A stretch of DNA of 64,000 bases from assembly GCF_000735525.1 (NCBI RefSeq), contig NZ_JMPR01000054.1, positions 1 through 64,000 of the forward strand, in the 5' to 3' direction. The notes beneath the pieces were generated by a model that searched no databases, was not told the DNA's origin, and was given only the letters and a program-made list of their open reading frames with translations. The DNA is from Tatumella ptyseos ATCC 33301 (GTDB taxonomy: Bacteria; Pseudomonadota; Gammaproteobacteria; Enterobacterales; Enterobacteriaceae). Below are positions 1 through 64,000 of this stretch, in pieces (position 1 is the stretch's first letter; each line of letters begins with the position of its first letter). A program made the translations under genes and the position numbers.

Positions 1-348
1 GTTTTAAACTCATCTGTTATTTTTATCTCCGTACGGTGAATATTCCGTTCGCTTTGTAATAAGGCTGCTGCCTGCACCCCGCCGTGGGCGACCGGGCAAA
101 GGGCGCATGGCCGCGCCCTCTGCACTCCCGGCCTTGCGACAAGCCTGCCCGCCGCTTCGCGGTACCTTCACTCATTTATGTGTCCTTTACGGACCGGTCA
201 TGATTCGCTCCTGCTCAGCATGACCTCTCGCCGCGTCCCTGCGGCTCGCCCTGGCCACATTCACTCGCTCAGCGGTGCGATGTCGCGGTAAGTCACCGGG
301 TGGGTGGCCCGGAGAAAAACGGGGGATTTTTCGTTAGCCGGTCTGCGG
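1..348. repeat. Tandem repeat unit 1 (348 bp)
   Basis: Starts with GTTTTAAACTCATCTG and is followed directly by a second copy at 349. The two copies are nearly identical from the start through the stretch ending GGTGCGATGTCGC, with scattered substitutions. The unit is GC-rich and contains many short inverted segments. Open frames cross it on both strands but show no recognisable protein family, so I treat it as noncoding. The composition resembles repeat blocks in the accessory regions of enterobacterial plasmids and integrative elements; that is an impression, not a match I could test. Confidence 0.8.
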
Positions 349-635
349 GTTTTAAACTCATCTGTTATTTTTATCTCAGGCCGGTGAATATTCCGTTCGC
401 CTTGCATTAAGGCTTGCTGCCTGCACCCCGCTGCGGGCGACCGGGCAAAGGGCGCATGGCCGCGCCCTCTGCACTCCCGGCCTTGCGACAGGCCTGCCCG
501 CCGCTGCGCGGTACCTTCACTCATTCATGTGTCCTTTACGGACCGGTCATGATTCGCTCCTGCTCAGCATGACCTCTCGCCGCGTCCCTGCGGCTCGTCC
601 TGGCCACATTCACTCGCTCAGCGGTGCGATGTCGC
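349..635. repeat. Tandem repeat unit 2 (shorter copy)
   Basis: Second copy of the 348-bp unit, offset by exactly 348 bases. It keeps about the first 287 bases of unit 1 and then diverges after GATGTCGC. Differences from unit 1 are point substitutions plus two extra bases (TTGCTGCC against TGCTGCC), which suggests an old duplication rather than an assembly artefact. Confidence 0.8.
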
Positions 636-978
636 CCGACCATCGGTGCAGTCATCCGCGGAAAAGCGGATTGTGGTTTTGTTTTAAAACCGGAAAACAG
701 TGGTGATGCCCGGAGAGCAGGTTTTGGGGCGCTATCCGCAGCGCCGAACGCAGAGTGACGGCCAGGCTGAGCCAGGACGGCGGATCCGGGCGGGCCGTCA
801 GGCCGGAGCGATAAGTGAGGGGACAGCGAGGACCTGCGCCAGGCGCGGATTGTTAAGGTCCGCGCCTTCGGGCCTTAACCCGGCCGCCGCCATGCGGCAA
901 CTGAAACTACTTCACGTATAACGGACGGAATCTGCTCAGAGCGGATACCTGGGAACCGAAGAATTTGTTTGTGTCAGC
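636..978. other. Gene-free spacer between repeat copies
   Basis: No convincing gene. The stretch is GC-rich and holds a short hairpin, GTTAAGG (850-856) pairing with CCTTAAC (871-877). A 73-codon open frame crosses it but its composition (Arg/Gly/Gln rich, no family) argues against coding. Confidence 0.5.
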
Positions 979-1053
979 ACGGTGAATATTCCGTTCGCTT
1001 TGTAATAAGGCTTGCTGCCTGTAATCCGCTGCGGGCGACCGGGCAAAGGGCGC
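979..1053. repeat. Partial third copy of the repeat
   Basis: About 75 bases matching the inner part of the units, from CACGGTGAATATTCCG to CCGGGCAAAGGGCGCA. It is in the same orientation but 5' and 3' truncated. It lies 130 bases before the deaminase gene, so the repeat block reaches almost to that gene. Confidence 0.75.
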
Positions 1054-1182
1054 AGTGCCGGAATAATATCTCTTTACCGTCACTGCCCTGGTGTGACAAG
1101 TTAGAGAAGCAGACTTTCTGAAATATTATCACCCCTTTTTCTTCGTATAAATTTCCTTATTTACTAATACAGGCACCCACGA

Positions 1183-2088
1183 ATGAGAATAAGTATCAAA
1201 ACCCCGCTTATAAATTCGCTTCCTCTGAGTGAATGCTTAGAAACCAATGTCTGGCTAAAAATGGAATCGGCTCAGCCCACCGGTTCATTTAAACTCCGCA
1301 GCGCAGCCAATGCATGCCGGTATTATGCAGAGCAAGGAGCCACCGGCTTTGTCAGTTCCTCCGGGGGGAACGCCGGGATCTCTGTGGCACACAGTGGCAG
1401 AAAGCTGGGACTGCCGGTAACGGTCGTAGTACCGGAAACCACCTCGTTAATGGCAAGGCAACTTATTCTCCGCGAAGGTGCACAACTGATTGTTCACGGA
1501 AAAGTCTGGAGCGAGGCTAACGATCACGCATTATCGCTCACCAGCGGTAACACGGTTTATATTCATCCATTCGATGACCCGCATCTGTGGGAGGGGATCA
1601 GCTCAATCATTGATGAAGTCATAGAAGAAGGAGTAACCCCTGATGCGGTTGTTCTGTCTGTCGGAGGGGGCAGTTTACTTTCAGGTGTCGTTCAGGGACT
1701 GGTCAGGCACCAGTTAGGGCATATCCCTGTTTATGCCGGCGAAACTTATGGTACGGCATCACTGAATGCCTCGGTGAATGCCGGCGAACTCGTCAGATTA
1801 CCGGTTGTCAGTGGCATAGCCACAACACTCGCCGCAAGCCAGGTGTGCAGAAATGCATTCGATGTTGCAACCCGTCACAACGTTCACAGTATGCTGGTCT
1901 CCGATGAAGAAGCGGTGAGTGCCTGCCGGACTTTTCTTGATGACCACCGCGTACTGACAGAACCTGCCTGCGGTGTTTCGCTGTCACTGTTGTATGACCG
2001 GAAAATTCAGTTTTCCGCCGATGATAATGTACTGGTGATCGTCTGCGGCGGTGCATCGGTGACTGCCAGCGCAATACTTGCTGAATAG
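1183..2088 (+). CDS. PLP-dependent L-serine/L-threonine deaminase-like protein
   Basis: A 301-residue fold-type II pyridoxal-phosphate enzyme of the serine/threonine dehydratase family, expected to convert L-serine or L-threonine to the 2-oxo acid and ammonia in the cytoplasm. The PLP lysine is in PTGSFKLR (Lys37), the substrate loop is SSSGGNAG (residues 58-65), and the phosphate-binding loop is SVGGGS (around residues 165-170). It lacks a C-terminal ACT regulatory domain, so it resembles the short catabolic (eukaryote-like) serine dehydratases rather than biosynthetic IlvA. It stands alone behind the repeat block with no strong Shine-Dalgarno. Serine versus threonine specificity cannot be read from the sequence; a racemase-type or diaminopropionate-type relative is possible. 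Confidence 0.85.
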   Translation: MRISIKTPLINSLPLSECLETNVWLKMESAQPTGSFKLRSAANACRYYAEQGATGFVSSSGGNAGISVAHSGRKLGLPVTVVVPETTSLMARQLILREGAQLIVHGKVWSEANDHALSLTSGNTVYIHPFDDPHLWEGISSIIDEVIEEGVTPDAVVLSVGGGSLLSGVVQGLVRHQLGHIPVYAGETYGTASLNASVNAGELVRLPVVSGIATTLAASQVCRNAFDVATRHNVHSMLVSDEEAVSACRTFLDDHRVLTEPACGVSLSLLYDRKIQFSADDNVLVIVCGGASVTASAILAE

Positions 2089-2285
2089 TCACGTCATCTG
2101 ATAAACGCTGATACCGGTGTGTTGATGGTGGCGTCAGACATGGCTTCCACAACCCCCGGTACAGATCCGGAATCATCTCTCCGGGAAGCATTAAGAACTG
2201 CGCGCATTCGTGGTGGCTAAACGTTTACCGGCCTTCCGACGGATACCCCGGGACTCGGGACTCCACCGTGCAATAACTCTTCTCC

Positions 2286-2322
2286 GGCAATAAAAAAGCC
2301 CCCTGCAACTGCAGAGGGCCTT
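2286..2322 (-). terminator. Rho-independent terminator of the LEA-like gene
   Basis: Read on the minus strand, a GC stem GGCCCTCTGCA / TGCAGGGGGC is followed by TTTTTTATT. It lies 40 bases past the LEA-like stop codon. On the plus strand it may also stop transcription from the deaminase, but there only three T follow the stem. Confidence 0.8.
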
Positions 2323-2362
2323 TAGCTGAAAATCTGATTTGGGTGCCTGACGGCCCGGATTA

Positions 2363-2797
2363 TCAGTTTACTTTTTCAGAGATAGCACTTTTAGTATCGG
2401 ATGCCGCATCTTTGGTTTTATTCCAAAGTTTGGTTGCACCTTCCTGAGTACCATTCACCGCTTTGTGGGTGGTTTCTTTCGTCTTGTTCCAGCCTTTCTC
2501 AGTACCTTCTTTAGTACGGTTCCAGGCTTTCTGTGATTTCTCTTTCGCTGCGTCAGTAGTAGTGGTGTGACCACCGTTTTTCAGCTTATTGACTGTCTGC
2601 TCATTTTTTTCCTGCAGACGGTGTTTGGTTTTGTTAGCAATTTCCGCGCTGCGGTCTTTAGCCTGCTCAGTCGTCTCTGATGCACTATTTTTAAGCTGCT
2701 GAGTCTGTTCCTGAATCTGCTGTGAAGTCGTTTCTGCAAAAACATGCGCAGTAAAGAACGTCATAGAAATAGCAACAGCAGTTAATGTCTTTTTCAT
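2363..2797 (-). CDS. Periplasmic LEA-like 11-mer repeat protein
   Basis: A 144-residue secreted, highly hydrophilic protein. A signal peptide (KKTLTAVAISMTFFTAHVFA, cut before ETTSQ) is followed by a Lys/Glu/Thr-rich helix-forming region. Residues about 85-130 contain four 11-residue units: KAWNRTKEGTE, KGWNKTKETTH, KAVNGTQEGAT, KLWNKTKDAAS. Such 11-mers are typical of group-3 late-embryogenesis-abundant proteins, which protect against drying or osmotic stress; that role here is inference. I chose the second ATG (2797): the GGGA ribosome site is 7 bases from it but only 1-2 bases from the ATG at 2803. It is monocistronic with its own terminator. No symbol is justified. Confidence 0.75.
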   Translation of the reverse strand: MKKTLTAVAISMTFFTAHVFAETTSQQIQEQTQQLKNSASETTEQAKDRSAEIANKTKHRLQEKNEQTVNKLKNGGHTTTTDAAKEKSQKAWNRTKEGTEKGWNKTKETTHKAVNGTQEGATKLWNKTKDAASDTKSAISEKVN

Positions 2798-2867
2798 CTT
2801 CATTTCCCTTTTTTTAGGCTATGTAAAAAACCTAGCAGCCAATCTTTATTCTTACAAGGAATGCCCT

Positions 2868-2884
2868 GAGAATACAGAATTCTC
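2868..2884. promoter_or_regulatory. Inverted repeat upstream of nirB
   Basis: GAGAAT-N5-ATTCTC, a 6-5-6 palindrome between the LEA-like gene and nirB. It could be an operator for either divergent promoter. The binding factor is not recognised. Confidence 0.3.
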
Positions 2885-2943
2885 TTACACTCGCCTGTTA
2901 TGGGGTATACCATTTTATTACGTCTGTCTGATTAAAGATGCAT

Positions 2944-2957
2944 TTGACTTACATCAA
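2944..2957 (+). promoter_or_regulatory. FNR site of the nirB promoter
   Basis: TTGAC-TTAC-ATCAA matches the FNR consensus TTGAT-N4-ATCAA at 9 of 10 defined positions. Its centre (2950.5) lies about 41.5 bases before a start point near 2992, with a -10-like TAGAGT at 2980-2985. This is the class II geometry known for E. coli nirB, so induction without oxygen is expected. Confidence 0.85.
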
Positions 2958-3014
2958 CACGTCTGAAGTTCCCTTATCGTAGAGTGATACCTCTGTCATT
3001 CCAGTGAGGCCACA

Positions 3015-5555
3015 ATGCGTACTATACGACTCTGCGTGATTGGAAATGGTATGGTGGGACATCGTTTTATCGAAGAATTGATCGATAAGTCCCCCGCTAA
3101 CCAGTATGAGATCACTGTTTTCTGCGAAGAACCCCGCCAGGCGTATGACAGGGTCCATCTCTCATCCTATTTTTCACATCATACCGCTGAAGATCTGTCG
3201 CTGGTTCGAGAAGATTTTTACGGAAAACATCATATTCAGGTTTTTATCGCAGAGCGCGCACTGACCATTGATCGCCAGCGTAAAGAGGTAAGCTCAGCCG
3301 CTGGCCGTACGGTCTGTTACGATAAGCTGGTCATAGCCACCGGTTCTTATCCGTGGATCCCCCCTATCGAAGGCAGTAACGGCCCTGACTGCTTTGTTTA
3401 CCGAACCATTGAAGACCTGAATGCAATAGAAGCCTGTGCACTACGCAGTAAACGCGGTGTTGTTATTGGTGGCGGATTACTGGGCCTTGAAGCGGCCGGG
3501 GCACTGAAAAATCTCGGTGTTGAAACCCATGTCGTCGAATTTTCCAGTGTACTGATGGCCGAACAACTGGATACGACCGGGGGCGAACAGCTACGCAAAA
3601 AAATAGAACGTCTCGGGGTTAACGTCCACACCGGAAAAAATACCCGCCAGATTATTCAGCAGGGGAGCGAATCGCGTAAGACGCTGTTATTTGCTGACGG
3701 TTCCTCTCTGGAAACCGATTTTGTTGTGTTCTCCACCGGTATTCGCCCGCAGGATAGTCTCGCTCGTCAATGCGGGCTGGTGACTGCTGAACGCGGGGGA
3801 ATTGTGATTAATAAGCAGTGCCAGACCAGTGATGCGGATATTTATGCCATCGGCGAATGTGCCAGTTGGGAAAACCGTGTCTATGGGCTGGTCGCCCCGG
3901 GATACAAAATGGCACGAGTGGTTGCCGCACACTTGTGTGATCAGCCCGCCGAATTCGATGGCGCCGATATGAGTGCCAAACTCAAATTACTCGGGGTCGA
4001 CGTCGGCGGACTGGGCGATGCTCATGGCCGCACCCCGGGCTGCCGCAGCTATATTTATCTGAATGAAAATCAAGAGGTTTACAAGCGTCTGATTGTCAGT
4101 GCTGATAACCGTCTGCTGTTGGGTGCCGTGCTGGTCGGAGATACCTCCGATTACGCTAATTTATTACAACTGATGCTGAACGGCATTGAACTGCCGGAAA
4201 ATCCCGACCAGCTGATCCTGCCTGCGTATGCGGCAGGAGAAAGCCGGGTGATGGGGGTCGATAAGCTTCCGGACAGTGCTCAAATCTGTTCCTGCTTTGA
4301 TGTCAGTAAAGGCACCATTATTAAAGCCATTGCCGACGGATGTCATACCGTAGCAGCACTGAAAGCCACCACCCATGCCGGCACCGGTTGCGGCGGCTGT
4401 ATTCCGCTACTGACGCAGGTACTGAACAGTGAACTCACACGACAGGGAATCGAAGTCACCCACCATTTGTGTGAACATTTCCCTTACTCCCGTCAGGAGC
4501 TGTTTCATCTGATTCGGGTCGGCCAAATCAAAACCTTTGATGCACTACTCCGGCAATACGGTAAAGGATACGGTTGCGAAGTCTGTAAACCCGCCATTGC
4601 CAGCCTGCTGGCCTCGGCATGGAATGATTATATCCTGCAACCGGCACTGGTCCCGTTACAGGACTCCAACGACAACTTTCTGGCAAACATCCAGAAGGAC
4701 GGTACCTATTCAGTCATCCCCCGTAGCCCCGGAGGGGAGATCACCCCGCAACAATTAAAGGTTATCGGTGAGGTAGCGACTGAATTCTCCCTGTACAGCA
4801 AGATCACGGGTTCACAGCGTATTGCTTTGTTTGGTGTTCAGAAAGATGATTTACCGGAGATCTGGCAGAGGTTGCTGGATGCCGGGTTTGAAACCGGTCA
4901 TGCCTATGCCAAAGCTCTGCGCATGGCAAAAACCTGTGTCGGTAGTCGCTGGTGCCGTTATGGTGTCGGGGACAGCACCGGACTCGGGGTCATGCTGGAA
5001 AACCGTTACAAAGGTATCCGTACTCCCCATAAAATGAAATTCGGTGTTTCCGGGTGTACCCGTGAATGTGCTGAAGCACAAAGTAAGGATATTGGCGTCA
5101 TCGCTACCGAAAAAGGCTGGAATCTTTATGTCTGTGGTAACGGAGGCATGAAACCCCGTCACGCGGATCTGCTGGCGGCCGACCTCGATCAGGCCACACT
5201 GGTTCGCTATATCGATCGCTTTATGATGTTCTATCTGCGCACTGCCGATAAATTACAACGTACTTCGGTCTGGCTCGAAAGCCTGGAAGGCGGGATCGAT
5301 TACCTGAGAAAAGTGATCATCGACGATCACTTAAATATGGCTCAGCAGGCGGAAGAGGACCTGCGTTTACTCAGGGAAAAATATCACTGCGAATGGCGTG
5401 AAACCCTGGATACCCCGGAGACACGTGTCCGGTTCCATCATTTCGTTAACAGTCCGCAACGTGACATGCTGGTTCAGATGGTCCCCGAAGGCCAGCAACA
5501 CCGGCCAGCAATACCGGAAGAACGCATTCCGGTAGCCCTGCAGGAGGATAAATGA
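3015..5555 (+). CDS. nirB: NADH-dependent nitrite reductase, large subunit NirB
   Basis: An 846-residue cytoplasmic siroheme and FAD enzyme that reduces nitrite to ammonium with NADH. The N-terminal FAD/NAD domain carries GNGMVG (residues ~10-15) and GGGLLGLEAAG (~153-163). A BFD-like [2Fe-2S] region has CSC and GTGCGGC (~425-465). The C-terminal half is the ferredoxin-like siroheme domain with the [4Fe-4S]-siroheme cysteines CVGSRWC (~641) and CTREC (~681). Length and sequence follow E. coli NirB (847 aa) throughout. It opens the nirB-nirD-cobA operon, driven by an FNR-type promoter. Together with NarGHI it completes nitrate-to-ammonium reduction and also detoxifies nitrite. Confidence 0.97.
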   Translation: MRTIRLCVIGNGMVGHRFIEELIDKSPANQYEITVFCEEPRQAYDRVHLSSYFSHHTAEDLSLVREDFYGKHHIQVFIAERALTIDRQRKEVSSAAGRTVCYDKLVIATGSYPWIPPIEGSNGPDCFVYRTIEDLNAIEACALRSKRGVVIGGGLLGLEAAGALKNLGVETHVVEFSSVLMAEQLDTTGGEQLRKKIERLGVNVHTGKNTRQIIQQGSESRKTLLFADGSSLETDFVVFSTGIRPQDSLARQCGLVTAERGGIVINKQCQTSDADIYAIGECASWENRVYGLVAPGYKMARVVAAHLCDQPAEFDGADMSAKLKLLGVDVGGLGDAHGRTPGCRSYIYLNENQEVYKRLIVSADNRLLLGAVLVGDTSDYANLLQLMLNGIELPENPDQLILPAYAAGESRVMGVDKLPDSAQICSCFDVSKGTIIKAIADGCHTVAALKATTHAGTGCGGCIPLLTQVLNSELTRQGIEVTHHLCEHFPYSRQELFHLIRVGQIKTFDALLRQYGKGYGCEVCKPAIASLLASAWNDYILQPALVPLQDSNDNFLANIQKDGTYSVIPRSPGGEITPQQLKVIGEVATEFSLYSKITGSQRIALFGVQKDDLPEIWQRLLDAGFETGHAYAKALRMAKTCVGSRWCRYGVGDSTGLGVMLENRYKGIRTPHKMKFGVSGCTRECAEAQSKDIGVIATEKGWNLYVCGNGGMKPRHADLLAADLDQATLVRYIDRFMMFYLRTADKLQRTSVWLESLEGGIDYLRKVIIDDHLNMAQQAEEDLRLLREKYHCEWRETLDTPETRVRFHHFVNSPQRDMLVQMVPEGQQHRPAIPEERIPVALQEDK

Positions 5556-5923
5556 TGACTGAGTGGATAACTGTTTGTAACGTCAACGATATTCTGCCTG
5601 GTACCGGCGTCTGCGCTTTAGTTGAAAATCATCAGGTTGCTCTGTTCCGTCCGCGGGATGATGTGCAGATTTATGCCATCAGTAACATTGACCCTTTTTT
5701 TCAGGCAAGTGTACTCAGTCGGGGCATTATCGCTGAACATCAGGGGGATCTCTGGGTAGCCAGCCCGCTGAAAAAACAGCACTTCAGGCTGCGTGATGGT
5801 TTATGTATGGAGGACAACCGTTATTCCGTCCCCGGGTATGCGGTGAGGGTCTCTGAGGGCGCAGTGCAGGTAAGCACTCTGCCGGCGGCTATACCGGGTG
5901 GCGATACGGTGACCAGTGTATGA
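5555..5923 (+). CDS. nirD: Nitrite reductase small subunit NirD
   Basis: A 122-residue Rieske-fold-like subunit of the NirBD reductase, matching E. coli NirD across ISNIDPFF, SRGIIAEHQG and WVASPLKKQ. Like other enterobacterial NirD it lacks the Rieske cluster ligands CxH...CxxH. Two ATG codons sit in tandem at 5552 and 5555. I chose 5555 because the AGGAGG site (5542-5547) is 7 bases away and the protein then begins MTEW, in register with E. coli MSQW. The gene abuts the nirB stop, so translation is coupled. Confidence 0.95.
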   Translation: MTEWITVCNVNDILPGTGVCALVENHQVALFRPRDDVQIYAISNIDPFFQASVLSRGIIAEHQGDLWVASPLKKQHFRLRDGLCMEDNRYSVPGYAVRVSEGAVQVSTLPAAIPGGDTVTSV

Positions 5924-6747
5924 CATCCCCTGTCCCGGGTAATGCCTGGCCGTATTTTCCGGCAGCGACCGGTCAGGTGATACTGACCGGCGCAGGGCCG
6001 GGTGATCCCGAATTACTGACCGTGAAAGCCCTGCGATCCCTGCAGCAAGCCGATGTCGTGGTTTATGATCTGCTGGTGTCTGATGAGATCCTGGCGCTGA
6101 TCCCGCAGAACGTTAAACGGATCGCTGCCGGAAAGCGATGCGGTCAGCCTGGTTATACCCAGGAAGAGATTAACCGCATCCTGATACGTGAGGCAGAAGC
6201 CGGTCAACAAGTGGTGCGGCTGAAAGGTGGTGATCCGCTTATTTTCGGCCGGGGCGGAGAAGAGCTGGAAGCTCTGCAAGCCGCAGGTATTCCCTGCTCC
6301 GTTGTTCCCGGTATTACCGCGGCCAGTGGCTGCGCCGCCAGTGCATTAATTCCACTGACACACCGTGCACACGCTTCAGGCGTGCGCTTTATCACCGGAC
6401 ACCGGCAACCTTCCGCCATATCAGTTCCGCTAACGACTTTCAGCGATGACGAAACTCTGGTGATTTATATGGGGGTACAGCGGGCTGCTGATATCTGTGC
6501 ACAGCTTCAGAACGCTGGTGCCGGTAAACATACCCCGGTCGCTGTAATTGAAAATGGTACCCGGGCGCAGCAGCGCGTCAGGATCGGTCAACTCAATGAA
6601 CTGTCCGCACTCTGTGACGGTATTCGTACTCCCGGTCTGATTATTGTCGGGTCAGTCGTTCATCTGTACCACAAACTCCATAAAAAAACGGATAAGTATA
6701 CGGATGAAATAATTTCATCCGCTAAGGATCCTGAATTTCATCTTTAA
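5920..6747 (+). CDS. cobA: Uroporphyrinogen-III C-methyltransferase (siroheme pathway)
   Basis: A 275-residue SAM-dependent methyltransferase that converts uroporphyrinogen III to precorrin-2, the first step toward siroheme. Motifs: GAGPGDPELLTVKA (~24-37), VVYDLLVS, the signature VVRLKGGDPLIFGRGGEE (~93-110), and VPGITAASGCAA. It corresponds to only the C-terminal CysGA half of E. coli CysG; the N-terminal dehydrogenase/ferrochelatase (CysGB) is absent, so another gene must finish siroheme. It overlaps nirD by ATGA, so it is co-translated with the enzyme that uses siroheme. In E. coli this position holds nirC then cysG; nirC is missing here. Confidence 0.93.
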   Translation: MTSPVPGNAWPYFPAATGQVILTGAGPGDPELLTVKALRSLQQADVVVYDLLVSDEILALIPQNVKRIAAGKRCGQPGYTQEEINRILIREAEAGQQVVRLKGGDPLIFGRGGEELEALQAAGIPCSVVPGITAASGCAASALIPLTHRAHASGVRFITGHRQPSAISVPLTTFSDDETLVIYMGVQRAADICAQLQNAGAGKHTPVAVIENGTRAQQRVRIGQLNELSALCDGIRTPGLIIVGSVVHLYHKLHKKTDKYTDEIISSAKDPEFHL

Positions 6748-6763
6748 TCCTCAGGGATCCGGG
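6725..6763 (+). terminator. Imperfect inverted repeat at the end of cobA
   Basis: GGATCCTGA and TCAGGGATCC face each other across the cobA stop codon (one extra base in the right arm). No T-tract follows, so this may be an RNA-stabilising hairpin rather than a true terminator. Confidence 0.35.
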
Positions 6764-6850
6764 GAATATAATTTAATTAATGTGAATAATTAATTAAATC
6801 TTAATGTAAGTAACAAAGCATGTCATCACGGAATTAATAGTTCCTGAAAC

Positions 6851-6864
6851 ATGTTTAAGATCAA
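6851..6864 (+). promoter_or_regulatory. FNR-type site of the narK promoter
   Basis: ATGTT-TAAG-ATCAA matches TTGAT-N4-ATCAA at 8 of 10 positions. A -10-like TATATT at 6888-6893 places the start near 6899-6900, so the site is centred about 42 bases upstream. This is the activating class II position. The leader to the narK ATG would then be about 130 bases. Confidence 0.6.
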
Positions 6865-6978
6865 GCCAGGCATCTCATCTGCCAGGATATATTAATTACG
6901 CAGTAGCAATACAATAAAAAGATATCAATAGATAAGAAAGATTATCATTAATTATTCGTTCATCCATTAACCCTGTCG

Positions 6979-6996
6979 TTACCTGACACCAGGTAA
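6979..6996 (+). promoter_or_regulatory. Palindrome in the narK leader, NarL-like spacing
   Basis: TTACCTG-N4-CAGGTAA is a perfect inverted repeat. Read as TACCTGA-CA-CCAGGTA it has the 7-2-7 layout of NarL/NarP sites (TACYYMT-N2-AKRRGTA), but positions 6-7 of each heptamer deviate. It lies downstream of the inferred start point and 34 bases before the ATG, so it could be a repressing site, an RNA hairpin, or an operator of another factor. Confidence 0.4.
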
Positions 6997-7029
6997 TTTC
7001 TCTATCAACTATTAACACTGAGCTTAGCC

Positions 7030-8421
7030 ATGTCGTTATCAAAGAGAAAAAACTCCGGACTGCTGCAGCAGTGGGAGCCGGAAAACAGTCAGTTCTGGGA
7101 GCAAAGCGGAAAAAAAATAGCGCAGCGGAACCTGTGGGTGTCAGTGTTTGCGTTATTACTCTCTTTTTGCGTCTGGATGCTGTTCAGCGCTGTTTCTATT
7201 AATCTGAACAAAGCCGGATTTAATTTTACGACTGATCAACTATTTATGTTAACTGCCCTCCCTGCACTTTCGGGAGCTATCCTGCGCGTACCTTACTCTT
7301 TTATGGTGCCGTTAATCGGTGGCAGGAAATGGACGGCGATTTCTACAGTGATCCTGATTATCCCGTGTCTCTGGCTGGGTATCGCGGTACAGGATACCAG
7401 CACCCGCTATTCCACTTTCATTATTATCTCTCTGCTGTGTGGTTTTGCCGGCGCAAACTTTGCTTCAAGTATGGGGAATATCAGCTTCTTCTTCCCGAAA
7501 GCACGTCAGGGTAGCGCACTTGGCATCAATGGGGGGTTGGGGAACCTCGGCGTCAGTGTGATGCAACTGGTCGCTCCGCTGGTTCTTGTCGTCCCGTTAT
7601 TTAGTCTGCTCGGTGGTAAAAGCGTCACTCAGGCGGATGGCAGCCTGCTGTGGCTGGCGAATACCGCCTGGGTCTGGGTCCCCCTGCTGGTTATCGCAAC
7701 ACTGGCCGCCTGGTTTGCGATGAATGATGTTCCGGGCACCCGGTTGTCTATCCGCCAGCAGTTGCCGGTACTTAAACGCGGCCATATGTGGTTACTGAGT
7801 TTTTTGTATCTGACCACTTTTGGTTCGTTTATTGGTTTCTCCGCCGGATTTGCCATGCTGGCAAAAACGCAGTTTCCGGGAGTCGATATTCTCAAACTGG
7901 CCTTTTTTGGCCCTTTCATCGGTGCACTTGCCCGTTCGTTCGGCGGCATGATCTCCGATAAGTTCGGCGGAGTTCGCGTCACCCTCATTAATTACCTTTT
8001 TATGGTGTTATTCACCGGATTACTGTTTTTCACGCTGCCGGTCGGGGGCACTAGCCACGGTAATTTCACCGCATTCTATGCCGTATTTATGGGGCTCTTC
8101 CTGACCGCCGGGCTGGGGAGTGGCTCCACCTTTCAGATGATCGCTGTGATCTTCCGTCAGCTGACTATCAATAAGGCGCTGAAAGACGGTGTCAGCGAAG
8201 ACAAAGTTCAGCAACTCGCAGTGACTGAAACTGCCTCCGCGCTGGGCTTTATCTCCGCAATTGGCGCATTCGGCGGATTCTTTATCCCTAAAGCCTTTGG
8301 TAGCTCATTGGATCTCACCGGTTCCCCGGTGGGGGCAATGGTAATTTTCCTGGTATTTTACGTGGTTGGCCTGTTGGTCACCGGGCTGGTCTACGGTCGT
8401 AAAAAACCCGCAAAACAATAA
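7030..8421 (+). CDS. narK: Nitrate/nitrite antiporter NarK
   Basis: A 463-residue major-facilitator inner-membrane protein that brings nitrate in and exports nitrite. It has about 12 hydrophobic segments, the family signature GFAGANFASSMGNISFFFPK (~138-157), the second glycine-rich motif GLGSGSTFQMI (~363-373), and the substrate-binding arginines in ILRVPYSFMVP and GALARSFGGMISDKFGG. Length equals E. coli NarK (463). It lies 282 bases after cobA with its own FNR-type promoter and just before narG, as in E. coli narK-narGHJI. The ribosome site is weak (GAGCTT). Confidence 0.96.
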   Translation: MSLSKRKNSGLLQQWEPENSQFWEQSGKKIAQRNLWVSVFALLLSFCVWMLFSAVSINLNKAGFNFTTDQLFMLTALPALSGAILRVPYSFMVPLIGGRKWTAISTVILIIPCLWLGIAVQDTSTRYSTFIIISLLCGFAGANFASSMGNISFFFPKARQGSALGINGGLGNLGVSVMQLVAPLVLVVPLFSLLGGKSVTQADGSLLWLANTAWVWVPLLVIATLAAWFAMNDVPGTRLSIRQQLPVLKRGHMWLLSFLYLTTFGSFIGFSAGFAMLAKTQFPGVDILKLAFFGPFIGALARSFGGMISDKFGGVRVTLINYLFMVLFTGLLFFTLPVGGTSHGNFTAFYAVFMGLFLTAGLGSGSTFQMIAVIFRQLTINKALKDGVSEDKVQQLAVTETASALGFISAIGAFGGFFIPKAFGSSLDLTGSPVGAMVIFLVFYVVGLLVTGLVYGRKKPAKQ

Positions 8422-8428
8422 AAGCGTA

Positions 8429-8450
8429 TGCCCGCTCAGCGGGCATTTTA
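8429..8450 (+). terminator. Hairpin between narK and narG
   Basis: TGCCCGC-TCA-GCGGGCA followed by TTTTA. The short T-run suggests partial termination, allowing some narK transcripts to continue into narGHJI and setting the ratio of transporter to reductase message. Confidence 0.65.
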
Positions 8451-8508
8451 CCTACCGGATACCTGACAGAGTCAACGCCGAAACAAGCGACTCTGTACGG
8501 AGGAAAAT

Positions 8509-11500
8509 ATGAGCAAACTACTGGATAAACTCCGCTACTTTAAGCAAAAAGGCAGCACGTTTTCAAAAGATCATGGTCAGACGATGAACAGTAACCGTGA
8601 CTGGGAGGATAGTTATCGGCAGCGCTGGCAGCACGATAAAATTGTCCGTTCTACCCACGGCGTTAACTGTACAGGTTCCTGTAGCTGGAAGATCTATGTA
8701 AAAAACGGTCTGGTGACCTGGGAAACCCAGCAAACTGATTACCCACGTACACGTTCAGACTTACCTAATCACGAACCGCGCGGATGTCCGCGCGGAGCCA
8801 GTTACTCCTGGTATATCTACAGTGCAAACCGCCTCAAATACCCCTTAGTCCGCAAGCAGTTAATCCAGTTATGGCGCGAAGCCCGCCAGGAATTCAGCGA
8901 CCCGGTCGATGCCTGGGACAGTATTGTCCGTGATGAGCAAAAAACTGCCCGCTATAAAAAAGCCCGCGGAAAAGGTGGTTTTGTCCGTTCAGACTGGAAT
9001 GAACTGAACCAGCTAATTGCGGCTGCCAATATCTGGACCGTCAAAAATTATGGCCCGGATCGGGTAGCGGGTTTCTCTCCGATACCGGCCATGTCGATGG
9101 TTTCTTATGCGGCGGGTACACGCTATCTCTCTCTGATGGGAGGCACCTGCCTGAGTTTTTACGACTGGTACTGCGACCTGCCACCGGCTTCCCCGATGAC
9201 ATGGGGTGAACAGACGGATGTGCCTGAATCGGCAGACTGGTATAACTCTGCCTATATCATTGCCTGGGGATCGAATGTCCCGCAAACCCGTACTCCTGAT
9301 GCTCACTTCTTCACTGAAGTCCGGTATAAAGGAACGAAAACTGTCGCCATCACCCCCGATTATGCTGAAGTCGCGAAACTCAGTGACCAATGGCTGGCCC
9401 CCAAACAGGGAACCGATGCGGCTCTGGCGATGGCGATGGGCCATGTCATCCTCAGGGAGTTTCACCTCGATAACCCCAGCGACTATTTTATTAATTATTG
9501 CCGGCGCTACACAGATATGCCGATGCTGGTCGTACTGGAAGAAACCGATGAAGGTTATTACAGCGCAGGCCGTCTGTTAAGAGCCGCTGATCTGGCTGAT
9601 AACCTCGGTGAAAGTAATAATCCGGACTGGAAAACTGTCGCGATTAACCATGACGGACAGTTAGTGATCCCAAATGGTTCAGCGGGTTTCCGCTGGGGAC
9701 AGAAAGGCGGGTGGAACCTGGAGGCCCGTGCAGGCGGACAAGAGACTACATTACGCCTCAGCCTGGCAGAAGATTATGATCAACTGGCAGAAGTGGCCTT
9801 CCCTTATTTCGGTGGCCAGCAATCACCACATTTTCGCCATGTCGAACACTCTCCGGTACTGGTCCATACCTTACCGGCAAAACTGTTGACTCTTGCTGAC
9901 GGTACACAGGCGAAGGTCGTGAGCGTTTATGATCTTACCTTAGGGAATTACGGCATCGATCGCGATTGGGGCGATACTCAGGCCGCCACCTCCTATGATG
10001 AAATAAAAGCCTACTCCCCGGCATGGGCAGAACAAATCTGTGGCGTTCCCCGGGATCAGATTATCCGCATCGCGCGCGAGTTTGCCGACACAGCACACAA
10101 GACCCACGGTCGCTCTATGATAATCGTCGGTGCCGGTATGAACCACTGGTACCACATGGATATGAATTACCGCGGCCTGATGAACATGCTGATCTTCTGC
10201 GGCTGTGTCGGGCAAAGCGGCGGTGGCTGGGCGCATTATGTCGGTCAGGAAAAACTGCGACCACAAACCGGCTGGCAACCGCTGGCATTTGCGCTGGACT
10301 GGACCCGTCCGCCACGCCATATGAACGGGACGTCCTTTTTCTATAATCACTCCAGCCAGTGGCGCTACGAGAAACTCTCCACACAGGAGTTGTTATCTCC
10401 GCTGGCAGATAAAAAAGCCTTCAGCGGCCAGTTGATTGATTTTAACATCCGTGCTGAACGAATGGGCTGGTTGCCGTCTTCGCCGCAACTGAATACTAAC
10501 CCTCTGACCATTGCTTCAATGGCCCAAAAGGCCGGCGTATCCCCGGTTGATTATACCGTTTCGGCACTGAAGGAAGGTGAGTTACGTTTTGCCTGTGAAC
10601 AACCGGACAGCGGTAATAACCATCCCCGAAATTTATTTGTATGGCGCTCAAATCTGCTGGGATCGTCGGCGAAAGGCCATGAATATATGTTGCGTTATCT
10701 GTTAGGGATAGACAGCGGTATCCAGGGCGATGAAACCGTAGCAGACCCGGAAATGTCTCCGGAAGAAGCAGACTGGCAGACTCCCGCCCGGGAAGGAAAA
10801 CTGGACCTGCTGGTGACACTCGACTTCAGGATGTCCAGTACCTGCCTGTTTTCCGATATCGTTTTACCGACGGCCACCTGGTATGAAAAAGACGATATGA
10901 ATACGTCGGATATGCATCCCTTTATCCATCCGCTGTCGGCAGCCGTCGACCCGGTATGGGAATCCCGCAGTGACTGGGAAATCTACAAAGAGATTGCCAG
11001 AACCTTCTCTGAACTCTGTCCGGGTCACCTCGGGGTAGAGAAAGATGTGGTGCTGTTACCTATCCAGCATGACTCCCCTGCAGAACTGTCGCAACCTTAC
11101 GAGGTGAAACAGTGGCACAAAGGTGAATGCGAACTGCAACCGGGTAAAACGGCACCGCATATCATGGTGGTTGAACGTGACTACCCCGCCCTCAGTGAAC
11201 GATTCACCTCTGTCGGTCCGTTACTTGAAAAGCTGGGTAATGGCGGCAAAGGGATCTCCTGGAACACAGATAAGGAAGTCGAACTGCTGCGTCAGCTGAA
11301 TCACACCCGGGCTGAAGGCGCAGGCAAAGGTCAGCCACAGCTTGATACGGCCATTGATGCCGCAGAGATGATCCTGGCACTGGCCCCGGAAACTAACGGA
11401 CAAGTCGCCGTAAAAGCCTGGGAGGCTCTGGGTGAAATTACCGGACGCGACCATACCCATCTAGCCCTGCCAAAACAGGAAGAGAAGATCCGTTTTCGTG

Positions 11501-12249
11501 ATATCCAGGCACAGCCAAGAAAGATCATCTCCAGCCCGACCTGGTCAGGACTGGAAGATGAACACGTCTCTTATAACGCCTGTTATACCAACGTCCATGA
11601 ATTGATCCCCTGGCGTACTCTGACCGGACGCCAGCAGCTTTACCAGGATCACCCCTGGATGCGGGCCTTCGGAGAAAGTCTGGTTAGCTACAGACCGCCG
11701 ATCAATACGCGTAGTGTTGAGAAAATGCAGCATATTCCTTCCAATGGCTATCCGGAGAAGACACTGAATTTTCTGACTCCTCATCAGAAATGGGGGAGCC
11801 ACTCCACTTACAGCGAAAATCTGCTGATGCTGACGCTTTCGCGCGGCGGACCGATTGTCTGGATGAGCGAGGAAGATGCCAGAGAGATGGGCATCCGCGA
11901 TAACGACTGGATTGAAGCCTTTAACAGTAACGGGGCTCTGACCGCCAGGGCCGTGGTCAGTCAGCGTGTCCCTGCAGGTATGACCATGATGTACCACGCA
12001 CAGGAACGTATTACGAATATCCCTGGTTCCGAGGTGACGGGGATGCGTGGGGGGATCCATAACTCAGTGACCCGTATCAGCCCTAAACCCACACATATGA
12101 TCGGCGGCTATGTCCATCAGTGCTACGGGTTTAACTACTACGGAACCGTGGGTTCCAACCGTGATGAATTTATTATTGTCCGCAAAATGAAAAATATTCT
12201 CTGGCTGGACGATGAAGGCCATGATCAGGTTCAGGAGGCTAACCAATGA
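8509..12249 (+). CDS. narG: Respiratory nitrate reductase A, alpha subunit NarG
   Basis: A 1246-residue molybdenum bis-MGD subunit that reduces nitrate to nitrite on the cytoplasmic face of the inner membrane. The FS0 [4Fe-4S] ligands are His50, Cys54, Cys58 (HGVNCTGSC) and Cys93 (RGCPRG). The molybdenum-ligand aspartate is in YDWYCDLPP (~222). The MGD-binding and C-terminal beta-barrel regions follow E. coli NarG (1247 aa) end to end. A good GGAGG site precedes the ATG at 8509. First gene of narGHJI; overlaps narH by ATGA. Assembly requires NarJ and the molybdenum cofactor genes, which are outside the window. Confidence 0.98.
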   Translation: MSKLLDKLRYFKQKGSTFSKDHGQTMNSNRDWEDSYRQRWQHDKIVRSTHGVNCTGSCSWKIYVKNGLVTWETQQTDYPRTRSDLPNHEPRGCPRGASYSWYIYSANRLKYPLVRKQLIQLWREARQEFSDPVDAWDSIVRDEQKTARYKKARGKGGFVRSDWNELNQLIAAANIWTVKNYGPDRVAGFSPIPAMSMVSYAAGTRYLSLMGGTCLSFYDWYCDLPPASPMTWGEQTDVPESADWYNSAYIIAWGSNVPQTRTPDAHFFTEVRYKGTKTVAITPDYAEVAKLSDQWLAPKQGTDAALAMAMGHVILREFHLDNPSDYFINYCRRYTDMPMLVVLEETDEGYYSAGRLLRAADLADNLGESNNPDWKTVAINHDGQLVIPNGSAGFRWGQKGGWNLEARAGGQETTLRLSLAEDYDQLAEVAFPYFGGQQSPHFRHVEHSPVLVHTLPAKLLTLADGTQAKVVSVYDLTLGNYGIDRDWGDTQAATSYDEIKAYSPAWAEQICGVPRDQIIRIAREFADTAHKTHGRSMIIVGAGMNHWYHMDMNYRGLMNMLIFCGCVGQSGGGWAHYVGQEKLRPQTGWQPLAFALDWTRPPRHMNGTSFFYNHSSQWRYEKLSTQELLSPLADKKAFSGQLIDFNIRAERMGWLPSSPQLNTNPLTIASMAQKAGVSPVDYTVSALKEGELRFACEQPDSGNNHPRNLFVWRSNLLGSSAKGHEYMLRYLLGIDSGIQGDETVADPEMSPEEADWQTPAREGKLDLLVTLDFRMSSTCLFSDIVLPTATWYEKDDMNTSDMHPFIHPLSAAVDPVWESRSDWEIYKEIARTFSELCPGHLGVEKDVVLLPIQHDSPAELSQPYEVKQWHKGECELQPGKTAPHIMVVERDYPALSERFTSVGPLLEKLGNGGKGISWNTDKEVELLRQLNHTRAEGAGKGQPQLDTAIDAAEMILALAPETNGQVAVKAWEALGEITGRDHTHLALPKQEEKIRFRDIQAQPRKIISSPTWSGLEDEHVSYNACYTNVHELIPWRTLTGRQQLYQDHPWMRAFGESLVSYRPPINTRSVEKMQHIPSNGYPEKTLNFLTPHQKWGSHSTYSENLLMLTLSRGGPIVWMSEEDAREMGIRDNDWIEAFNSNGALTARAVVSQRVPAGMTMMYHAQERITNIPGSEVTGMRGGIHNSVTRISPKPTHMIGGYVHQCYGFNYYGTVGSNRDEFIIVRKMKNILWLDDEGHDQVQEANQ

Positions 12250-13778
12250 AAATACGTTCCCAGGTCGGTATGGTTCTGAACCTTGATAAATGTATTGGCT
12301 GTCATACCTGCTCCGTGACCTGTAAAAATGTCTGGACCAGTCGTGAAGGTATGGAATATGCCTGGTTCAATAACGTGGAGAGTAAACCCGGCACAGGTTA
12401 TCCGACCGCATGGGAGGATCAGGAAAAATGGCGCGGCGGGTGGATCCGCAAAATCAACGGCCGGCTGGAGCCTCGCCTCGGCAACAAGGTCGGGGTATTA
12501 AGTAAAATTTTTGCCAATCCGCTGGTCCCGGGGATCGATGACTATTACGAACCTTTTACCTTCGATTACCAGCACCTGCACAATGCGCCACAGGGGAAAC
12601 ACCAGCCGACGGCACGTCCCCGCTCGCTAATCACCGGTCAGCGCATGGATAAGATCACCTCAGGCCCGAACTGGGAAGAAATTCTCGGAGGTGAATTTGA
12701 AACACGCTCAGCGGACCAGAACTTTGCGAATATGGAAAAGCAAATCTATGGCGAGTTTGAACATACGTTCATGATGTATATGCCACGCCTCTGTGAGCAT
12801 TGCCTGAACCCGTCGTGTGTTGCAACCTGCCCGAGCGGTGCTATCTATAAGCGTGAAGAAGACGGTATTGTCCTGATAGACCAGGATCGCTGCCGCGGCT
12901 GGCGTTTATGTATCAGTGGTTGTCCGTACAAGAAGATCTACTTCAACTGGAAAAGCGGAAAGTCTGAAAAATGTATTTTCTGCTATCCGCGTATAGAAGC
13001 AGGTATGCCTACCGTTTGCTCCGAGACCTGCGTCGGCAGGATCCGTTACCTGGGCGTTTTGCTCTATGATGCCGATAAGATCTCTGAGGCCGCTGCCACG
13101 GAGAATGAACAGGATCTTTATCAGCGCCAGTCTGATATTTTCCTGGATCCCAATGACCCGCAGGTGATCCTTGCAGCACAACAGCAAGGGATCCCGCAGA
13201 ATGTGTTGGAAGCAGCAAAAAATTCGCCGGTCTGGAAACTGGCCATGGACTGGAAGCTGGCTCTGCCGTTACATCCTGAATACCGTACCCTGCCTATGGT
13301 CTGGTATGTACCACCGCTTTCCCCGATTCAGTCGGTTGCTGAATCCGGGGCTTTAACCAGCGATGGCGTATTACCGGCAGTAGAAGAACTACGTATTCCG
13401 GTTCAGTATCTGGCTAATATGCTGACAGCCGGTGATACCGCCCCGGTAATTTCAGCATTAAAACGCATGATGGCGATGCGCCATTATAAACGCGCTCAAA
13501 CGGTGGAAGGCAAAACCGATACCCGGGCTCTTGAAGAGACAGGACTGACAGTGGCTCAGGCAGAAGAAATGTACCGCTATCTGGCCATTGCCAACTATGA
13601 AGACAGGTTTGTCGTGCCTTCCGGTCACCGTGAAATGGCCGGACATGCATTCCCGGAAAAAAGCGGATGCGGATTTACCTTCGGTGATGGCTGCCACGGG
13701 AGTGATACCCGTTTTAATTTGTTTAACAGCCGCCGGATCGATGCCATCAATGTGTCCGAAAAAACAGGAGATCAGTGA
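12246..13778 (+). CDS. narH: Nitrate reductase A, beta subunit NarH
   Basis: A 510-residue iron-sulfur subunit that passes electrons from NarI hemes to NarG. Four cysteine clusters are visible: CIGCHTCSVTC (~16-26), CEHCLNPSCVATC (~184-196), CRGWRLCISGC (~217-227) and CIFCYPR with CSETC. The tryptophan in CRGWRLC replaces a cysteine, which is the hallmark of the [3Fe-4S] cluster in this family. It overlaps narG by four bases and is followed by narJ with TGATG coupling. Confidence 0.97.
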   Translation: MKIRSQVGMVLNLDKCIGCHTCSVTCKNVWTSREGMEYAWFNNVESKPGTGYPTAWEDQEKWRGGWIRKINGRLEPRLGNKVGVLSKIFANPLVPGIDDYYEPFTFDYQHLHNAPQGKHQPTARPRSLITGQRMDKITSGPNWEEILGGEFETRSADQNFANMEKQIYGEFEHTFMMYMPRLCEHCLNPSCVATCPSGAIYKREEDGIVLIDQDRCRGWRLCISGCPYKKIYFNWKSGKSEKCIFCYPRIEAGMPTVCSETCVGRIRYLGVLLYDADKISEAAATENEQDLYQRQSDIFLDPNDPQVILAAQQQGIPQNVLEAAKNSPVWKLAMDWKLALPLHPEYRTLPMVWYVPPLSPIQSVAESGALTSDGVLPAVEELRIPVQYLANMLTAGDTAPVISALKRMMAMRHYKRAQTVEGKTDTRALEETGLTVAQAEEMYRYLAIANYEDRFVVPSGHREMAGHAFPEKSGCGFTFGDGCHGSDTRFNLFNSRRIDAINVSEKTGDQ

Positions 13779-14467
13779 TGCAGCCATTAAAACTGATTGC
13801 TGTGATGCTGGAATATCCTTCTCAGGAACTGTGGGAAGCGTCAGAAGAAATATTAGCAGTTATCACCGCAGGATCACCGGAGTTACTCGAATTTACTCAA
13901 CGTTACTTGCAGGCTCCGTTACTGGATCGTCAGCAGGAATGGTGTGAAACCTTTGACCGTGGACGCGCCACCTCACTGCTGCTGTTTGAACACGTCCATG
14001 CGGAGTCGCGTGACCGCGGACAAGCGATGGTCGACTTAATGACGCAATACCAGGCTGCAGGATTGCAACCGGATTGCCGTGAGCTGCCCGACTACCTGCC
14101 GGTGTATCTGGAATATCTGTCGCTGTGCACGGAAGAGGAATGCCGTCAGGGGTTACGGGATATCGCTGAAATACTGGCTCTGCTCGGCGGTCGTCTGACA
14201 CAGCGGGGCAGTGACTATCGGGTGTTATTTGACCAATTGTTAGTGCTGGCTGACAGCCCGCTACGTAGCCACACTGTGCTTGATAAAATTGCCGGAGAAT
14301 CCCGCGATGATACTCCGCAGGCAATGGATGCTATCTGGGAGGAAGAGCAGGTGAAATTTATTGAAGATCCGGCATGTAAGAATGCGGCACAACAACAATA
14401 CCGCCAGCGCTTCCGTGACCAGGTCACACCGCAGTATCTGGATTTATCTGCCGGAGGTGTCAAATGA
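13778..14467 (+). CDS. narJ: Nitrate reductase assembly chaperone NarJ
   Basis: A 229-residue system-specific chaperone that binds apo-NarG, helps insert the molybdenum cofactor and FS0 cluster, and controls membrane docking. It shows the NarJ/DMSO-reductase chaperone pattern ([11 protein letters not shown] at the N-terminus, [11 protein letters not shown] in the middle). It is not part of the final enzyme. I chose ATG 13778 rather than the in-frame GTG 13775 because AGGAG (13766-13770) is 7 bases from the ATG. The start overlaps the narH stop. Confidence 0.95.
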
Positions 14468-15144
14468 TAGGCTGGCTGAATACTTTTCTGTTTGATCTTT
14501 ACCCTTACCTGTGCGGAACGGTGTTTCTGGCAGGAAGCTGGTTACGTTACGATTACGGCCAGTACAGCTGGCGGGCTTCTTCCAGCCAGATGCTGGATAA
14601 AAAAGGCATGACGCTGGCCTCCAATTTGTTTCACATCGGTATTCTCGGAATTTTCTTCGGGCATCTGTTTGGTTTACTGACCCCGCACTGGGTCTATGAG
14701 TCCTTCCTGCCGATTGCAACGAAACAAAAGATAGCCATGGTGGCCGGAGGTGTTTGCGGCATCATGACGGTGATCGGAGGGGGATTACTGCTGAAACGCA
14801 GGCTGTATAACCCCCGTGTCCGGGCGACCTCTACCCACGCCGATATTCTTATCCTGAGTTTACTGGTGCTCCAGGCTTGTCTCGGGGTAACGACCATCCT
14901 GTTTTCCAGCCGTCATATGGACGGCGAGGAAATGATGAAGCTGGCAGGCTGGGCACAATCTATCGTCTTTTTCCGGGGTAATGCAGCCTCGTTTCTGGAT
15001 GGCGTGGACATGATCTATCGGGTACACCTGGTGCTGGGAATGACACTCTTTTTAGTATTTCCTTTTACCCGTCTGGTTCATATCTGGAGTGCGCCGGTAG
15101 AATATCTGACCCGTCGCTATCAGCTGGTTCGCTCGCGACATTAG
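14464..15144 (+). CDS. narI: Nitrate reductase A, gamma subunit NarI (cytochrome b)
   Basis: A 226-residue membrane cytochrome b that oxidises quinol at the periplasmic side and carries electrons through two hemes b to NarH. Five hydrophobic segments are visible. Heme-ligand histidines are His57 and His67 ([16 protein letters not shown]), His188 and His206 ([16 protein letters not shown]), each one residue later than in E. coli. It overlaps narJ by ATGA with a GGAGG ribosome site and ends the operon at a strong stem. Confidence 0.97.
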
Positions 15145-15180
15145 TCAGACACCTGTCAGCGAACACTATAATACCCAACC

Positions 15181-15210
15181 GCGACAGGCTTTACCGCCTG
15201 TCGCTGCTTT
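15181..15210. terminator. Terminator between convergent narI and idnR-like genes
   Basis: GCGACAGGC-N6-GCCTGTCGC, a perfect nine-base stem followed by TGCTTT on the plus strand. It is placed between converging genes and may serve both. Confidence 0.65.
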
Positions 15211-16208
15211 CAGAGAGTATCGCCGGTAAACAGACGATACCCGAGATCCACGGTTTCACTGCCCGCTGTTCGGCGACCTTCCAGCTGTGCAATCAGCAAC
15301 CCGGTAGCGACCTGACCTGCTTCCAGCCTTGGTGTGATCACACTGGCGAGTTTTTGCTGATTTGCTGAACCGATATCCAGACCGTGGAAACCGGCAATCG
15401 CGATATCTTCAGGGACCCTGATCAGACGCGCCTGACACTCCAGCAATACGCCCATCGCCAGATCATCATTCGTACAAAATATTGCATCAGTTTGCGGATG
15501 CTGTGCGATGATTTGCTGAAATAACCGGCGACCTAACACCATCGAGGAGATTGCTCCGGGGACATAGTGATGCCCTGACAATCCATATTCCTGTAATGCC
15601 TGCGTCATCCCCTGATAGCGGCTGACATCACGCGGATCATCCATCGCACCGATGAAGGCCATCTGTTTTTTACCGCGCCTGACAAATTCACCGGTCATAT
15701 CAAAAGCGGCTTGCCGGTTATCAAATCCGACCTGAATATCCAGTGGATCAGAAGTTATTTCCATCAGCTCAGCCACCGGAATACCGGATGTTTTCAGGTA
15801 ATCTCTGGCTGTCTGAGTGTGCTGTGTACCGGTCAGCAGTAAACCATCAATATGGTAGGAGAGCAGAGTGATTATTTTTTCCTGTCCGGTCAGCGGATCA
15901 TAGTTATCACTGGCAATAATTGTCTGATAACCATGCTTTTCTGCGACCTGCTGAATACCTTCCAGCACATCTGAAAAAATCTGATTCCGGAAAGACGGAA
16001 TGATCACACCAAGCGTTTTGCTCCCCGCCCCCGACAGCATTTCCGGTAACCGGTTAGGAATATAATTATGCTGGCGCATCACTTCATCAATAGCACATCT
16101 GCTACGCTCTGAAACCTTAGACGGATCACGCATATAGCGGCTTACCGTCATTTTTGTCAGGCCTGCCAGGGTCGCGATATCCTGCAGGGACATACGGTTT
16201 CGTTTCAT
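15210..16208 (-). CDS. idnR: LacI-family regulator, IdnR/GntR type
   Basis: A 332-residue repressor/activator. The N-terminal helix-turn-helix (SLQDIATLAGLTKMTVSRY, ~7-25) is followed by a periplasmic-binding-like sensor domain. It matches E. coli IdnR in diagnostic stretches: VGFDNRQAAFDM, FCTNDDLAMG, IAGFHGLDIG, SVITPR, VDLGY. IdnR senses 5-ketogluconate/idonate and controls idn genes. Here it lies 188 bases downstream of the idnO-type gene on the same strand, and a GntR/IdnR-like operator precedes idnO. Gluconate GntR is the other possibility, but the C-terminus fits IdnR better. Confidence 0.8.
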   Translation of the reverse strand: MKRNRMSLQDIATLAGLTKMTVSRYMRDPSKVSERSRCAIDEVMRQHNYIPNRLPEMLSGAGSKTLGVIIPSFRNQIFSDVLEGIQQVAEKHGYQTIIASDNYDPLTGQEKIITLLSYHIDGLLLTGTQHTQTARDYLKTSGIPVAELMEITSDPLDIQVGFDNRQAAFDMTGEFVRRGKKQMAFIGAMDDPRDVSRYQGMTQALQEYGLSGHHYVPGAISSMVLGRRLFQQIIAQHPQTDAIFCTNDDLAMGVLLECQARLIRVPEDIAIAGFHGLDIGSANQQKLASVITPRLEAGQVATGLLIAQLEGRRTAGSETVDLGYRLFTGDTL

Positions 16209-16366
16209 AACATTTCCTGTAAGTATTTTTTTCGCGGGTAGTCTACCTGTGAAATGCAGATACTGCCCGGATAACCCTGTCTGACGTAATGCGGGCCATC
16301 ACCCGGAGACACAAGGCACAGTGACGTCTACGGTCAGTGATAAAGGCAGAGGCGGGATCGTTTACT

Positions 16367-16388
16367 GGCGGGAGCATCGCCTCCCGCC
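16367..16388. repeat. Inverted repeat after idnO-like gene
   Basis: GGCGGGAG-N6-CTCCCGCC eight bases from the idnO stop codon. No T-run follows on the minus strand, so termination would be weak; it may stabilise the upstream message instead. Confidence 0.5.
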
Positions 16389-16396
16389 CGGACGGA

Positions 16397-17161
16397 TTAA
16401 ACTGACGCTAACATGCCGCCATCAACAAACAGGATATGGCCGTTCACAAAATCAGAAGCCGGCGCGGCAAGGAAGACAGCGGCTCCTTTCAGTTCTTCAG
16501 GTTTGCCCCAGCGGGCTGCAGGAGTCCGGTGGCATAGCCAGTCAGTGAACTGTTTATCATTGACCAGTGCCGATGTCATTTCTGAATCGAAATAACCCGG
16601 CGCAATACCGTTAACCTGAATATTATACCGGGCAAGTTCAACACACATGCCTTTAGTCAGCATTTTTACTGCACCTTTGGATGCGGCATACGGTGTAATA
16701 TTGTCGCGGCCTAATTCGCTTTGCATGGAACAGATATTGATGATTTTTCCACGCTTACGCTCAATCATCCTGCGGGCAACCTGTTGAGACACCAGAAATA
16801 CTGATTTCTGGTTAACATTCATTATGTTATCCCATTGTTCAACCGGAAAATCGGTGAAAGGTGTACGGAACTGAATGCCCGCATTATTAATCAGAATATC
16901 CAGCGGACCTGTACCCGTCTCTATCTGTTCAATTGCTTGCGCTACGGCTTGCGGGTCTGTGACATCAAATGCGCAGGCATGTGCCGTTATTCCTGCCTGC
17001 TGTAATTGCGTCACGGCGTGTTCGCAACGCTCCCTGTTGCGGCCATTGATAATGACTTCGGCACCATGCTCACCTAGTCCATAAGCCATTAGTAATCCCA
17101 GACCCTGGGTAGACCCGGTGATTAAGGCTCGCTTTCCGCTCAGGTTAAATAAGTTACTCAT
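16397..17161 (-). CDS. idnO: 5-keto-D-gluconate 5-reductase (gluconate 5-dehydrogenase)
   Basis: A 254-residue short-chain dehydrogenase that interconverts 5-ketogluconate and gluconate with NAD(P)H in the cytoplasm. Motifs: TGSTQGLG cofactor loop, NNAG, catalytic Ser in NICSMQSELGR, and YAASK. Near-identical blocks to E. coli IdnO include NICSMQSELGRD, AASKGAVKMLT and DFVNGH. I chose ATG 17161, giving 254 aa as in E. coli, with GGGGG seven bases upstream; an upstream in-frame start at 17179 has no ribosome site. The other idn genes (idnD, idnT, idnK) are not in the window, so only this step and a regulator are kept together. Confidence 0.9.
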   Translation of the reverse strand: MSNLFNLSGKRALITGSTQGLGLLMAYGLGEHGAEVIINGRNRERCEHAVTQLQQAGITAHACAFDVTDPQAVAQAIEQIETGTGPLDILINNAGIQFRTPFTDFPVEQWDNIMNVNQKSVFLVSQQVARRMIERKRGKIINICSMQSELGRDNITPYAASKGAVKMLTKGMCVELARYNIQVNGIAPGYFDSEMTSALVNDKQFTDWLCHRTPAARWGKPEELKGAAVFLAAPASDFVNGHILFVDGGMLASV

Positions 17162-17182
17162 TTTCTGCCCCCATACCACTAA

Positions 17183-17210
17183 CTGTTACGCGTAACTGTA
17201 CGCGCAACAG
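17183..17210 (-). promoter_or_regulatory. GntR/IdnR-type operator before idnO
   Basis: CTGTTACGCGTAACTG contains a perfect 12-base palindrome (17185-17196), immediately followed by a degenerate second copy TGTACGCGCAACAG (17197-17210). The TGTTAC...GTAACA form is the known operator pattern of GntR/IdnR. It lies 22-50 bases upstream of the idnO start, suited to repression. Confidence 0.75.
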
Positions 17211-17742
17211 CCCGGGGAATAAACGCTTTTCAGCCATTCTCACGAAGCTTTGAGAAGATATGTGATCCTTGTCAGATATTTGCCTCCTAATGTTCATCGA
17301 TACTTATCTGTCTTACACACTGATGCACAGATAAAAATATCGCGGTAAAGAAAATGTATGCCCGGGCTTATACTGCCGGAATCAATTATGTTCCCCGTAC
17401 CGGTTATAAAGGTAATGACCGAATTAGGGTGACGGTAATAATTTATACTTCCCGTTTCACCAGCAGACAGACACTATTAAATATCGTTACCCGTCCAATA
17501 GAAGAAACTGAAATATTCTTATTTTCAAACAATTTTGGCTGACTCTATAGAACAGATGGCAAATAGCTGACATAATCCAGTGATATTTCATTCATTACAG
17601 TGTTTAAAACCTTCAGGCGACAGGATGAAAAACAGACAAAAATAACACTCCGGTACGCTTATAACGTTTCGCACTGACTTCGGAAAAATCAAGAAAAAAA
17701 TTCACTTTAAAAATCAAACGAATAATATAAATATGGTGCTAT
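17211..17742. other. AT-rich spacer, no supported gene
   Basis: Between the idnO operator and the AT-rich regulator. It must contain the promoters for both. A 62-codon frame (17354-17542) lacks a ribosome site and family resemblance, so I do not call it. Confidence 0.5.
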
Positions 17743-18351
17743 ATGAATAACAAGGAAGTCATTCGTTCCATTGCCATTATCGATACCTGTAACTATACCT
17801 GCATGGCAATTTCTTCTATATGCAGGCACATTTCTGACAATATTATCGTCTACACTTTTACTTCGGTAGAAGAACTACTAAATAATCGTTCAGTAAGGGA
17901 TTTCGATTTCGTATTTTATGACATACTGACAACCTGTCCGATAGTTATCGACCCCGAAAATGATATTTTAAAGATAAAATCGGCAAATCCCCATTGTAAG
18001 GTTTGTCTGCTCTCGGTGTTACACCAGTTCATGTATATTAGAAACGCTGACTTTGAACTGGATAAACGGCTTCCTCTGGACGACTTCAGTTTTTTTATTC
18101 GTATTCTCTGTCGTGACAACCAGGGGAAATGTAAAAGAAATTATAGCGTTATATTTCATAGCCGTCTGGATTTAACCAAAGAGCAGGTATCGCTATTACG
18201 CGGTTATCTTTATAACCTGAACACGAAAGAAATCGCTGAGCTCCTGCATTGTAATCTGAGGAAGGTTTATTTTTACCGGGAAGGGGCTATCAAAAAAGGA
18301 CACCGGAACAAAAGCTTTTTCCGCGCTATCGGACGCCTGGTCAATCCCTGA
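17743..18351 (+). CDS. Orphan LuxR-type regulator (AT-rich)
   Basis: A 202-residue protein with an N-terminal receiver-like but non-canonical region and a C-terminal helix-turn-helix (~145-190: LTKEQVSLLRGYLYNLNTKE and IAELLHCNLRKVYFYREGAI) of the LuxR/RcsA-like kind. A receiver-like DxxxYDILTT stretch is visible around residues 55-62, but I cannot confirm a phosphoacceptor aspartate. Base composition is clearly more AT-rich than the nar genes and the ribosome site is poor (TGGTG), both typical of acquired, H-NS-bound regulators. No target gene is adjacent in an obvious operon. Function is unknown. Confidence 0.6.
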   Translation: MNNKEVIRSIAIIDTCNYTCMAISSICRHISDNIIVYTFTSVEELLNNRSVRDFDFVFYDILTTCPIVIDPENDILKIKSANPHCKVCLLSVLHQFMYIRNADFELDKRLPLDDFSFFIRILCRDNQGKCKRNYSVIFHSRLDLTKEQVSLLRGYLYNLNTKEIAELLHCNLRKVYFYREGAIKKGHRNKSFFRAIGRLVNP

Positions 18352-18383
18352 TGATATCACAGGAAAGCCGGAGTATAAGAGTG

Positions 18384-18404
18384 GCGTCTGTGATCTGCAG
18401 ACGC
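18384..18404 (+). terminator. Hairpin downstream of the orphan regulator
   Basis: GCGTCTG-N7-CAGACGC, 33 bases past the stop codon, flanked by partly complementary ATAAG / CTTAT. Few T residues follow, so strength is uncertain. Confidence 0.45.
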
Positions 18405-19056
18405 TTATGGGCGATTAATTAACGATGCTCTGAGCGATAACCGCCATCATAGAGCACAAATTAATAATGCAACAATAGCAGAAACGCTGCTACTGCCGGA
18501 TGACACATCCTATGTTCACCTGCAGCCAGTACGCAGCAGATGGCTGTCTTGTACACTATCAGTTCAGACAATAATGATATTCTTCTTTAAAGTCCGCAGC
18601 AGAGAGGGAAAAGAATACGCCCTGCGTTTTATAGGTAAGAAGCCTTCCGGGACTTAACCGTCCGCCTGTCTCCTCTAAAACATCGCTGACCCGACAAGAT
18701 GTTAGCAACTCTGCTTTTGTATAAGGGATGGAGATTTTATTAGCATCCCTGGTGATACCCCTGTCACTTTTACCGATTTCCGGGTGGAGGAAAACCTCTG
18801 CTGGCTGCACAGGTTATCTTCCGTTCTGCTCACCAGTACAGTGCACCCCCCTGCGTTGCCATAAACGTCATCCTGATAAAACCTCTTTCCTGAAATACCC
18901 TAATTGACTGATCTATTGAGATTAAAACTAAATATCCACGGCATGCTGCCAGGGTGGTATGGCATTTGCTTGTTAACACTATCGTTATCAGTATCAGCCA
19001 GCAGATTGCCCGGCCACAGCAGATAGACTGTGGCGAAAGCCTGCCAGGAGAGAATA
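18405..19056. other. Mostly gene-free stretch with an unrecognised minus-strand frame
   Basis: Holds the promoter of the amidase operon at its right end. On the minus strand a GTG-started frame of 83 codons (18559-18810, GGAAG eight bases upstream) encodes a protein ending SAADFKEEYHYCLN. I recognise no family. It may be a small gene or the tail of a decayed one. Confidence 0.3.
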
Positions 19057-20232
19057 ATGCGGGAAGCATCACGATCATTTATGCCCTATCCGTTTCGCGA
19101 GGTTAAACATGCCAATCATGGTCCGTTAAATGGATTGACCTTTGCTGTAAAAGATTTATTTGATGTTGCCGGGTATCCCACCGGGGGCGGAAATCCGCAT
19201 ATTCTGGCCCTCTCAGGGGTGAAAAAAAACACCGCACCTGCCGTTCAGCAACTGCTGGATGCCGGTGCCCGTTTTGTCGGGAAAACACATACCAACGAAC
19301 TGGCCTTTTCGATGAGTGGCCATAATATTCACTACGGTACTCCCCGTAACGGGGCAGCCCCTGACCGGATCCCCGGTGGTTCTTCTTCCGGCTCCGCTTC
19401 CGCTGTCTCCAATGGTCTGTGCGATATCGCCCTGGGTACTGATACCGGGGGGTCAGTACGTACTCCGGCAAGCTATTGCGGTCTGTTTGGCCTCCGCCCT
19501 ACCCATGGGCGGATCAGCTTACAGGGCTGCCAGTCACTGGCCCCTTCTATGGATACCTGTGGTTTTTTTGCATCAACCGCGGAGCATTTTGCCGCAGCAG
19601 CGAAATGTCTGCTGGGTGAGGACCGCATACTGCCGGCAGAGATACGACTGGTATCTGACCCTCATCTCTTCAGCCGTCTGCCGACCGAAAGTCAGCAGGC
19701 ACTGACTCCGGTAGTACATCACATCCGGCATTTATGGGGAGAGATTACGCCGCTGCAAGAGCTCACTCCACAGTCTGAAGAACTGTTTCAGGCATTTCGG
19801 GTCATTCAGGGTTATGAAGCCTGGCAGGCACAGGGCAGGACAATTGAACGCTATGGTCTGTCTCTCGGGCCGGATGTGGCAGCACGCTTTGAATTTGGAC
19901 GTGGGGTAACGGAGAGTGATTACCATACAGCGGTTAGTCTGCGCCAACAGTTTACATCGTGGTGGGAACAGCAGCTGGCCGGTCGCATTCTGGTACTGCC
20001 GACAGTCCCTGAAATCGCACCATTACTCACTGCCAGTACAGAGCAGATTGAAGCAACCCGCAAGTTGTCGCAGGATTTATTGATCATCGCCGTCATGACC
20101 GGCGCACCACAGGTTACCGTGCCCATGACACAAGTAAACGGGAGTCCGCTTGGTATTTCCTTTCTTGGGCCACGAGGCAGTGACCAACGATTAATTGAGA
20201 TGGCAGTAACACTTTCTTCAGGAGAAAAATAA
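19057..20232 (+). CDS. Amidase-signature hydrolase
   Basis: A 391-residue amidase-signature enzyme with the Ser-cisSer-Lys triad: Lys in FAVKDLFD, the cis-Ser in GGSSSGSASA, and the nucleophile Ser in TDTGGSVRTPASYCG. It hydrolyses a small amide or ureide; the substrate is not readable. I chose ATG 19057, with CAGGAG six bases upstream; an earlier GTG (19030) has no site. It overlaps the next gene, an M20 carbamoylase, by one base. That pairing resembles ureide and carbamoyl-compound pathways (allophanate hydrolase, oxamate or hydantoin routes). It is not GatA: no gatC/gatB is nearby. Confidence 0.85.
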   Translation: MREASRSFMPYPFREVKHANHGPLNGLTFAVKDLFDVAGYPTGGGNPHILALSGVKKNTAPAVQQLLDAGARFVGKTHTNELAFSMSGHNIHYGTPRNGAAPDRIPGGSSSGSASAVSNGLCDIALGTDTGGSVRTPASYCGLFGLRPTHGRISLQGCQSLAPSMDTCGFFASTAEHFAAAAKCLLGEDRILPAEIRLVSDPHLFSRLPTESQQALTPVVHHIRHLWGEITPLQELTPQSEELFQAFRVIQGYEAWQAQGRTIERYGLSLGPDVAARFEFGRGVTESDYHTAVSLRQQFTSWWEQQLAGRILVLPTVPEIAPLLTASTEQIEATRKLSQDLLIIAVMTGAPQVTVPMTQVNGSPLGISFLGPRGSDQRLIEMAVTLSSGEK

Positions 20233-21503
20233 TGACTACCGAAGTACTGGTTAAGTCCGTATCCGATCCCACATGTTTACGGATCAATGGTGAACGATTA
20301 TGGGGATCGTTAATGCAACTGGCGAAAATCGGTGCGACGGCGAAAGGAGGCTGCTGCCGGTTAGCATTGACCGACCTTGACCGTCTGGGGCGGGACCTGG
20401 TGATTAAATGGGCAACCGAGGCTGGGTTAACCGTTACTATCGATAAAATTGGTAATGTTTTTATGCGCAGGGAAGGACGTAATCCGTCTCTGCCACCGAT
20501 AATGTCAGGTAGTCATATTGATACCCAGCCCACCGGAGGTAAATATGATGGTAATTATGGTGTACTGGCCGCACTGGAAGTCATTCGAACGCTGAATGAT
20601 CTGGACATCGTGACAGAAGCTCCACTTGAAGTCGTCTTTTGGACCAATGAAGAAGGCTCCCGGTTTGTTCCTGTCATGATGGGGTCAGGAGTGTTTGCGG
20701 GCGTCTTCCCGCTCGAAGATATTTATGCGGTCTGCGACAGTGAGGGGAAAAGTGTTGGCAGTGAACTGGAGAAGATCGGTTATATCGGCACAGAAACGCC
20801 GGGGGATCATCCGGTAGGCGCGTATTTTGAAGCGCATATCGAGCAAGGCCCTATCCTCGAAGACGAAGAAAAAGTGATTGGTGTGGTACAGGGCGTGCTC
20901 GGTATCCGCTGGTATGACTGTAAAGTGACCGGTCAGGAATCTCATGCCGGTCCGACACCGATGTCTCTGCGCAAAGATGCGTTACAAACGGCGACACAAA
21001 TCATGCAGCAGGTGATCACTATTGCCGGACAAACCCCTGAGGGGCGGGGTACCGTTGGTAGTGTTCAAGTCTATCCTAATAGCCGCAATGTGGTTCCGGG
21101 CGAAGTGACATTTTCTATCGATATACGCAATACCAGTGATGCGCTGGTAACGGACATGGATTCGGCACTAAGGGAATACATTGCTACTCTCAGTGAACAA
21201 AGTGGCTTACAGATCGAGCTGACAGAAGTCAGCCATTACCCTGCAGCTTCGTTTGATAGTGATTGCCAGGCTGCGATTTCGAAGGCTGCTGTAACGCTAA
21301 ATTATCCGCAACGGGAGATTGTGTCCGGTGCCGGACATGACGCAGTCTATATGAGTTACCTGGTTCCTACCGGGATGATCTTTATCCCCTGCAAAGACGG
21401 TATCAGTCATAACGAAGCGGAGTATGCGGCCCCGGAGCATGTCACTGCCGGAGCTAACGTCTTATTGCAGGTGATACTACAGTACGCAGGGATCGCCGGA
21501 TAA
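20232..21503 (+). CDS. M20-family N-carbamoyl amidohydrolase (AllC/HyuC type)
   Basis: A 423-residue binuclear-metal amidase/carbamase. Metal-ligand motifs: SGSHIDTQPTGGKYDGNYGV (~82-101), TNEEGSRF (~126-133), AHIEQGPILE (~195) and the final HNEAEY (~391). The dimerisation-lid stretch GQESHAGPTPMSLRKD is present. Family members remove carbamoyl groups from allantoate, N-carbamoyl amino acids or ureidopropionate. It is translationally coupled to the amidase (TAATG). Given the AllD-like gene on the facing operon, allantoate or ureidoglycolate-like substrates are plausible; family resemblance alone does not decide. Confidence 0.88.
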   Translation: MTTEVLVKSVSDPTCLRINGERLWGSLMQLAKIGATAKGGCCRLALTDLDRLGRDLVIKWATEAGLTVTIDKIGNVFMRREGRNPSLPPIMSGSHIDTQPTGGKYDGNYGVLAALEVIRTLNDLDIVTEAPLEVVFWTNEEGSRFVPVMMGSGVFAGVFPLEDIYAVCDSEGKSVGSELEKIGYIGTETPGDHPVGAYFEAHIEQGPILEDEEKVIGVVQGVLGIRWYDCKVTGQESHAGPTPMSLRKDALQTATQIMQQVITIAGQTPEGRGTVGSVQVYPNSRNVVPGEVTFSIDIRNTSDALVTDMDSALREYIATLSEQSGLQIELTEVSHYPAASFDSDCQAAISKAAVTLNYPQREIVSGAGHDAVYMSYLVPTGMIFIPCKDGISHNEAEYAAPEHVTAGANVLLQVILQYAGIAG

Positions 21504-21518
21504 CACTGCCGTATTAAA

Positions 21519-21550
21519 TAAATCGCTGGCAATAATAACCGGCGATTTAT
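21519..21550. terminator. Terminator between converging ureide operons
   Basis: AAATCGC and GCGATTT form a stem around a loop of about 17 bases, between the carbamoylase and the AllD-like gene. The flanking A and T runs are part of the stem ends, so it may work in both directions. Confidence 0.55.
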
Positions 21551-21609
21551 CTGAGTCACCGAACAGGCAGATGTACTGCCTTATTCTGCCATACTCCTCC
21601 TACCCCGCT

Positions 21610-22674
21610 CTATTCAGCTCCATTAAAAGGATTCCCGGTTTCATAGCGGTCAGCATGTAAATGGTCACTGTTCAGGTATTGCCAGACATCTTCGTTAATC
21701 GCAATTCCCTGTCTGGCGGCCAGCTTCTCTCGTAGCACGCAGTCTTCACCGGGATAGAGAACCCGCTCAACGCCCTGTGCCGGTTTACTCGCTTTCAGTT
21801 CTGCCATCGAACGCGACACATTAGCGCGGAAAATATTACTGTCAGTAAAAGCTGACGGATCAAAAATCAGATGTAACTGACCAAGATTTCGTCCTTCGGA
21901 CATCTTCTGGTACATAGAAGAGACATGTTTGCCAAACGGAAGTCCCAGCAACATTCCAGCCAGTACATCTACCATCATCATTAACCCGTAGCCTTTCGGC
22001 CCGGAGATAGCGTTCAAGCCAGCCACTGCCGTAGGATCGGTGGTAGGATTCCCCTTGCAATCAACCGCCCAGTCATCGGGTATAGGCTGATGTCTTAGCC
22101 GCGCATCAAGAATTTTTCCCCATGCCTGAACACTGGTCGCCATATCCAGCATCATGTAATCATCCCCTTCTCCCGGGGCGGCGAAGGCTATCGGATTTGT
22201 CCCGTAATAAGGTTCTGCCCCGCCGTAAGGAACGACCATCGGGTCAGACTGACAGAGTGATAACGCCACCATTCCCGCTTTCGCCGCCTGTTCGACGAAG
22301 AATGACAGTGCACCGCTGTGGCTGATACGACGAATGCCTACCGCGCAAATACCTTGTTGCTGAGCGATTTCAATTCCCCTGGTCATTGCCTCCCGGGCTA
22401 CAAAATGCCCGGCACCATTATCACCATCAAAGGTGATGACTGAGGGTAAATCATGGGTGATGGTAAACTTTGGGGCGGTATTAATACCACCTTTACAGAG
22501 TCGCTCCACATAATATTCTGTACGCAGAGCACCATGGGAGTGAACTCCGCGCTTGTCAGCATGTACCAGAGACTCTGCGACGGCTCCGGCATGAGGACTT
22601 GTAAGCCCGGCGCGTTGAAGTTTATTACTGATCATCGTCAGTAACTGTTGCTGATCGACCCTAAGCATTGTCAC
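21610..22674 (-). CDS. allD: Ureidoglycolate dehydrogenase-like (AllD) oxidoreductase
   Basis: A 354-residue NAD(P)-dependent enzyme of the malate/L-lactate dehydrogenase-2 family. It follows E. coli AllD closely: AESLVHADKRGVHSHGA, SLCQSDPMVVPYGGAEPYYG, NPIAFAAPGEGD, GPKGYGLMMM and VSSMY. AllD oxidises ureidoglycolate to oxalurate during anaerobic allantoin use. It is the last gene of a five-gene operon on the minus strand (ATPase, permease, binding protein, amidase, this gene) and overlaps the amidase by four bases. Specificity beyond AllD-type is inferred. Confidence 0.82.
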   Translation of the reverse strand: MTMLRVDQQQLLTMISNKLQRAGLTSPHAGAVAESLVHADKRGVHSHGALRTEYYVERLCKGGINTAPKFTITHDLPSVITFDGDNGAGHFVAREAMTRGIEIAQQQGICAVGIRRISHSGALSFFVEQAAKAGMVALSLCQSDPMVVPYGGAEPYYGTNPIAFAAPGEGDDYMMLDMATSVQAWGKILDARLRHQPIPDDWAVDCKGNPTTDPTAVAGLNAISGPKGYGLMMMVDVLAGMLLGLPFGKHVSSMYQKMSEGRNLGQLHLIFDPSAFTDSNIFRANVSRSMAELKASKPAQGVERVLYPGEDCVLREKLAARQGIAINEDVWQYLNSDHLHADRYETGNPFNGAE

Positions 22675-23948
22675 TCTCCCCCACTCTTCAGTGGTACTTT
22701 AATCCGTGGCAAACGTGATTCAAACCAGCAGGCAATTGATATCAGCTCGCTCTCTTTAAATGAATGGCCGATTAACTGCAATCCTATCGGTAATCGCCGT
22801 CCCGAAATTCCGGCAGGTAATGTCAGCGCAGGTAATCCAAGAAATGACCAGGGGGCACAAAAGGATGCATCGCCGGTGGATAGCAGCCCCGCCGGTGCCA
22901 CCGATGGTGCCGCTAGTGATAAAATCAGATCACTGTCGGCGAAGTAATAATCTCGCTGCCGACGACATTGCTGCATAAAAGCTAAAGCTGCCTGATATTC
23001 TTGTTCTGAAATATCACGCCCCTGCTGAATAAGTGCGACGGTAGCATCTCCTGCCGCTGATACCCCGGGACCAATTTTCACGGATAATTCCTGACTGGCT
23101 TCAAATGCCAGAATGACATCGAGTGCCGCCAGCCAATCCGGGGCCTGATTTGACGCCTCCAGGGGGGAGCATTCAACACCCTGCGCCGCCAGCCAGTTGA
23201 CCAGTGTCAAAAACAGGGCCTTCAGTTCTTCATCGGCAGCTTGCCATTGTTCAGGAAAATAGAGACTGACCCGACGCGGCTTCAGGTCAGTTAATGGTGT
23301 AATCCGGGTCTGATGCTCAATAATTACCTGCTGACAAAGACTGGCATAATGACAATCAGAGGTAATAAATCCAATGTGATCCAGTGAACCGGACAGAGGC
23401 TGAACCCCTTCCATCGGGATCTGCCCATAGGTGGGTTTAAATCCCACCACCCCGCAATATGCCGCAGGGCGAATAACCGACCCTACCGTCTGGGTTCCGA
23501 TAGCTATATTAACAATACCGGCAGCTACTGCTGCCGCTGAACCGCTGGAAGAGCCCCCCGGGGTGTGCCGAACATTCCAGGGATTGACGGTGGCCGCCGG
23601 GTGGCGCCAGGCGAATTCAGTCGTTGCCGTTTTACCAAAAATAGTCGCACCTGCCGCCTTCAGTTGCCTGACAATATTCGCATCCTGCGCCGGATACTGC
23701 CCCTGAAATAGCGGGCAGCCGTAGGCCGTAGGCATATCGTGAGTATCAATCAGGTCTTTCACGGCAACGGGTATGCCAGAAAGCGGTAATCCTTCCTGAG
23801 TCCCGGGATAATTCTCCGGAAGATACACAAACGCCTTTAACTCAGGATTACGCTGATGTGCTGTTATGGTTGCCTGAGACAGCGTAATGGTGTTTCCATG
23901 GCGTTTTCTATCAATGCCCGGGCCTGAGGGATCATTTTTTGTAAACAT
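22671..23948 (-). CDS. Second amidase-signature hydrolase
   Basis: A 425-residue amidase with Lys in VAVKDLID, the serine stretch TPGGSSSGSAAA and the nucleophile region TQTVGSVIRPAAYCG. It differs clearly from the amidase at 19057 (GTQTVGS against GTDTGGS) and is encoded on the opposite strand. I chose ATG 23948, overlapping the binding-protein gene by 17 bases; a TTG at 23957 is the alternative. It would cleave the imported amide or the oxalurate/oxamate product of the AllD-like step; that is inference. Confidence 0.85.
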   Translation of the reverse strand: MFTKNDPSGPGIDRKRHGNTITLSQATITAHQRNPELKAFVYLPENYPGTQEGLPLSGIPVAVKDLIDTHDMPTAYGCPLFQGQYPAQDANIVRQLKAAGATIFGKTATTEFAWRHPAATVNPWNVRHTPGGSSSGSAAAVAAGIVNIAIGTQTVGSVIRPAAYCGVVGFKPTYGQIPMEGVQPLSGSLDHIGFITSDCHYASLCQQVIIEHQTRITPLTDLKPRRVSLYFPEQWQAADEELKALFLTLVNWLAAQGVECSPLEASNQAPDWLAALDVILAFEASQELSVKIGPGVSAAGDATVALIQQGRDISEQEYQAALAFMQQCRRQRDYYFADSDLILSLAAPSVAPAGLLSTGDASFCAPWSFLGLPALTLPAGISGRRLPIGLQLIGHSFKESELISIACWFESRLPRIKVPLKSGGE

Positions 23949-24903
23949 TATGCACAACGTCCGAATAGGTCACCTGTCCGGGTTTAATATTACCGATGTA
24001 CTGCTGAACGTTGATGGCATTATTAAATGCACCTTCAGAAATATAGGGATCAACTGCATAGATATTATTTTCCGACAGTCGGTCAACCGCATTGGTCACC
24101 ACCTTGGCATCCAGGGTCGGGAACTCTTTAATCGCCACTTTACGGGCGATGTCCGGCGAGTTATGGATAACTTTTTCCGCATCTGCCAGACCTGCGATAA
24201 AGTTTTTCACCATCTCAGGTTTATTTTTCAGCGTTGACTCCAGTGTATCAATTGCAGAGAAGGCAAATTCCCCGTGATATTTGTCATTAAACGAATAGAT
24301 AATTTTATAACCGCTGGCAATTCCCTGATCGGCCTGTGGTTCATAAACGGTCGCAGCCTGTGCCCGCCCCACACCTAGCGGTGACAGTTCCGTCCCCAAC
24401 TGAACCGTGCTTAGGTGTACATCCTGAATTCCTTTATCTTTAATTAGCTGCTGGAGCAGATAGGTTGTGGTACTCGGTGGCATTGCTGTCGAGACGGTTT
24501 TCCTTTTAAGATCGGCTTCCGACGTCAGATTGGCTGAAGGCGGAGCGATGATCCACACCGGTACTCCTGATACAACCAGCCCGATATTTGTGACTGGCGC
24601 ACCTTTAATATGAGCCAGTACTGCAGTCATCGGGTCCTGCAGGGAAAAATCACCATGACCACCTATTACTGCTGCCACCGCCTGAGCACCACTGCCGGCA
24701 GTCATCAGTTTTACATCGACACCGTGTCTGGCGAAAATGCCCTGATCAATCCCCACATATAACGGCAGGTACTGAATCGAGTGGAAAGCTTCATAAATTA
24801 CGGCGGGCTGGTTAGCCTGAGCCACAGAGGCAAATGCAGATGTTCCCACCAGCACAGCGGCAGCAGCCAGTTTACGAACAGATTTCATCTTCATGCTTTC
24901 CAT
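23932..24903 (-). CDS. Periplasmic substrate-binding protein (NMT1/SsuA-like)
   Basis: A 323-residue ABC importer binding protein. Signal peptide KSVRKLAAAAVLVGTSAFASVAQA is cut before NQPAV. The mature part opens with the NMT1/TauA/SsuA pattern YLPLYVGIDQGIFARHGVDV. Family ligands include sulfonates, taurine, pyrimidine precursors and nitrate. ATG 24903 has AGAGGG seven bases upstream and overlaps the permease gene by 13 bases; ATG 24894 is the alternative. Context with amidases and an AllD-like enzyme points to a ureide or amide ligand. Confidence 0.88.
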   Translation of the reverse strand: MESMKMKSVRKLAAAAVLVGTSAFASVAQANQPAVIYEAFHSIQYLPLYVGIDQGIFARHGVDVKLMTAGSGAQAVAAVIGGHGDFSLQDPMTAVLAHIKGAPVTNIGLVVSGVPVWIIAPPSANLTSEADLKRKTVSTAMPPSTTTYLLQQLIKDKGIQDVHLSTVQLGTELSPLGVGRAQAATVYEPQADQGIASGYKIIYSFNDKYHGEFAFSAIDTLESTLKNKPEMVKNFIAGLADAEKVIHNSPDIARKVAIKEFPTLDAKVVTNAVDRLSENNIYAVDPYISEGAFNNAINVQQYIGNIKPGQVTYSDVVHNVYKK

Positions 24904-25655
24904 TTAACTACCCTCTTCTCAATATATTGAATACACCAGGTGACTAACGATGCCATGACTGTCAGAACAATGACGCCAAGCCAGACGGTATTAAGATCAA
25001 ACAAAGAACCGGCAACAAAAATTTCGTGTCCCAACCCGTTATTTGAGGAAATATATTCCCCGACTACCGCTCCAATCAGCGAAAACCCCACATTGATGCG
25101 AATAATAGAAAATATCCACGGTATCGATGACGGGATAATCAGTTTTCTGAAAATCTGTATATTCGACGCTTTGAAGGAACGGAATAAGTTCATTAAATCA
25201 CTGTCGATTTCTCTGGCCACCGCACAGGCGGAGATCATGGCAACTGCAAATGAGGAAATTGCAGATAACCAGATTTTCGACGTGGTATCAGACCCAAACC
25301 AGATGATAATCATCGGCCCCAAAGCTATTTTAGGGATACTGTTAAGAATGACAGAAAATTGCTCCCCAACCTGGGACAACTTCGGATAGAACCAGAGCCC
25401 AAGTCCGAGGATAATCCCCAGCCCGCTCCCTATCACCAGCCCCATAATCGTTTCATAGAACGTGATCCAGGTATCGTAAACCAGTTGTCCCTGAGTCAGA
25501 CCAAGCATCGCCGAATGATAAATACCGTAAGGAGAACCTAATAACTGTCCGTTAATCCAGTTTTGCTGTGAAGCCAGTCCCCATAAACACACCAGGATAA
25601 AAAGAATAAGAAAGACAATAACGGTTGCTCTGCGCTTATCTGTATTTTGTATCAT
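24891..25655 (-). CDS. ABC importer permease (SsuC/TauC-like)
   Basis: A 254-residue inner-membrane permease with about six hydrophobic segments. The EAA-type loop contacting the ATPase is around EIDSDLMNLFRSFKASNIQI and FRKLIIPSSIPWIF (~150-183). The C-terminal stretch VVGEYISSNNGLG is typical of the SsuC/TauC group. AGGAAAG precedes the ATG. It lies between the ATPase and binding-protein genes. Confidence 0.92.
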   Translation of the reverse strand: MIQNTDKRRATVIVFLILFILVCLWGLASQQNWINGQLLGSPYGIYHSAMLGLTQGQLVYDTWITFYETIMGLVIGSGLGIILGLGLWFYPKLSQVGEQFSVILNSIPKIALGPMIIIWFGSDTTSKIWLSAISSFAVAMISACAVAREIDSDLMNLFRSFKASNIQIFRKLIIPSSIPWIFSIIRINVGFSLIGAVVGEYISSNNGLGHEIFVAGSLFDLNTVWLGVIVLTVMASLVTWCIQYIEKRVVKWKA

Positions 25656-25666
25656 TGAAATCTTTC

Positions 25667-26476
25667 CTATTTGCCGTGAGCCACATTATTCATTCTTAAT
25701 CCATCCCAGATCTTCGTGTGATAATCATGAAATTCCGAAGCTCCCCGGGCAGAGACGGCAGTCCTCGGTCCCTGGGTCGTGAGATCGATTTTTTGTTCCA
25801 TCACAATTTTTGCAGGTCGACCTCCCAGCAGTACCACCCTGTCACTCATAGCAATGGCCTCATCAATATCATGGGTCACCAGAATCACACTGGTCTCCCC
25901 GCTTTTAGTCAGGTTCATGACATCATCTTCAAGCATCAGACGGGTTTCATAATCCAGTGCCGAAAAAGGTTCGTCGAGCAGGATCACCGTCGGGTCACAT
26001 AGCAGTGTACGGGTCAGTGCAACCCTCTGTTTCATCCCTCCGGAGAGTGAAGATGGATAGGCGTTTTCTACCGAGGAGAGCCCATAACGGGCCAGCATAT
26101 CAATTGCCCTATCGCGATCTTCAGGTGTAATTTTCCTATACAATTCAATGCCAAGTAAGGCATTGTCCAGAATTGTCCGCCAGGGTAATAACAGATCTTT
26201 TTGCAGCATGTAGGCAATCCGACCGGTAGCACCATTTTTAGCGGGACCGAGTACCACACTGCCGGAACTGGGTTTTAGCAACCCGGAGATAAGGTTAAAT
26301 AATGTGCTTTTCCCGGCACCACTCCGGCCCACGATGGCCACAATTTCTCCGGCCCTGACCTCAAAATTAAGAAACTGAAACAGACGTAACTCTTCTCCGT
26401 TATCCAGTACAAAATGATGGCTTAGCTGATTTATTTCCAGAGGATGTCGTGATCCGGATACCTGTGAATGACTCAT
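25667..26476 (-). CDS. ABC importer ATPase (SsuB/TauB-like)
   Basis: A 269-residue ATP-binding subunit with Walker A GRSGAGKST, Q-loop MLQKDLLLPW, signature SLSGGMKQR, Walker B VILLDEPFSALD and the switch VTHD. First gene of the minus-strand importer-amidase-dehydrogenase operon. I chose ATG 26476: the upstream ATG at 26527 lies directly against a 14-base palindrome with no ribosome site. Neither start has a strong Shine-Dalgarno. Confidence 0.9.
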   Translation of the reverse strand: MSHSQVSGSRHPLEINQLSHHFVLDNGEELRLFQFLNFEVRAGEIVAIVGRSGAGKSTLFNLISGLLKPSSGSVVLGPAKNGATGRIAYMLQKDLLLPWRTILDNALLGIELYRKITPEDRDRAIDMLARYGLSSVENAYPSSLSGGMKQRVALTRTLLCDPTVILLDEPFSALDYETRLMLEDDVMNLTKSGETSVILVTHDIDEAIAMSDRVVLLGGRPAKIVMEQKIDLTTQGPRTAVSARGASEFHDYHTKIWDGLRMNNVAHGK

Positions 26477-26530
26477 TATTTCTTTGCCCCAGTATTGTCC
26501 GTAATTTTTATCTTCAGTAATTGACATGCA

Positions 26531-26544
26531 TTTGGCATGCCAAA
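26531..26544 (-). promoter_or_regulatory. Perfect palindrome before the importer operon
   Basis: TTTGGCATGCCAAA reads the same on both strands. It lies 55-68 bases upstream of the ATPase start chosen here, in the only promoter-sized gap before the operon. It is a good candidate operator; no local regulator gene of the ureide operon is apparent. Confidence 0.5.
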
Positions 26545-26712
26545 AATATAAAAATAAATTTATTCACTAATATCAGATGGATATACTCCTACCTCTGTAA
26601 TCAATAAGAAAAAGTTTATTTACCGACAATCACTTAAATGGTGCAAATGTGCAGACGGGTGGTATTATGGGAAACGATGAATTTCAGGTAAGAACTCGCA
26701 TTCCTGAATGAA

Positions 26713-27033
26713 TTGAATGTTTTCTGTGTCGGGGGATCCCACCATACATCATTCAGCTACACGGACCGGGGATTAAACGTGTATTCCGTTCCCACTCTGA
26801 GCGCAGTACAGGGCATTATGGATCCCATTTTCCCTGATGAAGGTGAGTGCAAAGTCAAACAATACGGCAAACAGGGCCGTCATATATGGCGAAAACTGTC
26901 TCTGGCTATTGATGCGAATAGGCATGACATTGTCTGTGCCGGTCTGTCACTGAACAACACAGATACCTTGCCCGGAATGTCGACTGTCTTCTGCAGCAGA
27001 CGGCTCCTTATAGCAAACTTTTTTATCAGCTAA
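26713..27033 (+). pseudogene. IS5-family (IS903-like) transposase remnant
   Basis: About 106 codons whose middle part, around KQYGKQGRHIWRKLSLAIDA and LSLNNTDT, matches the IS5-family DDE region in which the pattern KxxGxxxRRxWRKLHxAVD...xxELSLxN is characteristic. The start, the remaining catalytic blocks and both inverted ends are missing, and the frame ends in unrelated residues. It is a decayed fragment marking past insertion between the importer operon and the HXXEE gene. Confidence 0.7.
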
Positions 27034-27323
27034 ACGAGAGAAAGTAATCAGTTTTCTTCTGCCGGTATGGAAGGAAATTAACGATATACTTGTCTGTTAG
27101 GTAGCAGTACAACAAACACTGACTGCGCCATAATGCACAAGAAGAATAGTCGCTGCTTCAGTCGCCCTATGAAGGCGGGCTGACCATAACGTTCTTAATA
27201 GCGAATACAGTTTGATCAATGCCCGGCAATCCCTGGTATTGGGTCTGCGGGATCTCAGAACGGCATGGGTTGCCGTCAACCGTGTAACAGGTCATTATCC
27301 ATGCTGAATAACGGAGAAAATAA
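27034..27323. other. Gap after the transposase remnant
   Basis: No supported gene. It contains the promoter of the HXXEE gene near its right end and possibly more decayed insertion-sequence DNA. I could not find terminal inverted repeats or a target duplication. Confidence 0.4.
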
Positions 27324-27932
27324 ATGAAGCAATTTATAATTAAGCATAATCTGGCGTTATTCAGTCTGGCGGCCATTGCCATACTGATCTACACACTGAC
27401 TCACTGGCAGCTCATGCCTGTAACACAACGAATGTCAGGCCTGTTTATTTTCGGGATCACCTTACATTTGTGGGAAGAAGGCCGCTTCCCGGGGGGATTC
27501 ACCGAAATGATTGCCAGTCAGCTAAATTTTAAAGGGGACGACCTGCATTTCGGGCAGATTATCACCTCCTGTTATGTCATCTTTATCGTCTTTATCCCGT
27601 TCTTCTTTCCGGGAGTTTTATTCCTGGCAATTGCTCCGATGCTGCTGGGTTTACTGGAAGTCATCGCCCATCTGCTGGCTATCCGGATGTCACCCACCCG
27701 GTATTACTCTCCGGGCCTGGTGACGGCCATTTTTGTCCTGATGCCGGTATCCCTCTCTACGCTGCACTACCTTGTGACCCATAGAGATCCGGCCTTTACT
27801 GACTGGTTATTCGCCTTTCTCTATATGGCGGCAGGCCTGCTGATTGCCCAGCGTATTGTTGTTTCTGCCAGCGGTATGTCGTACCGTGAATTCTTAATGA
27901 ACGTCAAACGTCGTCTGTTCACCAGAGAGTAA
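27324..27932 (+). CDS. HXXEE-domain membrane protein
   Basis: A 202-residue integral membrane protein with about five to six hydrophobic segments. The defining motif H-L-W-E-E is at residues ~48-52 (LHLWEEGRFPGGF). HXXEE proteins are widespread, are predicted to be membrane-bound and have no settled activity; the His and Glu residues could bind a metal. GGAGA precedes the ATG. It is monocistronic, with a terminator shared with the converging gene. Confidence 0.75.
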   Translation: MKQFIIKHNLALFSLAAIAILIYTLTHWQLMPVTQRMSGLFIFGITLHLWEEGRFPGGFTEMIASQLNFKGDDLHFGQIITSCYVIFIVFIPFFFPGVLFLAIAPMLLGLLEVIAHLLAIRMSPTRYYSPGLVTAIFVLMPVSLSTLHYLVTHRDPAFTDWLFAFLYMAAGLLIAQRIVVSASGMSYREFLMNVKRRLFTRE

Positions 27933-27967
27933 TGCTATACCGCAATGGCCTGTCCTTAATCATTTTC

Positions 27968-27993
27968 AGCAGTCCCGGTTCCGGGGGACTGCT
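27968..27993. terminator. Terminator between convergent genes
   Basis: AGCAGTCCC and GGGGACTGCT form a nine-base stem around GGTTCCG, followed by GCTTTC. It separates the HXXEE gene from the PapI-like gene. Confidence 0.65.
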
Positions 27994-28026
27994 GCTTTCA
28001 GATAAATCAACGGATACCGGCTATTG

Positions 28027-28299
28027 TCAGCGCTTACGGATATACCAGCGTAAAGAGTTAAAATAGAGCTCCGGAGACTTCAGAACTTTTCCCTCATCCA
28101 CCAGCTGTAACAGGATGGCACGGGTCACATAAATACTGGTATCACAACGGTCTGAAATTTGCCGGGTTTTCGGCCAGTGCTGCAGCTCCGGTAGCGCCCC
28201 GCTGCCCCCGGATGACGAACCATTTTCCAGGCATAACTCTTCCAGAGCCTTCAGGATTTCGGTCTTTTTATTGCTGCGTGATTTCCTTTCACTATTCAT
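28027..28299 (-). CDS. PapI/FaeA-like winged-helix protein
   Basis: A 90-residue DNA-binding-type protein. The C-terminal two thirds (KTRQISDRCDTSIYVTRAIL and LQLVDEGKVLKSP) follows the FaeA/PapI pattern KTxEIAxxLxxSxYQARYYLLxLEExGxVxRSP. Those proteins work with Lrp at phase-variable fimbrial promoters. No fimbrial genes are in the window, so the target is unknown. A basic, Ser/Lys-rich N-terminus of about 30 residues is extra. GGAG lies five bases before the ATG. It is 36 bases downstream of the broken acyltransferase and on the same strand. Confidence 0.65.
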   Translation of the reverse strand: MNSERKSRSNKKTEILKALEELCLENGSSSGGSGALPELQHWPKTRQISDRCDTSIYVTRAILLQLVDEGKVLKSPELYFNSLRWYIRKR

Positions 28300-28335
28300 A
28301 AAAACTCCGTGAAGATAATGAGTTAGTTTAATATT

Positions 28336-29435
28336 TTATAAACCAATAAATTTGAAAAAATTAATTCTCAGCCAGCGGGAAAACCTGACTTCAATCAGAG
28401 AATAATACCCGCAGGATAAAAGAAGAGTGATCCCGAAACTTATGCAGAGCAAATTAAAACGATGAGAAAAAACCTCAAAATAGTCGTTCCCGAAGAACCA
28501 CGTAAATAATTCAATCACCGTAAAAATAACAGCCATATGCAACAGATAAAGTGAATAGGATATTTCACCTATAAAAAGTAAACAGCCGGAATAATTTATT
28601 CTTCTCACTTTACTGAGTTTCAGCCCGGATAAAAAAACCAGCAGACACGGCAAGGTCATTACACTGGTATGATTATTTCCGAGTTCCCCGAACGGTTTAT
28701 ATAACCAGCCGACGGCAGCAATGAAATAAATCACCGATGCCAGCATCATTAACCAATGCTGAATGCCTGCACGTACGGACATTTTCTGGTAGAGCATCGC
28801 AGTGATAATCCCTGCAAGAAAATCCATATTAATCGTATCGCTGATCATACAGAGATACTGCCAGTAAAACCGGGGATCCTTCTGCTGAAGGGACAGTATG
28901 TTCCCCCGTGGCAATAGCATAATACAAGCGATTAATATAATCACCAGAACGCCATACCGGTAGCGGGGTAACAATAGGCTCAGCGTAACCAGCAGATAAA
29001 AAAAAACTCGTAATTCAGCGTCCAGCCATTATCAAGCAACGGAAAACCATAGGACGGAGATCCTCCGCCATTTAAGGGGATGAACAACAGTGACTTCAGT
29101 GTATTTAATCCCAGCTCCGGTTGCGGAGAATAGTAATAAAAAAATACGGCATATCCTAATGTGATAAATGCATAGGCTGGAATAATCCGAAACCCCCGCC
29201 GCAGCAGATATGTCGTACTGCTGCGCCAGCCTGCGGGTAAATGGCGTGTTGTTGTCCATGCCAGAAATCCGCTGACCATAAAGAAAATATCTACCCCCAG
29301 ATATCCCCTGCGTAAAAATGTCTGTCCCAGCGGGAAAGCAAACCAGCTGTAATGATAAATAATCACAGCCAGCGCCGCTATAGCACGATATATCTGGATC
29401 ATTTCTATCTGTGTGTTATGACTTTTGCCGGGCAT
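28336..29435 (-). pseudogene. Acyltransferase-3 family protein split by a frameshift
   Basis: Two adjacent frames together make one OafA-like acyltransferase of about 365 residues. The first part (28980-29435) has the catalytic H in IIYHYSWFAF and ends NYEFFFICWLR. The second (28336-28974) continues with LLPRYRYG and the remaining membrane helices. The break falls in a run of nine A (28998-29006; T on the coding strand). One extra T restores EFFFYLLVTLSLLLPRYRYG, the usual family sequence. Family members O-acetylate or acylate surface glycans. It may be a true pseudogene, a slippage-controlled gene or a sequencing error. Confidence 0.8.
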
Positions 29436-29540
29436 GACTGACCTCTGTCGGTTCTCAGACCAGGATAGCGGATAGTTTCAGATGAGCTACCGGGGCAGAC
29501 TGACCAGATGTTCTGTCCAGCCTGCCTGCTCCGGTGATCA

Positions 29541-31559
29541 CTAGAATGAGTAATTCAGGCCCGTGGCATAGTTAATGCTGGTATTTCCTCCACTACCGCT
29601 ATTGAGATTAATGACTGCATGCACCCCGAGATTTTCAGACAGTGCAGAATTCATCCCCAGTCTGGCTTCCAGCCATTGAGAGGTCTTTTTTCCTGCATCA
29701 TCACGGCGGAACGACGTCCCGGTACTCTTCAGTGCTGCGGTAATCCCGGATGTCGCCGAAATGTTTTCATGCCGATACGCAAGTTCAAGGTAAGGATTAA
29801 CCCGCAATCCGTTCGCTTCAATACGCCATCCACCGGTAAACTGACGGCGGTTAACATTCTGTCCGCCAAAACGCATTGAGGTACTGCTGTCTGCTTGTTC
29901 ATGATAGCCATTGATACGCGCACGGTCATAGCTAAAGCCCAGCACCGGCCCCGTAGTCAGATAACGATTAAGCTGTAAATCATAGCCGGCTTTTACCGCA
30001 ACACCGCTGAACCGTCCGCGACTGTTACCTTTTTCGTTTCTCAGCGCACTCCCCAACTGGATCTGTCTCGTAATATTTTGGAAATTGACGCTGCCGCTGC
30101 TGAAATCCACATTTCCCCAGAGTCCGTTAGCCATTTTAAGCTGGCTGAATATCCCCATAATGGAACTGCTATAGCTATATTTGAACAGGGATGCTGACTG
30201 ATAACGGTTATAGCCGGTACTGTACGTTCCCCCCACCAGGACGCCTTCCACTGGTTGTATGGCGAAACCCAGCAGCGCATTGCTGGCAAGACCATGCCCG
30301 TTGAACGAGGAAATATTGTCACGAACTCTGGCATACTTACCACTGTATCCGCCAAAGACTGTCACTTTTTCCCGGCCGTCTAATGAACGGAGGGTCTGCA
30401 GTTGTCCATCCATATACAGGTGTCTGTCTGACTGAACATTCAGAACGCCCTGTTGCAGGCTGCTGACCAGCAAAGGGGCATCAATAATCGACATCATGTA
30501 CCGGGCCAGAACTTCATGGGCCACCGGGCTTGGATGGAACCAGTCAGAAAAGAGATAAACCTGATCGTTATGAAAATTCGCCGTATCCTCATTACACCTC
30601 GGTGCCCCGGTGCCTATACCACAGATCGGGACCAGGATATTGTCGAAGCCATAGGTTTTCGGAGACTCGATAATCTCATTAAACAACTGATTAATATCTG
30701 CATAAACAATATTGCCGTTCAGTTGGGAAAGCCCCTGCTCAACATCATAATTAAACTGCTCGGTAAGCATATTTTCGGTGTTGAGGAACCAGCGGAAAAT
30801 ACTGGCCGTCAGCTCCCGCGGTACGGTGATCCCTTTACTGGCCAGTACCACCGATAACGAATCGATGACCGCAGACTGACGTGCCTCTTCCCCCTGGACA
30901 GAACCCAAAGAACGCAGGTAAGTATCCTGGAGGGTATACAGCTCGAATAAATCGAACAGGTTGCCGCCCAGAAAAGCCTGTGCAAAACCGAATAATGCCG
31001 TCCCGGTCCAGGGACTCATCCCTGCATTCGGGAGATTAGGTATCACCAGCATACCACTCCCGGCATCAAGCAATGTTTTGGCCTGACTCACTACATTTGC
31101 CGGCGCATCAGACAACTGATAATGTTCACCTTGTTTAAACAATGCGCCGAAATTCAGTCTCAGTATGGTACTCTCCACATCGACCGAGATATCATTTCCG
31201 CCAATCCATAAAACATACAATCCGTTAGCATCGGCCTTCTGTTGCTGACTTGCGAGATAATCATCAATTTGCCAGCCGGTTTTATAGATCAGCAGTGGGG
31301 TATAGCTGGCGGTTGAGCCTGACTGCGCGTAATTTGTTCCTCCCTGAGTATAAGTAAGAAGCTCCTGACCAGTATAAGTCTCAGAAATAATCTCTGAATA
31401 AAGCTTACTGGCATAACCGGAAATATAACGGGTATCATTTCCCGCAAATCCACCATCGCTGATACTGTCACCAAAGGTATATATTTTGTCAAAGCCCTTA
31501 GCAGGCAACGCACCGCACAGACAAGCAGAGACTATGGCTGCATGGAGTACATGTTTCAT
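29541..31559 (-). CDS. Autotransporter GDSL esterase/lipase (EstA/ApeE type)
   Basis: A 672-residue secreted or surface-anchored esterase. Signal peptide residues ~1-22 precede a GDSL hydrolase domain with block I FGDSISDGG (~30), GGTNYAQSGS, block III GGND, and block V DWFHPSPVAH carrying the Asp-x-x-His of the triad. Residues ~400-672 form an autotransporter beta-barrel that ends in the expected aromatic, NYSF. Relatives such as ApeE and EstA hydrolyse short-chain esters at the cell surface. It stands alone, downstream (in reading direction) of the glycan cluster's promoter-proximal genes but on the same strand, separated by 58 bases from the cluster's last gene; co-transcription is possible. 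Confidence 0.92.
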   Translation of the reverse strand: MKHVLHAAIVSACLCGALPAKGFDKIYTFGDSISDGGFAGNDTRYISGYASKLYSEIISETYTGQELLTYTQGGTNYAQSGSTASYTPLLIYKTGWQIDDYLASQQQKADANGLYVLWIGGNDISVDVESTILRLNFGALFKQGEHYQLSDAPANVVSQAKTLLDAGSGMLVIPNLPNAGMSPWTGTALFGFAQAFLGGNLFDLFELYTLQDTYLRSLGSVQGEEARQSAVIDSLSVVLASKGITVPRELTASIFRWFLNTENMLTEQFNYDVEQGLSQLNGNIVYADINQLFNEIIESPKTYGFDNILVPICGIGTGAPRCNEDTANFHNDQVYLFSDWFHPSPVAHEVLARYMMSIIDAPLLVSSLQQGVLNVQSDRHLYMDGQLQTLRSLDGREKVTVFGGYSGKYARVRDNISSFNGHGLASNALLGFAIQPVEGVLVGGTYSTGYNRYQSASLFKYSYSSSIMGIFSQLKMANGLWGNVDFSSGSVNFQNITRQIQLGSALRNEKGNSRGRFSGVAVKAGYDLQLNRYLTTGPVLGFSYDRARINGYHEQADSSTSMRFGGQNVNRRQFTGGWRIEANGLRVNPYLELAYRHENISATSGITAALKSTGTSFRRDDAGKKTSQWLEARLGMNSALSENLGVHAVINLNSGSGGNTSINYATGLNYSF

Positions 31560-31617
31560 TAAACATCCTTATTTAAATAAAAAACATCCTGAATTAAACG
31601 TAATTATTACCAAATAA

Positions 31618-32682
31618 TTAATTAATCAATGAGTGCTGAATTGTGAGAATTTTACCGTGACCAGAAAGCGTAATAACATCCAGGAATTGAGAATAAATAT
31701 CCCCATAATATAATGCATAAAGAATAATAATTTTATTCCCTTCGTTGATGGGAGATTGTAACTCTATAGATAACTTCTCCGACTTTCCGATTAAATTAAT
31801 AAGATAATCAGAGACTGCAATTACCCCAATGTAATTATGGGAGTGTTCGTGTAAAGAAACACCGGGATCAAAAATAGCATCAGGATGTCGGATAGTTTTC
31901 ATCCCGAAGATATCAGAGTAGCTAAAACCGCCGGGTAACAGATTTTTATTCGCCTGAAGTGACGAAGAAAATGCCTTGATAGCATGATTATCATAAAAAT
32001 TATAATAGCTTCCATCATCCAGTGACCAGCCGATGATTTTTTTGCTCTCTAAAATTAACTCATTCAGGCAACCCGATAAATAATATTGTCCGTTCACCGT
32101 TGCACCTTTCATAATGCAATTCTGTGCCGCCCGGGTAAAAAAGCTCCCTTTCCTGAAGTAATAAAATCCGGCTATCGCTTCACGACTGATGGTTCTCTTT
32201 TCTGCCACTTCCGTCACCTGGCCATCCGGTTGTTTTCTTATAAATGCCCATTTTGGGTGTAAAGAAGGAAATGTCAGCACACCGGCATCTGCCGATTGCG
32301 ATCGGAAATGATCAATGATTTCACTAAGATCAGCACGAATATATTGATCGGCAGAAATAATGATCATTTCGTCTTCCGGATCGATTTTATCTATGGCCAG
32401 TAAACAACTACAGGCAGCCCCTCCCGTATTACCTTGTAAATGCAGTATTTCCCCCTGACCATGGCTGGCCACCGAGATCATTGGTGAGAGCTGATACTCA
32501 TCATCTTTATCTTCAGGCAGCAGAAAAATGCGTCTGACATCCTCATGCAAGCTGCTGATAATTTCCTGTGAGTATTCGAATAACGTTTTATTATTTATCT
32601 CATTCAGGATCTTCGGATAAGAAAACTCAGAACTCATCTCGTACAGCGATTGTCCTCCCAGGGAGGTAATGACGGTGATCAT
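31618..32682 (-). CDS. Nucleotidyltransferase-like protein with unknown C-terminal domain
   Basis: A 354-residue protein. Residues 1-230 resemble a sugar-nucleotidyltransferase fold, including TGGAACSCLLA and DEMIIISADQYI, which align with SGGAACTVLAA and LMIANSDQW of the protein at 37284. But the N-terminal signature GxGxR is replaced by TSLGGQSLYEM, and the following part keeps only YPKIL. The enzyme may therefore be inactive or altered. Residues ~230-354 match nothing I recognise. It is the last gene of the glycan cluster and overlaps the HAD gene by ATGA. Confidence 0.6.
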   Translation of the reverse strand: MITVITSLGGQSLYEMSSEFSYPKILNEINNKTLFEYSQEIISSLHEDVRRIFLLPEDKDDEYQLSPMISVASHGQGEILHLQGNTGGAACSCLLAIDKIDPEDEMIIISADQYIRADLSEIIDHFRSQSADAGVLTFPSLHPKWAFIRKQPDGQVTEVAEKRTISREAIAGFYYFRKGSFFTRAAQNCIMKGATVNGQYYLSGCLNELILESKKIIGWSLDDGSYYNFYDNHAIKAFSSSLQANKNLLPGGFSYSDIFGMKTIRHPDAIFDPGVSLHEHSHNYIGVIAVSDYLINLIGKSEKLSIELQSPINEGNKIIILYALYYGDIYSQFLDVITLSGHGKILTIQHSLIN

Positions 32683-33317
32683 CCTTTTTTCCCCTCAATT
32701 CTATCGATATATTGCCTGATATTGGTGTAATTCACGTCATTCACGCTCTCCACCTTCATGACCCGGGCACCGCTTTCTTTGGCTGCCCGAAGACCATTTT
32801 CATTGTCTTCAATCACCAGACACTGCTCAGGTAATAATCCAAGCCTGGAGATAGCTTTCTGATATATTTCCGGTGACGGCTTACCCTGAACCACATCCTG
32901 GTTAGAGAGAAAAAATTCCAGTTTATCCAGCAGGTTGGCTCTGCTCAGCATAATTTCTATGCTGTCACGGATAGAATTAGAGGCGACCGCCAGGCGATAA
33001 CCTTCCTTACGTAATTCGGATAACGCAAATTCATGCTGGAAGACGGGTTTGCAGTGGCGAAACACGATATCCAGGGTATATTTCTGTTTTAGCTGATTAA
33101 TGAAACCATGCAATGCTGTCGGGAACCCTTTTTCAGCCGTCAGGATAGCCAGTTTGTCGCGTGTAGGAAGGCCGTCAAATTTCGACAGGTGTTCATGCCG
33201 GGCTATCGCCATCCCGAACAGGGCTAATGCCTGATTCAGCGCTTCGTAATGCCAGTCTCTGGCATCAATCAGCACTCCGTCCATATCAAAAATGACCGCT
33301 TTGATGTTAGTGTTCAC
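32679..33317 (-). CDS. HAD-superfamily phosphatase/phosphomutase-like
   Basis: A 212-residue HAD hydrolase of the beta-phosphoglucomutase-like subgroup. Motif I is FDMDGVLID, motif II AVASNS, motif III Lys in GKPSPEIYQKA, motif IV VIEDNENGLRAA. It dephosphorylates or isomerises a small phosphorylated metabolite. I chose GTG 33317 because GGGAGG is six bases upstream; it overlaps the previous gene by 11 bases. An ATG at 33347 would add ten atypical residues. Part of the glycan cluster. Confidence 0.85.
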   Translation of the reverse strand: MNTNIKAVIFDMDGVLIDARDWHYEALNQALALFGMAIARHEHLSKFDGLPTRDKLAILTAEKGFPTALHGFINQLKQKYTLDIVFRHCKPVFQHEFALSELRKEGYRLAVASNSIRDSIEIMLSRANLLDKLEFFLSNQDVVQGKPSPEIYQKAISRLGLLPEQCLVIEDNENGLRAAKESGARVMKVESVNDVNYTNIRQYIDRIEGKKG

Positions 33318-33945
33318 GAAAAACCTCCCGGGCCTGATCCGGTACATCGGTACATAGCATCAGAGCGTCCGTTACCGGCAATCCTCCCGCGACCTTGCGG
33401 AGCTGCTGCCAGTATTCTGCCGGGTCCCGCTGATGAAGTTCAGGAGAGACACAACAGACCGGTAAGCCCCTGACAATCAGTCGCTGTATCCTTTCCCCGT
33501 CACACTGGTCATTAATGAAATTATCCAGCCAAATCCCCTGGACCTGACTCAGCAAGGAATTTTCACACTCGAACTCGCTGAGCCTTGCAAACACATTCAC
33601 TCCGGCGGAGATATAACTCAGCATGTCGGGTACCGACATATCAAAACAGAAATAGTTATGAATATTATATTCCCGTAAGAGATTTTTTAATGTCTCAGCC
33701 AGACCGTCACTTTTTATATTTAACGCTAAGGGTAGTAACGGATCATAACTTACAAATAATTCAAAAAAATCCCTCAGTAAAAGACATCCCTGGTGTGGAA
33801 TATCATGAGAAATGACCAGTTCTCCGCAATAATCCCGGACATCCGTTTCAGTGCCGAATCCGGCACTGAATGACTGACAAAAAGCCTGCAGACTATTTTT
33901 TTCTTCTGCTGTGGTCCAGAGCCCACGGTGTGACAAGATCTGCAT
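33307..33945 (-). CDS. Glycerophosphodiester phosphodiesterase-like protein
   Basis: A 212-residue protein with a PI-PLC/GDPD-like TIM-barrel pattern: SHRGLW (~5-10), ETDVRDYCGELVISHD (~32-47) and LALNIKSDG (~73-81). These correspond to the HRG, ExD and H residues of GDPD enzymes, which cleave glycerophosphodiesters. It is shorter than typical GDPD (about 240-350). Small versions occur in capsule and lipopolysaccharide loci, where they may trim or transfer phosphodiester groups. GGAGGGA precedes ATG; overlaps the HAD gene. Confidence 0.72.
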   Translation of the reverse strand: MQILSHRGLWTTAEEKNSLQAFCQSFSAGFGTETDVRDYCGELVISHDIPHQGCLLLRDFFELFVSYDPLLPLALNIKSDGLAETLKNLLREYNIHNYFCFDMSVPDMLSYISAGVNVFARLSEFECENSLLSQVQGIWLDNFINDQCDGERIQRLIVRGLPVCCVSPELHQRDPAEYWQQLRKVAGGLPVTDALMLCTDVPDQAREVFREH

Positions 33946-33983
33946 ATTCCCTCCGTTATACCTCTGCTTTGATGGGTAGACAT

Positions 33984-35006
33984 TCAGCTCCGGCGACTGA
34001 ACATCTTTATTGCCAGCCGCCGGATAAATGGAATATGCAGCGGGGTAAACTTAATCCATAAGATTGTTCGCAGGATAAATATCCACACTGAGTCTGCCTT
34101 TTGACTCAGGATTGATATACCTGCCTCTGCATTCGACGGTTGATGCTGTAACGCTACCCAGTCCGCGGTGGTATATACACTGGATAACCCTTTATTTTTA
34201 TACACTTCACTGTATTTGTTCCACAAGAATCCCAAAGCCTCACTGGAGTAAGGGATGAAATTATTGATATAAAAATTTTCCGATGTTTTTTTAAGATGCT
34301 CCGACGTAAAACAGTTACCGGGAAACTCATTAACCCCGGTGACTTTTTCTATATATTTCACCCAGATATACTGTTCGGGAACATAGCGCATCAGACTAAA
34401 AATAGAAAAACAGAAACACACTTCAAATATTGATTCATCTGCAAGTGGAATATCAAAAAGATCTAATAAGTCCTGTTTATTCCCCGCCAACAGGATATCT
34501 CCCGGATGAAAAAGATAAGGCATATACCCTCTGACATTACGGGCAAAAAGATTGCCATTAATGATCCGCTGACGGAACAGGCTATAAGCCTGATCCCGTG
34601 GGTACACCTGGTCTTTCTCCTCCTCTTCGCAGAGTTGTAAAAAATAGGCGATATTCCTGTTGTAAAGCCTGGAATCTGTCCGTAATTTAACAACATGACT
34701 ATGGGTAGCCCGACCAATCCCCTGCCGGGAAGAGACGATCATCCTGTTAATATTGGTTACCCAGCGCGTTTCCCGTTCCCGGTAAACCAGCGGTCCGGGG
34801 TCTTCACTTTCAATAATGACTACCTGTAGTGTTTTCAGCAGCTCCTGCAATTGCTGGCGTAACTGTGCGGACAGTTTCCAGGTAGACAGGATAATTTCAT
34901 CTTTCGGAAAGTAATGCCGCGTGATAGCTATGTTTTCTATCACATCACAACAGAGTTTGTTTTTATGGATGACCGCTCCCTGAAAAATGATACTTAACAA
35001 TCCCAT
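33984..35006 (-). CDS. WavE-like lipopolysaccharide synthesis protein
   Basis: A 340-residue protein resembling the WavE family: an N-terminal glycosyltransferase-like stretch (AITRHYFPKDEIILSTW), then RMIVSSRQGIGRATHSHVVK and LRTDSRL, and the pattern FHPGDILLAGNKQDLLDLFD. WavE is needed for Vibrio lipopolysaccharide core synthesis and is probably a transferase. I chose ATG 35006 (TGATG with the previous gene; AGGAA seven bases upstream). Confidence 0.72.
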   Translation of the reverse strand: MGLLSIIFQGAVIHKNKLCCDVIENIAITRHYFPKDEIILSTWKLSAQLRQQLQELLKTLQVVIIESEDPGPLVYRERETRWVTNINRMIVSSRQGIGRATHSHVVKLRTDSRLYNRNIAYFLQLCEEEEKDQVYPRDQAYSLFRQRIINGNLFARNVRGYMPYLFHPGDILLAGNKQDLLDLFDIPLADESIFEVCFCFSIFSLMRYVPEQYIWVKYIEKVTGVNEFPGNCFTSEHLKKTSENFYINNFIPYSSEALGFLWNKYSEVYKNKGLSSVYTTADWVALQHQPSNAEAGISILSQKADSVWIFILRTILWIKFTPLHIPFIRRLAIKMFSRRS

Positions 35007-35506
35007 CAACTATTCCTGAGAGCCTTTACCTTTCCTTTTAGCCACTTTTTCGATTTAATAAAAAATTCTGTTATGTTTACGCCTAACAATGCCATCGATA
35101 AATTAGTTAATAATACACCCTTCTCACCAAAATTATTAATTCTCAGATAGCTGGTGCTCATCGTAAAAAACGAACACAACTCATTTTTATAATCTTCATA
35201 TCGTGCAGAGACAATAAAGATGGTGACAGACTCACACTGTGCAGATTTATCCATGATCAGTATTTTTACCAAAGTAATCAGATGCTCCCGATAAGTATCA
35301 TATTCCTTATCATTACTGACCTTAACGAACAGCGTATATCTTCGCTTATCGGGCCTGATAGAAAAGTTCTTCGCCCGCTCCAGATCGAAGCCCATATGAA
35401 TTACCTGGTACTCCGCTTCATCCATCGGCGGAATAGTCGATTGCGGGAATCCATTAAGCCACAGTCCATATTCCTCTTCAGTGATCCCTTCTACCTTCAG
35501 TTCCAT
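35006..35506 (-). CDS. Unknown protein of the glycan cluster
   Basis: A 166-residue protein with no family I recognise. It is predicted soluble, with an acidic N-terminus (EGITEEEYGLWLNGFP), a central mixed alpha/beta region (IRPDKRRYTLFVKVSNDKEY), a hydrophobic stretch near 139-155 (LTNLSMALLGVNITEFF), and a basic C-terminus (KSKKWLKGKVKALRNS). This layout could suit peripheral membrane attachment. I chose ATG 35506 with GGGGA nearby. It overlaps the upstream gene by 29 bases and the WavE-like gene by one, so it is a co-translated cluster member. Confidence 0.65.
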   Translation of the reverse strand: MELKVEGITEEEYGLWLNGFPQSTIPPMDEAEYQVIHMGFDLERAKNFSIRPDKRRYTLFVKVSNDKEYDTYREHLITLVKILIMDKSAQCESVTIFIVSARYEDYKNELCSFFTMSTSYLRINNFGEKGVLLTNLSMALLGVNITEFFIKSKKWLKGKVKALRNS

Positions 35507-37256
35507 TGCGTCCCCGTTCACATTGGTACGGTGTACTGTCGTTCAGTAACCTTGCCACCTCCATCACCGACATCGGAAAATAAGCTCCCCGGTAAAGGTA
35601 TTTAAGGTAACATGCTGATATAAAATTACTTATACAAATCATCCTGCGCTTTTTGATAAACCAGTCATCATTATTCTTATAGAATGGCGAAAAAAACCAG
35701 GAATGGGATAGCTGATTATTTAGTATAAAGCATCCCAGCAGCATACTCTTTTTTGTCGCCGGACTGGCGGACGAATTCATTACACGGGTAACCCTCACCA
35801 GTTCATTCGGGGCCATATCCTCACATAAAATCCAGCGACTAAAGTCACGAAGAAATTCACTGGTTTCCTCAAGTCTGACTTTAATATCTTTGATCACTTT
35901 TTTTATCAGTAAAAAACGGCCCAATCCGTTCATCGCTGATGAAGAAATACAGAGCAATATTTCCTGTGAAGCACCGTATTTTTTCGCAAAATGATAAATA
36001 AAATTCCTCGCCTGTTCATCTGACAAACGGAACAACGGCTTTTTAGGAATAAAAGGCAACATTTCCAGGCGACAACGGCTCATTTTTTTGTTCCCCCGGT
36101 AATCTTTGACTGCAACATATCCGTAATAATGGATCACTGAACGGGCATTCATACTCTGCGTGATCGACCAGGGATTAATAATTGTCGGGATCCCTTCATA
36201 ACTACAGCGAATTCCCTGTTCGATATCTTCATAATCATTCCAGTACAACTGCTCATTCTGCGGGGAGTGCTGCCAGACTGACTTTTTACAGATGTACAAA
36301 CTGCCTGTCAGATAATCATGGCCAAACTGGCTTCTGGCCGGATGCTGATAACAATAAAACAACTTACTGATGAGAGATGTGTCTTTCTGAGTCACCGCGG
36401 TGATTGACAGTTCTTTCGTCAGATCCTGCTCTATCGTATTGAAATCAGAGTATTTCCTGGGCACCAGGTTATATTGATCGGTAAAATAAAACGACTGAAA
36501 TCCGGTCATCGGATAGTCATCTCCGAAACGTTGCACCGCCTGATAAAAGTTCAGTGCCAGCAGAACACGATCATGCAGGATACAGAGATTCGGATACCTG
36601 GCTGACTCCACCAGCAGATTCTTTTTACGGGTAATATGTACTGGTGGTGCAGGAATATCCTGACCCACAATCTTTACCTGCTCAAAAAAACGAAAATCCG
36701 GGTGCGGTGTACCGCACAGAATGATCTCCTTTTCCGCAATATCCAGCTGCAGTATGCGTTCGACACAGGCATTAATAAATGTCGGCTCTTCCGGGCCAAC
36801 CGGAATGCAGAAGCTCCATTGAGTGAGCCCTTTATCCCGCGAGGCTGCCAGAGGGCTGTTCTTCTGATACACACGAAAGCCTGATACGCTCTCCGGGCTC
36901 TCTGTAAATGCCTCACGATAGTAACCACGTTCCAGCAGTGTTTCGCACCTAATCTTCTCCCGGATATACAGCTTACCGCCTGCCGGCATCTGGTGAGTGA
37001 TATCCCAAAGCATATGTGCATAAAAGGCTGAATCATTCTGTACGTTCACCAGTGCGACATTTTGAAGATCCGCGATAAAAAACCGCGAGCAACCATTGAC
37101 GATATAGGTTTCATCTGCCGGCCGGTCAAGGCAGTCCGAAAAACTGATCACTGTCAGATTTTCTGTGTTATCCATGTCCAGAGATGCCAGGGTATAAGGC
37201 CGGCTTAGTGGCCGCGCCCCGAGTTTCCTGTCATGTACGTAGCGAATAATTTTCAC
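35478..37256 (-). CDS. Large glycosyltransferase-like protein
   Basis: A protein of about 592 residues. An N-terminal ~130-residue part has a methyltransferase-like or sugar-binding look (HMLWDITHQMPAGGKLYIRE). A central GT-A-like domain follows (~145-400): ARYPNLCILHDRVLLA contains the DxD-like ILHDR, and TGSLYICKKSVW with YWNDYEDIEQGIR gives the typical acceptor/base region with ED. The last ~190 residues are unassigned. It probably transfers a sugar in a surface glycan. GTG 37256 has AGGGT nine bases upstream; GTG 37268 is the alternative. Confidence 0.7.
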   Translation of the reverse strand: MKIIRYVHDRKLGARPLSRPYTLASLDMDNTENLTVISFSDCLDRPADETYIVNGCSRFFIADLQNVALVNVQNDSAFYAHMLWDITHQMPAGGKLYIREKIRCETLLERGYYREAFTESPESVSGFRVYQKNSPLAASRDKGLTQWSFCIPVGPEEPTFINACVERILQLDIAEKEIILCGTPHPDFRFFEQVKIVGQDIPAPPVHITRKKNLLVESARYPNLCILHDRVLLALNFYQAVQRFGDDYPMTGFQSFYFTDQYNLVPRKYSDFNTIEQDLTKELSITAVTQKDTSLISKLFYCYQHPARSQFGHDYLTGSLYICKKSVWQHSPQNEQLYWNDYEDIEQGIRCSYEGIPTIINPWSITQSMNARSVIHYYGYVAVKDYRGNKKMSRCRLEMLPFIPKKPLFRLSDEQARNFIYHFAKKYGASQEILLCISSSAMNGLGRFLLIKKVIKDIKVRLEETSEFLRDFSRWILCEDMAPNELVRVTRVMNSSASPATKKSMLLGCFILNNQLSHSWFFSPFYKNNDDWFIKKRRMICISNFISACYLKYLYRGAYFPMSVMEVARLLNDSTPYQCERGRNGTEGRRDH

Positions 37257-37283
37257 GGGAAAAGTCACCCTGCTGCATTCTTA

Positions 37284-38042
37284 TCAGAAGGTAATAGCCT
37301 GTCTGGCTACCGGTAACCGGGCAAAGTTTTGCAGATCTTCCGGCGTACCCAGTCCATACATGCCATCCATCTCAGTGCCTATATTCATAATGCCGATACG
37401 ACAATCACTATTATGTTGCAGCAGGTAGTTGTATACAGGTGCGACATAAAACTCTCCGTGGCTAAGATCATTGTTACCCACCATTTGCCGGGCAAAATGA
37501 CAGAAGTCCCGGCCACGCCGGTAGTTATAAATACCCACTGTCGCTTCATCAGAGACTACCTGCTTTTCGACGACCCGCTGCACCCACCCTTGCTCATTAC
37601 ATTGCACATAAGACCACTTGCTATCACTGGCCGTCATTGTCATTATCAGGCCATCGAGATGCCGCTCATCCATTTGTTTCAGATAATCATCAATGCAGAT
37701 ATCAACCCACTGATCTGAGTTAGCAATCATCAGTGGCTGGTCATTATCAATATAGGCATCTGCGGCTAATACAGTACAAGCCGCGCCCCCGCTAATTCCC
37801 TTTATAGGGACTATCACGGAGCCAGGTGCAATATTTTCCAGTAATGGAATCAACTTATACTCTGAGATATGTTCTTCCTGGCAAACAAAAATAAACCGAT
37901 GCGCTCTGTGCGGACGAAGATTATTGACCACGACTTCGATCATTTTCTTGTCACCGAGGCGAATTAACGGTTTGGGTTCCCGATATCCGGCGACTGAAAA
38001 ACGGCTACCCCGACCTGCCATGGGAATAATAATATTCATCAT
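37284..38042 (-). CDS. Sugar-phosphate nucleotidyltransferase
   Basis: A 252-residue NTP transferase that would activate a sugar or alditol phosphate. The signature PMAGRGSRF (~7-15), EPKPLIRLGDKKMIE (~22-36), SGGAACTVLAA (~82-92) and NSDQW (the metal-binding Asp) are all present, and VEKQVVSDEATVGIYNY follows the family's VEK...GIY pattern. This is the LicC/GlmU-N-like short form without a hexapeptide domain. It overlaps the cupin gene by ATGA. The nucleotide and sugar cannot be read from sequence. Confidence 0.85.
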   Translation of the reverse strand: MMNIIIPMAGRGSRFSVAGYREPKPLIRLGDKKMIEVVVNNLRPHRAHRFIFVCQEEHISEYKLIPLLENIAPGSVIVPIKGISGGAACTVLAADAYIDNDQPLMIANSDQWVDICIDDYLKQMDERHLDGLIMTMTASDSKWSYVQCNEQGWVQRVVEKQVVSDEATVGIYNYRRGRDFCHFARQMVGNNDLSHGEFYVAPVYNYLLQHNSDCRIGIMNIGTEMDGMYGLGTPEDLQNFARLPVARQAITF

Positions 38043-38371
38043 ATCATTTCCTCTGCACTGTATTTATCATTATTGACGCCAGGAATTTTCACCACCGTGG
38101 TCACGGTATCCTCAACAGCATAAAAGTCGGTTACCTGCCCCGCCTCAATAGTGATAATATCTCCACGGTAATAATACTGACCTGACATTCTGACCGCGCC
38201 GGAAACGATAACAGTAATCTCTGTCGCAACTTTATGATAATGTGCATGTTCCTGGTCACCTGCCTGATAATATTTTACAGCAACCTCCATATTGCTGGTT
38301 CGGAATACGGAAGGCTCAAAAGGACCGATAAACCATCCCCGGGTCATGTTCTCAATATTTTCTTTTTTCAT
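38039..38371 (-). CDS. Cupin-fold protein, first gene of the glycan cluster
   Basis: A 110-residue single-domain cupin. Motif 1 is EHAHYHKVATEITVIVSG (~41-58) with metal-ligand His residues and Glu, and motif 2 is GDIITIEAGQVTDFYAVED. Small cupins in glycan loci can be sugar isomerases/epimerases or sensors. It opens the eight-gene minus-strand cluster and is preceded by a long AT-rich leader region. It has a weak ribosome site. Confidence 0.78.
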   Translation of the reverse strand: MKKENIENMTRGWFIGPFEPSVFRTSNMEVAVKYYQAGDQEHAHYHKVATEITVIVSGAVRMSGQYYYRGDIITIEAGQVTDFYAVEDTVTTVVKIPGVNNDKYSAEEMI

Positions 38372-39064
38372 AATGAAATTAAACAGCGTAATTATTTAAT
38401 ATTATTTATATGGAAATAATAGATTAGTTCTGAGGAAGAGTTCATTTAAGACCCTTTAATTAAACAGACCTCATAGCTCACTCTCGACACATTAACTCTT
38501 AAAATATTCCAGTGGTTATTATTACTATAAGAAAAATCATCAATCACTCTGCCAGGAATATTTCAGCACCCTTACAGGATGAAATAATAGCCCATCCTCC
38601 CCTACCATCTGGTTATAACTATCGCCAGACATAAGAATATACATTTTTAATTCCACCCAAAGCTTGAGGCGATGGTACTTGCTTTTTAATGCCATGTAAA
38701 ACACAAAAAACAGACTTAAAAACCATCAGTAAACACACAAACAGCACAAACCACTAGCTACAGTTAGATTTTAGGTATTTTATTTCATTTATTTTTTAAA
38801 TTAACACTTAAAAGATCGTTTATTTATTTATCCGGAGTGTTTATTTTTGTTTTATTTATTAACGCGGTAATTAAAAGCATTTGATTATTATAATCAGAGT
38901 CAACACTCTGAAACTTTCATCCGCCGTTAATAATTCACGCAGCTCAACCACATATGGAATTATTCTTAATAATAAGCATTAATTGAAAAGAGAAAATTAA
39001 AAATAAAAGTTCGGATGATCTTAGGAGGGAAATAGAATAAATCTAAGAAATGTAAGGCGTTAAC
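38372..39064. other. Long AT-rich, gene-free region before the glycan cluster
   Basis: About 690 bases without a supported gene, much richer in A and T than the flanks. It presumably contains the glycan cluster promoter and a long untranslated leader. I looked for the ops/JUMPstart element (GGCGGTAG core) of RfaH-controlled glycan operons and did not see it. Such AT-rich regions are typical H-NS targets. Confidence 0.55.
38882..38896. promoter_or_regulatory. TGATTAT-T-ATAATCA palindrome (Fur-like 7-1-7)
   Basis: A perfect 7-1-7 inverted repeat. Compared with the Fur half-site model TGATAAT-N-ATTATCA it differs at one symmetrical position per arm. It lies 510 bases upstream of the cupin start and just downstream of the TonB receptor gene. 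Confidence 0.3.
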
Positions 39065-39088
39065 ACCGGCCACACAAGTGTGGCCGGT
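39065..39088 (-). terminator. Hairpin at the end of the TonB-receptor gene
   Basis: ACCGGCCACA-CAAG-TGTGGCCGGT, a perfect ten-base stem four bases past the stop codon. No T-run follows, so termination may be Rho-assisted. Confidence 0.6.
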
Positions 39089-39092
39089 AAGA

Positions 39093-41078
39093 TCAGAAAT
39101 TATAATTGGCTCCCAGGTAATAACGACGTCCGTCAAGAGTCGCTGAATAGTTTTCATAGCTGATAGTTTTATCCAGCAGGTTATAAATCCCCGTGAGCAG
39201 TGATAATGATTCAGTCACAGAGTAATTAATACCAGTATCAACAAAACTATAAGAGGGCGTTCCTTCCGCCATACTTGTGCGGCTCAGATACTCCGACGTT
39301 CTGCTCCGGAAGTTTATCCGGCTCCATACGGACAGATCCCGGGTTGCTTGCCAGTTCAGTGTCATATTAACCATATGTTTTGGCATTTTATTGAGTGGCT
39401 TGCCGGAAAACTGCCCGGTTTTCTGCTCAGAATCTGTATACGTATAGTTACCGGTCAGTTTCCAGCCTTCTGCGGGTTTCCATCCCAGAGTCGCCTCCGC
39501 ACCACGCAGAGTCGCCTTATCCACATTGACACGGTCACTGACAAAATCGTAATGCGTACTGCCAATGGTACAGGCGGGGTCTGCACTACTATTGCACCGA
39601 CGAACTTCGGTAATTTTATTTTTAAAATCGGTATTAAATAGCGTTAATCCGGCATTCAATTGATGACCGTTATCCCATAGCAGCGCTATTTCTTCGCTCA
39701 GGCTCTTCTCGGGTTTTAGATCAGGGTTACCGACAATAATTCCGTTTGACCGCCCTCCTCCGGTGGTCTGCCCCCAACTGGCGGAGGACTGACGCAGATC
39801 GGGTGAGCGATAACCCGCTGAAATACCGCCTTTTATTGTCCACTGGTCGTTCAGGTGCCAGACACCATAGCCTCGCGGGGTCCAGTGTGTTCCATAGTTC
39901 TGGTCTTTATCCATCCGCATTCCACCGGTCAGCGAAAAACTCCGGGTTATTGCCCACTCATCTTCCGCAAAAACAGCCCAGCTCCAGCGTGTCAGTTTAT
40001 TCAGTCCCGCGGCCGCTTCTAACTGGTTTCCGTCATCATGGAGTTTTTCATAACCATACTGTCCGCCCAAAGTGATCGAATGCTCATCCAGCAGCCATTG
40101 GCCCTGAGTATTCAGTGTAGTGTTATAAGATTTCATTGCGCGGCCGGGATTATTAGTTTCCTCCCGTTGCAGATAGCTGCTGGTATTCAGCTCATCATAA
40201 TATCCATGATGCGTCAGCGCATAAGTCGTGTGTTCATAACGGTTTTCACTGCGGCTGTTCGGCGTACATACGGTGCCCCGACAGCTCTCCACTGCCTGAG
40301 ATTTTCCGGGAGTACTGTTTCTGTCCTGAAGCTCTCTGGCAATATCCACACTCATACGGTTTCTGTCATCAGGTGTCAGGGTGAGCGTCGCGGCACCATT
40401 GCGCATCCGCTGCTCGTTATAGCCATTGACTACCCTGTCTTCCTGACGTCGGGAGAGTAACCCGCTGAGTTTCATATCCAGCAGCCCGTCAATCAACGGG
40501 CCGGAAACATAGGCATCCGTCTGATAAAGATCTCCGGAGCGACGATGTTCCTGAAAAGTGGCTTCCGAATGCAGTGATCCCAGCCAGTTACCACGGTTAT
40601 AGGTTTTTTTGGTGATCACATTAATGACCCCTCCCATCGCATCCGAACCATACAGGGAAGACATGGGGCCGCGGATCACTTCTATCCGTTCTATAGATCC
40701 CAGAGGAGGTAACCAGCCCTGCTCAATACCGGCATTATCACTATTTGGCCGGGTTCCCCGCGTACTCACCCGCCGACCATCGACCAGGATAAGAGTGTAC
40801 TGAGAGGACATTCCGCGGATACTGATATCGCTGCTGCTCCCCCCGCCGGTGACGACCACGCCAGGGACATCTTTCAGCGCATCGGTAATATCGCGGTAGG
40901 CTTTGTCTTCGATTTGTTCTCTGGTAACCACAGAGATGGAGGCCGGTGCGTTCTGAATTTTTTGTTCAAAACCCGTCGCAGTGACCACCAGTGTTTCTTT
41001 ATCGGTAGCATCCGCCATTCCGGGGAAAAAGGCCGTTGTCAGTATCACTGCGAACGGTTTTACGCGAAGTATTCTCAT
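39093..41078 (-). CDS. CirA-type TonB-dependent siderophore receptor
   Basis: A 661-residue outer-membrane receptor, near the E. coli CirA length of 663. Signal peptide MRILRVKPFAVIL...MADA is followed by the TonB box ETLVVTA, a plug domain (APASISVVTREQIEDKAYRD, LILVDGRRVSTR, RIEVIRGPMSSLYGSDAMGG) and a 22-strand barrel ending in YNF. Closest family is CirA/FepA-like catecholate receptors. I chose ATG 41078; ATGs at 41084 and 41093 are alternatives with similarly weak ribosome sites. A Fur box about 130 bases upstream predicts expression in low iron. Two CxnC pairs in the extracellular region (CRGTVC, CNSSADPAC) are visible. Confidence 0.88.
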   Translation of the reverse strand: MRILRVKPFAVILTTAFFPGMADATDKETLVVTATGFEQKIQNAPASISVVTREQIEDKAYRDITDALKDVPGVVVTGGGSSSDISIRGMSSQYTLILVDGRRVSTRGTRPNSDNAGIEQGWLPPLGSIERIEVIRGPMSSLYGSDAMGGVINVITKKTYNRGNWLGSLHSEATFQEHRRSGDLYQTDAYVSGPLIDGLLDMKLSGLLSRRQEDRVVNGYNEQRMRNGAATLTLTPDDRNRMSVDIARELQDRNSTPGKSQAVESCRGTVCTPNSRSENRYEHTTYALTHHGYYDELNTSSYLQREETNNPGRAMKSYNTTLNTQGQWLLDEHSITLGGQYGYEKLHDDGNQLEAAAGLNKLTRWSWAVFAEDEWAITRSFSLTGGMRMDKDQNYGTHWTPRGYGVWHLNDQWTIKGGISAGYRSPDLRQSSASWGQTTGGGRSNGIIVGNPDLKPEKSLSEEIALLWDNGHQLNAGLTLFNTDFKNKITEVRRCNSSADPACTIGSTHYDFVSDRVNVDKATLRGAEATLGWKPAEGWKLTGNYTYTDSEQKTGQFSGKPLNKMPKHMVNMTLNWQATRDLSVWSRINFRSRTSEYLSRTSMAEGTPSYSFVDTGINYSVTESLSLLTGIYNLLDKTISYENYSATLDGRRYYLGANYNF

Positions 41079-41207
41079 TATCATCGATTCCATTTGTTGA
41101 TCAAAATGCTTCACCCTCGCCGATGACTGCAAACAGAATGCTCCATGTAACATTTTATTACACCGGCAGATGTTTCCTATTGTACGAACAAACCAATAAA
41201 TGTAAAT

Positions 41208-41226
41208 AATAATGAGAATTAGTATC
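41208..41226 (-). promoter_or_regulatory. Fur box upstream of the TonB receptor
   Basis: AATAATGAGAATTAGTATC matches GATAATGATAATCATTATC at about 14-15 of 19 positions. It is 130 bases before the receptor start in an otherwise gene-free promoter region (41079-41467). Confidence 0.7.
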
Positions 41227-41467
41227 GTTATCACAAGCAGAGATCAACTTCCCTTTATTCTTCTTCTGTATGCTCCCATATCAGAAACGACCTCCGCTCC
41301 GGATATCCCCGGGGAGCGCGCACATTTACTACCCCGCCAGCGATATACTGATAGCGGGTTAACTTAAATAAATTATTTAATATCGCTAATTTCAGACGGG
41401 GTTCTGCCACAGAGAGCAAATGTCCGGAACAAACCCGTGGGCACCGGGTGACCGGATATGCCCCGCC

Positions 41468-42730
41468 TTAGCGGGCCACGGGAAGATCGGTGTAGCGGGT
41501 GGTATAACAGGGAGAAAGCATATCGCGTTTCATTACCCAGAGTTGTTCGACGCCCTGGCCGGCAAACCACAATTGCCCTTTTCCACTCTGATTAACGCCA
41601 TCAATGACCCTCATCAGTGATTCACTGTTAGCCTGAGGCTTATAGTCATCAAACAAATTGAGCTGCGAGACTCCCTGGCTGAAAAAATCCCCCAGCATGA
41701 CACCCGCCTTCATATACCGTGGCCCGTCCTGCCAGATACGGTCCAGTACTTTCATCGCAATGCGGATAATATCTCTGCTATCGTTGGTGGGGGTTTGCAG
41801 ATTGCCCGTGGCCTGGTTCGCGTAAAATATCTCTCCCTGTGCATGCGGGCTGGTACGCAGAAATACCGTCACCTGACGACAATATTGTCTTTCTCCACGT
41901 AATCTTTCCGCAGCCCGTACAGCATAATTACATATGGCCTCACGCATCGCCGTATATTCAGAGATCCGTGTAGAAAACGAACGGGAACAGACAATTTGTT
42001 GTTTCACCGGAGCAAATTCTTCCAGTTCAAGACAAGGTTCGCCCCGCAGTTCCCTCACCGTCCGTTCCAGTACCACATTAAAATGTTTGCGAATGACCCA
42101 TGTGCTCTGTTCCGATAAATCTTTTGCCGTGAGGATACCCATCCTGTTCAGTTTCTGGCTGATGCGCCGCCCCACTCCCCAGACTTCCGCCACCGGAGTC
42201 AGGGCCATCAATTTACGCTGACGCTCGACATTTGACAGATCAACGACTCCGTCGGTTTTTCGCCAGGTTTTAGCCGCATGATTGGCGAGCTTGGCTAATG
42301 TCTTCGTCGGGGCTATCCCGACCCCTACGGTAAGATGGGTATCACGTAGCACCCGCTCCCGGACTTCCCGGCCAAAGGCTTCCGGATTCCGGCAATGACG
42401 AATGCCGGTGAGATCCATAAATGCTTCATCAATGGAATAAATTTCTACTGCCGGTGCCAGTGCTTCCAGCGTACTCATCACGCGGTGACTCATATCTGCG
42501 TATAAGGCATAGTTTGAGCTGAACACACTGACCCGATGCTCGCGAAAAAGTTTTTTCAGCCGGAAATAGGGTTCCCCCATACTGATATTCAGTTTTTTAG
42601 CTTCCGCTGAACGCGCGATAACACAACCATCGTTATTGCTCAGCACAACCACCGGCGTCCCTTTTAAATCCGGGCGGAATACGGTTTCGCACGATGCATA
42701 AAATGAGTTCACATCTACCAGCGCAAACAT
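41468..42730 (-). CDS. umuC: Error-prone DNA polymerase V subunit UmuC
   Basis: A 420-residue Y-family polymerase that, with UmuD'2 and RecA, copies past DNA damage. Palm-domain acidic residues are in FALVDVNSFYASCE and YSIDEAFMDL; the thumb helix-hairpin-helix is around WGVGRRISQKLNRMGI. The clamp-binding peptide QLNLFD is near residue 357. It overlaps umuD by one base (TAATG). Length equals E. coli UmuC (422 aa) within two residues. SOS-controlled through the umuD promoter. Confidence 0.96.
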   Translation of the reverse strand: MFALVDVNSFYASCETVFRPDLKGTPVVVLSNNDGCVIARSAEAKKLNISMGEPYFRLKKLFREHRVSVFSSNYALYADMSHRVMSTLEALAPAVEIYSIDEAFMDLTGIRHCRNPEAFGREVRERVLRDTHLTVGVGIAPTKTLAKLANHAAKTWRKTDGVVDLSNVERQRKLMALTPVAEVWGVGRRISQKLNRMGILTAKDLSEQSTWVIRKHFNVVLERTVRELRGEPCLELEEFAPVKQQIVCSRSFSTRISEYTAMREAICNYAVRAAERLRGERQYCRQVTVFLRTSPHAQGEIFYANQATGNLQTPTNDSRDIIRIAMKVLDRIWQDGPRYMKAGVMLGDFFSQGVSQLNLFDDYKPQANSESLMRVIDGVNQSGKGQLWFAGQGVEQLWVMKRDMLSPCYTTRYTDLPVAR

Positions 42731-43152
42731 TACTGCCCCAGCGTTTTGACTACGTGTTTTACTACACCGAAAATTTCAAACTGATCAGCATCAGAAATCG
42801 TTATCACTGAATGGGTGATATTCATCGGCCTCAGATGCAGTGAAGGTCTCAGCATCAGTTGCTTGACGGTAAATTCCCCCGTCACTGCGGCCACCACAAT
42901 ATCCCCATGCCCTGCCTTAAGTGAGCTGTCGACAATCAGCATATCGCCGTCATCGATCCCGCCTTCAATCATGGAGTCACCACTGACCCGGACAAAATAG
43001 GTAGCACCGGGATGCCGTATCAATAACTGATTAAGATCGATACGCTGTTCAACATAATCCTGTGCAGGTGACGGGAAACCGCAAGGGACACGACTGATAA
43101 AAAAAGGCAGATCCTGCATGGCATGGATCTCTGCAGGCAGATAGAACTTCAT
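42730..43152 (-). CDS. umuD: SOS mutagenesis protein UmuD
   Basis: A 140-residue LexA-like autoprotease. RecA-stimulated cleavage occurs between Cys24 and Gly25 (VPCGFPSPA), with catalytic Ser60 (VSGDSM) and Lys97 (TVKQLM), exactly the E. coli numbering. The cleaved form UmuD' joins UmuC as polymerase V. It is the first gene of umuDC, with a near-consensus LexA box 21-38 bases before the ATG. Confidence 0.96.
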
Positions 43153-43172
43153 GATCGGTTTCTCAGATTTTT

Positions 43173-43190
43173 ACTGTATAAATATACAGT
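43173..43190 (-). promoter_or_regulatory. LexA (SOS) box of umuDC
   Basis: ACTGTATAAATATACAGT contains CTGT-N8-ACAG with AT-rich centre, matching the SOS consensus TACTGTATATAAAAACAGTA. It overlaps the promoter immediately upstream of umuD, so tight repression until DNA damage is expected. Confidence 0.92.
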
Positions 43191-43729
43191 AATACTAACG
43201 GAGTGTTTTGATCAAGATGACTCGTCATTATTTTTTGTAAACTCATTGTCCGGGAAGGAAATTTATTATTTTCGGCAGACTGCGCAGGTCAGTGGCAGCG
43301 AACATCTTACCGATCATGCAGACTTTCACGCCTGCCGATCACAATGTTCTAAACAGACAGTTGAGCAAAGACGATAAACAATGATATTTTTACTGCCACT
43401 GTTCCTGTCCCGGACACCGTGTAATGTGAAGCGTAAACCGGACTTTGACGCGCCGGTTGCTAAAGGCCGTGAGCAGGAAATACGTTCCGGTTCATGAACG
43501 ATACCGGTATAAGAAATACTTTGCAGATAGCGCAGGCTTCTTCTGCCGCTGAAAATTCAGTAATACTGCTGCGATATATGAAGCGGGCCGTTGTAATCGT
43601 GTATTTTCCCGCTCCCGGTTTTAAAACAGAGGGGGTACAGTAATTATCATCGGTGGGGATCTTAGTAAGGGCTAATTATGGCCCACTATTTGGCGGGAAT
43701 TTAATAAATCCCCGTTAAATTAAGAAGGT
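43191..43729. other. Gap between umuDC promoter and the FCD regulator
   Basis: No supported gene. Nothing recognisable beyond the LexA box at its edge. The short frames here lack ribosome sites and families. Confidence 0.45.
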
Positions 43730-44395
43730 TCACGTCGGTAATAATAACTTTTTACTCAAATCCTCCCAGTGCTCAACAAATGCATCACGGGCAATATCGA
43801 ACACACGCGTTTCAAGGCAACGTATAAGATGCTCATGTTCAGCCACTAATTCTTTTGAATTCTCGTAGAAGGCATTACGCTGAACCATGAGTAACTCAAT
43901 CTCACCCTCCAAAACGCTATAACTTTTTTGTAACCTGGGACTCAAACTGGCATCGATAATCGCACGATGAAAGGCTCTATCGGCTGCACTCAGGTATGCC
44001 GATGATGCACCCGCAGGAGCCGCACGCATAACTTCAATAGCATCAAGAGCACCTTTAGGGATCAATCCACTGTAGGTAATCATGCGTACCGCTTCGCCTT
44101 CTAAAACCCCGCGAAGCCGCGTCACATCAACAATATCGTTAGGGCCGAATTTTGGTACACAGAACCCTCTGTTCACAATTTGTACCAGCAGTCCCTGGCT
44201 GACTAGAATCTGAGCCGCACTTCTGAATGTCGTTCTGGATACCCCATGCTCTTCTGCCATACGGATGTCACGCAAAAATGAGCCAGGTTCGAACTCACCA
44301 TGCAGGATCCGCTGTCGTATCGTTAAGACAAGTGATTCTAAAGTGGTGGATTTGCTTTCTTCAGAAGACAAAGGTGATTGCAGATGATTTTCCAT
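43730..44395 (-). CDS. GntR-family FCD-domain regulator
   Basis: A 221-residue FadR-subfamily regulator. The N-terminal winged helix has IRQRILHGEFEPGSFLRDIRMAEEHGVSRTTFRSAAQIL; the C-terminal all-helical FCD domain has RLRGVLEGEAVRMI, the metal-binding-like RAFHRAIIDAS and AEHEHLIRCL (three His residues in FCD positions). It is encoded 263 bases downstream of the kinase/phospho-lyase operon on the same strand and is its likely regulator. I chose ATG 44395; an upstream GTG at 44443 would add 16 unrelated residues. No clear ribosome site is visible. Confidence 0.82.
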   Translation of the reverse strand: MENHLQSPLSSEESKSTTLESLVLTIRQRILHGEFEPGSFLRDIRMAEEHGVSRTTFRSAAQILVSQGLLVQIVNRGFCVPKFGPNDIVDVTRLRGVLEGEAVRMITYSGLIPKGALDAIEVMRAAPAGASSAYLSAADRAFHRAIIDASLSPRLQKSYSVLEGEIELLMVQRNAFYENSKELVAEHEHLIRCLETRVFDIARDAFVEHWEDLSKKLLLPT

Positions 44396-44658
44396 GATAT
44401 AACTACATGTTAATGTTGATGATTGCTTAAAAAGAAAACACACTGTGCATTCTGTAGTAAGAAAATAGCAAAAGATTTCAGCAAAAGTTAACCGCCCGGT
44501 GACGACTTCCTTTCCGATAACTGTCTGACCATTCCTTTTCAGACAGCCCCGATATATAAGCAGACCCGAAGCACATTACCATACATTTCGCTGATTACAG
44601 AATTATCAGGGGGCCGGACATGGGTAATGACCGGTACCCTGATAAGGCTCTCACGTAT

Positions 44659-46026
44659 TCAGAGTAACTCTTTTGCAATATCAGAGAAGGTCTCAAGAAA
44701 ACGTGTTACGTCAGATGAATTGAAGACTAACGGAGGACGAATTTTAAGGACATTTCCATCCCCCCCACAGCTGCGAATAAGGATCCTTCTTTCGCGTAAT
44801 TCATCAATGAATTTTTCAGTGCGTAGTTTATCCGGTGATCCGGAATCCCGATCAGCAACGATTTCAACACCGGTATATAATCCGACCCCTCTGATATCAG
44901 ATACATGAGGAGAATTCTTAACGATCTCGTGCAGCCCCTTACGCAGCGCATTCCCCTGGACTATGGCATTTTCCAACAGATTCTCGCTGCTGATCACATC
45001 GAGAACAGCCGCACCCGCCGCGATGGGGAGCTGGCTGGCAGCAAAGGTATTGAAATACCTGCAATTCTGACCAAACTCGTACGCAACCTCGGGGCGGAAA
45101 ACAGTACCCGATAGCGGTAATCCATTGCCCATCGGTTTACCCAGTGTGACGATATCCGGAATAATACCATGACGCTGAAACCCCCACATGGCATCCCCGC
45201 AACGGCCGAATCCTGACTGTACTTCATCTGCGATATAAAGCCCCCCGGCAGCATGAACCTCTTCAATCATGGGTTTCAGATAGCTCGTCGGGTCAGCAAA
45301 AATTCCGTCACTGGTGAACAGGGAGTCTGCCACAAATGCTGCCAGCCCAAAGCCATGCCGGGCAAGTTCAGAGATCCCTCGCTTAATCTCCTTCCTCATA
45401 TACTCATCAATGGAAAGCCCTTCGGCAGCAGCGACACGAGGATCAGGGGCTTCAATAAGAACAACATTGGGTCCGATAGGCGATGTCGGCCCCAGACCAG
45501 GAGAAAAGGAAGCGACTTCACTGGTAATGCCATGATAGGCATTACGGGTAACTATAATCCCCTGATTACGGGTGTAGAATTTCGCGACGCGAATGGCCAG
45601 ATCGTTAGCTTCCGATCCTGAACAGCCGAATGTTACACGGGAGAGTTCCTCCGGGAAGGTAGCGACCAGACGTTCTGCATAGTCAACCAGGCTTTCCTGT
45701 ACATATCGGTTATTGGTGTTGAGTTTCTTAATCTGTGAAGTGATGGCTTCGACAACATGCGGATGCGAGTGACCCACGCATGCCACATTGTTATACGCAT
45801 CAAGAAAGTCATTTCCTTCGCGATCAAACAGATGAGCTCCCCGCCCTTCCACAAATTCAACCGGGTTACGATAGATGAGTGAATATCCCGGCCCCAGAAT
45901 ACTCATTCGCCGTTCCACGATAGAACGCAAGCGTGGCTCAAGGTTATCCATCCGGGAGGGATCAAATTTATTGGGATAAACTTCAAGTGCCCGGCTTACT
46001 TTTGTGTCGTACTTAGGAGTTGTCAT
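44659..46026 (-). CDS. Class III PLP enzyme, AGXT2L-type phospho-lyase
   Basis: A 455-residue fold-type I PLP enzyme. The lysine is in TLGKPMGNGLPLSG, and NNVACVGHSHPHVVEA is near the N-terminus. Both are diagnostic of the AGXT2L subgroup, whose members eliminate phosphate and ammonia from O-phosphorylated amino alcohols (ethanolamine phosphate, 5-phosphohydroxylysine, aminopropanol phosphate) rather than transaminate. EADNDLAIRVAKFYTRN-like and ADEVQSGFGR cofactor motifs are present. It follows the kinase gene by 15 bases, with GGAG ten bases before ATG. The kinase supplies its phosphorylated substrate in this reading; substrate identity is open. Confidence 0.82.
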   Translation of the reverse strand: MTTPKYDTKVSRALEVYPNKFDPSRMDNLEPRLRSIVERRMSILGPGYSLIYRNPVEFVEGRGAHLFDREGNDFLDAYNNVACVGHSHPHVVEAITSQIKKLNTNNRYVQESLVDYAERLVATFPEELSRVTFGCSGSEANDLAIRVAKFYTRNQGIIVTRNAYHGITSEVASFSPGLGPTSPIGPNVVLIEAPDPRVAAAEGLSIDEYMRKEIKRGISELARHGFGLAAFVADSLFTSDGIFADPTSYLKPMIEEVHAAGGLYIADEVQSGFGRCGDAMWGFQRHGIIPDIVTLGKPMGNGLPLSGTVFRPEVAYEFGQNCRYFNTFAASQLPIAAGAAVLDVISSENLLENAIVQGNALRKGLHEIVKNSPHVSDIRGVGLYTGVEIVADRDSGSPDKLRTEKFIDELRERRILIRSCGGDGNVLKIRPPLVFNSSDVTRFLETFSDIAKELL

Positions 46027-46041
46027 TGGTCATTGCTCCGG

Positions 46042-47133
46042 TCAGAAAGATGACGTTGCAGATAGGTGATGGATGCGCGCCTGCACATCTGAAACGGGCG
46101 TCGCCAGCGCCATCGCGAGGTTGTCCCGGTCATGTTTTGCATGAGATTCAATATATTCCCGGCGGTCAGGGAGACGTTGTGCTCTCCATTGAGAAACCAC
46201 CGCACGTAATGCCAGACGAGCAGTAGCCGCATCAGCAATGAGTACCGCATGCGCTGGTGACATTTGATAGCTCGACAGATATCCCCGCAGATAAGCCAGG
46301 GGAGCCCCCCAGGGGTCATCAGCCCATTTGCCCAGGAGATTACATACGCTTACGGCGGGTTCAAATATCACACACGTCCGAACTGCGTCACCAAAATCAA
46401 TTATTCCACTGACAAAATCCGCCGACTCTGCAGAGACTAAGACGTTGTAAGGGCTGAAATCCCCATGTATTACCTGGGTTTCAAGTTCTCCCATCAGAGG
46501 GACCACATTGCGTGTAAACCGCTCAAAAGCTTCAGCGGCTAATGCCCGAAGATTTTCATCTGTTAATTCTTCCTGCAGAATTTCCAGCGTTGGAACATTT
46601 GCAAGATCCCATACCAAAGGATGCAAATCATGTTGATGAGCAAATCCCCGCAATGCCATATCAATCTCACCGGCAGCGCGCCCTGTTAAGATAAGCTGCT
46701 CCTCGTCAACCGGAACAGTTGCCATAATGTCACCGGAGATATAGGTCAATACCCGTAAATAACGAACAGATTTTGTTTGAATTGGAACAATGCTCTCGCC
46801 ATCCAGGGTGGTAATAACATTCTGCACTTCCCAGGCCGAAGTGTGGTTATTAAGCCATTCCATTACGGCCGACTGCATTTCCACGACTCCACGTGATTCG
46901 CCGGATGATGATATTTTTACGAGGCGATGACCCCCGTCGCAAGTCAGAATAAAACTGTCATCTTTTTCAGTAGGTAACCGTCTTAATTCACCCTCCAGTC
47001 CGTATCTGATATTTAAGATATTTTTTACCAGAGCCGGAGATATTTCATCCTTTCCATTCACCAGACCACTTTCATCAAGAAGGCTGAGTGCAGCTGAGAG
47101 CCTGGATTTTTTGATTGCATCATTGGTTATCAT
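46042..47133 (-). CDS. APH-family small-molecule kinase
   Basis: A 363-residue protein kinase-like-fold phosphotransferase. The catalytic loop is VIHGDFSPYNVLVS and the metal motif is GIIDFGD; the ATP-lysine is probably in HRLVKISSS. It resembles the hydroxylysine kinase/choline kinase-like group more than antibiotic kinases. First gene of a kinase to phospho-lyase operon, a combination known from animals (AGPHD1 with AGXT2L2) and from amino-alcohol degradation. A role in resistance is less likely given the partner. AGAG lies eight bases upstream of the ATG. Confidence 0.8.
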   Translation of the reverse strand: MITNDAIKKSRLSAALSLLDESGLVNGKDEISPALVKNILNIRYGLEGELRRLPTEKDDSFILTCDGGHRLVKISSSGESRGVVEMQSAVMEWLNNHTSAWEVQNVITTLDGESIVPIQTKSVRYLRVLTYISGDIMATVPVDEEQLILTGRAAGEIDMALRGFAHQHDLHPLVWDLANVPTLEILQEELTDENLRALAAEAFERFTRNVVPLMGELETQVIHGDFSPYNVLVSAESADFVSGIIDFGDAVRTCVIFEPAVSVCNLLGKWADDPWGAPLAYLRGYLSSYQMSPAHAVLIADAATARLALRAVVSQWRAQRLPDRREYIESHAKHDRDNLAMALATPVSDVQARIHHLSATSSF

Positions 47134-47331
47134 AGTTTCTCTGCTTTTGATTTTTTAAACATAAAAAATATGCCCTTTCTCACAGAGGACAGCACTCAAA
47201 ATTCTGACTTAAGCGATCAAAAATCAGCTCCCCGCCAGGAGACAACACCACACAAATTGTCCATCAGTTTGCAGAGTCAAAATAAACATAACACCCGCCA
47301 CCGCGAAAAAGCAAGATGTCATTACCTTATT

Positions 47332-47342
47332 TTGTTGGACAA
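47332..47342. promoter_or_regulatory. TTGTTGGACAA, operator candidate A
   Basis: An imperfect 5-1-5 inverted repeat 199 bases upstream of the kinase ATG. Ten of 11 bases match the site at 47480. A related half-site TTGTCCATCAG lies at 47258-47268. Confidence 0.45.
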
Positions 47343-47479
47343 TTTAAAGAGGGAGAGAAAAGTGCATGGTAATCACTTTTATGGTGCGTAACTTACCGAT
47401 AATGGTTCAAAAAAACATGATTTTGTGCATTTCTGCCACATAATAGTGCACTGCCTTATCGTGTTATCCCGATACATTT

Positions 47480-47490
47480 TTGTCGGACAA
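47480..47490. promoter_or_regulatory. TTGTCGGACAA, operator candidate B
   Basis: A perfect 5-1-5 palindrome 148 bases upstream of site A. FCD-type GntR regulators bind short palindromes of this kind, and one such regulator is encoded at the far end of this operon. Confidence 0.45.
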
Positions 47491-47613
47491 TCCGGAGTTT
47501 GTTTATTGATGTCAGTAAATTATTATATGAACGCTACTTAGTCGCTTTTGATGCAATAGGTTTCCCAGCTATCATTAATTGTACGCAGCATTTTTGATAA
47601 ATGCAGGGGCAGG

Positions 47614-47700
47614 ATGAGTCCATTTTTATTTTCTGTTTTGGGTGGTTTTGGTCTTCGAAAAATTAAAACCGGCAGGCTATTAAATGTAGTATTCCCATGA
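47614..47700 (+). CDS. Possible 28-residue small protein
   Basis: ATG preceded by GGGGCAGG, encoding MSPFLFSVLGGFGLRKIKTG plus eight more residues. A hydrophobic start and a basic middle are common in small membrane proteins. There is no family evidence; it may be chance. Confidence 0.2.
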   Translation: MSPFLFSVLGGFGLRKIKTGRLLNVVFP

Positions 47701-48186
47701 ATAACGATAAAAACACAATACGAAATCCTGAGTTAACTATCAGAAATATTTTAACTTTATAGATGGCCTCCGTTATCCGTCTCAGTCGTTACCAGGGAAA
47801 AAAGAACATTCCCTGGCCTTCATCACTGACAATACCGGGTCCCAAATATCCGCCATCCTCCGGATACAACACAAACTCCGGATGCCCCGGAGCAATCTGC
47901 AACAAAAGGGGATCAGGCACAGTATGATGTTCATCAAGCTGCCAGAGTACGGTATGAGTGGATAACCAGAAACTCTGAGCCTGCTCAGGTAATTCTCCCG
48001 GAAAAAAAGAGAAACAGAGCTGAGTCATGCATAGGGCACAGCAGAAGCTGACCGGGGCCACACAGACAGAATGTCAGGCCGTCAGAACAGCAGGAATGTG
48101 TGAGTGAGCAGGCTACAGGCAATATCTGGAGACAGGCATCAGGATAAAACAGAGGACACCCCGGGGAAGGACCATACCGCAGAAAC
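47701..48186. other. Region 3' of tRNA-Phe with an unassigned minus-strand frame
   Basis: A minus-strand frame of 90 codons (47789-48061) encodes a tryptophan- and proline-rich sequence (GELPEQAQSFWLSTHTVLWQ) ending GQGMFFFPW. I recognise no family and its 5' part overlaps an unrelated open frame. It could be a small gene or the remains of one at a common tRNA insertion site. No integrase is visible. Confidence 0.3.
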
Positions 48187-48213
48187 GAAAAAGCCCCGCA
48201 TTTCTGCGGGGCC
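48187..48213 (-). terminator. Terminator of tRNA-Phe
   Basis: On the minus strand, GGCCCCGC-AGAAAT-GCGGGGC is followed by TTTTT. It begins 11 bases after the tRNA CCA end, a standard factor-independent terminator. Confidence 0.92.
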
Positions 48214-48223
48214 TTAGAAAGAG

Positions 48224-48299
48224 TGGTGCCCGAACTCGGAATCGAACCAAGGACACGGGGATTTTCAATCCCCTGCTCTACCGACTGAGCTATTCGGGC
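48224..48299 (-). tRNA. tRNA-Phe (anticodon GAA)
   Basis: A 76-nt cloverleaf with encoded CCA. Acceptor stem GCCCGAA/TTCGGGC, D-arm GCTC...GAGC, anticodon stem GGGGA/TCCCC with loop TTGAAAA (anticodon GAA at 48264-48266), T-arm CTTGG-TTCGATT-CCGAG. It differs from E. coli tRNA-Phe by the compensated pair near the acceptor end (GAA/TTC for GGA/TCC). Confidence 0.98.
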
Positions 48300-48416
48300 A
48301 ACGGGGCGCATTAAACCGTAATAGCGCTTTTCCGTCAATCACTTTTCGTCTCAGATGAACTGACCGCTGACTTTTACAGCAATGCGCTGAAATTTAGCCC
48401 AACTCCCGTAAAAACA

Positions 48417-48450
48417 ACAGACAAAGGCAACACCTTGCGCCTCTGTCTGT
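48417..48450 (-). terminator. Terminator of the mrdA-type gene
   Basis: ACAGACAGAGGC and GCCTTTGTCTGT form an 11-of-12 stem on the minus strand, followed by TGTTTTTA, eight bases past the stop codon. Confidence 0.8.
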
Positions 48451-48457
48451 CCGGCTC

Positions 48458-50401
48458 TTACTGGTCAGTTGTCACCGACCCGGGTGCGGCATCTCCCATC
48501 CCCGGGATATCCGCAGGAACGCTGCCCTTATCTTTATCGGTGACCGGCATATTCGCCTGGTCTGCCGGTAACATAATATGGTCCAGAATCTTACGCATTA
48601 ACGGCGCTGCCGTGACACCATTGACGCCACCGTTCTCAAGGATTAATGCGACGGCAACTTTCGGATCCTTAAACGGCGCAAATGCCGTATAGAAGATATG
48701 GTCACGTAAGCGTATCGGGATCATCTTCGCGTTATAGATCTGGTTCTGCTTCAGACTAAATACCTGCGATGTACCACTTTTCGCCGCTATACCATAAGGT
48801 GCCGTATGGAAATAGCGATAGCCGGTCCCGTTAGGTGCATTCGCCATACCAAACATGGCACGGCGAACCAGTGCCCAGTAAGGCGAATTCGGGTCACCTA
48901 TCTGCGGCTGGGCCTCGGTCGGGTGATACAATTGAACATCGTTACCCTGCTGTTCTTTGTATAACAAATGCGGGGTGATCACGCGGCCGTTATTCAGTAA
49001 GGCCACCAGGGCTTTCACCATCTGAATAGGCGTTGCTATCCAGTATCCTTGCCCGATACCGACAGAGATAGTATCCCCCTGATACCAGACTTTCTTATGG
49101 ACTTTCTCTTTCCACTCACGACTCGGTAGCAGACCTTTATACTCTTCATGCAAGTCGATACCGGTCAGCTTACCGTAACCAAACTGGCTAAGCATATGAT
49201 GAATACGATCAATCCCCATCATATAAGCTACCTGATAGAAGAAGGTATCTGCCGACTCCTCGATGGCTTTGGTCACATTCAGCATGCCGTGACCGGTCTT
49301 CTTCCAGTCACGATAACGTCTGTCAGTCCCGGGCAGTGTCCAGGTCGGAGCACCGAAGAACGTCGTTTGCGGAGTGATAACCCCGTTCAGCAACGCAGAC
49401 ATCGCCATATAAGGTTTCACCGTCGATGCCGGCGGGTATAACCCCTGGGTCACGCGGTTAATCAGCGGCAGATCTTTATTATCCAGCAGCTTCTTATAGG
49501 CCTGATAGCTGATTCCCTTCACGAACGGGTTAGGATCATAACTGGGGGCCGAAACCATCGCCAGTACAGAACCATCATGGGGATCTTCCACCAGCACTGC
49601 AGCACGCTGCCCCGTCAGCAAACTTTCAATATATTGCTGCAGCGGCAAATCGAGTGTCAGCCAGACATTTTTTCCGGCAACAGGTGGCTTTTCACTCAGT
49701 ACGCGCACGATGCGCCCATGGTTATCGACTTCTACTTCCTGATAACCGGTCTGGCCGTGAAGGACGGATTCATAGTAACCTTCAATCCCCTGCTTACCAA
49801 TGTTGTGGTCTGCCGCATAGTTCTCAGCAATCCCTTCGGCATTCAGGCGTTTGAAGTCATTGTCGTTGATCTTAGAAACATAACCGACGACATGGGCCAA
49901 ATCCGCGCCATACGGGTACTGACGATCCTGATAAGAGTCGATGCTGACCCCGGGGAAGCGATATTCATCCACTGCAAAGCGCGCTATCTGTTCTTCGCTC
50001 AGCTCATCTTTAATGATGATAGGTTTATAACGGCTGGTCTGTTTAAGACGATGCCAGAAATCGCTCACATCTTCCGGCGTCAGGCCGATGAGTGGCGTCA
50101 GCGCCTGGATAGTCGCTTTAAGATTGGTTTCTTTGTACGGGATCACCGTCAGATCATACTGAGTGATATTGCGTACCAGCGCCGTGCCATTGCGATCGTA
50201 GATAATCCCCCGCGTGGGTGCGATCGGGATCATTTTGATATCATTATCGTTTGATCGGGTCTGGTAATAACTATGCTCACAAATCTGCAGCCGATAGAGG
50301 TTATATACCAGGATGCCAAAGCATACTGCTACCAGAACAAACGCCGTGATGGCACGACGAATAAATAGTTTTTCTTCAATTTCGAAATTGCGCAGATTCA
50401 T
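48458..50401 (-). CDS. mrdA: Penicillin-binding protein 2 (solitary mrdA-type transpeptidase)
   Basis: A 647-residue class B PBP. It has a short cytoplasmic tail, one membrane segment (~17-37), a dimerisation/pedestal domain, and a transpeptidase with active-site PASTVKP (Ser326), SAD (ESADTFFYQ), and KSGTSQ. Sequence is PBP2-type throughout (HGMLNVTKAIEESADTFFYQ, WYQGDTISVGIGQGYW). PBP2 drives side-wall elongation with RodA. In E. coli mrdA is next to rodA (mrdB) and rlpA; here it stands alone between tRNA-Phe and deoD, so it is probably a second copy or a moved gene. Ribosome site is weak. Confidence 0.9.
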   Translation of the reverse strand: MNLRNFEIEEKLFIRRAITAFVLVAVCFGILVYNLYRLQICEHSYYQTRSNDNDIKMIPIAPTRGIIYDRNGTALVRNITQYDLTVIPYKETNLKATIQALTPLIGLTPEDVSDFWHRLKQTSRYKPIIIKDELSEEQIARFAVDEYRFPGVSIDSYQDRQYPYGADLAHVVGYVSKINDNDFKRLNAEGIAENYAADHNIGKQGIEGYYESVLHGQTGYQEVEVDNHGRIVRVLSEKPPVAGKNVWLTLDLPLQQYIESLLTGQRAAVLVEDPHDGSVLAMVSAPSYDPNPFVKGISYQAYKKLLDNKDLPLINRVTQGLYPPASTVKPYMAMSALLNGVITPQTTFFGAPTWTLPGTDRRYRDWKKTGHGMLNVTKAIEESADTFFYQVAYMMGIDRIHHMLSQFGYGKLTGIDLHEEYKGLLPSREWKEKVHKKVWYQGDTISVGIGQGYWIATPIQMVKALVALLNNGRVITPHLLYKEQQGNDVQLYHPTEAQPQIGDPNSPYWALVRRAMFGMANAPNGTGYRYFHTAPYGIAAKSGTSQVFSLKQNQIYNAKMIPIRLRDHIFYTAFAPFKDPKVAVALILENGGVNGVTAAPLMRKILDHIMLPADQANMPVTDKDKGSVPADIPGMGDAAPGSVTTDQ

Positions 50402-50534
50402 TACATAACATAGTTTGCAGGGAGAGCTATCACCAGCAGCCTATCATAGAGAGATAGTCAGCCAGTGCCAGTGACAAGTTGATCCGGGAAAGATTAAAGT
50501 GTGTCATTTGTTGAAGAATGTAACAAGAAATGAA

Positions 50535-50564
50535 CAACGCGAAAAGCAATCACTCTTCGCGTTG
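50535..50564 (-). terminator. Terminator of the deo operon
   Basis: CAACGCGAA and TTCGCGTTG form a perfect nine-base stem, followed on the minus strand by TTCATTTCTTGTT, 23 bases after the deoD stop. Confidence 0.7.
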
Positions 50565-50586
50565 CTGAGGCTAAATAAGAGATATC

Positions 50587-51306
50587 TTAAGCCTTGTCAC
50601 CGATCAGAACAGACTCCAGCGCGATGTTGATCATATCATTGAAAGTCAGCTGACGTTCTTCGGCCGTCGTCTGCTCGCCGGAGCGGATATGATCTGAAAC
50701 GGTACAGATAGCCAGAGCCTTAGCACCGAACTCAGCGGCCACACCGTAGATACCGGCCGCTTCCATTTCCACACCCAGAATGCCGTATTTTTCCATGACG
50801 TCAAACATTTGCGGGTCCGGAGTATAGAACAGATCGGCAGAGAACAGGTTACCGACACGGGCATCAATACCCAGCGCTTTCGCTGCATCCACTGCGTTAC
50901 GAACCAGATCGAAATCAGCAATCGCGGCAAAGTCATGATCCTTGAAGCGCATACGGTTCACTTTAGAATCCGTACAGGCGCCCATACCAATAACCACATC
51001 ACGCAGGTTAACGTCAGAACGTACCGCACCGCAGGAACCCACACGAATAATGGTTTTGACGCCAAACTCGGTGATCAGCTCTTTCGCGTAGATAGAGCAG
51101 GAAGGGATCCCCATACCGTGTCCCATGACTGAAATACGGCGGCCTTTATAGGTCCCGGTATAACCCAGCATGCCGCGAACGTTATTCACTTCACGGGCAT
51201 CCTGCAGGAAAGTTTCAGCAATATATTTCGCACGCAGAGGGTCGCCCGGCATCAGAACAACGTCTGCAAAATCACCAGCTTCAGCATTAATATGAGGTGT
51301 TGCCAT
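50587..51306 (-). CDS. deoD: Purine nucleoside phosphorylase DeoD
   Basis: A 239-residue hexameric phosphorylase that splits purine (deoxy)nucleosides to base and (deoxy)ribose 1-phosphate. Motifs: [39 protein letters not shown] and catalytic Asp in SDHIRSGE. I chose ATG 51306 (AAGGAAA upstream), giving the E. coli length. Last gene of deoCABD. Confidence 0.97.
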
Positions 51307-51374
51307 GTTATTTTTCCTTTTAATCGTGTCATTTACCGGCATGACTGCCAGCAAATGAGAAACAGGAGACTTTT

Positions 51375-52598
51375 TTACAGCATGTTACGCCCGTAATCCA
51401 TAGCTGAAAGACCAAAATAGGTCGCGATTGTCTGCCCGATATCGGCAAAGGTCTCACGCTGTCCCAGCGGGCCGGGTTTAACCCCGGGTCCGTAGATCAA
51501 TACAGGGATATGCTCACGGGTATGATCCGTGCCAGACCAGGTCGGGTCACAGCCATGGTCTGCGGTCAGGATCAAAATATCCCCTTCCCCCACCAACGCC
51601 ATTAATTCCGGCAGACGGCGGTCAAATAATTCCAGCCCCCCGGCATATCCGGCGACATCACGGCGGTGTCCCCAGCTGGAATCGAAGTCTACAAAATTAG
51701 TGAAGACAATCGAATTATCCGGAGCCTGTTTCATCTCTGTCAGTGTGGCATCAAAAAGCGCATCCAGTCCGGTCGCTTTAACCTTACGGGTGATCCCTTG
51801 CTGGGCATAAATATCGGCAATCTTACCGACCGAAATCACCTTTCCTCCTTTCTCTTCCACCAGTTTTTGTAACATGGTGGCAGAAGGCGGTTCGACCGCG
51901 AGGTCATGGCGGTTACCGGTACGGACAAATTCACCGGCTTTGGCTCCGATAAACGGACGGGCAATAACACGGCCGATGTTATAGCCACCCTCGGTCAGGA
52001 TCTTACGGGCGATTTCGCAGAGTTCATACAACCGCTCTACACCGAACGTCTCTTCATGGCAGGCTATCTGGAAGACCGAGTCCGCGGAGGTATAAAAGAT
52101 AGGCTTACCGGTACGCATATGCTCCTCGCCCAGCTTATCGAGGATCACCGTACCTGAAGAATGGCAGTTCCCCAGGTAACCCGGCAGCCCGGCCTGTTCG
52201 ACCAGCGTGTCCAGTAGCGCCTGCGGGAAACTGTTTTCTGTGTCACTGAAATATCCCCAGTCAAACAGCACCGGTACTCCTGCGATCTCCCAGTGCCCGG
52301 ACGGCGTATCTTTCCCGGAGGAAAGTTCAGCCGCACTAGCATAAGCCCCGAGAATAGTGGCATCGGCATCCATCCCCGCAGGGATTTTACCTGTCGATAT
52401 CTCTGCGGCTTTTGCCAGACCCAGCGCCGTCAGATTCGGTAAATGCAGCGGACCTTGTCTGCCCTGATTAGCCTTACCGTCGTAGCAAGCCTGAGCAATA
52501 TGGCCCAGCGTGTCTGAGCCGACATCACCGAATTTCTCTGCATCTTTGCTGGCTCCGATCCCGAAGGAATCCAGCACCATAATAAATGCACGTTTCAT
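51375..52598 (-). CDS. deoB: Phosphopentomutase DeoB
   Basis: A 407-residue manganese mutase of the alkaline phosphatase superfamily, converting (deoxy)ribose 1-phosphate to 5-phosphate. [14 protein letters not shown] holds a metal Asp, the phosphorylated Thr lies in [12 protein letters not shown], and [19 protein letters not shown] holds further metal ligands. AGGAGG precedes ATG 52598. It lies between deoA and deoD. Confidence 0.97.
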
Positions 52599-52658
52599 GC
52601 TCGCCTCCTGTGCGTTCATGTCATGAGAAAAAAACTGATCAGAACAGTATGCAACCAT

Positions 52659-53978
52659 TCAGCAAATTCTGCGATAAATTAAAGGGATTTCTTTTGGCGG
52701 TTGGTGCGTAACCGAAATGGCGGCTTGCAGGCTCTCTGCCGCCTGTTGCCAGCTCTGCTCATCGGCCGCATGCACCATTGCCAGAGGGCGGTGCGTATCC
52801 ACCGGCTGGCCCGCGGCGACAATATCACTGATACCGACCCGGTAATCGATACTTTCACCGGCCCGCTGACGGCCGCCGCCCATCCGGACAATAGTCATCC
52901 CGATCTCCCGGGTATCCATTGCACTGATAACCCCTGGCTCCCTGGCAAATACCGGTTTAATCACCGGCGCAGCCGTTAAATAACGCGCATACTGTTCGAC
53001 AAAGTCGGCCGGGCCGCCCTGAGCCGCGACCATCTGAGCGAACACCTCAGCGGCCCGGCCATTATCCAGTACCTGCTGCAACCGGGCCCGCGCCTGCTGA
53101 TCGTTGCCGGCCAATCCGCCACTGATCAGCATTTCACTGCTCAGGGCCATGGTCACTTCCAGTAACCGGGGATGGCGGTACTCGCCGGTCAGAAAGCGTA
53201 CCGCCTCACGGACTTCAAGCGCATTACCGGCCGAAGAGGCCAGTACCTGACTCATATCGGTCAGTAACGCCGTCGTCCGGCAGCCGGCACCGTTTGCCAC
53301 ATCGACAATGGATCGGGCCAGTTGCTCCGAGCTGTCAAAATCCGGCATAAATGCCCCGCTGCCGGCTTTGACATCCATCACCAGCGCATCCAGCCCTTCA
53401 GCCAGTTTTTTCGCCAGAATGGATGCCGTGATCAGCGGAACAGAATCCACGGTTGCGGTCACGTCCCGGGTAGCATAAAAACGCTGATCTGCCGGTGCCA
53501 GGGTGCGGGTCTGACCGATGATTGCCACACCATTTTCGCGAATGATTTGACGAAAGCGATCGTTGTCGGGAAAAATATTCAACCCGGGGATGGCTTCCAG
53601 TTTATCCAGAGTCCCTCCGGTGTGTCCCAGGCCACGCCCGGAAATCATCGGAACATACCCACCACAGGCTGCGACCATCGGGCCGAGCATCAGAGAAGTG
53701 ACGTCCCCGACACCGCCGGTGGAATGTTTATCCAGTACAGGTCCGTTAAGATGCAGATCCTGCCAGTTCAGTACGGTACCGGAATCCCGCATTGCCAGGG
53801 TCAGGGCTACGCGCTCCGGCAGCGTCATATCCCGAAACCAGATAGCCATCGCCAGCGCAGCAATCTGTTCCCCGGCGACGCTACCGTCCGTGATCCCCTG
53901 AATAAAAGCCCTGATTTCCTGGTCTGTCAGACTGTGACCGTTACGTTTTTTACGGATAATTTCCTGTGGCAAAAACAT
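52659..53978 (-). CDS. deoA: Thymidine phosphorylase DeoA
   Basis: A 439-residue enzyme (E. coli 440) that cleaves thymidine and deoxyuridine to base and deoxyribose 1-phosphate. The phosphate-binding signature [10 protein letters not shown] (~83-92) and [11 protein letters not shown] (~188) are clear. I chose ATG 53978 with GGGGAAG upstream. Second gene of deoCABD. Confidence 0.97.
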
Positions 53979-54093
53979 GGTGCTTCCCCGCTGTGCTGAA
54001 GAGTCCTGACTCCCTGATACCGGCATCGTCGGGCTTTACGAATGACGTGCCGCGGCAGTAATATCACTTTTCTGAGGTATGAGGTATGCCGTG

Positions 54094-54873
54094 TCAGTAA
54101 CCGGCGGCCGGTGCTTCGGTGTCCACACCACAGCTTTTCAGTAAGCTGTTCAGTAACCCGGAGGCTCCGAAGCGGAAGTGGCGGGCATCGGCCCAGTCGT
54201 CTCCGAGGATCCCGGCAGCCATCGCCAGATAATCGGCGGCATCCCGGGTGGTACGCACGCCGCCGGCAGGTTTAAAACCGACGCTCGCTGATACACCTTT
54301 ATCACGGATCACTTCCAGCATAATTCTGGCGGCTTCAGGGGTGGCATTGACGGCCACTTTTCCGGTGGAAGTTTTAATAAAATCAGCCCCCGCATCGATG
54401 GCAATTTCCGAGGCCTGACGGATCAGCGCAGGATCCTGTAATTCCCCGGATTCAATAATCACCTTCAGCAGCACATTGGCTTCTCCGCAGTGCTTTTTAC
54501 AGGCGCTGACCAGTTCGGCTCCCCGCTGTGTGTCTCCGCGCTTCAATGCTTTCCAGGGGAAAACCACATCGACTTCATCCGCACCATAGGCAATGGCTGC
54601 CCGGGTTTCTGCCACCGCGATATCGATGTCATCATTACCGTGCGGAAAGTTGGTCACGGTGGCGATGCGGATGCCGGGAGTCCCCTGCTCACGCAGGACT
54701 TTCCGGGCCAGCGGAACAAACCGCGGATAGATACAAATGGCGGCCGTCTGTCCGGCGGCTGAATTTGCCTGCCGACACAGAGCGATAATTTTTTCATCAG
54801 TATCATCATCATTCAGCGTGGTGAGATCCATCAATCCGAGGGCCCGGCGGGCGATCGTTGTCATATCAGTCAT
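54094..54873 (-). CDS. deoC: Deoxyribose-phosphate aldolase DeoC
   Basis: A 259-residue class I aldolase that cleaves deoxyribose 5-phosphate to acetaldehyde and glyceraldehyde 3-phosphate. The Schiff-base Lys167 is in DFIKTSTGK and Lys201 in [10 protein letters not shown]; Asp102 is in EVDVVFP. Length and numbering equal E. coli DeoC. First gene of deoCABD; a DeoR-type operator precedes it. Confidence 0.98.
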
Positions 54874-54929
54874 TCTTTATTCCTCTGCAAAGAGCCGGTA
54901 TCCGGTGCAGGAAAAGACGCACCACTATT

Positions 54930-54945
54930 TGTCATAATTCTAACA
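54930..54945 (-). promoter_or_regulatory. DeoR-type operator of the deo operon
   Basis: TGTCATAATTCTAACA matches the E. coli DeoR palindrome TGTTAGAATTCTAACA at 14 of 16 positions. It lies 57-72 bases before deoC and overlaps a -10-like element on the minus strand, so repression until deoxyribose 5-phosphate appears is expected. Confidence 0.8.
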
Positions 54946-55090
54946 ATTAATCGCCGTAAGGACTGCGTGACGGATCAAATAATCCATTCCCCCGAACTAA
55001 AAGAGGAAAAAATCGCAAATAAGGCCGTAAAATTCGGGAAAAGCCGTCAGGGGCCGGAAGGGTAAATGTTATAAAAATAACAAAATAACT

Positions 55091-55894
55091 TTAATCCGCA
55101 TCGGAGGCGTGTACGTGTAACCGAGGGAATAGCCGCAAAGAGTTCTGCCATAGGGTTTCAGCCAACTGTTCCGGGGGTTCCGGACGGAGTTCCGCAAGAG
55201 CCTGCAGAATAGTGACCACATGTTCAGGCCGGTTTGGCTGCCCCTGGGATCCGTGGACCGGCATATCCGGAGCATCGGTTTCCAGCACCAGTGCACTGAG
55301 GGGCAGAGAAGCTATAGTTTCACGGGTCTTACGGGCCCGGGGATAGGTGATCGTGCCGCCGACGCCGATAGCAAACCCCAGACGAACGAATGCGCTGGCC
55401 TGTTGCAGGCTCCCCGAAAAACCGTGGATCACCCCGCCGGCAGGCAGGTCAGCCTTCCGCAGTAAAGCGGTCAGCGGGTCATGAGAACGTCTGGAATGGA
55501 GGATCACCGGAAGGTCATAGCGCCGTGCCAATGTCAGCTGGCTCTGTAACAGAGAGCGCTGTTTATCTGCCTGTGCGGCCAGCTCCTCCGTATAAAAATC
55601 CAGCCCGGCCTCCCCCAACGCCACCAGCTTATCCCCCCCCTGCTGCAGACACTGCTGCAGGCAATCGACATCTTCCGCAGTATGTTCTGCAATCCATAAC
55701 GGATGCAGCCCGGGGGCATACCAGAGGGAAGGAAAACGTTCACAGAGAGAGATAATCTGGCTAAACCGGGAAGCCGTCACCGCAGGAATGACTATCCCCT
55801 GTACCCCGGCGTGACGGGCACGGGTCAGCTCCTCAGCCTCATGCTCAGCAAATGGCGGAAAATCAAAGTGACAGTGGGTATCAATAAAACGCAC
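55091..55894 (-). CDS. yjjV: TatD-family metal-dependent hydrolase YjjV
   Basis: A 267-residue TatD-like TIM-barrel hydrolase; relatives act as metal-dependent DNases, but the YjjV substrate is not established. Motifs: FIDTHCHFDFPPF, VALGEAGLDFY, VILHSRRSHD, VIHGFSGSLQQ and LETDAPDMP, following E. coli YjjV. I chose GTG 55894 with GGGAGA seven bases upstream; this gives VRFIDTHCHFD in register with E. coli CRFIDTHCHFD. As in E. coli it lies upstream of the deo operon, but yjjW is missing. Confidence 0.92.
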   Translation of the reverse strand: MRFIDTHCHFDFPPFAEHEAEELTRARHAGVQGIVIPAVTASRFSQIISLCERFPSLWYAPGLHPLWIAEHTAEDVDCLQQCLQQGGDKLVALGEAGLDFYTEELAAQADKQRSLLQSQLTLARRYDLPVILHSRRSHDPLTALLRKADLPAGGVIHGFSGSLQQASAFVRLGFAIGVGGTITYPRARKTRETIASLPLSALVLETDAPDMPVHGSQGQPNRPEHVVTILQALAELRPEPPEQLAETLWQNSLRLFPRLHVHASDAD

Positions 55895-56042
55895 AACATT
55901 CTCCCGGGCAGCATAATAAAGTGCCGGCGGCAGAAAACGCTGTAACAAACAGGGTAGCCGTCAGACTGTACGGAGAAGTGTATCAGGCGGGGACGCTGCC
56001 GGCATCCCTTCCGGCAGTAGAGTGAGAGACTTCAGGACAACG

Positions 56043-56204
56043 TTATAACTTTCTCCGGCCGGTAAACAGGCTGATAAGGAACAGGATGATACCGACAATA
56101 AATACAATTTTAGCAGCCCAGGCAGCAGTGCCTGCCAGTCCGCCAAAGCCCAGCGCCGCTGCAATTAATGCAATCACCAGAAAGATAATTCCCCAACGAA
56201 ACAT
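56043..56204 (-). CDS. ytjA: Small membrane protein YtjA (DUF1328)
   Basis: A 53-residue, two-helix inner-membrane protein starting [20 protein letters not shown] and ending FTGRRKL. It is the E. coli YtjA size and pattern, with AAGGAG six bases before ATG. Function unknown; it is conserved next to osmY and stress-linked. Too short for most gene finders. The position osmY-ytjA is as in E. coli. Confidence 0.93.
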
Positions 56205-56313
56205 AGTAATCTCCTTACCTTCATTAACAGACTCATCTTATAATTTGTTCTGACAACCACTCAGAACGCGTATTTATCTTCAATTTCCCTGCAGCCTGCG
56301 TCGATAGCTCAGG

Positions 56314-56898
56314 TCATTTGCTGACAGATAATTCGTTTCTGACCGCTTTGACCCCGGAAACCTTCCGTACGACCTCAGCGGCCCTGTTTTTTTGCTCACG
56401 ACTACTGACATTACCGGTCAGCAGGACCATACCGCGGGTGGTCGTCACAGAGATATGCCTCGATGAGACTTGCTTATCCGCCATCAGGCGGGCCACAATC
56501 TCACTGGTTGTCGCGGTATCACTGGCATAACTCTTCAGGTTTGTCTGTTCTGCTGATTTTAAATGCAGATGGTTAATCACCTGCTTCACCCCGCTGATGC
56601 TTCTGACCAGGTGATCCACCCGTTCAATCTGCTGGTGCGATGTCACAAAGCCATCCACGGTGACCACACCCCGGGTTGTCGACAGTGAAAGATCGGTACT
56701 ATTAATCTCTTTATCATCGACCAGCGCAGTTTTTACTTTCGCGGTGATGGCACTGTCATCCATAAAGTTGTCTACACTTCGCATCACCGATTTCCCCTGT
56801 GTCGGGGAGTTCTCTGTCGACGGCCCGCCGGCGTAGACATGCAGACTGCAAAGTGCGGAAATAAGTAACAGCTTTTTCAGCTGGTTGATTTTTTTCAT
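56314..56898 (-). CDS. osmY: Periplasmic stress protein OsmY (two BON domains)
   Basis: A 194-residue exported protein. The signal peptide (NQLKKLLLISALCSLHVYA) is cut before GGPST. Two BON domains follow at ~50-115 and ~128-192, each with the pattern TTRGxVxVxGxVxSxxQ (STTRGVVTVDGFVTSHQQ and TTTRGMVLLTGNVSSREQ). OsmY is induced by high osmolarity and stationary phase through RpoS and acts as a periplasmic chaperone. It is a few residues shorter than E. coli OsmY (201). Confidence 0.95.
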   Translation of the reverse strand: MKKINQLKKLLLISALCSLHVYAGGPSTENSPTQGKSVMRSVDNFMDDSAITAKVKTALVDDKEINSTDLSLSTTRGVVTVDGFVTSHQQIERVDHLVRSISGVKQVINHLHLKSAEQTNLKSYASDTATTSEIVARLMADKQVSSRHISVTTTRGMVLLTGNVSSREQKNRAAEVVRKVSGVKAVRNELSVSK

Positions 56899-57159
56899 TA
56901 ATAATATCCTGCATGATAGTGACGTCTGCCTGTCGCTGAATGTCGTATCCGGTCATTCCCGGTACGGGCATCGGTCACATCTCTTTAATAATAGTTGAGT
57001 TTTATTGTTGTGCAGATTTTTAGGAATCTGCTGAGTCCGGAAACAGACTGCTGCAAAGCAAAGACGGGAAGCCCTCACTGCCAAAAGAAAGTGATAATAA
57101 GCAATATATACAGGCTGGCAGAAGCAGGAAAATCCTGAATCAGAACGCGGGAATATCTT

Positions 57160-57184
57160 AAAAAAACCGGCCAGAGGCCGGTTT
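57160..57184 (-). terminator. Terminator of prfC
   Basis: AAACCGGCC-TCT-GGCCGGTTT followed by TTTT on the minus strand, 19 bases beyond the prfC stop. The rest of the 56899-57202 gap holds only the osmY promoter region. Confidence 0.85.
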
Positions 57185-57202
57185 CATGGAAACAACAACC
57201 GG

Positions 57203-58792
57203 TTAGTGTTCGCGTGTCTTCCGGAAGACAACATCCGGATAACGTTCCTGAGTAATGTTCAGGTTAACCATCGTCGGTGCGATATAGGTCAGATTATCCC
57301 CGCCATCCAGCGCCAAGTTAACTTCGTTCTTACGCTGGAATTCATCAAACTTCTTCACATCGCTGCATTCAACCCAGCGCGCCGTTGAAACGTTTACCGA
57401 TTCGTAGATAGCTTCAACGTTATATTCGCTTTTTAGTCGGGCAACCACCACATCAAACTGCAGCACACCGACGGCACCCACGATCAGATCATTGTTTGAG
57501 ACCGGGCGGAACACCTGGACGGCACCTTCTTCTGAAAGCTGTACCAGCCCTTTCAGCAACTGTTTCTGTTTCAGAGGGTCACGCAGCCGGATACGACGGA
57601 ACAGTTCCGGGGCGAAGTTCGGAATACCGGTAAACTTCATTTTTTCGCCCTGGGTGAACGAATCACCGATCTGAATGGTGCCATGGTTATGCAGGCCGAT
57701 AATATCGCCCGGATAAGCCTCTTCGACGTGTGCACGGTCACCGGCCATAAAGGTCAGCGCATCAGAGATAACGACATCTTTGCCGGTACGCACCTGATAC
57801 ATCTTCATGCCTTTTTCATATTTACCGGACACAACGCGCATAAAGGCCACACGGTCGCGGTGTTTCGGGTCCATATTGGCCTGAATTTTAAAAACAAACC
57901 CGCTGAATTTCTCTTCTCCGGAAACCACCTCACGACTGTCTGTCTGACGTGGCATAGGAGCTGGCGCCCAACTGACCAGACCATCCAGCATATGATCCAC
58001 ACCGAAGTTACCCAGTGCGGTACCGAAAAAGACCGGCGTCAGTTGTCCCTGCAGGAAAGCTTCCTGATCAAATTCATGAGAGGCCCCCTGTACCAACTCC
58101 AGCTCATCACGCAGCTGAGAGGCCAGTTCTTCCCCGATTTCCACATCGAGTTGCGGGTTATCCAGCCCTTTAATCGTACGGACTTCCTGGATCGTATGGC
58201 CTTGTCCGGTCTGATAAAGATAAGTTTCATCTTTATACAGGTGGTACACCCCTTTGAATAACTTACCGCAGCCAATTGGCCAGGTGATCGGCGCACAGGC
58301 AATTTTCAGTTCACTTTCGACTTCGTCCATGACTTCCATCGGATCACGGATATCACGGTCGAGTTTATTCATAAACGTCAGGATAGGAGTATCACGCAAG
58401 CGTGTTACTTCCATCAGTTTACGGGTACGGTCTTCGACACCTTTCGCCGCGTCGATCACCATCAGACAACAGTCCACCGCGGTCAGAGTACGATAAGTAT
58501 CTTCCGAGAAGTCTTCGTGCCCCGGCGTATCCAGCAGGTTCACCAGCTTATCGCGGTACGGAAACTGCATTACCGAGGTGGTAATGGAGATCCCGCGTTG
58601 CTTTTCCATATCCATCCAGTCAGATTTTGCGTGCTGGCTGGACCCACGGCCTTTAACTGAACCCGCAGTCTGGATAGCCTGTCCGAATAATAGGACTTTT
58701 TCGGTGATGGTGGTTTTACCGGCATCCGGATGCGAAATAATCGCAAAGGTACGGCGACGAGCCACTTCGTCTAAAAAAAGTGCTGTAGACAT
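57203..58792 (-). CDS. prfC: Peptide chain release factor 3
   Basis: A 529-residue translational GTPase that removes RF1/RF2 from the ribosome after termination. G motifs: SHPDAGKTT (G1), GISITTSV (G2), LDTPGHEDF (G3), MNKLDRD (G4). The C-terminus ends TREH as in E. coli. I chose ATG 58792, giving [17 protein letters not shown] in register with E. coli MTLSPYLQEVAKRRTFA; upstream in-frame ATGs would add a non-conserved extension. Confidence 0.97.
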
Positions 58793-59279
58793 CAACAGGT
58801 TCTTCATTGTTGGCGGAAAAACAATACAGGGGTGTATTTCCGTAAAAATCATCGTACCGGGAAAATGTTTCTCCGGCGGCTCCAACGGATGTTACTGCCT
58901 GGCCTGAACCCCACCTGCATCAGTCAACATCACGTAATTATCTGCGGAGTGCACATGACGGCATTCTCCGGATGCATATTCTACCTTATTTCAGGACATT
59001 TCGGTATTCAGCCGACAGCTTTCTTAAATGCGTGCCCCGCGATATTTCATACTCAGCGCTGCCTGATAGCAAAAAACACTTTTTTCTTAACAAAATGCCT
59101 GCCGGACAAAGATGAAAATGAGAAAGACTTGCATTACATTAACTGAATAATTCACATTACTAAGGCCATGATAAATAAAGATAAAAACACAAAAGCTCAC
59201 TTCACAAGCAGCCCGTATTGATGCATAATTGCACACCACAAATACACAACTAATTACCTCTGTTTAAAAGGTTATCCCT
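58793..59279. other. Gap between divergent prfC and ftnA
   Basis: About 490 bases with no supported gene. It must hold both promoters; the 150 bases before ftnA are AT-rich. I see no convincing Fur box. Confidence 0.45.
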
Positions 59280-59792
59280 ATGTTAAGTGCCGATATGATC
59301 TCCCGCCTGAACGACCAGCTGAACCTTGAGTTTTATTCAGCCAACCTGTACCTCCAGATGAGCGCCTGGTGTGCGGATAAAGGCTTTGAAGGTGCAGCAT
59401 CGTTCCTGAAAAAGCATTCCCGTGAAGAAATGGAACATATGCAGCGTCTGTTCGATTACCTGAGCGATACCGGTGCTCTGCCGGTACTTGGCAGCATCGA
59501 AGCACCACCGGTCACTTTTGAATCACTCTCTGACGTTTTTGCACAGACTTACGAACATGAGCAACTGATTACCGGCAAAATTAATGAGCTGGCTCATGCG
59601 GCGATGACGACTCACGACTACTCTACGTTCAACTTCCTGCAGTGGTATGTCGCTGAGCAGCATGAAGAAGAAAAAATCTTCAAAACCGTACTGGATAAAC
59701 TGGGCATGCTGGAAAACAGCTCAAATGGTGCCTTCCTGCTGGATAAAGACCTGGCAAGAATGGACAGTGAAGTGCACAACAAAGGTGTCTGA
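59280..59792 (+). CDS. ftnA: Non-heme ferritin FtnA
   Basis: A 170-residue four-helix-bundle iron-storage subunit of a 24-mer. Ferroxidase ligands are visible as Glu17 (NLEFYSA), EEMEHM (Glu49/50 and His53), E94 (YEHEQLITGKI), and QHEEEK (Gln127, Glu130). Close to E. coli FtnA, which is induced by iron. A terminator follows directly. Monocistronic. Confidence 0.95.
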   Translation: MLSADMISRLNDQLNLEFYSANLYLQMSAWCADKGFEGAASFLKKHSREEMEHMQRLFDYLSDTGALPVLGSIEAPPVTFESLSDVFAQTYEHEQLITGKINELAHAAMTTHDYSTFNFLQWYVAEQHEEEKIFKTVLDKLGMLENSSNGAFLLDKDLARMDSEVHNKGV

Positions 59793-59799
59793 CTGACTG

Positions 59800-59829
59800 A
59801 CGGCGGGCCACTCCCCGCCGTTCTTTTTA
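59800..59829 (+). terminator. Terminator of ftnA
   Basis: ACGGCGGG-CCACTC-CCCGCCGT followed by TCTTTTTAT, seven bases after the stop codon. Confidence 0.9.
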
Positions 59830-59886
59830 TGGGTCCTTCTCCGTGCAATTTCCGAAGGCCGGCCATCTGCATACCGCAGAAAGCTG

Positions 59887-61134
59887 CTACGTCCACCTTC
59901 CCGGACGGAAAGGCTGCATTTCGATAGCGGTTTTCTGACCGGTCATCATCTGCGCCAGCAGCATGCCGGTGGCAGGTCCCAGGGTGAACCCCTGATGCCC
60001 GTGACCGAAAGCACACCACATATGACTGACACCAGGCACTTCACCGATAACCGGCTTCATATCCGGGAAACATGGCCGGCTGCCTGACCATGTCTCATCA
60101 TCCGCCCGTTCTCCCAGCGGAAAGTCCTGCCGGGCAACCGGCTCCAGTTGTTCCAGCTGACGGGGCGTTTGCGGATCATCAAGCCTTGCAAGCTCAGCAC
60201 CGGTCGTCAGCCGGATACCGCGGTTCATCGGCGCCAGCAGAAATCCTTTTTCCGCATCCAGTACCCAGTTATTCAGTTGCTTACCGGATTGTGTTTTATA
60301 ATGCCGGTGATAACCGCGCTTAGAAAATAGCGGGGGCTGATATCCGAACTTAGCGGTCAGTAATGTACTCCATGGCCCCAGAGCCACCACCACCTGGCGT
60401 GCCTGGCTGACATCCCCCTGGTCATTTCTGATCTCCCACAAACCGTCACGGGTCCGGCTCAGGGTTTGCGCATCTGCGGAAATAAAGGTTCCGCCGCCAC
60501 TCAGAAAAAGATCCACATACGACTGCACTAATGCTGACGGATCACGAATCGTCCTGGGAGACGTCCACATAACAGCCCCGGGAAACAGAGGACTGATATC
60601 CGGTTCTCTGAGTTTCAAATCCTCTGCCGATAATTTTGTGTGGCTGACCCCCTGCTCTGCCAGCAAATCTGCAGACAGGTAACTTTCTTCCAGGTGCCGG
60701 TCGGTACGTGACAGTGCAAGCCACTGGTGAGTTCCCGTCAGTGCCTCTGCACCCGCTTTATGAATTAACTCATTATGCGTTTCGAGTGAGAGGGAGATCA
60801 GTGAGGCATACTCGCGTGCGATGCCGGCATACCTGGCAGGAGCCGAATAGTGGTAATACTGGCGGAGCGGCCTGATAAACGAAAGTACCGCGGGCAGCTG
60901 GTAACGTATATCCGTTCGCCGGTTAGCCGCCGCAGTAAGGATCACCGATAACTGGCGGGGAAACGCATACGGCTGAATAGCCTCCCGCTGAATGATGCCT
61001 GCATTACCATGAGAGGTCTGCATGCCGGGTGCACCTTTATCGACCAGGGCGACGGTTTTTCCGCTTTCCTGTAAATAGTGCGCGCAGCCGGTACCCACCA
61101 TCCCTGCACCTAAAACAAATACGTCATACGTCAT
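59887..61134 (-). CDS. FAD-dependent D-amino-acid dehydrogenase-like (DadA family)
   Basis: A 415-residue FAD oxidoreductase of the DAO/DadA family. GAGMVGTGCAHYL (~9-21) is the dinucleotide loop, TSHGNAGII matches DadA-type flavin contact, and the C-terminal GHGHQGFTLGPATG closes the FAD site. It probably oxidises a D- or N-substituted amino acid to an imine, passing electrons to the respiratory chain. I chose ATG 61134 with AGGTAAA upstream; a long upstream frame shows no coding signs. It is divergent from a RidA-family gene, which removes reactive imines. Confidence 0.85.
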   Translation of the reverse strand: MTYDVFVLGAGMVGTGCAHYLQESGKTVALVDKGAPGMQTSHGNAGIIQREAIQPYAFPRQLSVILTAAANRRTDIRYQLPAVLSFIRPLRQYYHYSAPARYAGIAREYASLISLSLETHNELIHKAGAEALTGTHQWLALSRTDRHLEESYLSADLLAEQGVSHTKLSAEDLKLREPDISPLFPGAVMWTSPRTIRDPSALVQSYVDLFLSGGGTFISADAQTLSRTRDGLWEIRNDQGDVSQARQVVVALGPWSTLLTAKFGYQPPLFSKRGYHRHYKTQSGKQLNNWVLDAEKGFLLAPMNRGIRLTTGAELARLDDPQTPRQLEQLEPVARQDFPLGERADDETWSGSRPCFPDMKPVIGEVPGVSHMWCAFGHGHQGFTLGPATGMLLAQMMTGQKTAIEMQPFRPGRWT

Positions 61135-61570
61135 AGAATTTACCTGTAAAAGCAGTACCGGTTCGGTACTAAGAGTCATCGCGTGTCTCCGGTATCCGGA
61201 GTTCACGGTCCGCGGCCCTTTGTTCGATGGGATCCCCTTCCGTACCGGGGTTCTGCGGTTCATAGAAAGTAAAGCAATTCGTATGCCAGCACTGGCAGTG
61301 AACGTCTGAGCCTTACCCGGGATCCTTCCGGTTTCAGGCACTGCAGTGTTAACCCTGTCTCCTGCCGTCCGCGATTTGTCACAGGTTCGCCGGTCACGGC
61401 GACCCGGGGGAATGTTACTGCTGTCACGGCCCCGCGACGGCCCGTTAATCCGCGGAGTATCATTACGGATATCAGTTTTCAGTATGAGAGTAAATCCGGA
61501 AAAGATTTTATGATGAAACGCTCAGCGGTACCCCCTGGTATCACTTACTCTCCGCGTTCAGGAAAACGAT
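61135..61570. other. Divergent promoter region
   Basis: 436 bases between the DadA-like and RidA-like genes, with no supported gene. Several GC-rich short inverted segments (for example around 61424-61460) are present. The spacing would allow shared control. Confidence 0.4.
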
Positions 61571-62038
61571 ATGCTAACTCCGGATCAGAAAATCGAAGCA
61601 ATGGGTATGACTCTTCCCGTCGTTACCTCCCCCCCGGCTAACTTTGTCCCAGTGGTCATCAGTGGTTCACTCGCGTTTGTCTCCGGGCAGGGGCCGCTGT
61701 CAGACGGTACTGTGGTCTGGAAAGGTTCGGTAGGCCACGACATAACGCCTGACGAGGGATATCAGGCGGCACGGCTGGCTGCGATTAATGCGCTCAGCGT
61801 GCTGAAAAACGAACTGGGGTCGTTAAACAGAATCAAAAGATTCGTCAAATTGCTGGCATGGGTTCGTAGTGCTCCGGGGTTTGATCAGCAGCATCTGGTC
61901 ATCAATGGTGCTTCAGATTTTATCGTCGAGGTGTTTGGTGACAAAGGCAAACATGCCAGGAGTGCCGTCTCGGCCACAGAGTTACCGCTGGGGATGGCGG
62001 TGGAAATCGAAATGATTGCCGAAATAGCCGCGGAATAA
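61571..62038 (+). CDS. RidA/YjgF-family imine deaminase
   Basis: A 155-residue RidA-family protein with FVSGQGPLSDG near residue 36, the YQAARLAAINAL helix and the C-terminal EVFGDKGKHARSAVSATELPLG containing the conserved Arg that binds the substrate carboxylate. It is of the longer (about 150 aa) subgroup, distinct from canonical 128-residue RidA. It would hydrolyse enamine/imine products such as those of the divergently encoded oxidase. AGGAAAA precedes ATG. Confidence 0.88.
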   Translation: MLTPDQKIEAMGMTLPVVTSPPANFVPVVISGSLAFVSGQGPLSDGTVVWKGSVGHDITPDEGYQAARLAAINALSVLKNELGSLNRIKRFVKLLAWVRSAPGFDQQHLVINGASDFIVEVFGDKGKHARSAVSATELPLGMAVEIEMIAEIAAE

Positions 62039-62141
62039 CGGCCTGCGTCCCCTTTGTGCCAGGCGTTCGAAAAATGACACATTTGCAGATAAACCCCGGA
62101 AGCCGTTTCCTCATGGCCCGGCTGCGGGTTCCCGGCATATT

Positions 62142-62176
62142 AAAAAAGCCCTCCCCGTTTTTCGGGGAGGGCTTTT
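62142..62176. terminator. Bidirectional terminator
   Basis: AAAAAAGCCCTCCCCG and CGGGGAGGGCTTTTT form a ten-base GC stem with A-run and T-run on the two sides. It serves both the RidA-like gene and the converging signalling gene. Confidence 0.92.
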
Positions 62177-62264
62177 TATGCGAAAAACCGCGGTGAATGA
62201 TTAATAACAGTGACATCCACCTTATGCGGGTCGGTCGATCCCCGCACGGGCCTTTAAGCTCTCG

Positions 62265-64000
62265 TCAGGCGCTGATTTTCCGGGAACCGGTATCCGGTAC
62301 CAAATCCAGTTTGACCTGTGCATGGGGTTTAGCCATCACTTCCGGCAGTACCAGTTGTTCCGGCGGAACCGGACGACTGAAATAAAAGCCCTGCAGGATA
62401 TTACAGCCCAGTTCCGTCAGCTGACGCTGCTGCTCCTCGGTCTCGACGCCTTCAGCGACAATATTCAGATTCATATTCTTCGCCAGTTCAATGATCATAG
62501 CTAATAACCGGGTATCGGTATGGTTATTATTAATTTCACGCACAAACGCACGGTCAATCTTCAGTTCGCTGGCCGGGATACTTTGCAGGTACAGCAGACT
62601 GGAATAGCCGGTGCCGAAATCATCGATAGAAACCTGAATACCGTGTTCTTTCAGAATGTTCAGTATCCGTATAGTTTCCTTAGGCGAACGCATGGCCGTG
62701 GTTTCGGTGATCTCCAGAATCATTTTTTCCGGCGGCACATTATTGGTAGTTAATGCATTCAGTACCACCTGGGCCAGCATTTCCTGTTCAAACTGCAGTG
62801 CTGACAGATTCACGGATACGGATAATTCTGTATTGCCCTGAGCGTGCCAGATAGCCAGCTGACGACAGGCTTCATTCAGCACCCATTCGCCCACCTGAAT
62901 GATCATGCCGCTTTTTTCTGCCACCGGCAGGAATTTATCCGGAGATAATAAACCACGCACAGGATGCTGCCAGCGTACCAGTGCTTCGTAACCGATAATC
63001 TGACCACTTCCGGCATCGTTCTTCGGCTGATAGAACAGACGTAACTCATTATGGTACAACGCCCGCCACAGTTCATTTTTCAACTGGACCTGACTTTTAC
63101 CCATCGGGTTCATGTCCGGACGGTAGACGCTGAAACCATTACGGCCATTATTTTTGGTGTGGTACATGGCGACATCAGCATTGAACATCATATCCCGGCC
63201 TTCGGACCCGTGTGGCGGATAGAGGGCAATCCCGATACTGATTGACACCATCAGCTCATAGTCCGAAATATGAAACGGCTTTTCGATAGCCTTCACCATT
63301 CCGGCAGCGATTCGTTCTGCCATTTCTGCCGAGGTAGACGGTGTGAGTAACACAAACTCATCCCCCCCGACACGCGCCAGCACATGGTCAGAATCAAGAA
63401 TATTCTTTAACCGCTCGGTCACCATAATCAGTAACCGGTCACCGATATGATGCCCGTAAGCATCATTGATCATCTTAAAGCCATCCAGGTCGAGGAACAT
63501 CAGGGCAAACGCCGACCCTGAGGATGCACCCTGAATGTAGTGGTCCAGTTGTTCTTCCAGATAAGCGCGGTTCGGCAATAAGGTCAATGGGTCATGCATC
63601 GCCAGCTTATGTAACTCACGGTTGGCCTGATGTAATTTCTTTGCCAGTCGTGTCGTTTTTATCTGCGAATCAATCATCGATACCAGCAGACTGCAGCCAA
63701 GGATACTGAGGGTAAACAAAAACACCCAAATAGCCAGCGCTGGCGAATTGATACCGTGCCCGTACATATGGGACCCGGACTTAAAACTTGCTGCATCCAT
63801 CCCCACGTAGTGCATACCGGCAATCGCGAATCCCATCACCAGAGATGCCTGCAGACGACGCAGTACAATCCCGCTTTCCCCTTTGCGCAATTCAAAAGCC
63901 AGCCAGAGGGCAACGCCGGACGCAACATAGGCAATGACGATGGACAGGATCACCATACCTCGATCCCAGACGATCCCCGGGTCAATCAGCAAGGCATACA
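62265..64000 (-). CDS. MHYT-GGDEF-EAL signalling protein (5' end cut by window)
   Basis: At least 578 codons; the frame stays open to the window edge, so the N-terminus is missing. Visible order: membrane MHYT sensor remnant (MHYVGM, with flanking helices), GGDEF domain with an intact GGDEF motif (RVGGDEFVLL), then an EAL domain with YEALVRW, the metal-ligand region NLSALQFE and DDFGTGYSS, and VAEGVET. Both catalytic motifs look intact, so it may make and break cyclic di-GMP. MHYT domains are proposed to sense oxygen, CO or NO through copper. That would suit the nitrate/nitrite module in this genome, but the link is only inference. Confidence 0.9.
   Translation of the reverse strand, partial: YALLIDPGIVWDRGMVILSIVIAYVASGVALWLAFELRKGESGIVLRRLQASLVMGFAIAGMHYVGMDAASFKSGSHMYGHGINSPALAIWVFLFTLSILGCSLLVSMIDSQIKTTRLAKKLHQANRELHKLAMHDPLTLLPNRAYLEEQLDHYIQGASSGSAFALMFLDLDGFKMINDAYGHHIGDRLLIMVTERLKNILDSDHVLARVGGDEFVLLTPSTSAEMAERIAAGMVKAIEKPFHISDYELMVSISIGIALYPPHGSEGRDMMFNADVAMYHTKNNGRNGFSVYRPDMNPMGKSQVQLKNELWRALYHNELRLFYQPKNDAGSGQIIGYEALVRWQHPVRGLLSPDKFLPVAEKSGMIIQVGEWVLNEACRQLAIWHAQGNTELSVSVNLSALQFEQEMLAQVVLNALTTNNVPPEKMILEITETTAMRSPKETIRILNILKEHGIQVSIDDFGTGYSSLLYLQSIPASELKIDRAFVREINNNHTDTRLLAMIIELAKNMNLNIVAEGVETEEQQRQLTELGCNILQGFYFSRPVPPEQLVLPEVMAKPHAQVKLDLVPDTGSRKISA

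What the first reader, a model, noticed from the sequence alone, without database searches (positions are those of the whole stretch)
43730..47490. Kinase plus phospho-lyase operon for amino-alcohol or hydroxylysine breakdown
An APH-type kinase is followed directly by an AGXT2L-type PLP enzyme (GKPMGNG motif), then an FCD regulator. In animals hydroxylysine kinase and phosphohydroxylysine lyase form such a pair, and Erwinia and Pseudomonas were long ago shown to degrade amino alcohols such as 1-amino-2-propanol by kinase and phospho-lyase steps whose genes are still poorly assigned. This operon is a good candidate for those genes.
Basis: partly seen in the sequence, partly recalled or inferred. 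Interest (0 to 1): 0.75.

Follow-up and report, generated by a model that had tools for sequence, protein, structure and literature searches.

The report
Amino-alcohol kinase and phospho-lyase operon
Two neighbouring bacterial genes very probably break down an amino alcohol by first phosphorylating it and then splitting off phosphate and ammonia, and comparison with other bacteria suggests they belong to a larger, uncharacterised pathway for digesting a plant-derived nitrogen compound rather than simple ethanolamine.

Summary
In detail: an APH-family kinase, a PLP phospho-lyase and a GntR/FCD regulator lie in a row in a Tatumella-like genome. The lyase falls in the phospho-lyase clade (best solved relatives 5g4i and human ETNPPL). 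A scan by the regulator alone gave 40 named loci (three are seed genomes), mostly Pseudomonas, rhizobia and Burkholderiales; 39 have kinase and lyase beside it, and all 39 have a palindrome TTGT-N3-ACAA within 500 nt upstream of the kinase match (73 sites in 19.5 kb; 8 in 749 kb elsewhere). 37 of 40 add a HAD hydrolase whose nearest solved relatives are azetidine-2-carboxylate hydrolase and 8hp5; fewer add FAD oxidases, aldehyde dehydrogenase and an opine/peptide-type importer. The own genome keeps such genes in a separate operon. So the pair probably handles an amino-hydroxy intermediate of a plant opine-like compound; azetidine compounds such as nicotianamine are my boldest guess. The ethanolamine/aminopropanol role fits other loci of this genome better: an APH kinase beside an ethanolamine permease (C46) and a second phospho-lyase (C13); that kinase is in 11 of 13 lyase-positive and 0 of 20 lyase-negative genomes that I chose. 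No substrate was tested.

The parts
46042..47133 (-). KIN: APH-family small-molecule kinase, 363 aa, first gene of the operon
   Evidence: NCBIfam best is the kinase part of the PRK06148 fusion (168 bits, below its cut-off of 1128)
44659..46026 (-). LYASE: class-III PLP enzyme of the ethanolamine-phosphate phospho-lyase clade, 455 aa
   Evidence: best PDB 5g4i (E 2.5e-97) and 6tor human ETNPPL (E 1.4e-86)
43730..44443 (-). FCD: GntR/FCD-family regulator (true start may be the ATG at 44395)
   Evidence: orthologues 55-60% identical beside KIN-LYASE in other families of the same phylum
47332..47342 (.). palindrome TTGTTGGACAA upstream of KIN, putative FCD operator (binding not tested)
   Evidence: a site stands at a like distance in Tatumella sp. 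JGM118 (L026, L100)
47480..47490 (.). second palindrome TTGTCGGACAA, putative FCD operator (binding not tested)
48224..48299 (-). tRNA-Phe: conserved anchor; the DNA beyond it, where the operon lies, differs among the species of the genus that were compared

Best explanation
KIN uses ATP to phosphorylate the hydroxyl of an amino alcohol or amino-hydroxy acid; LYASE forms a PLP imine with the amine and eliminates phosphate and ammonia, leaving an aldehyde or semialdehyde for an aldehyde dehydrogenase. FCD senses a pathway compound and acts through TTGT-N3-ACAA sites upstream of KIN. The trio is the last, transferable part of a larger pathway for a plant-derived opine-like nitrogen compound: importer, FAD amine oxidases, a HAD-type C-X hydrolase that makes the hydroxyl, then KIN, LYASE and aldehyde dehydrogenase. 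In this genome the upstream part is an unlinked operon (contig C35). Shown: gene content, homology, conserved neighbourhood, conserved palindrome. Inferred: the reactions, their order, the substrate, and that FCD binds the palindrome.
For: LYASE shares signature blocks with 5g4i and human ETNPPL that two ordinary class-III aminotransferases lack, and falls in their clade, 100/99. KIN and LYASE form one 867-aa ORF in Burkholderia sp. OK233 and Paraburkholderia polaris and match opposite ends of the PRK06148 fusion model. Of the 40 regulator loci, three (L100, L103, L108) are genomes that seeded the query. Within 10 kb: LYASE 40 (in L138 only a 27% one), KIN 39, HAD 37, GNAT 21, ALDH 18, FAD1 15. 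Palindrome upstream of KIN: 39 of 39. P. viridiflava (L101, L137) and Paraburkholderia guartelaensis (L123) carry, in the same cluster, FAD1 and the whole importer of the C35 operon at 47-62% identity (the L123 ATPase is cut by the locus end). In 7 plasmid regions opened of 19 hits, HAD, phosphotransferase, aminotransferase and GntR regulator lie together in 7. The C35 HAD is 50% identical to the P. viridiflava HAD.
Against: Two other species of the genus (G001, G002) have the C35-type operon without FCD (E 1e-20) or a near LYASE, so the upstream genes can exist without the trio. No TTGT-N3-ACAA site was found upstream of the C35-type operon in the own genome, G003, G001 (L155) or G002, so co-regulation of the two halves is not shown. 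KIN is about 30% identical to 14 other FCD-linked kinases, which resemble each other at 47% or more, and has HGD where nine aligned ones have HND; LYASE sits on a long branch and its grouping with the FCD-linked lyases is 93/90. Its substrate may differ from theirs.
Confidence: 0.6

Rival explanations
1. One reading: the operon degrades free ethanolamine, 1-amino-2-propanol or 5-hydroxylysine.
For: The lyase is nearest to an enzyme deposited as a phospholyase and to human ethanolamine-phosphate phospho-lyase. FAD1 of the C35 operon weakly resembles pipecolate oxidase AmaA (157 bits, cut-off 600), which could suit a lysine-type compound. In Tatumella sp. JGM118 genes for 3-hydroxyproline breakdown lie downstream of FCD.
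Against: For ethanolamine: kinase and ethanolamine permease at C46 and the second lyase at C13 already form that set; the only permease over the cut-off in the genome is on C46, not near the window operon. For hydroxylysine: the HAD hydrolase and opine-type importer have no evident role (inference).
Confidence: 0.2
2. The intermediate is a homoserine- or threonine-type hydroxy amino acid, with KIN acting as a homoserine-kinase relative.
For: After the fusion models, homoserine kinase is the best NCBIfam match of KIN (25 bits, E 8e-6); rhizobial and related plasmid clusters also carry threonine aldolase, threonine dehydratase and in one case thrC.
Against: The homoserine kinase score is far below its cut-off of 271. 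The threonine-dehydratase cluster was labelled in none of the 12 Pseudomonas rows nor in the Tatumella row; threonine aldolase and thrC were not searched for there.
Confidence: 0.1
3. LYASE is an ordinary aminotransferase and KIN an unrelated neighbour.
For: Orthologues on rhizobial plasmids are annotated as aspartate aminotransferase family protein or similar.
Against: Phospho-lyase signature blocks, tree position, fusion and conserved pairing.
Confidence: 0.05

Closest known systems
Ethanolamine-phosphate phospho-lyase (human ETNPPL, 6tor) and the phospholyase 5g4i/5g4j (source Arthrobacter by recall)
   Same: Same class-III PLP family and shared signature blocks
   Different: Encoded beside a kinase and an FCD regulator; substrate unknown; separate long branch of the clade
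PRK06148/PRK06149 fusion proteins (kinase and aminotransferase ends; a middle peptidase domain is recalled)
   Same: KIN matches the N-terminal part of PRK06148 (positions 10-310), LYASE the C-terminal part (586-1009)
   Different: Two separate genes; both scores far below the family cut-offs
Vertebrate hydroxylysine kinase plus 5-phosphohydroxylysine lyase pair (Veiga-da-Cunha 2012; recalled, only its citation seen in PMC8154272)
   Same: Same two-step logic
   Different: No sequence comparison was made; the PDB search of KIN found nothing at E 0.001
L-azetidine-2-carboxylate hydrolase (3smv, 8ywo)
   Same: Best solved relative of the Tatumella HAD (30% identity, E 5e-23)
   Different: 8hp5, deposited as a haloacid dehalogenase, scores about as well and is first for the Rhizobium HAD; the Pseudomonas A2C route is said to continue by transamination (PMC8016842, passages)
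Staphylopine, nickel and opine ABC importers (CntD, NikDE, AgaA)
   Same: C35 ATPase matches CntD at 382.8 bits (cut-off 380); binding protein is nearest to Opp5A/NikA in NCBIfam and has AgaA and a nickel-binding protein among its first five PDB matches
   Different: The ATPase score sums two domains; the binding protein is far below every cut-off, and its best PDB match is 1uqw (YliB, glutathione-type by recall)

Membership tests
Phospho-lyase clade of class-III PLP enzymes (ETNPPL/5g4i type) | Signature blocks NNVxxVGH, GKPMGNG, FNT(F/Y), LK(I/M)(R/K)PP | tested here: met
   aligned with 5g4i, 6tor and two ordinary aminotransferases; the blocks are my own reading of that alignment, not a published definition
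Phospho-lyase clade of class-III PLP enzymes (ETNPPL/5g4i type) | Falls inside the clade in a tree | tested here: met
   100/99 for the 26-row clade against two outgroup rows; the tool warns that long rows (both outgroups, 5g4i, 6tor) are placed unsurely
Phospho-lyase clade of class-III PLP enzymes (ETNPPL/5g4i type) | Releases phosphate and ammonia from an O-phospho amino alcohol | not testable with these tools
   needs an enzyme assay
PRK06148 / PRK06149 fusion families (NCBIfam) | Score over the curated cut-off as one protein | tested here: not met
   LYASE 434 and KIN 168 bits against 1128; 355.5 and 133.7 against 973
APH-type kinases | Pfam APH over its cut-off and catalytic H-D-N / DFG-D residues | tested here: met
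   (72.5 bits, cut-off 23.2)
(R)-1-hydroxy-2-aminoethylphosphonate ammonia-lyase PbfA | NCBIfam NF049939 over cut-off 525 | tested here: not met
   193 bits
Ethanolamine utilisation by kinase and phospho-lyase | Ethanolamine permease next to the genes | tested here: not met
   the only match over the permease cut-off in the genome is on contig C46
Azetidine-2-carboxylate pathway | HAD hydrolase of the azetidine-2-carboxylate hydrolase type in the same pathway | tested here: inconclusive
   first (Tatumella, P. viridiflava) or third row (Rhizobium) among solved relatives, about 30% identity; function not tested

The most novel reading that the evidence does not exclude
The FCD-KIN-LYASE trio, with the HAD hydrolase, FAD oxidases, importer and aldehyde dehydrogenase kept elsewhere in this genome, breaks down azetidine-containing plant metallophores (nicotianamine, mugineic acids) or free azetidine-2-carboxylate: the oxidases cut the aminocarboxypropyl arms, the HAD opens the ring to 4-amino-2-hydroxybutyrate, KIN phosphorylates it, and LYASE converts it to succinate semialdehyde. 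This would supply genes for phytosiderophore breakdown, described in 2021 as unknown (PMC7786132, passages), and would need a gamma-elimination by a phospho-lyase.
Probability: 0.15. Interest if true: 0.85.

Novelty: new variant of a known kind. Interest (0 to 1): 0.58.

Why it matters
It turns a general kinase-plus-lyase guess into two testable assignments: a conserved module with a shared palindrome in many plant-associated bacteria (association judged from species names and plasmid sources), whose substrate is still to be named; and, separately, a kinase-permease-lyase set that is a strong gene candidate for the ethanolamine/amino-alcohol kinase and phospho-lyase activities described decades ago (that history is recalled, not read).

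Tried and rejected
Free ethanolamine as the substrate of the window pair was set aside after the C46/C13 set was found. Regulation of the C35 operon by the same palindrome was looked for and not found. Hydroxyproline linkage: 3-hydroxyproline genes follow FCD in G003 but umuDC follows in the window (names by my reading), so I treat it as a neighbour. A PbfA-type lyase was rejected on score. Searches that gave little: KIN against PDB (nothing); KIN in 369 genomes of the class at E 1e-40 (only the own genome). Literature searches on 1-aminopropan-2-ol and phospho-lyase, hydroxylysine breakdown (26), RB-TnSeq and ethanolamine (27), azetidine hydrolase (49), nicotianamine or phytosiderophore degradation and bacterial ethanolamine kinase with phospho-lyase (98) showed, in the rows listed, no paper that assigns these genes; I judged most from titles and abstracts, and the library lacks most subscription papers. 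Papers seen as passages only: PMC8154272, PMC5821096, PMC9397018, PMC8016842, PMC7786132, PMC11794875. The permease row was translated out of frame and is not used.
Full report
Observation. The three genes are real and in the stated order: KIN 46042-47133, LYASE 44659-46026, FCD 43730-44443, all on the minus strand. KIN is an APH-family kinase and LYASE a class-III PLP enzyme. Both match opposite ends of the PRK06148 fusion model, far below its cut-off. LYASE is closest in the PDB to the phospholyase 5g4i and human ETNPPL. KIN finds no solved relative at E 0.001.

Genome and mobility. The genome is 3.53 Mb in 88 contigs. Of 99 genomes (own included) searched with LYASE at E 1e-80, 13 match; only G003 has a near-identical copy (97%), while these 13 all have a further or only copy at 43-46%. 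DeoD, PBP and tRNA-Phe are found together in L026 (G003), L178 (G001), L179 (G002) and L180 (G004), as in the window, but what follows tRNA-Phe differs, and of these only G003 has the operon there. It looks like a variable tRNA-side region.

The regulator as marker. KIN has no close relatives in broad samples: 1 of 369 genomes of the class at E 1e-40 (the own one), 10 of 394 of the order and 26 of 398 of the phylum at E 1e-25, own included, the others at 34% identity or less. Twenty neighbourhoods from those hits held two with an FCD at 59% and 55% (L090, L099); where other FCD matches appeared they were 29-37%. An alignment of those two with the window and G003 regulators was used to scan the named genome collection: 131 pattern matches, 40 confirmed loci, from Tatumella, Pseudomonas, Rhizobium, Sinorhizobium/Ensifer, Burkholderia, Paraburkholderia, Aureimonas, Frigidibacter and one MAG. 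tblastn matches of at least 60 bits within 10 kb: LYASE 40 of 40 (in L138 only a 27% one), KIN 39, HAD 37, GNAT 21, ALDH 18, FAD1 15, ATPase 9, FAD2 9, binding protein 6, permeases 4 and 4. Without the three seeds KIN is in 36 and HAD in 35 of 37. Matches at 21-39% (ALDH, many ATPases, some FAD1, the L132 importer) may be unrelated members; the close importer (47-62%) is whole in L101, L137 and, cut by the locus end, L123, with binding protein and FAD1 also in L103 and L104. In two Burkholderiales loci KIN and LYASE are one ORF of 867 aa. In the plasmid collection 19 records hold an FCD relative; I opened seven, and all seven show HAD, phosphotransferase, aminotransferase and GntR regulator together. 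The loci are related to each other, so none of these counts is a count of independent events.

Palindrome. TTGT-N3-ACAA occurs in the 500 nt upstream of the KIN match in 39 of 39 loci that have KIN near FCD (L138 has neither): 73 sites in 19.5 kb, against 8 in 749 kb elsewhere in those loci; a first-order Markov expectation for the upstream stretches is 0.29 sites, highest 3 in 200 trials. The window has two sites there, 47332 and 47480, of four in 64 kb where 1.05 are expected. That FCD binds them is inference.

The rest of the pathway. The HAD (haloacid dehalogenase type II) of the P. viridiflava module has one homologue at E 1e-10 in the own genome, 50% identical, at C35:266114-266770. It lies in a run ALDH-HAD-FAD1-binding protein-permease-permease-ATPase-FAD2-GNAT, conserved in G001, G002 and G003; G004 and G005 have no such HAD at E 1e-20. 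In G003 a GhrA-like dehydrogenase follows (196.5 bits, cut-off 403). In P. viridiflava the same importer and FAD1 lie in one cluster with FCD-KIN-LYASE-HAD, with an acetylornithine-deacetylase-type M20 enzyme over its cut-off and a flavoprotein with a BFD-like domain. In rhizobial clusters an SSADH-type dehydrogenase (563 bits, cut-off 646), a tartrate dehydrogenase (587, cut-off 470), and ornithine-cyclodeaminase and threonine-dehydratase relatives recur.

What the HAD suggests. The best solved relatives of the Tatumella HAD are L-azetidine-2-carboxylate hydrolase 3smv (E 5e-23) and 8hp5, deposited as haloacid dehalogenase (E 5.6e-20), with their variants; other dehalogenases and epoxide hydrolases follow at about 1e-8. 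For the Rhizobium HAD 8hp5 comes first (2e-20 against 2.3e-19), for the P. viridiflava HAD they tie. Identity to 3smv is 29-36% over eight HADs. The passages read of PMC8016842 say that the Pseudomonas A2C enzyme makes 2-hydroxy-4-aminobutyrate, which then undergoes transamination. Phosphorylation and elimination instead would give succinate semialdehyde, in keeping with the SSADH-type gene of the rhizobial clusters, but would need a gamma- rather than beta-elimination. The importer ATPase passes the CntD (staphylopine) cut-off narrowly, with two domains summed, and also passes NikD and NikE cut-offs; the binding protein is nearest in the PDB to YliB, with AgaA third. Hence nicotianamine or mugineic acids are a possible, unproven, starting compound. 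[quoted passage not shown]

The ethanolamine question. The second lyase of the own genome (C13:72411-73679, 45% identical to LYASE) belongs to a separate branch, present at 69-100% identity in all 13 lyase-positive genomes. In G021 an AraC-type regulator, an APH kinase, an ethanolamine permease (613 bits, cut-off 382) and this kind of lyase form one cluster. In the own genome the regulator (66% identical to that of G021), the kinase (59%) and a permease (620.7 bits, cut-off 381.75) are together on C46. In 33 genomes that I chose (all 13 with a lyase hit, and 20 of the 86 without), the kinase at E 1e-60 is in 11 of 13 and 0 of 20. The two lyase-positive genomes without it are G027, where a phosphonate-type binding protein (343.7 bits, cut-off 392.75) lies beside the lyase, and G031, whose lyase is split. 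Against a clean picture, G059 has the kinase but a lyase with six in-frame stops. Six of the 13 are one genus.

Verdict. Phospho-lyase membership is well supported; the regulator-palindrome-kinase-lyase module is solid; its link to the C35 pathway is good but indirect; the substrate is open. The main points against are that G001 and G002 have the C35-type operon without FCD or a near LYASE, that no palindrome precedes that operon, and that KIN and LYASE of Tatumella are divergent members.

Noticed in passing
own genome contig C46:62755-65368 (L177:6531-10390) and C13:72411-73679: AraC-type regulator, APH kinase and ethanolamine permease on C46 and a second phospho-lyase on C13: strong candidate genes for ethanolamine breakdown by kinase and phospho-lyase; the kinase is in 11 of 13 lyase-positive and 0 of 20 lyase-negative genomes chosen.
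   Followed up: partly
L148:1340-2672 (own genome C35): FAD2 reads as two overlapping ORFs, while G003 has one 443-aa ORF (L158:16309-17640): a frameshift or an assembly error.
   Followed up: no
L026:11331-18987 (G003, Tatumella sp. JGM118): Downstream of FCD lie an amino-acid ABC importer and trans-3- and cis-3-hydroxy-L-proline dehydratases, both dehydratases over NCBIfam cut-offs; not at that place in the window.
   Followed up: partly
L156:7677-13096 (G001 C40): A second HAD-FAD1-binding protein set stands next to ACC deaminase (654 bits, cut-off 392) and has a TTGTCCGACAA site upstream of HAD at 8800, although G001 has no FCD orthologue at E 1e-20.
   Followed up: no
window 39093-41234 and L148:15209-17401: TonB-dependent receptors lie near both halves of the proposed pathway; their substrates are unknown and the nearness may be chance.
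   Followed up: no
L112, L116, L126, L128, L129, L134, L141, L145: These rhizobial clusters hold a second, diverged kinase (in L112, L116, L128, L129, L141 and L145 also a lyase, HAD and Lrp regulator), several near ornithine-cyclodeaminase and threonine-dehydratase relatives.
   Followed up: no
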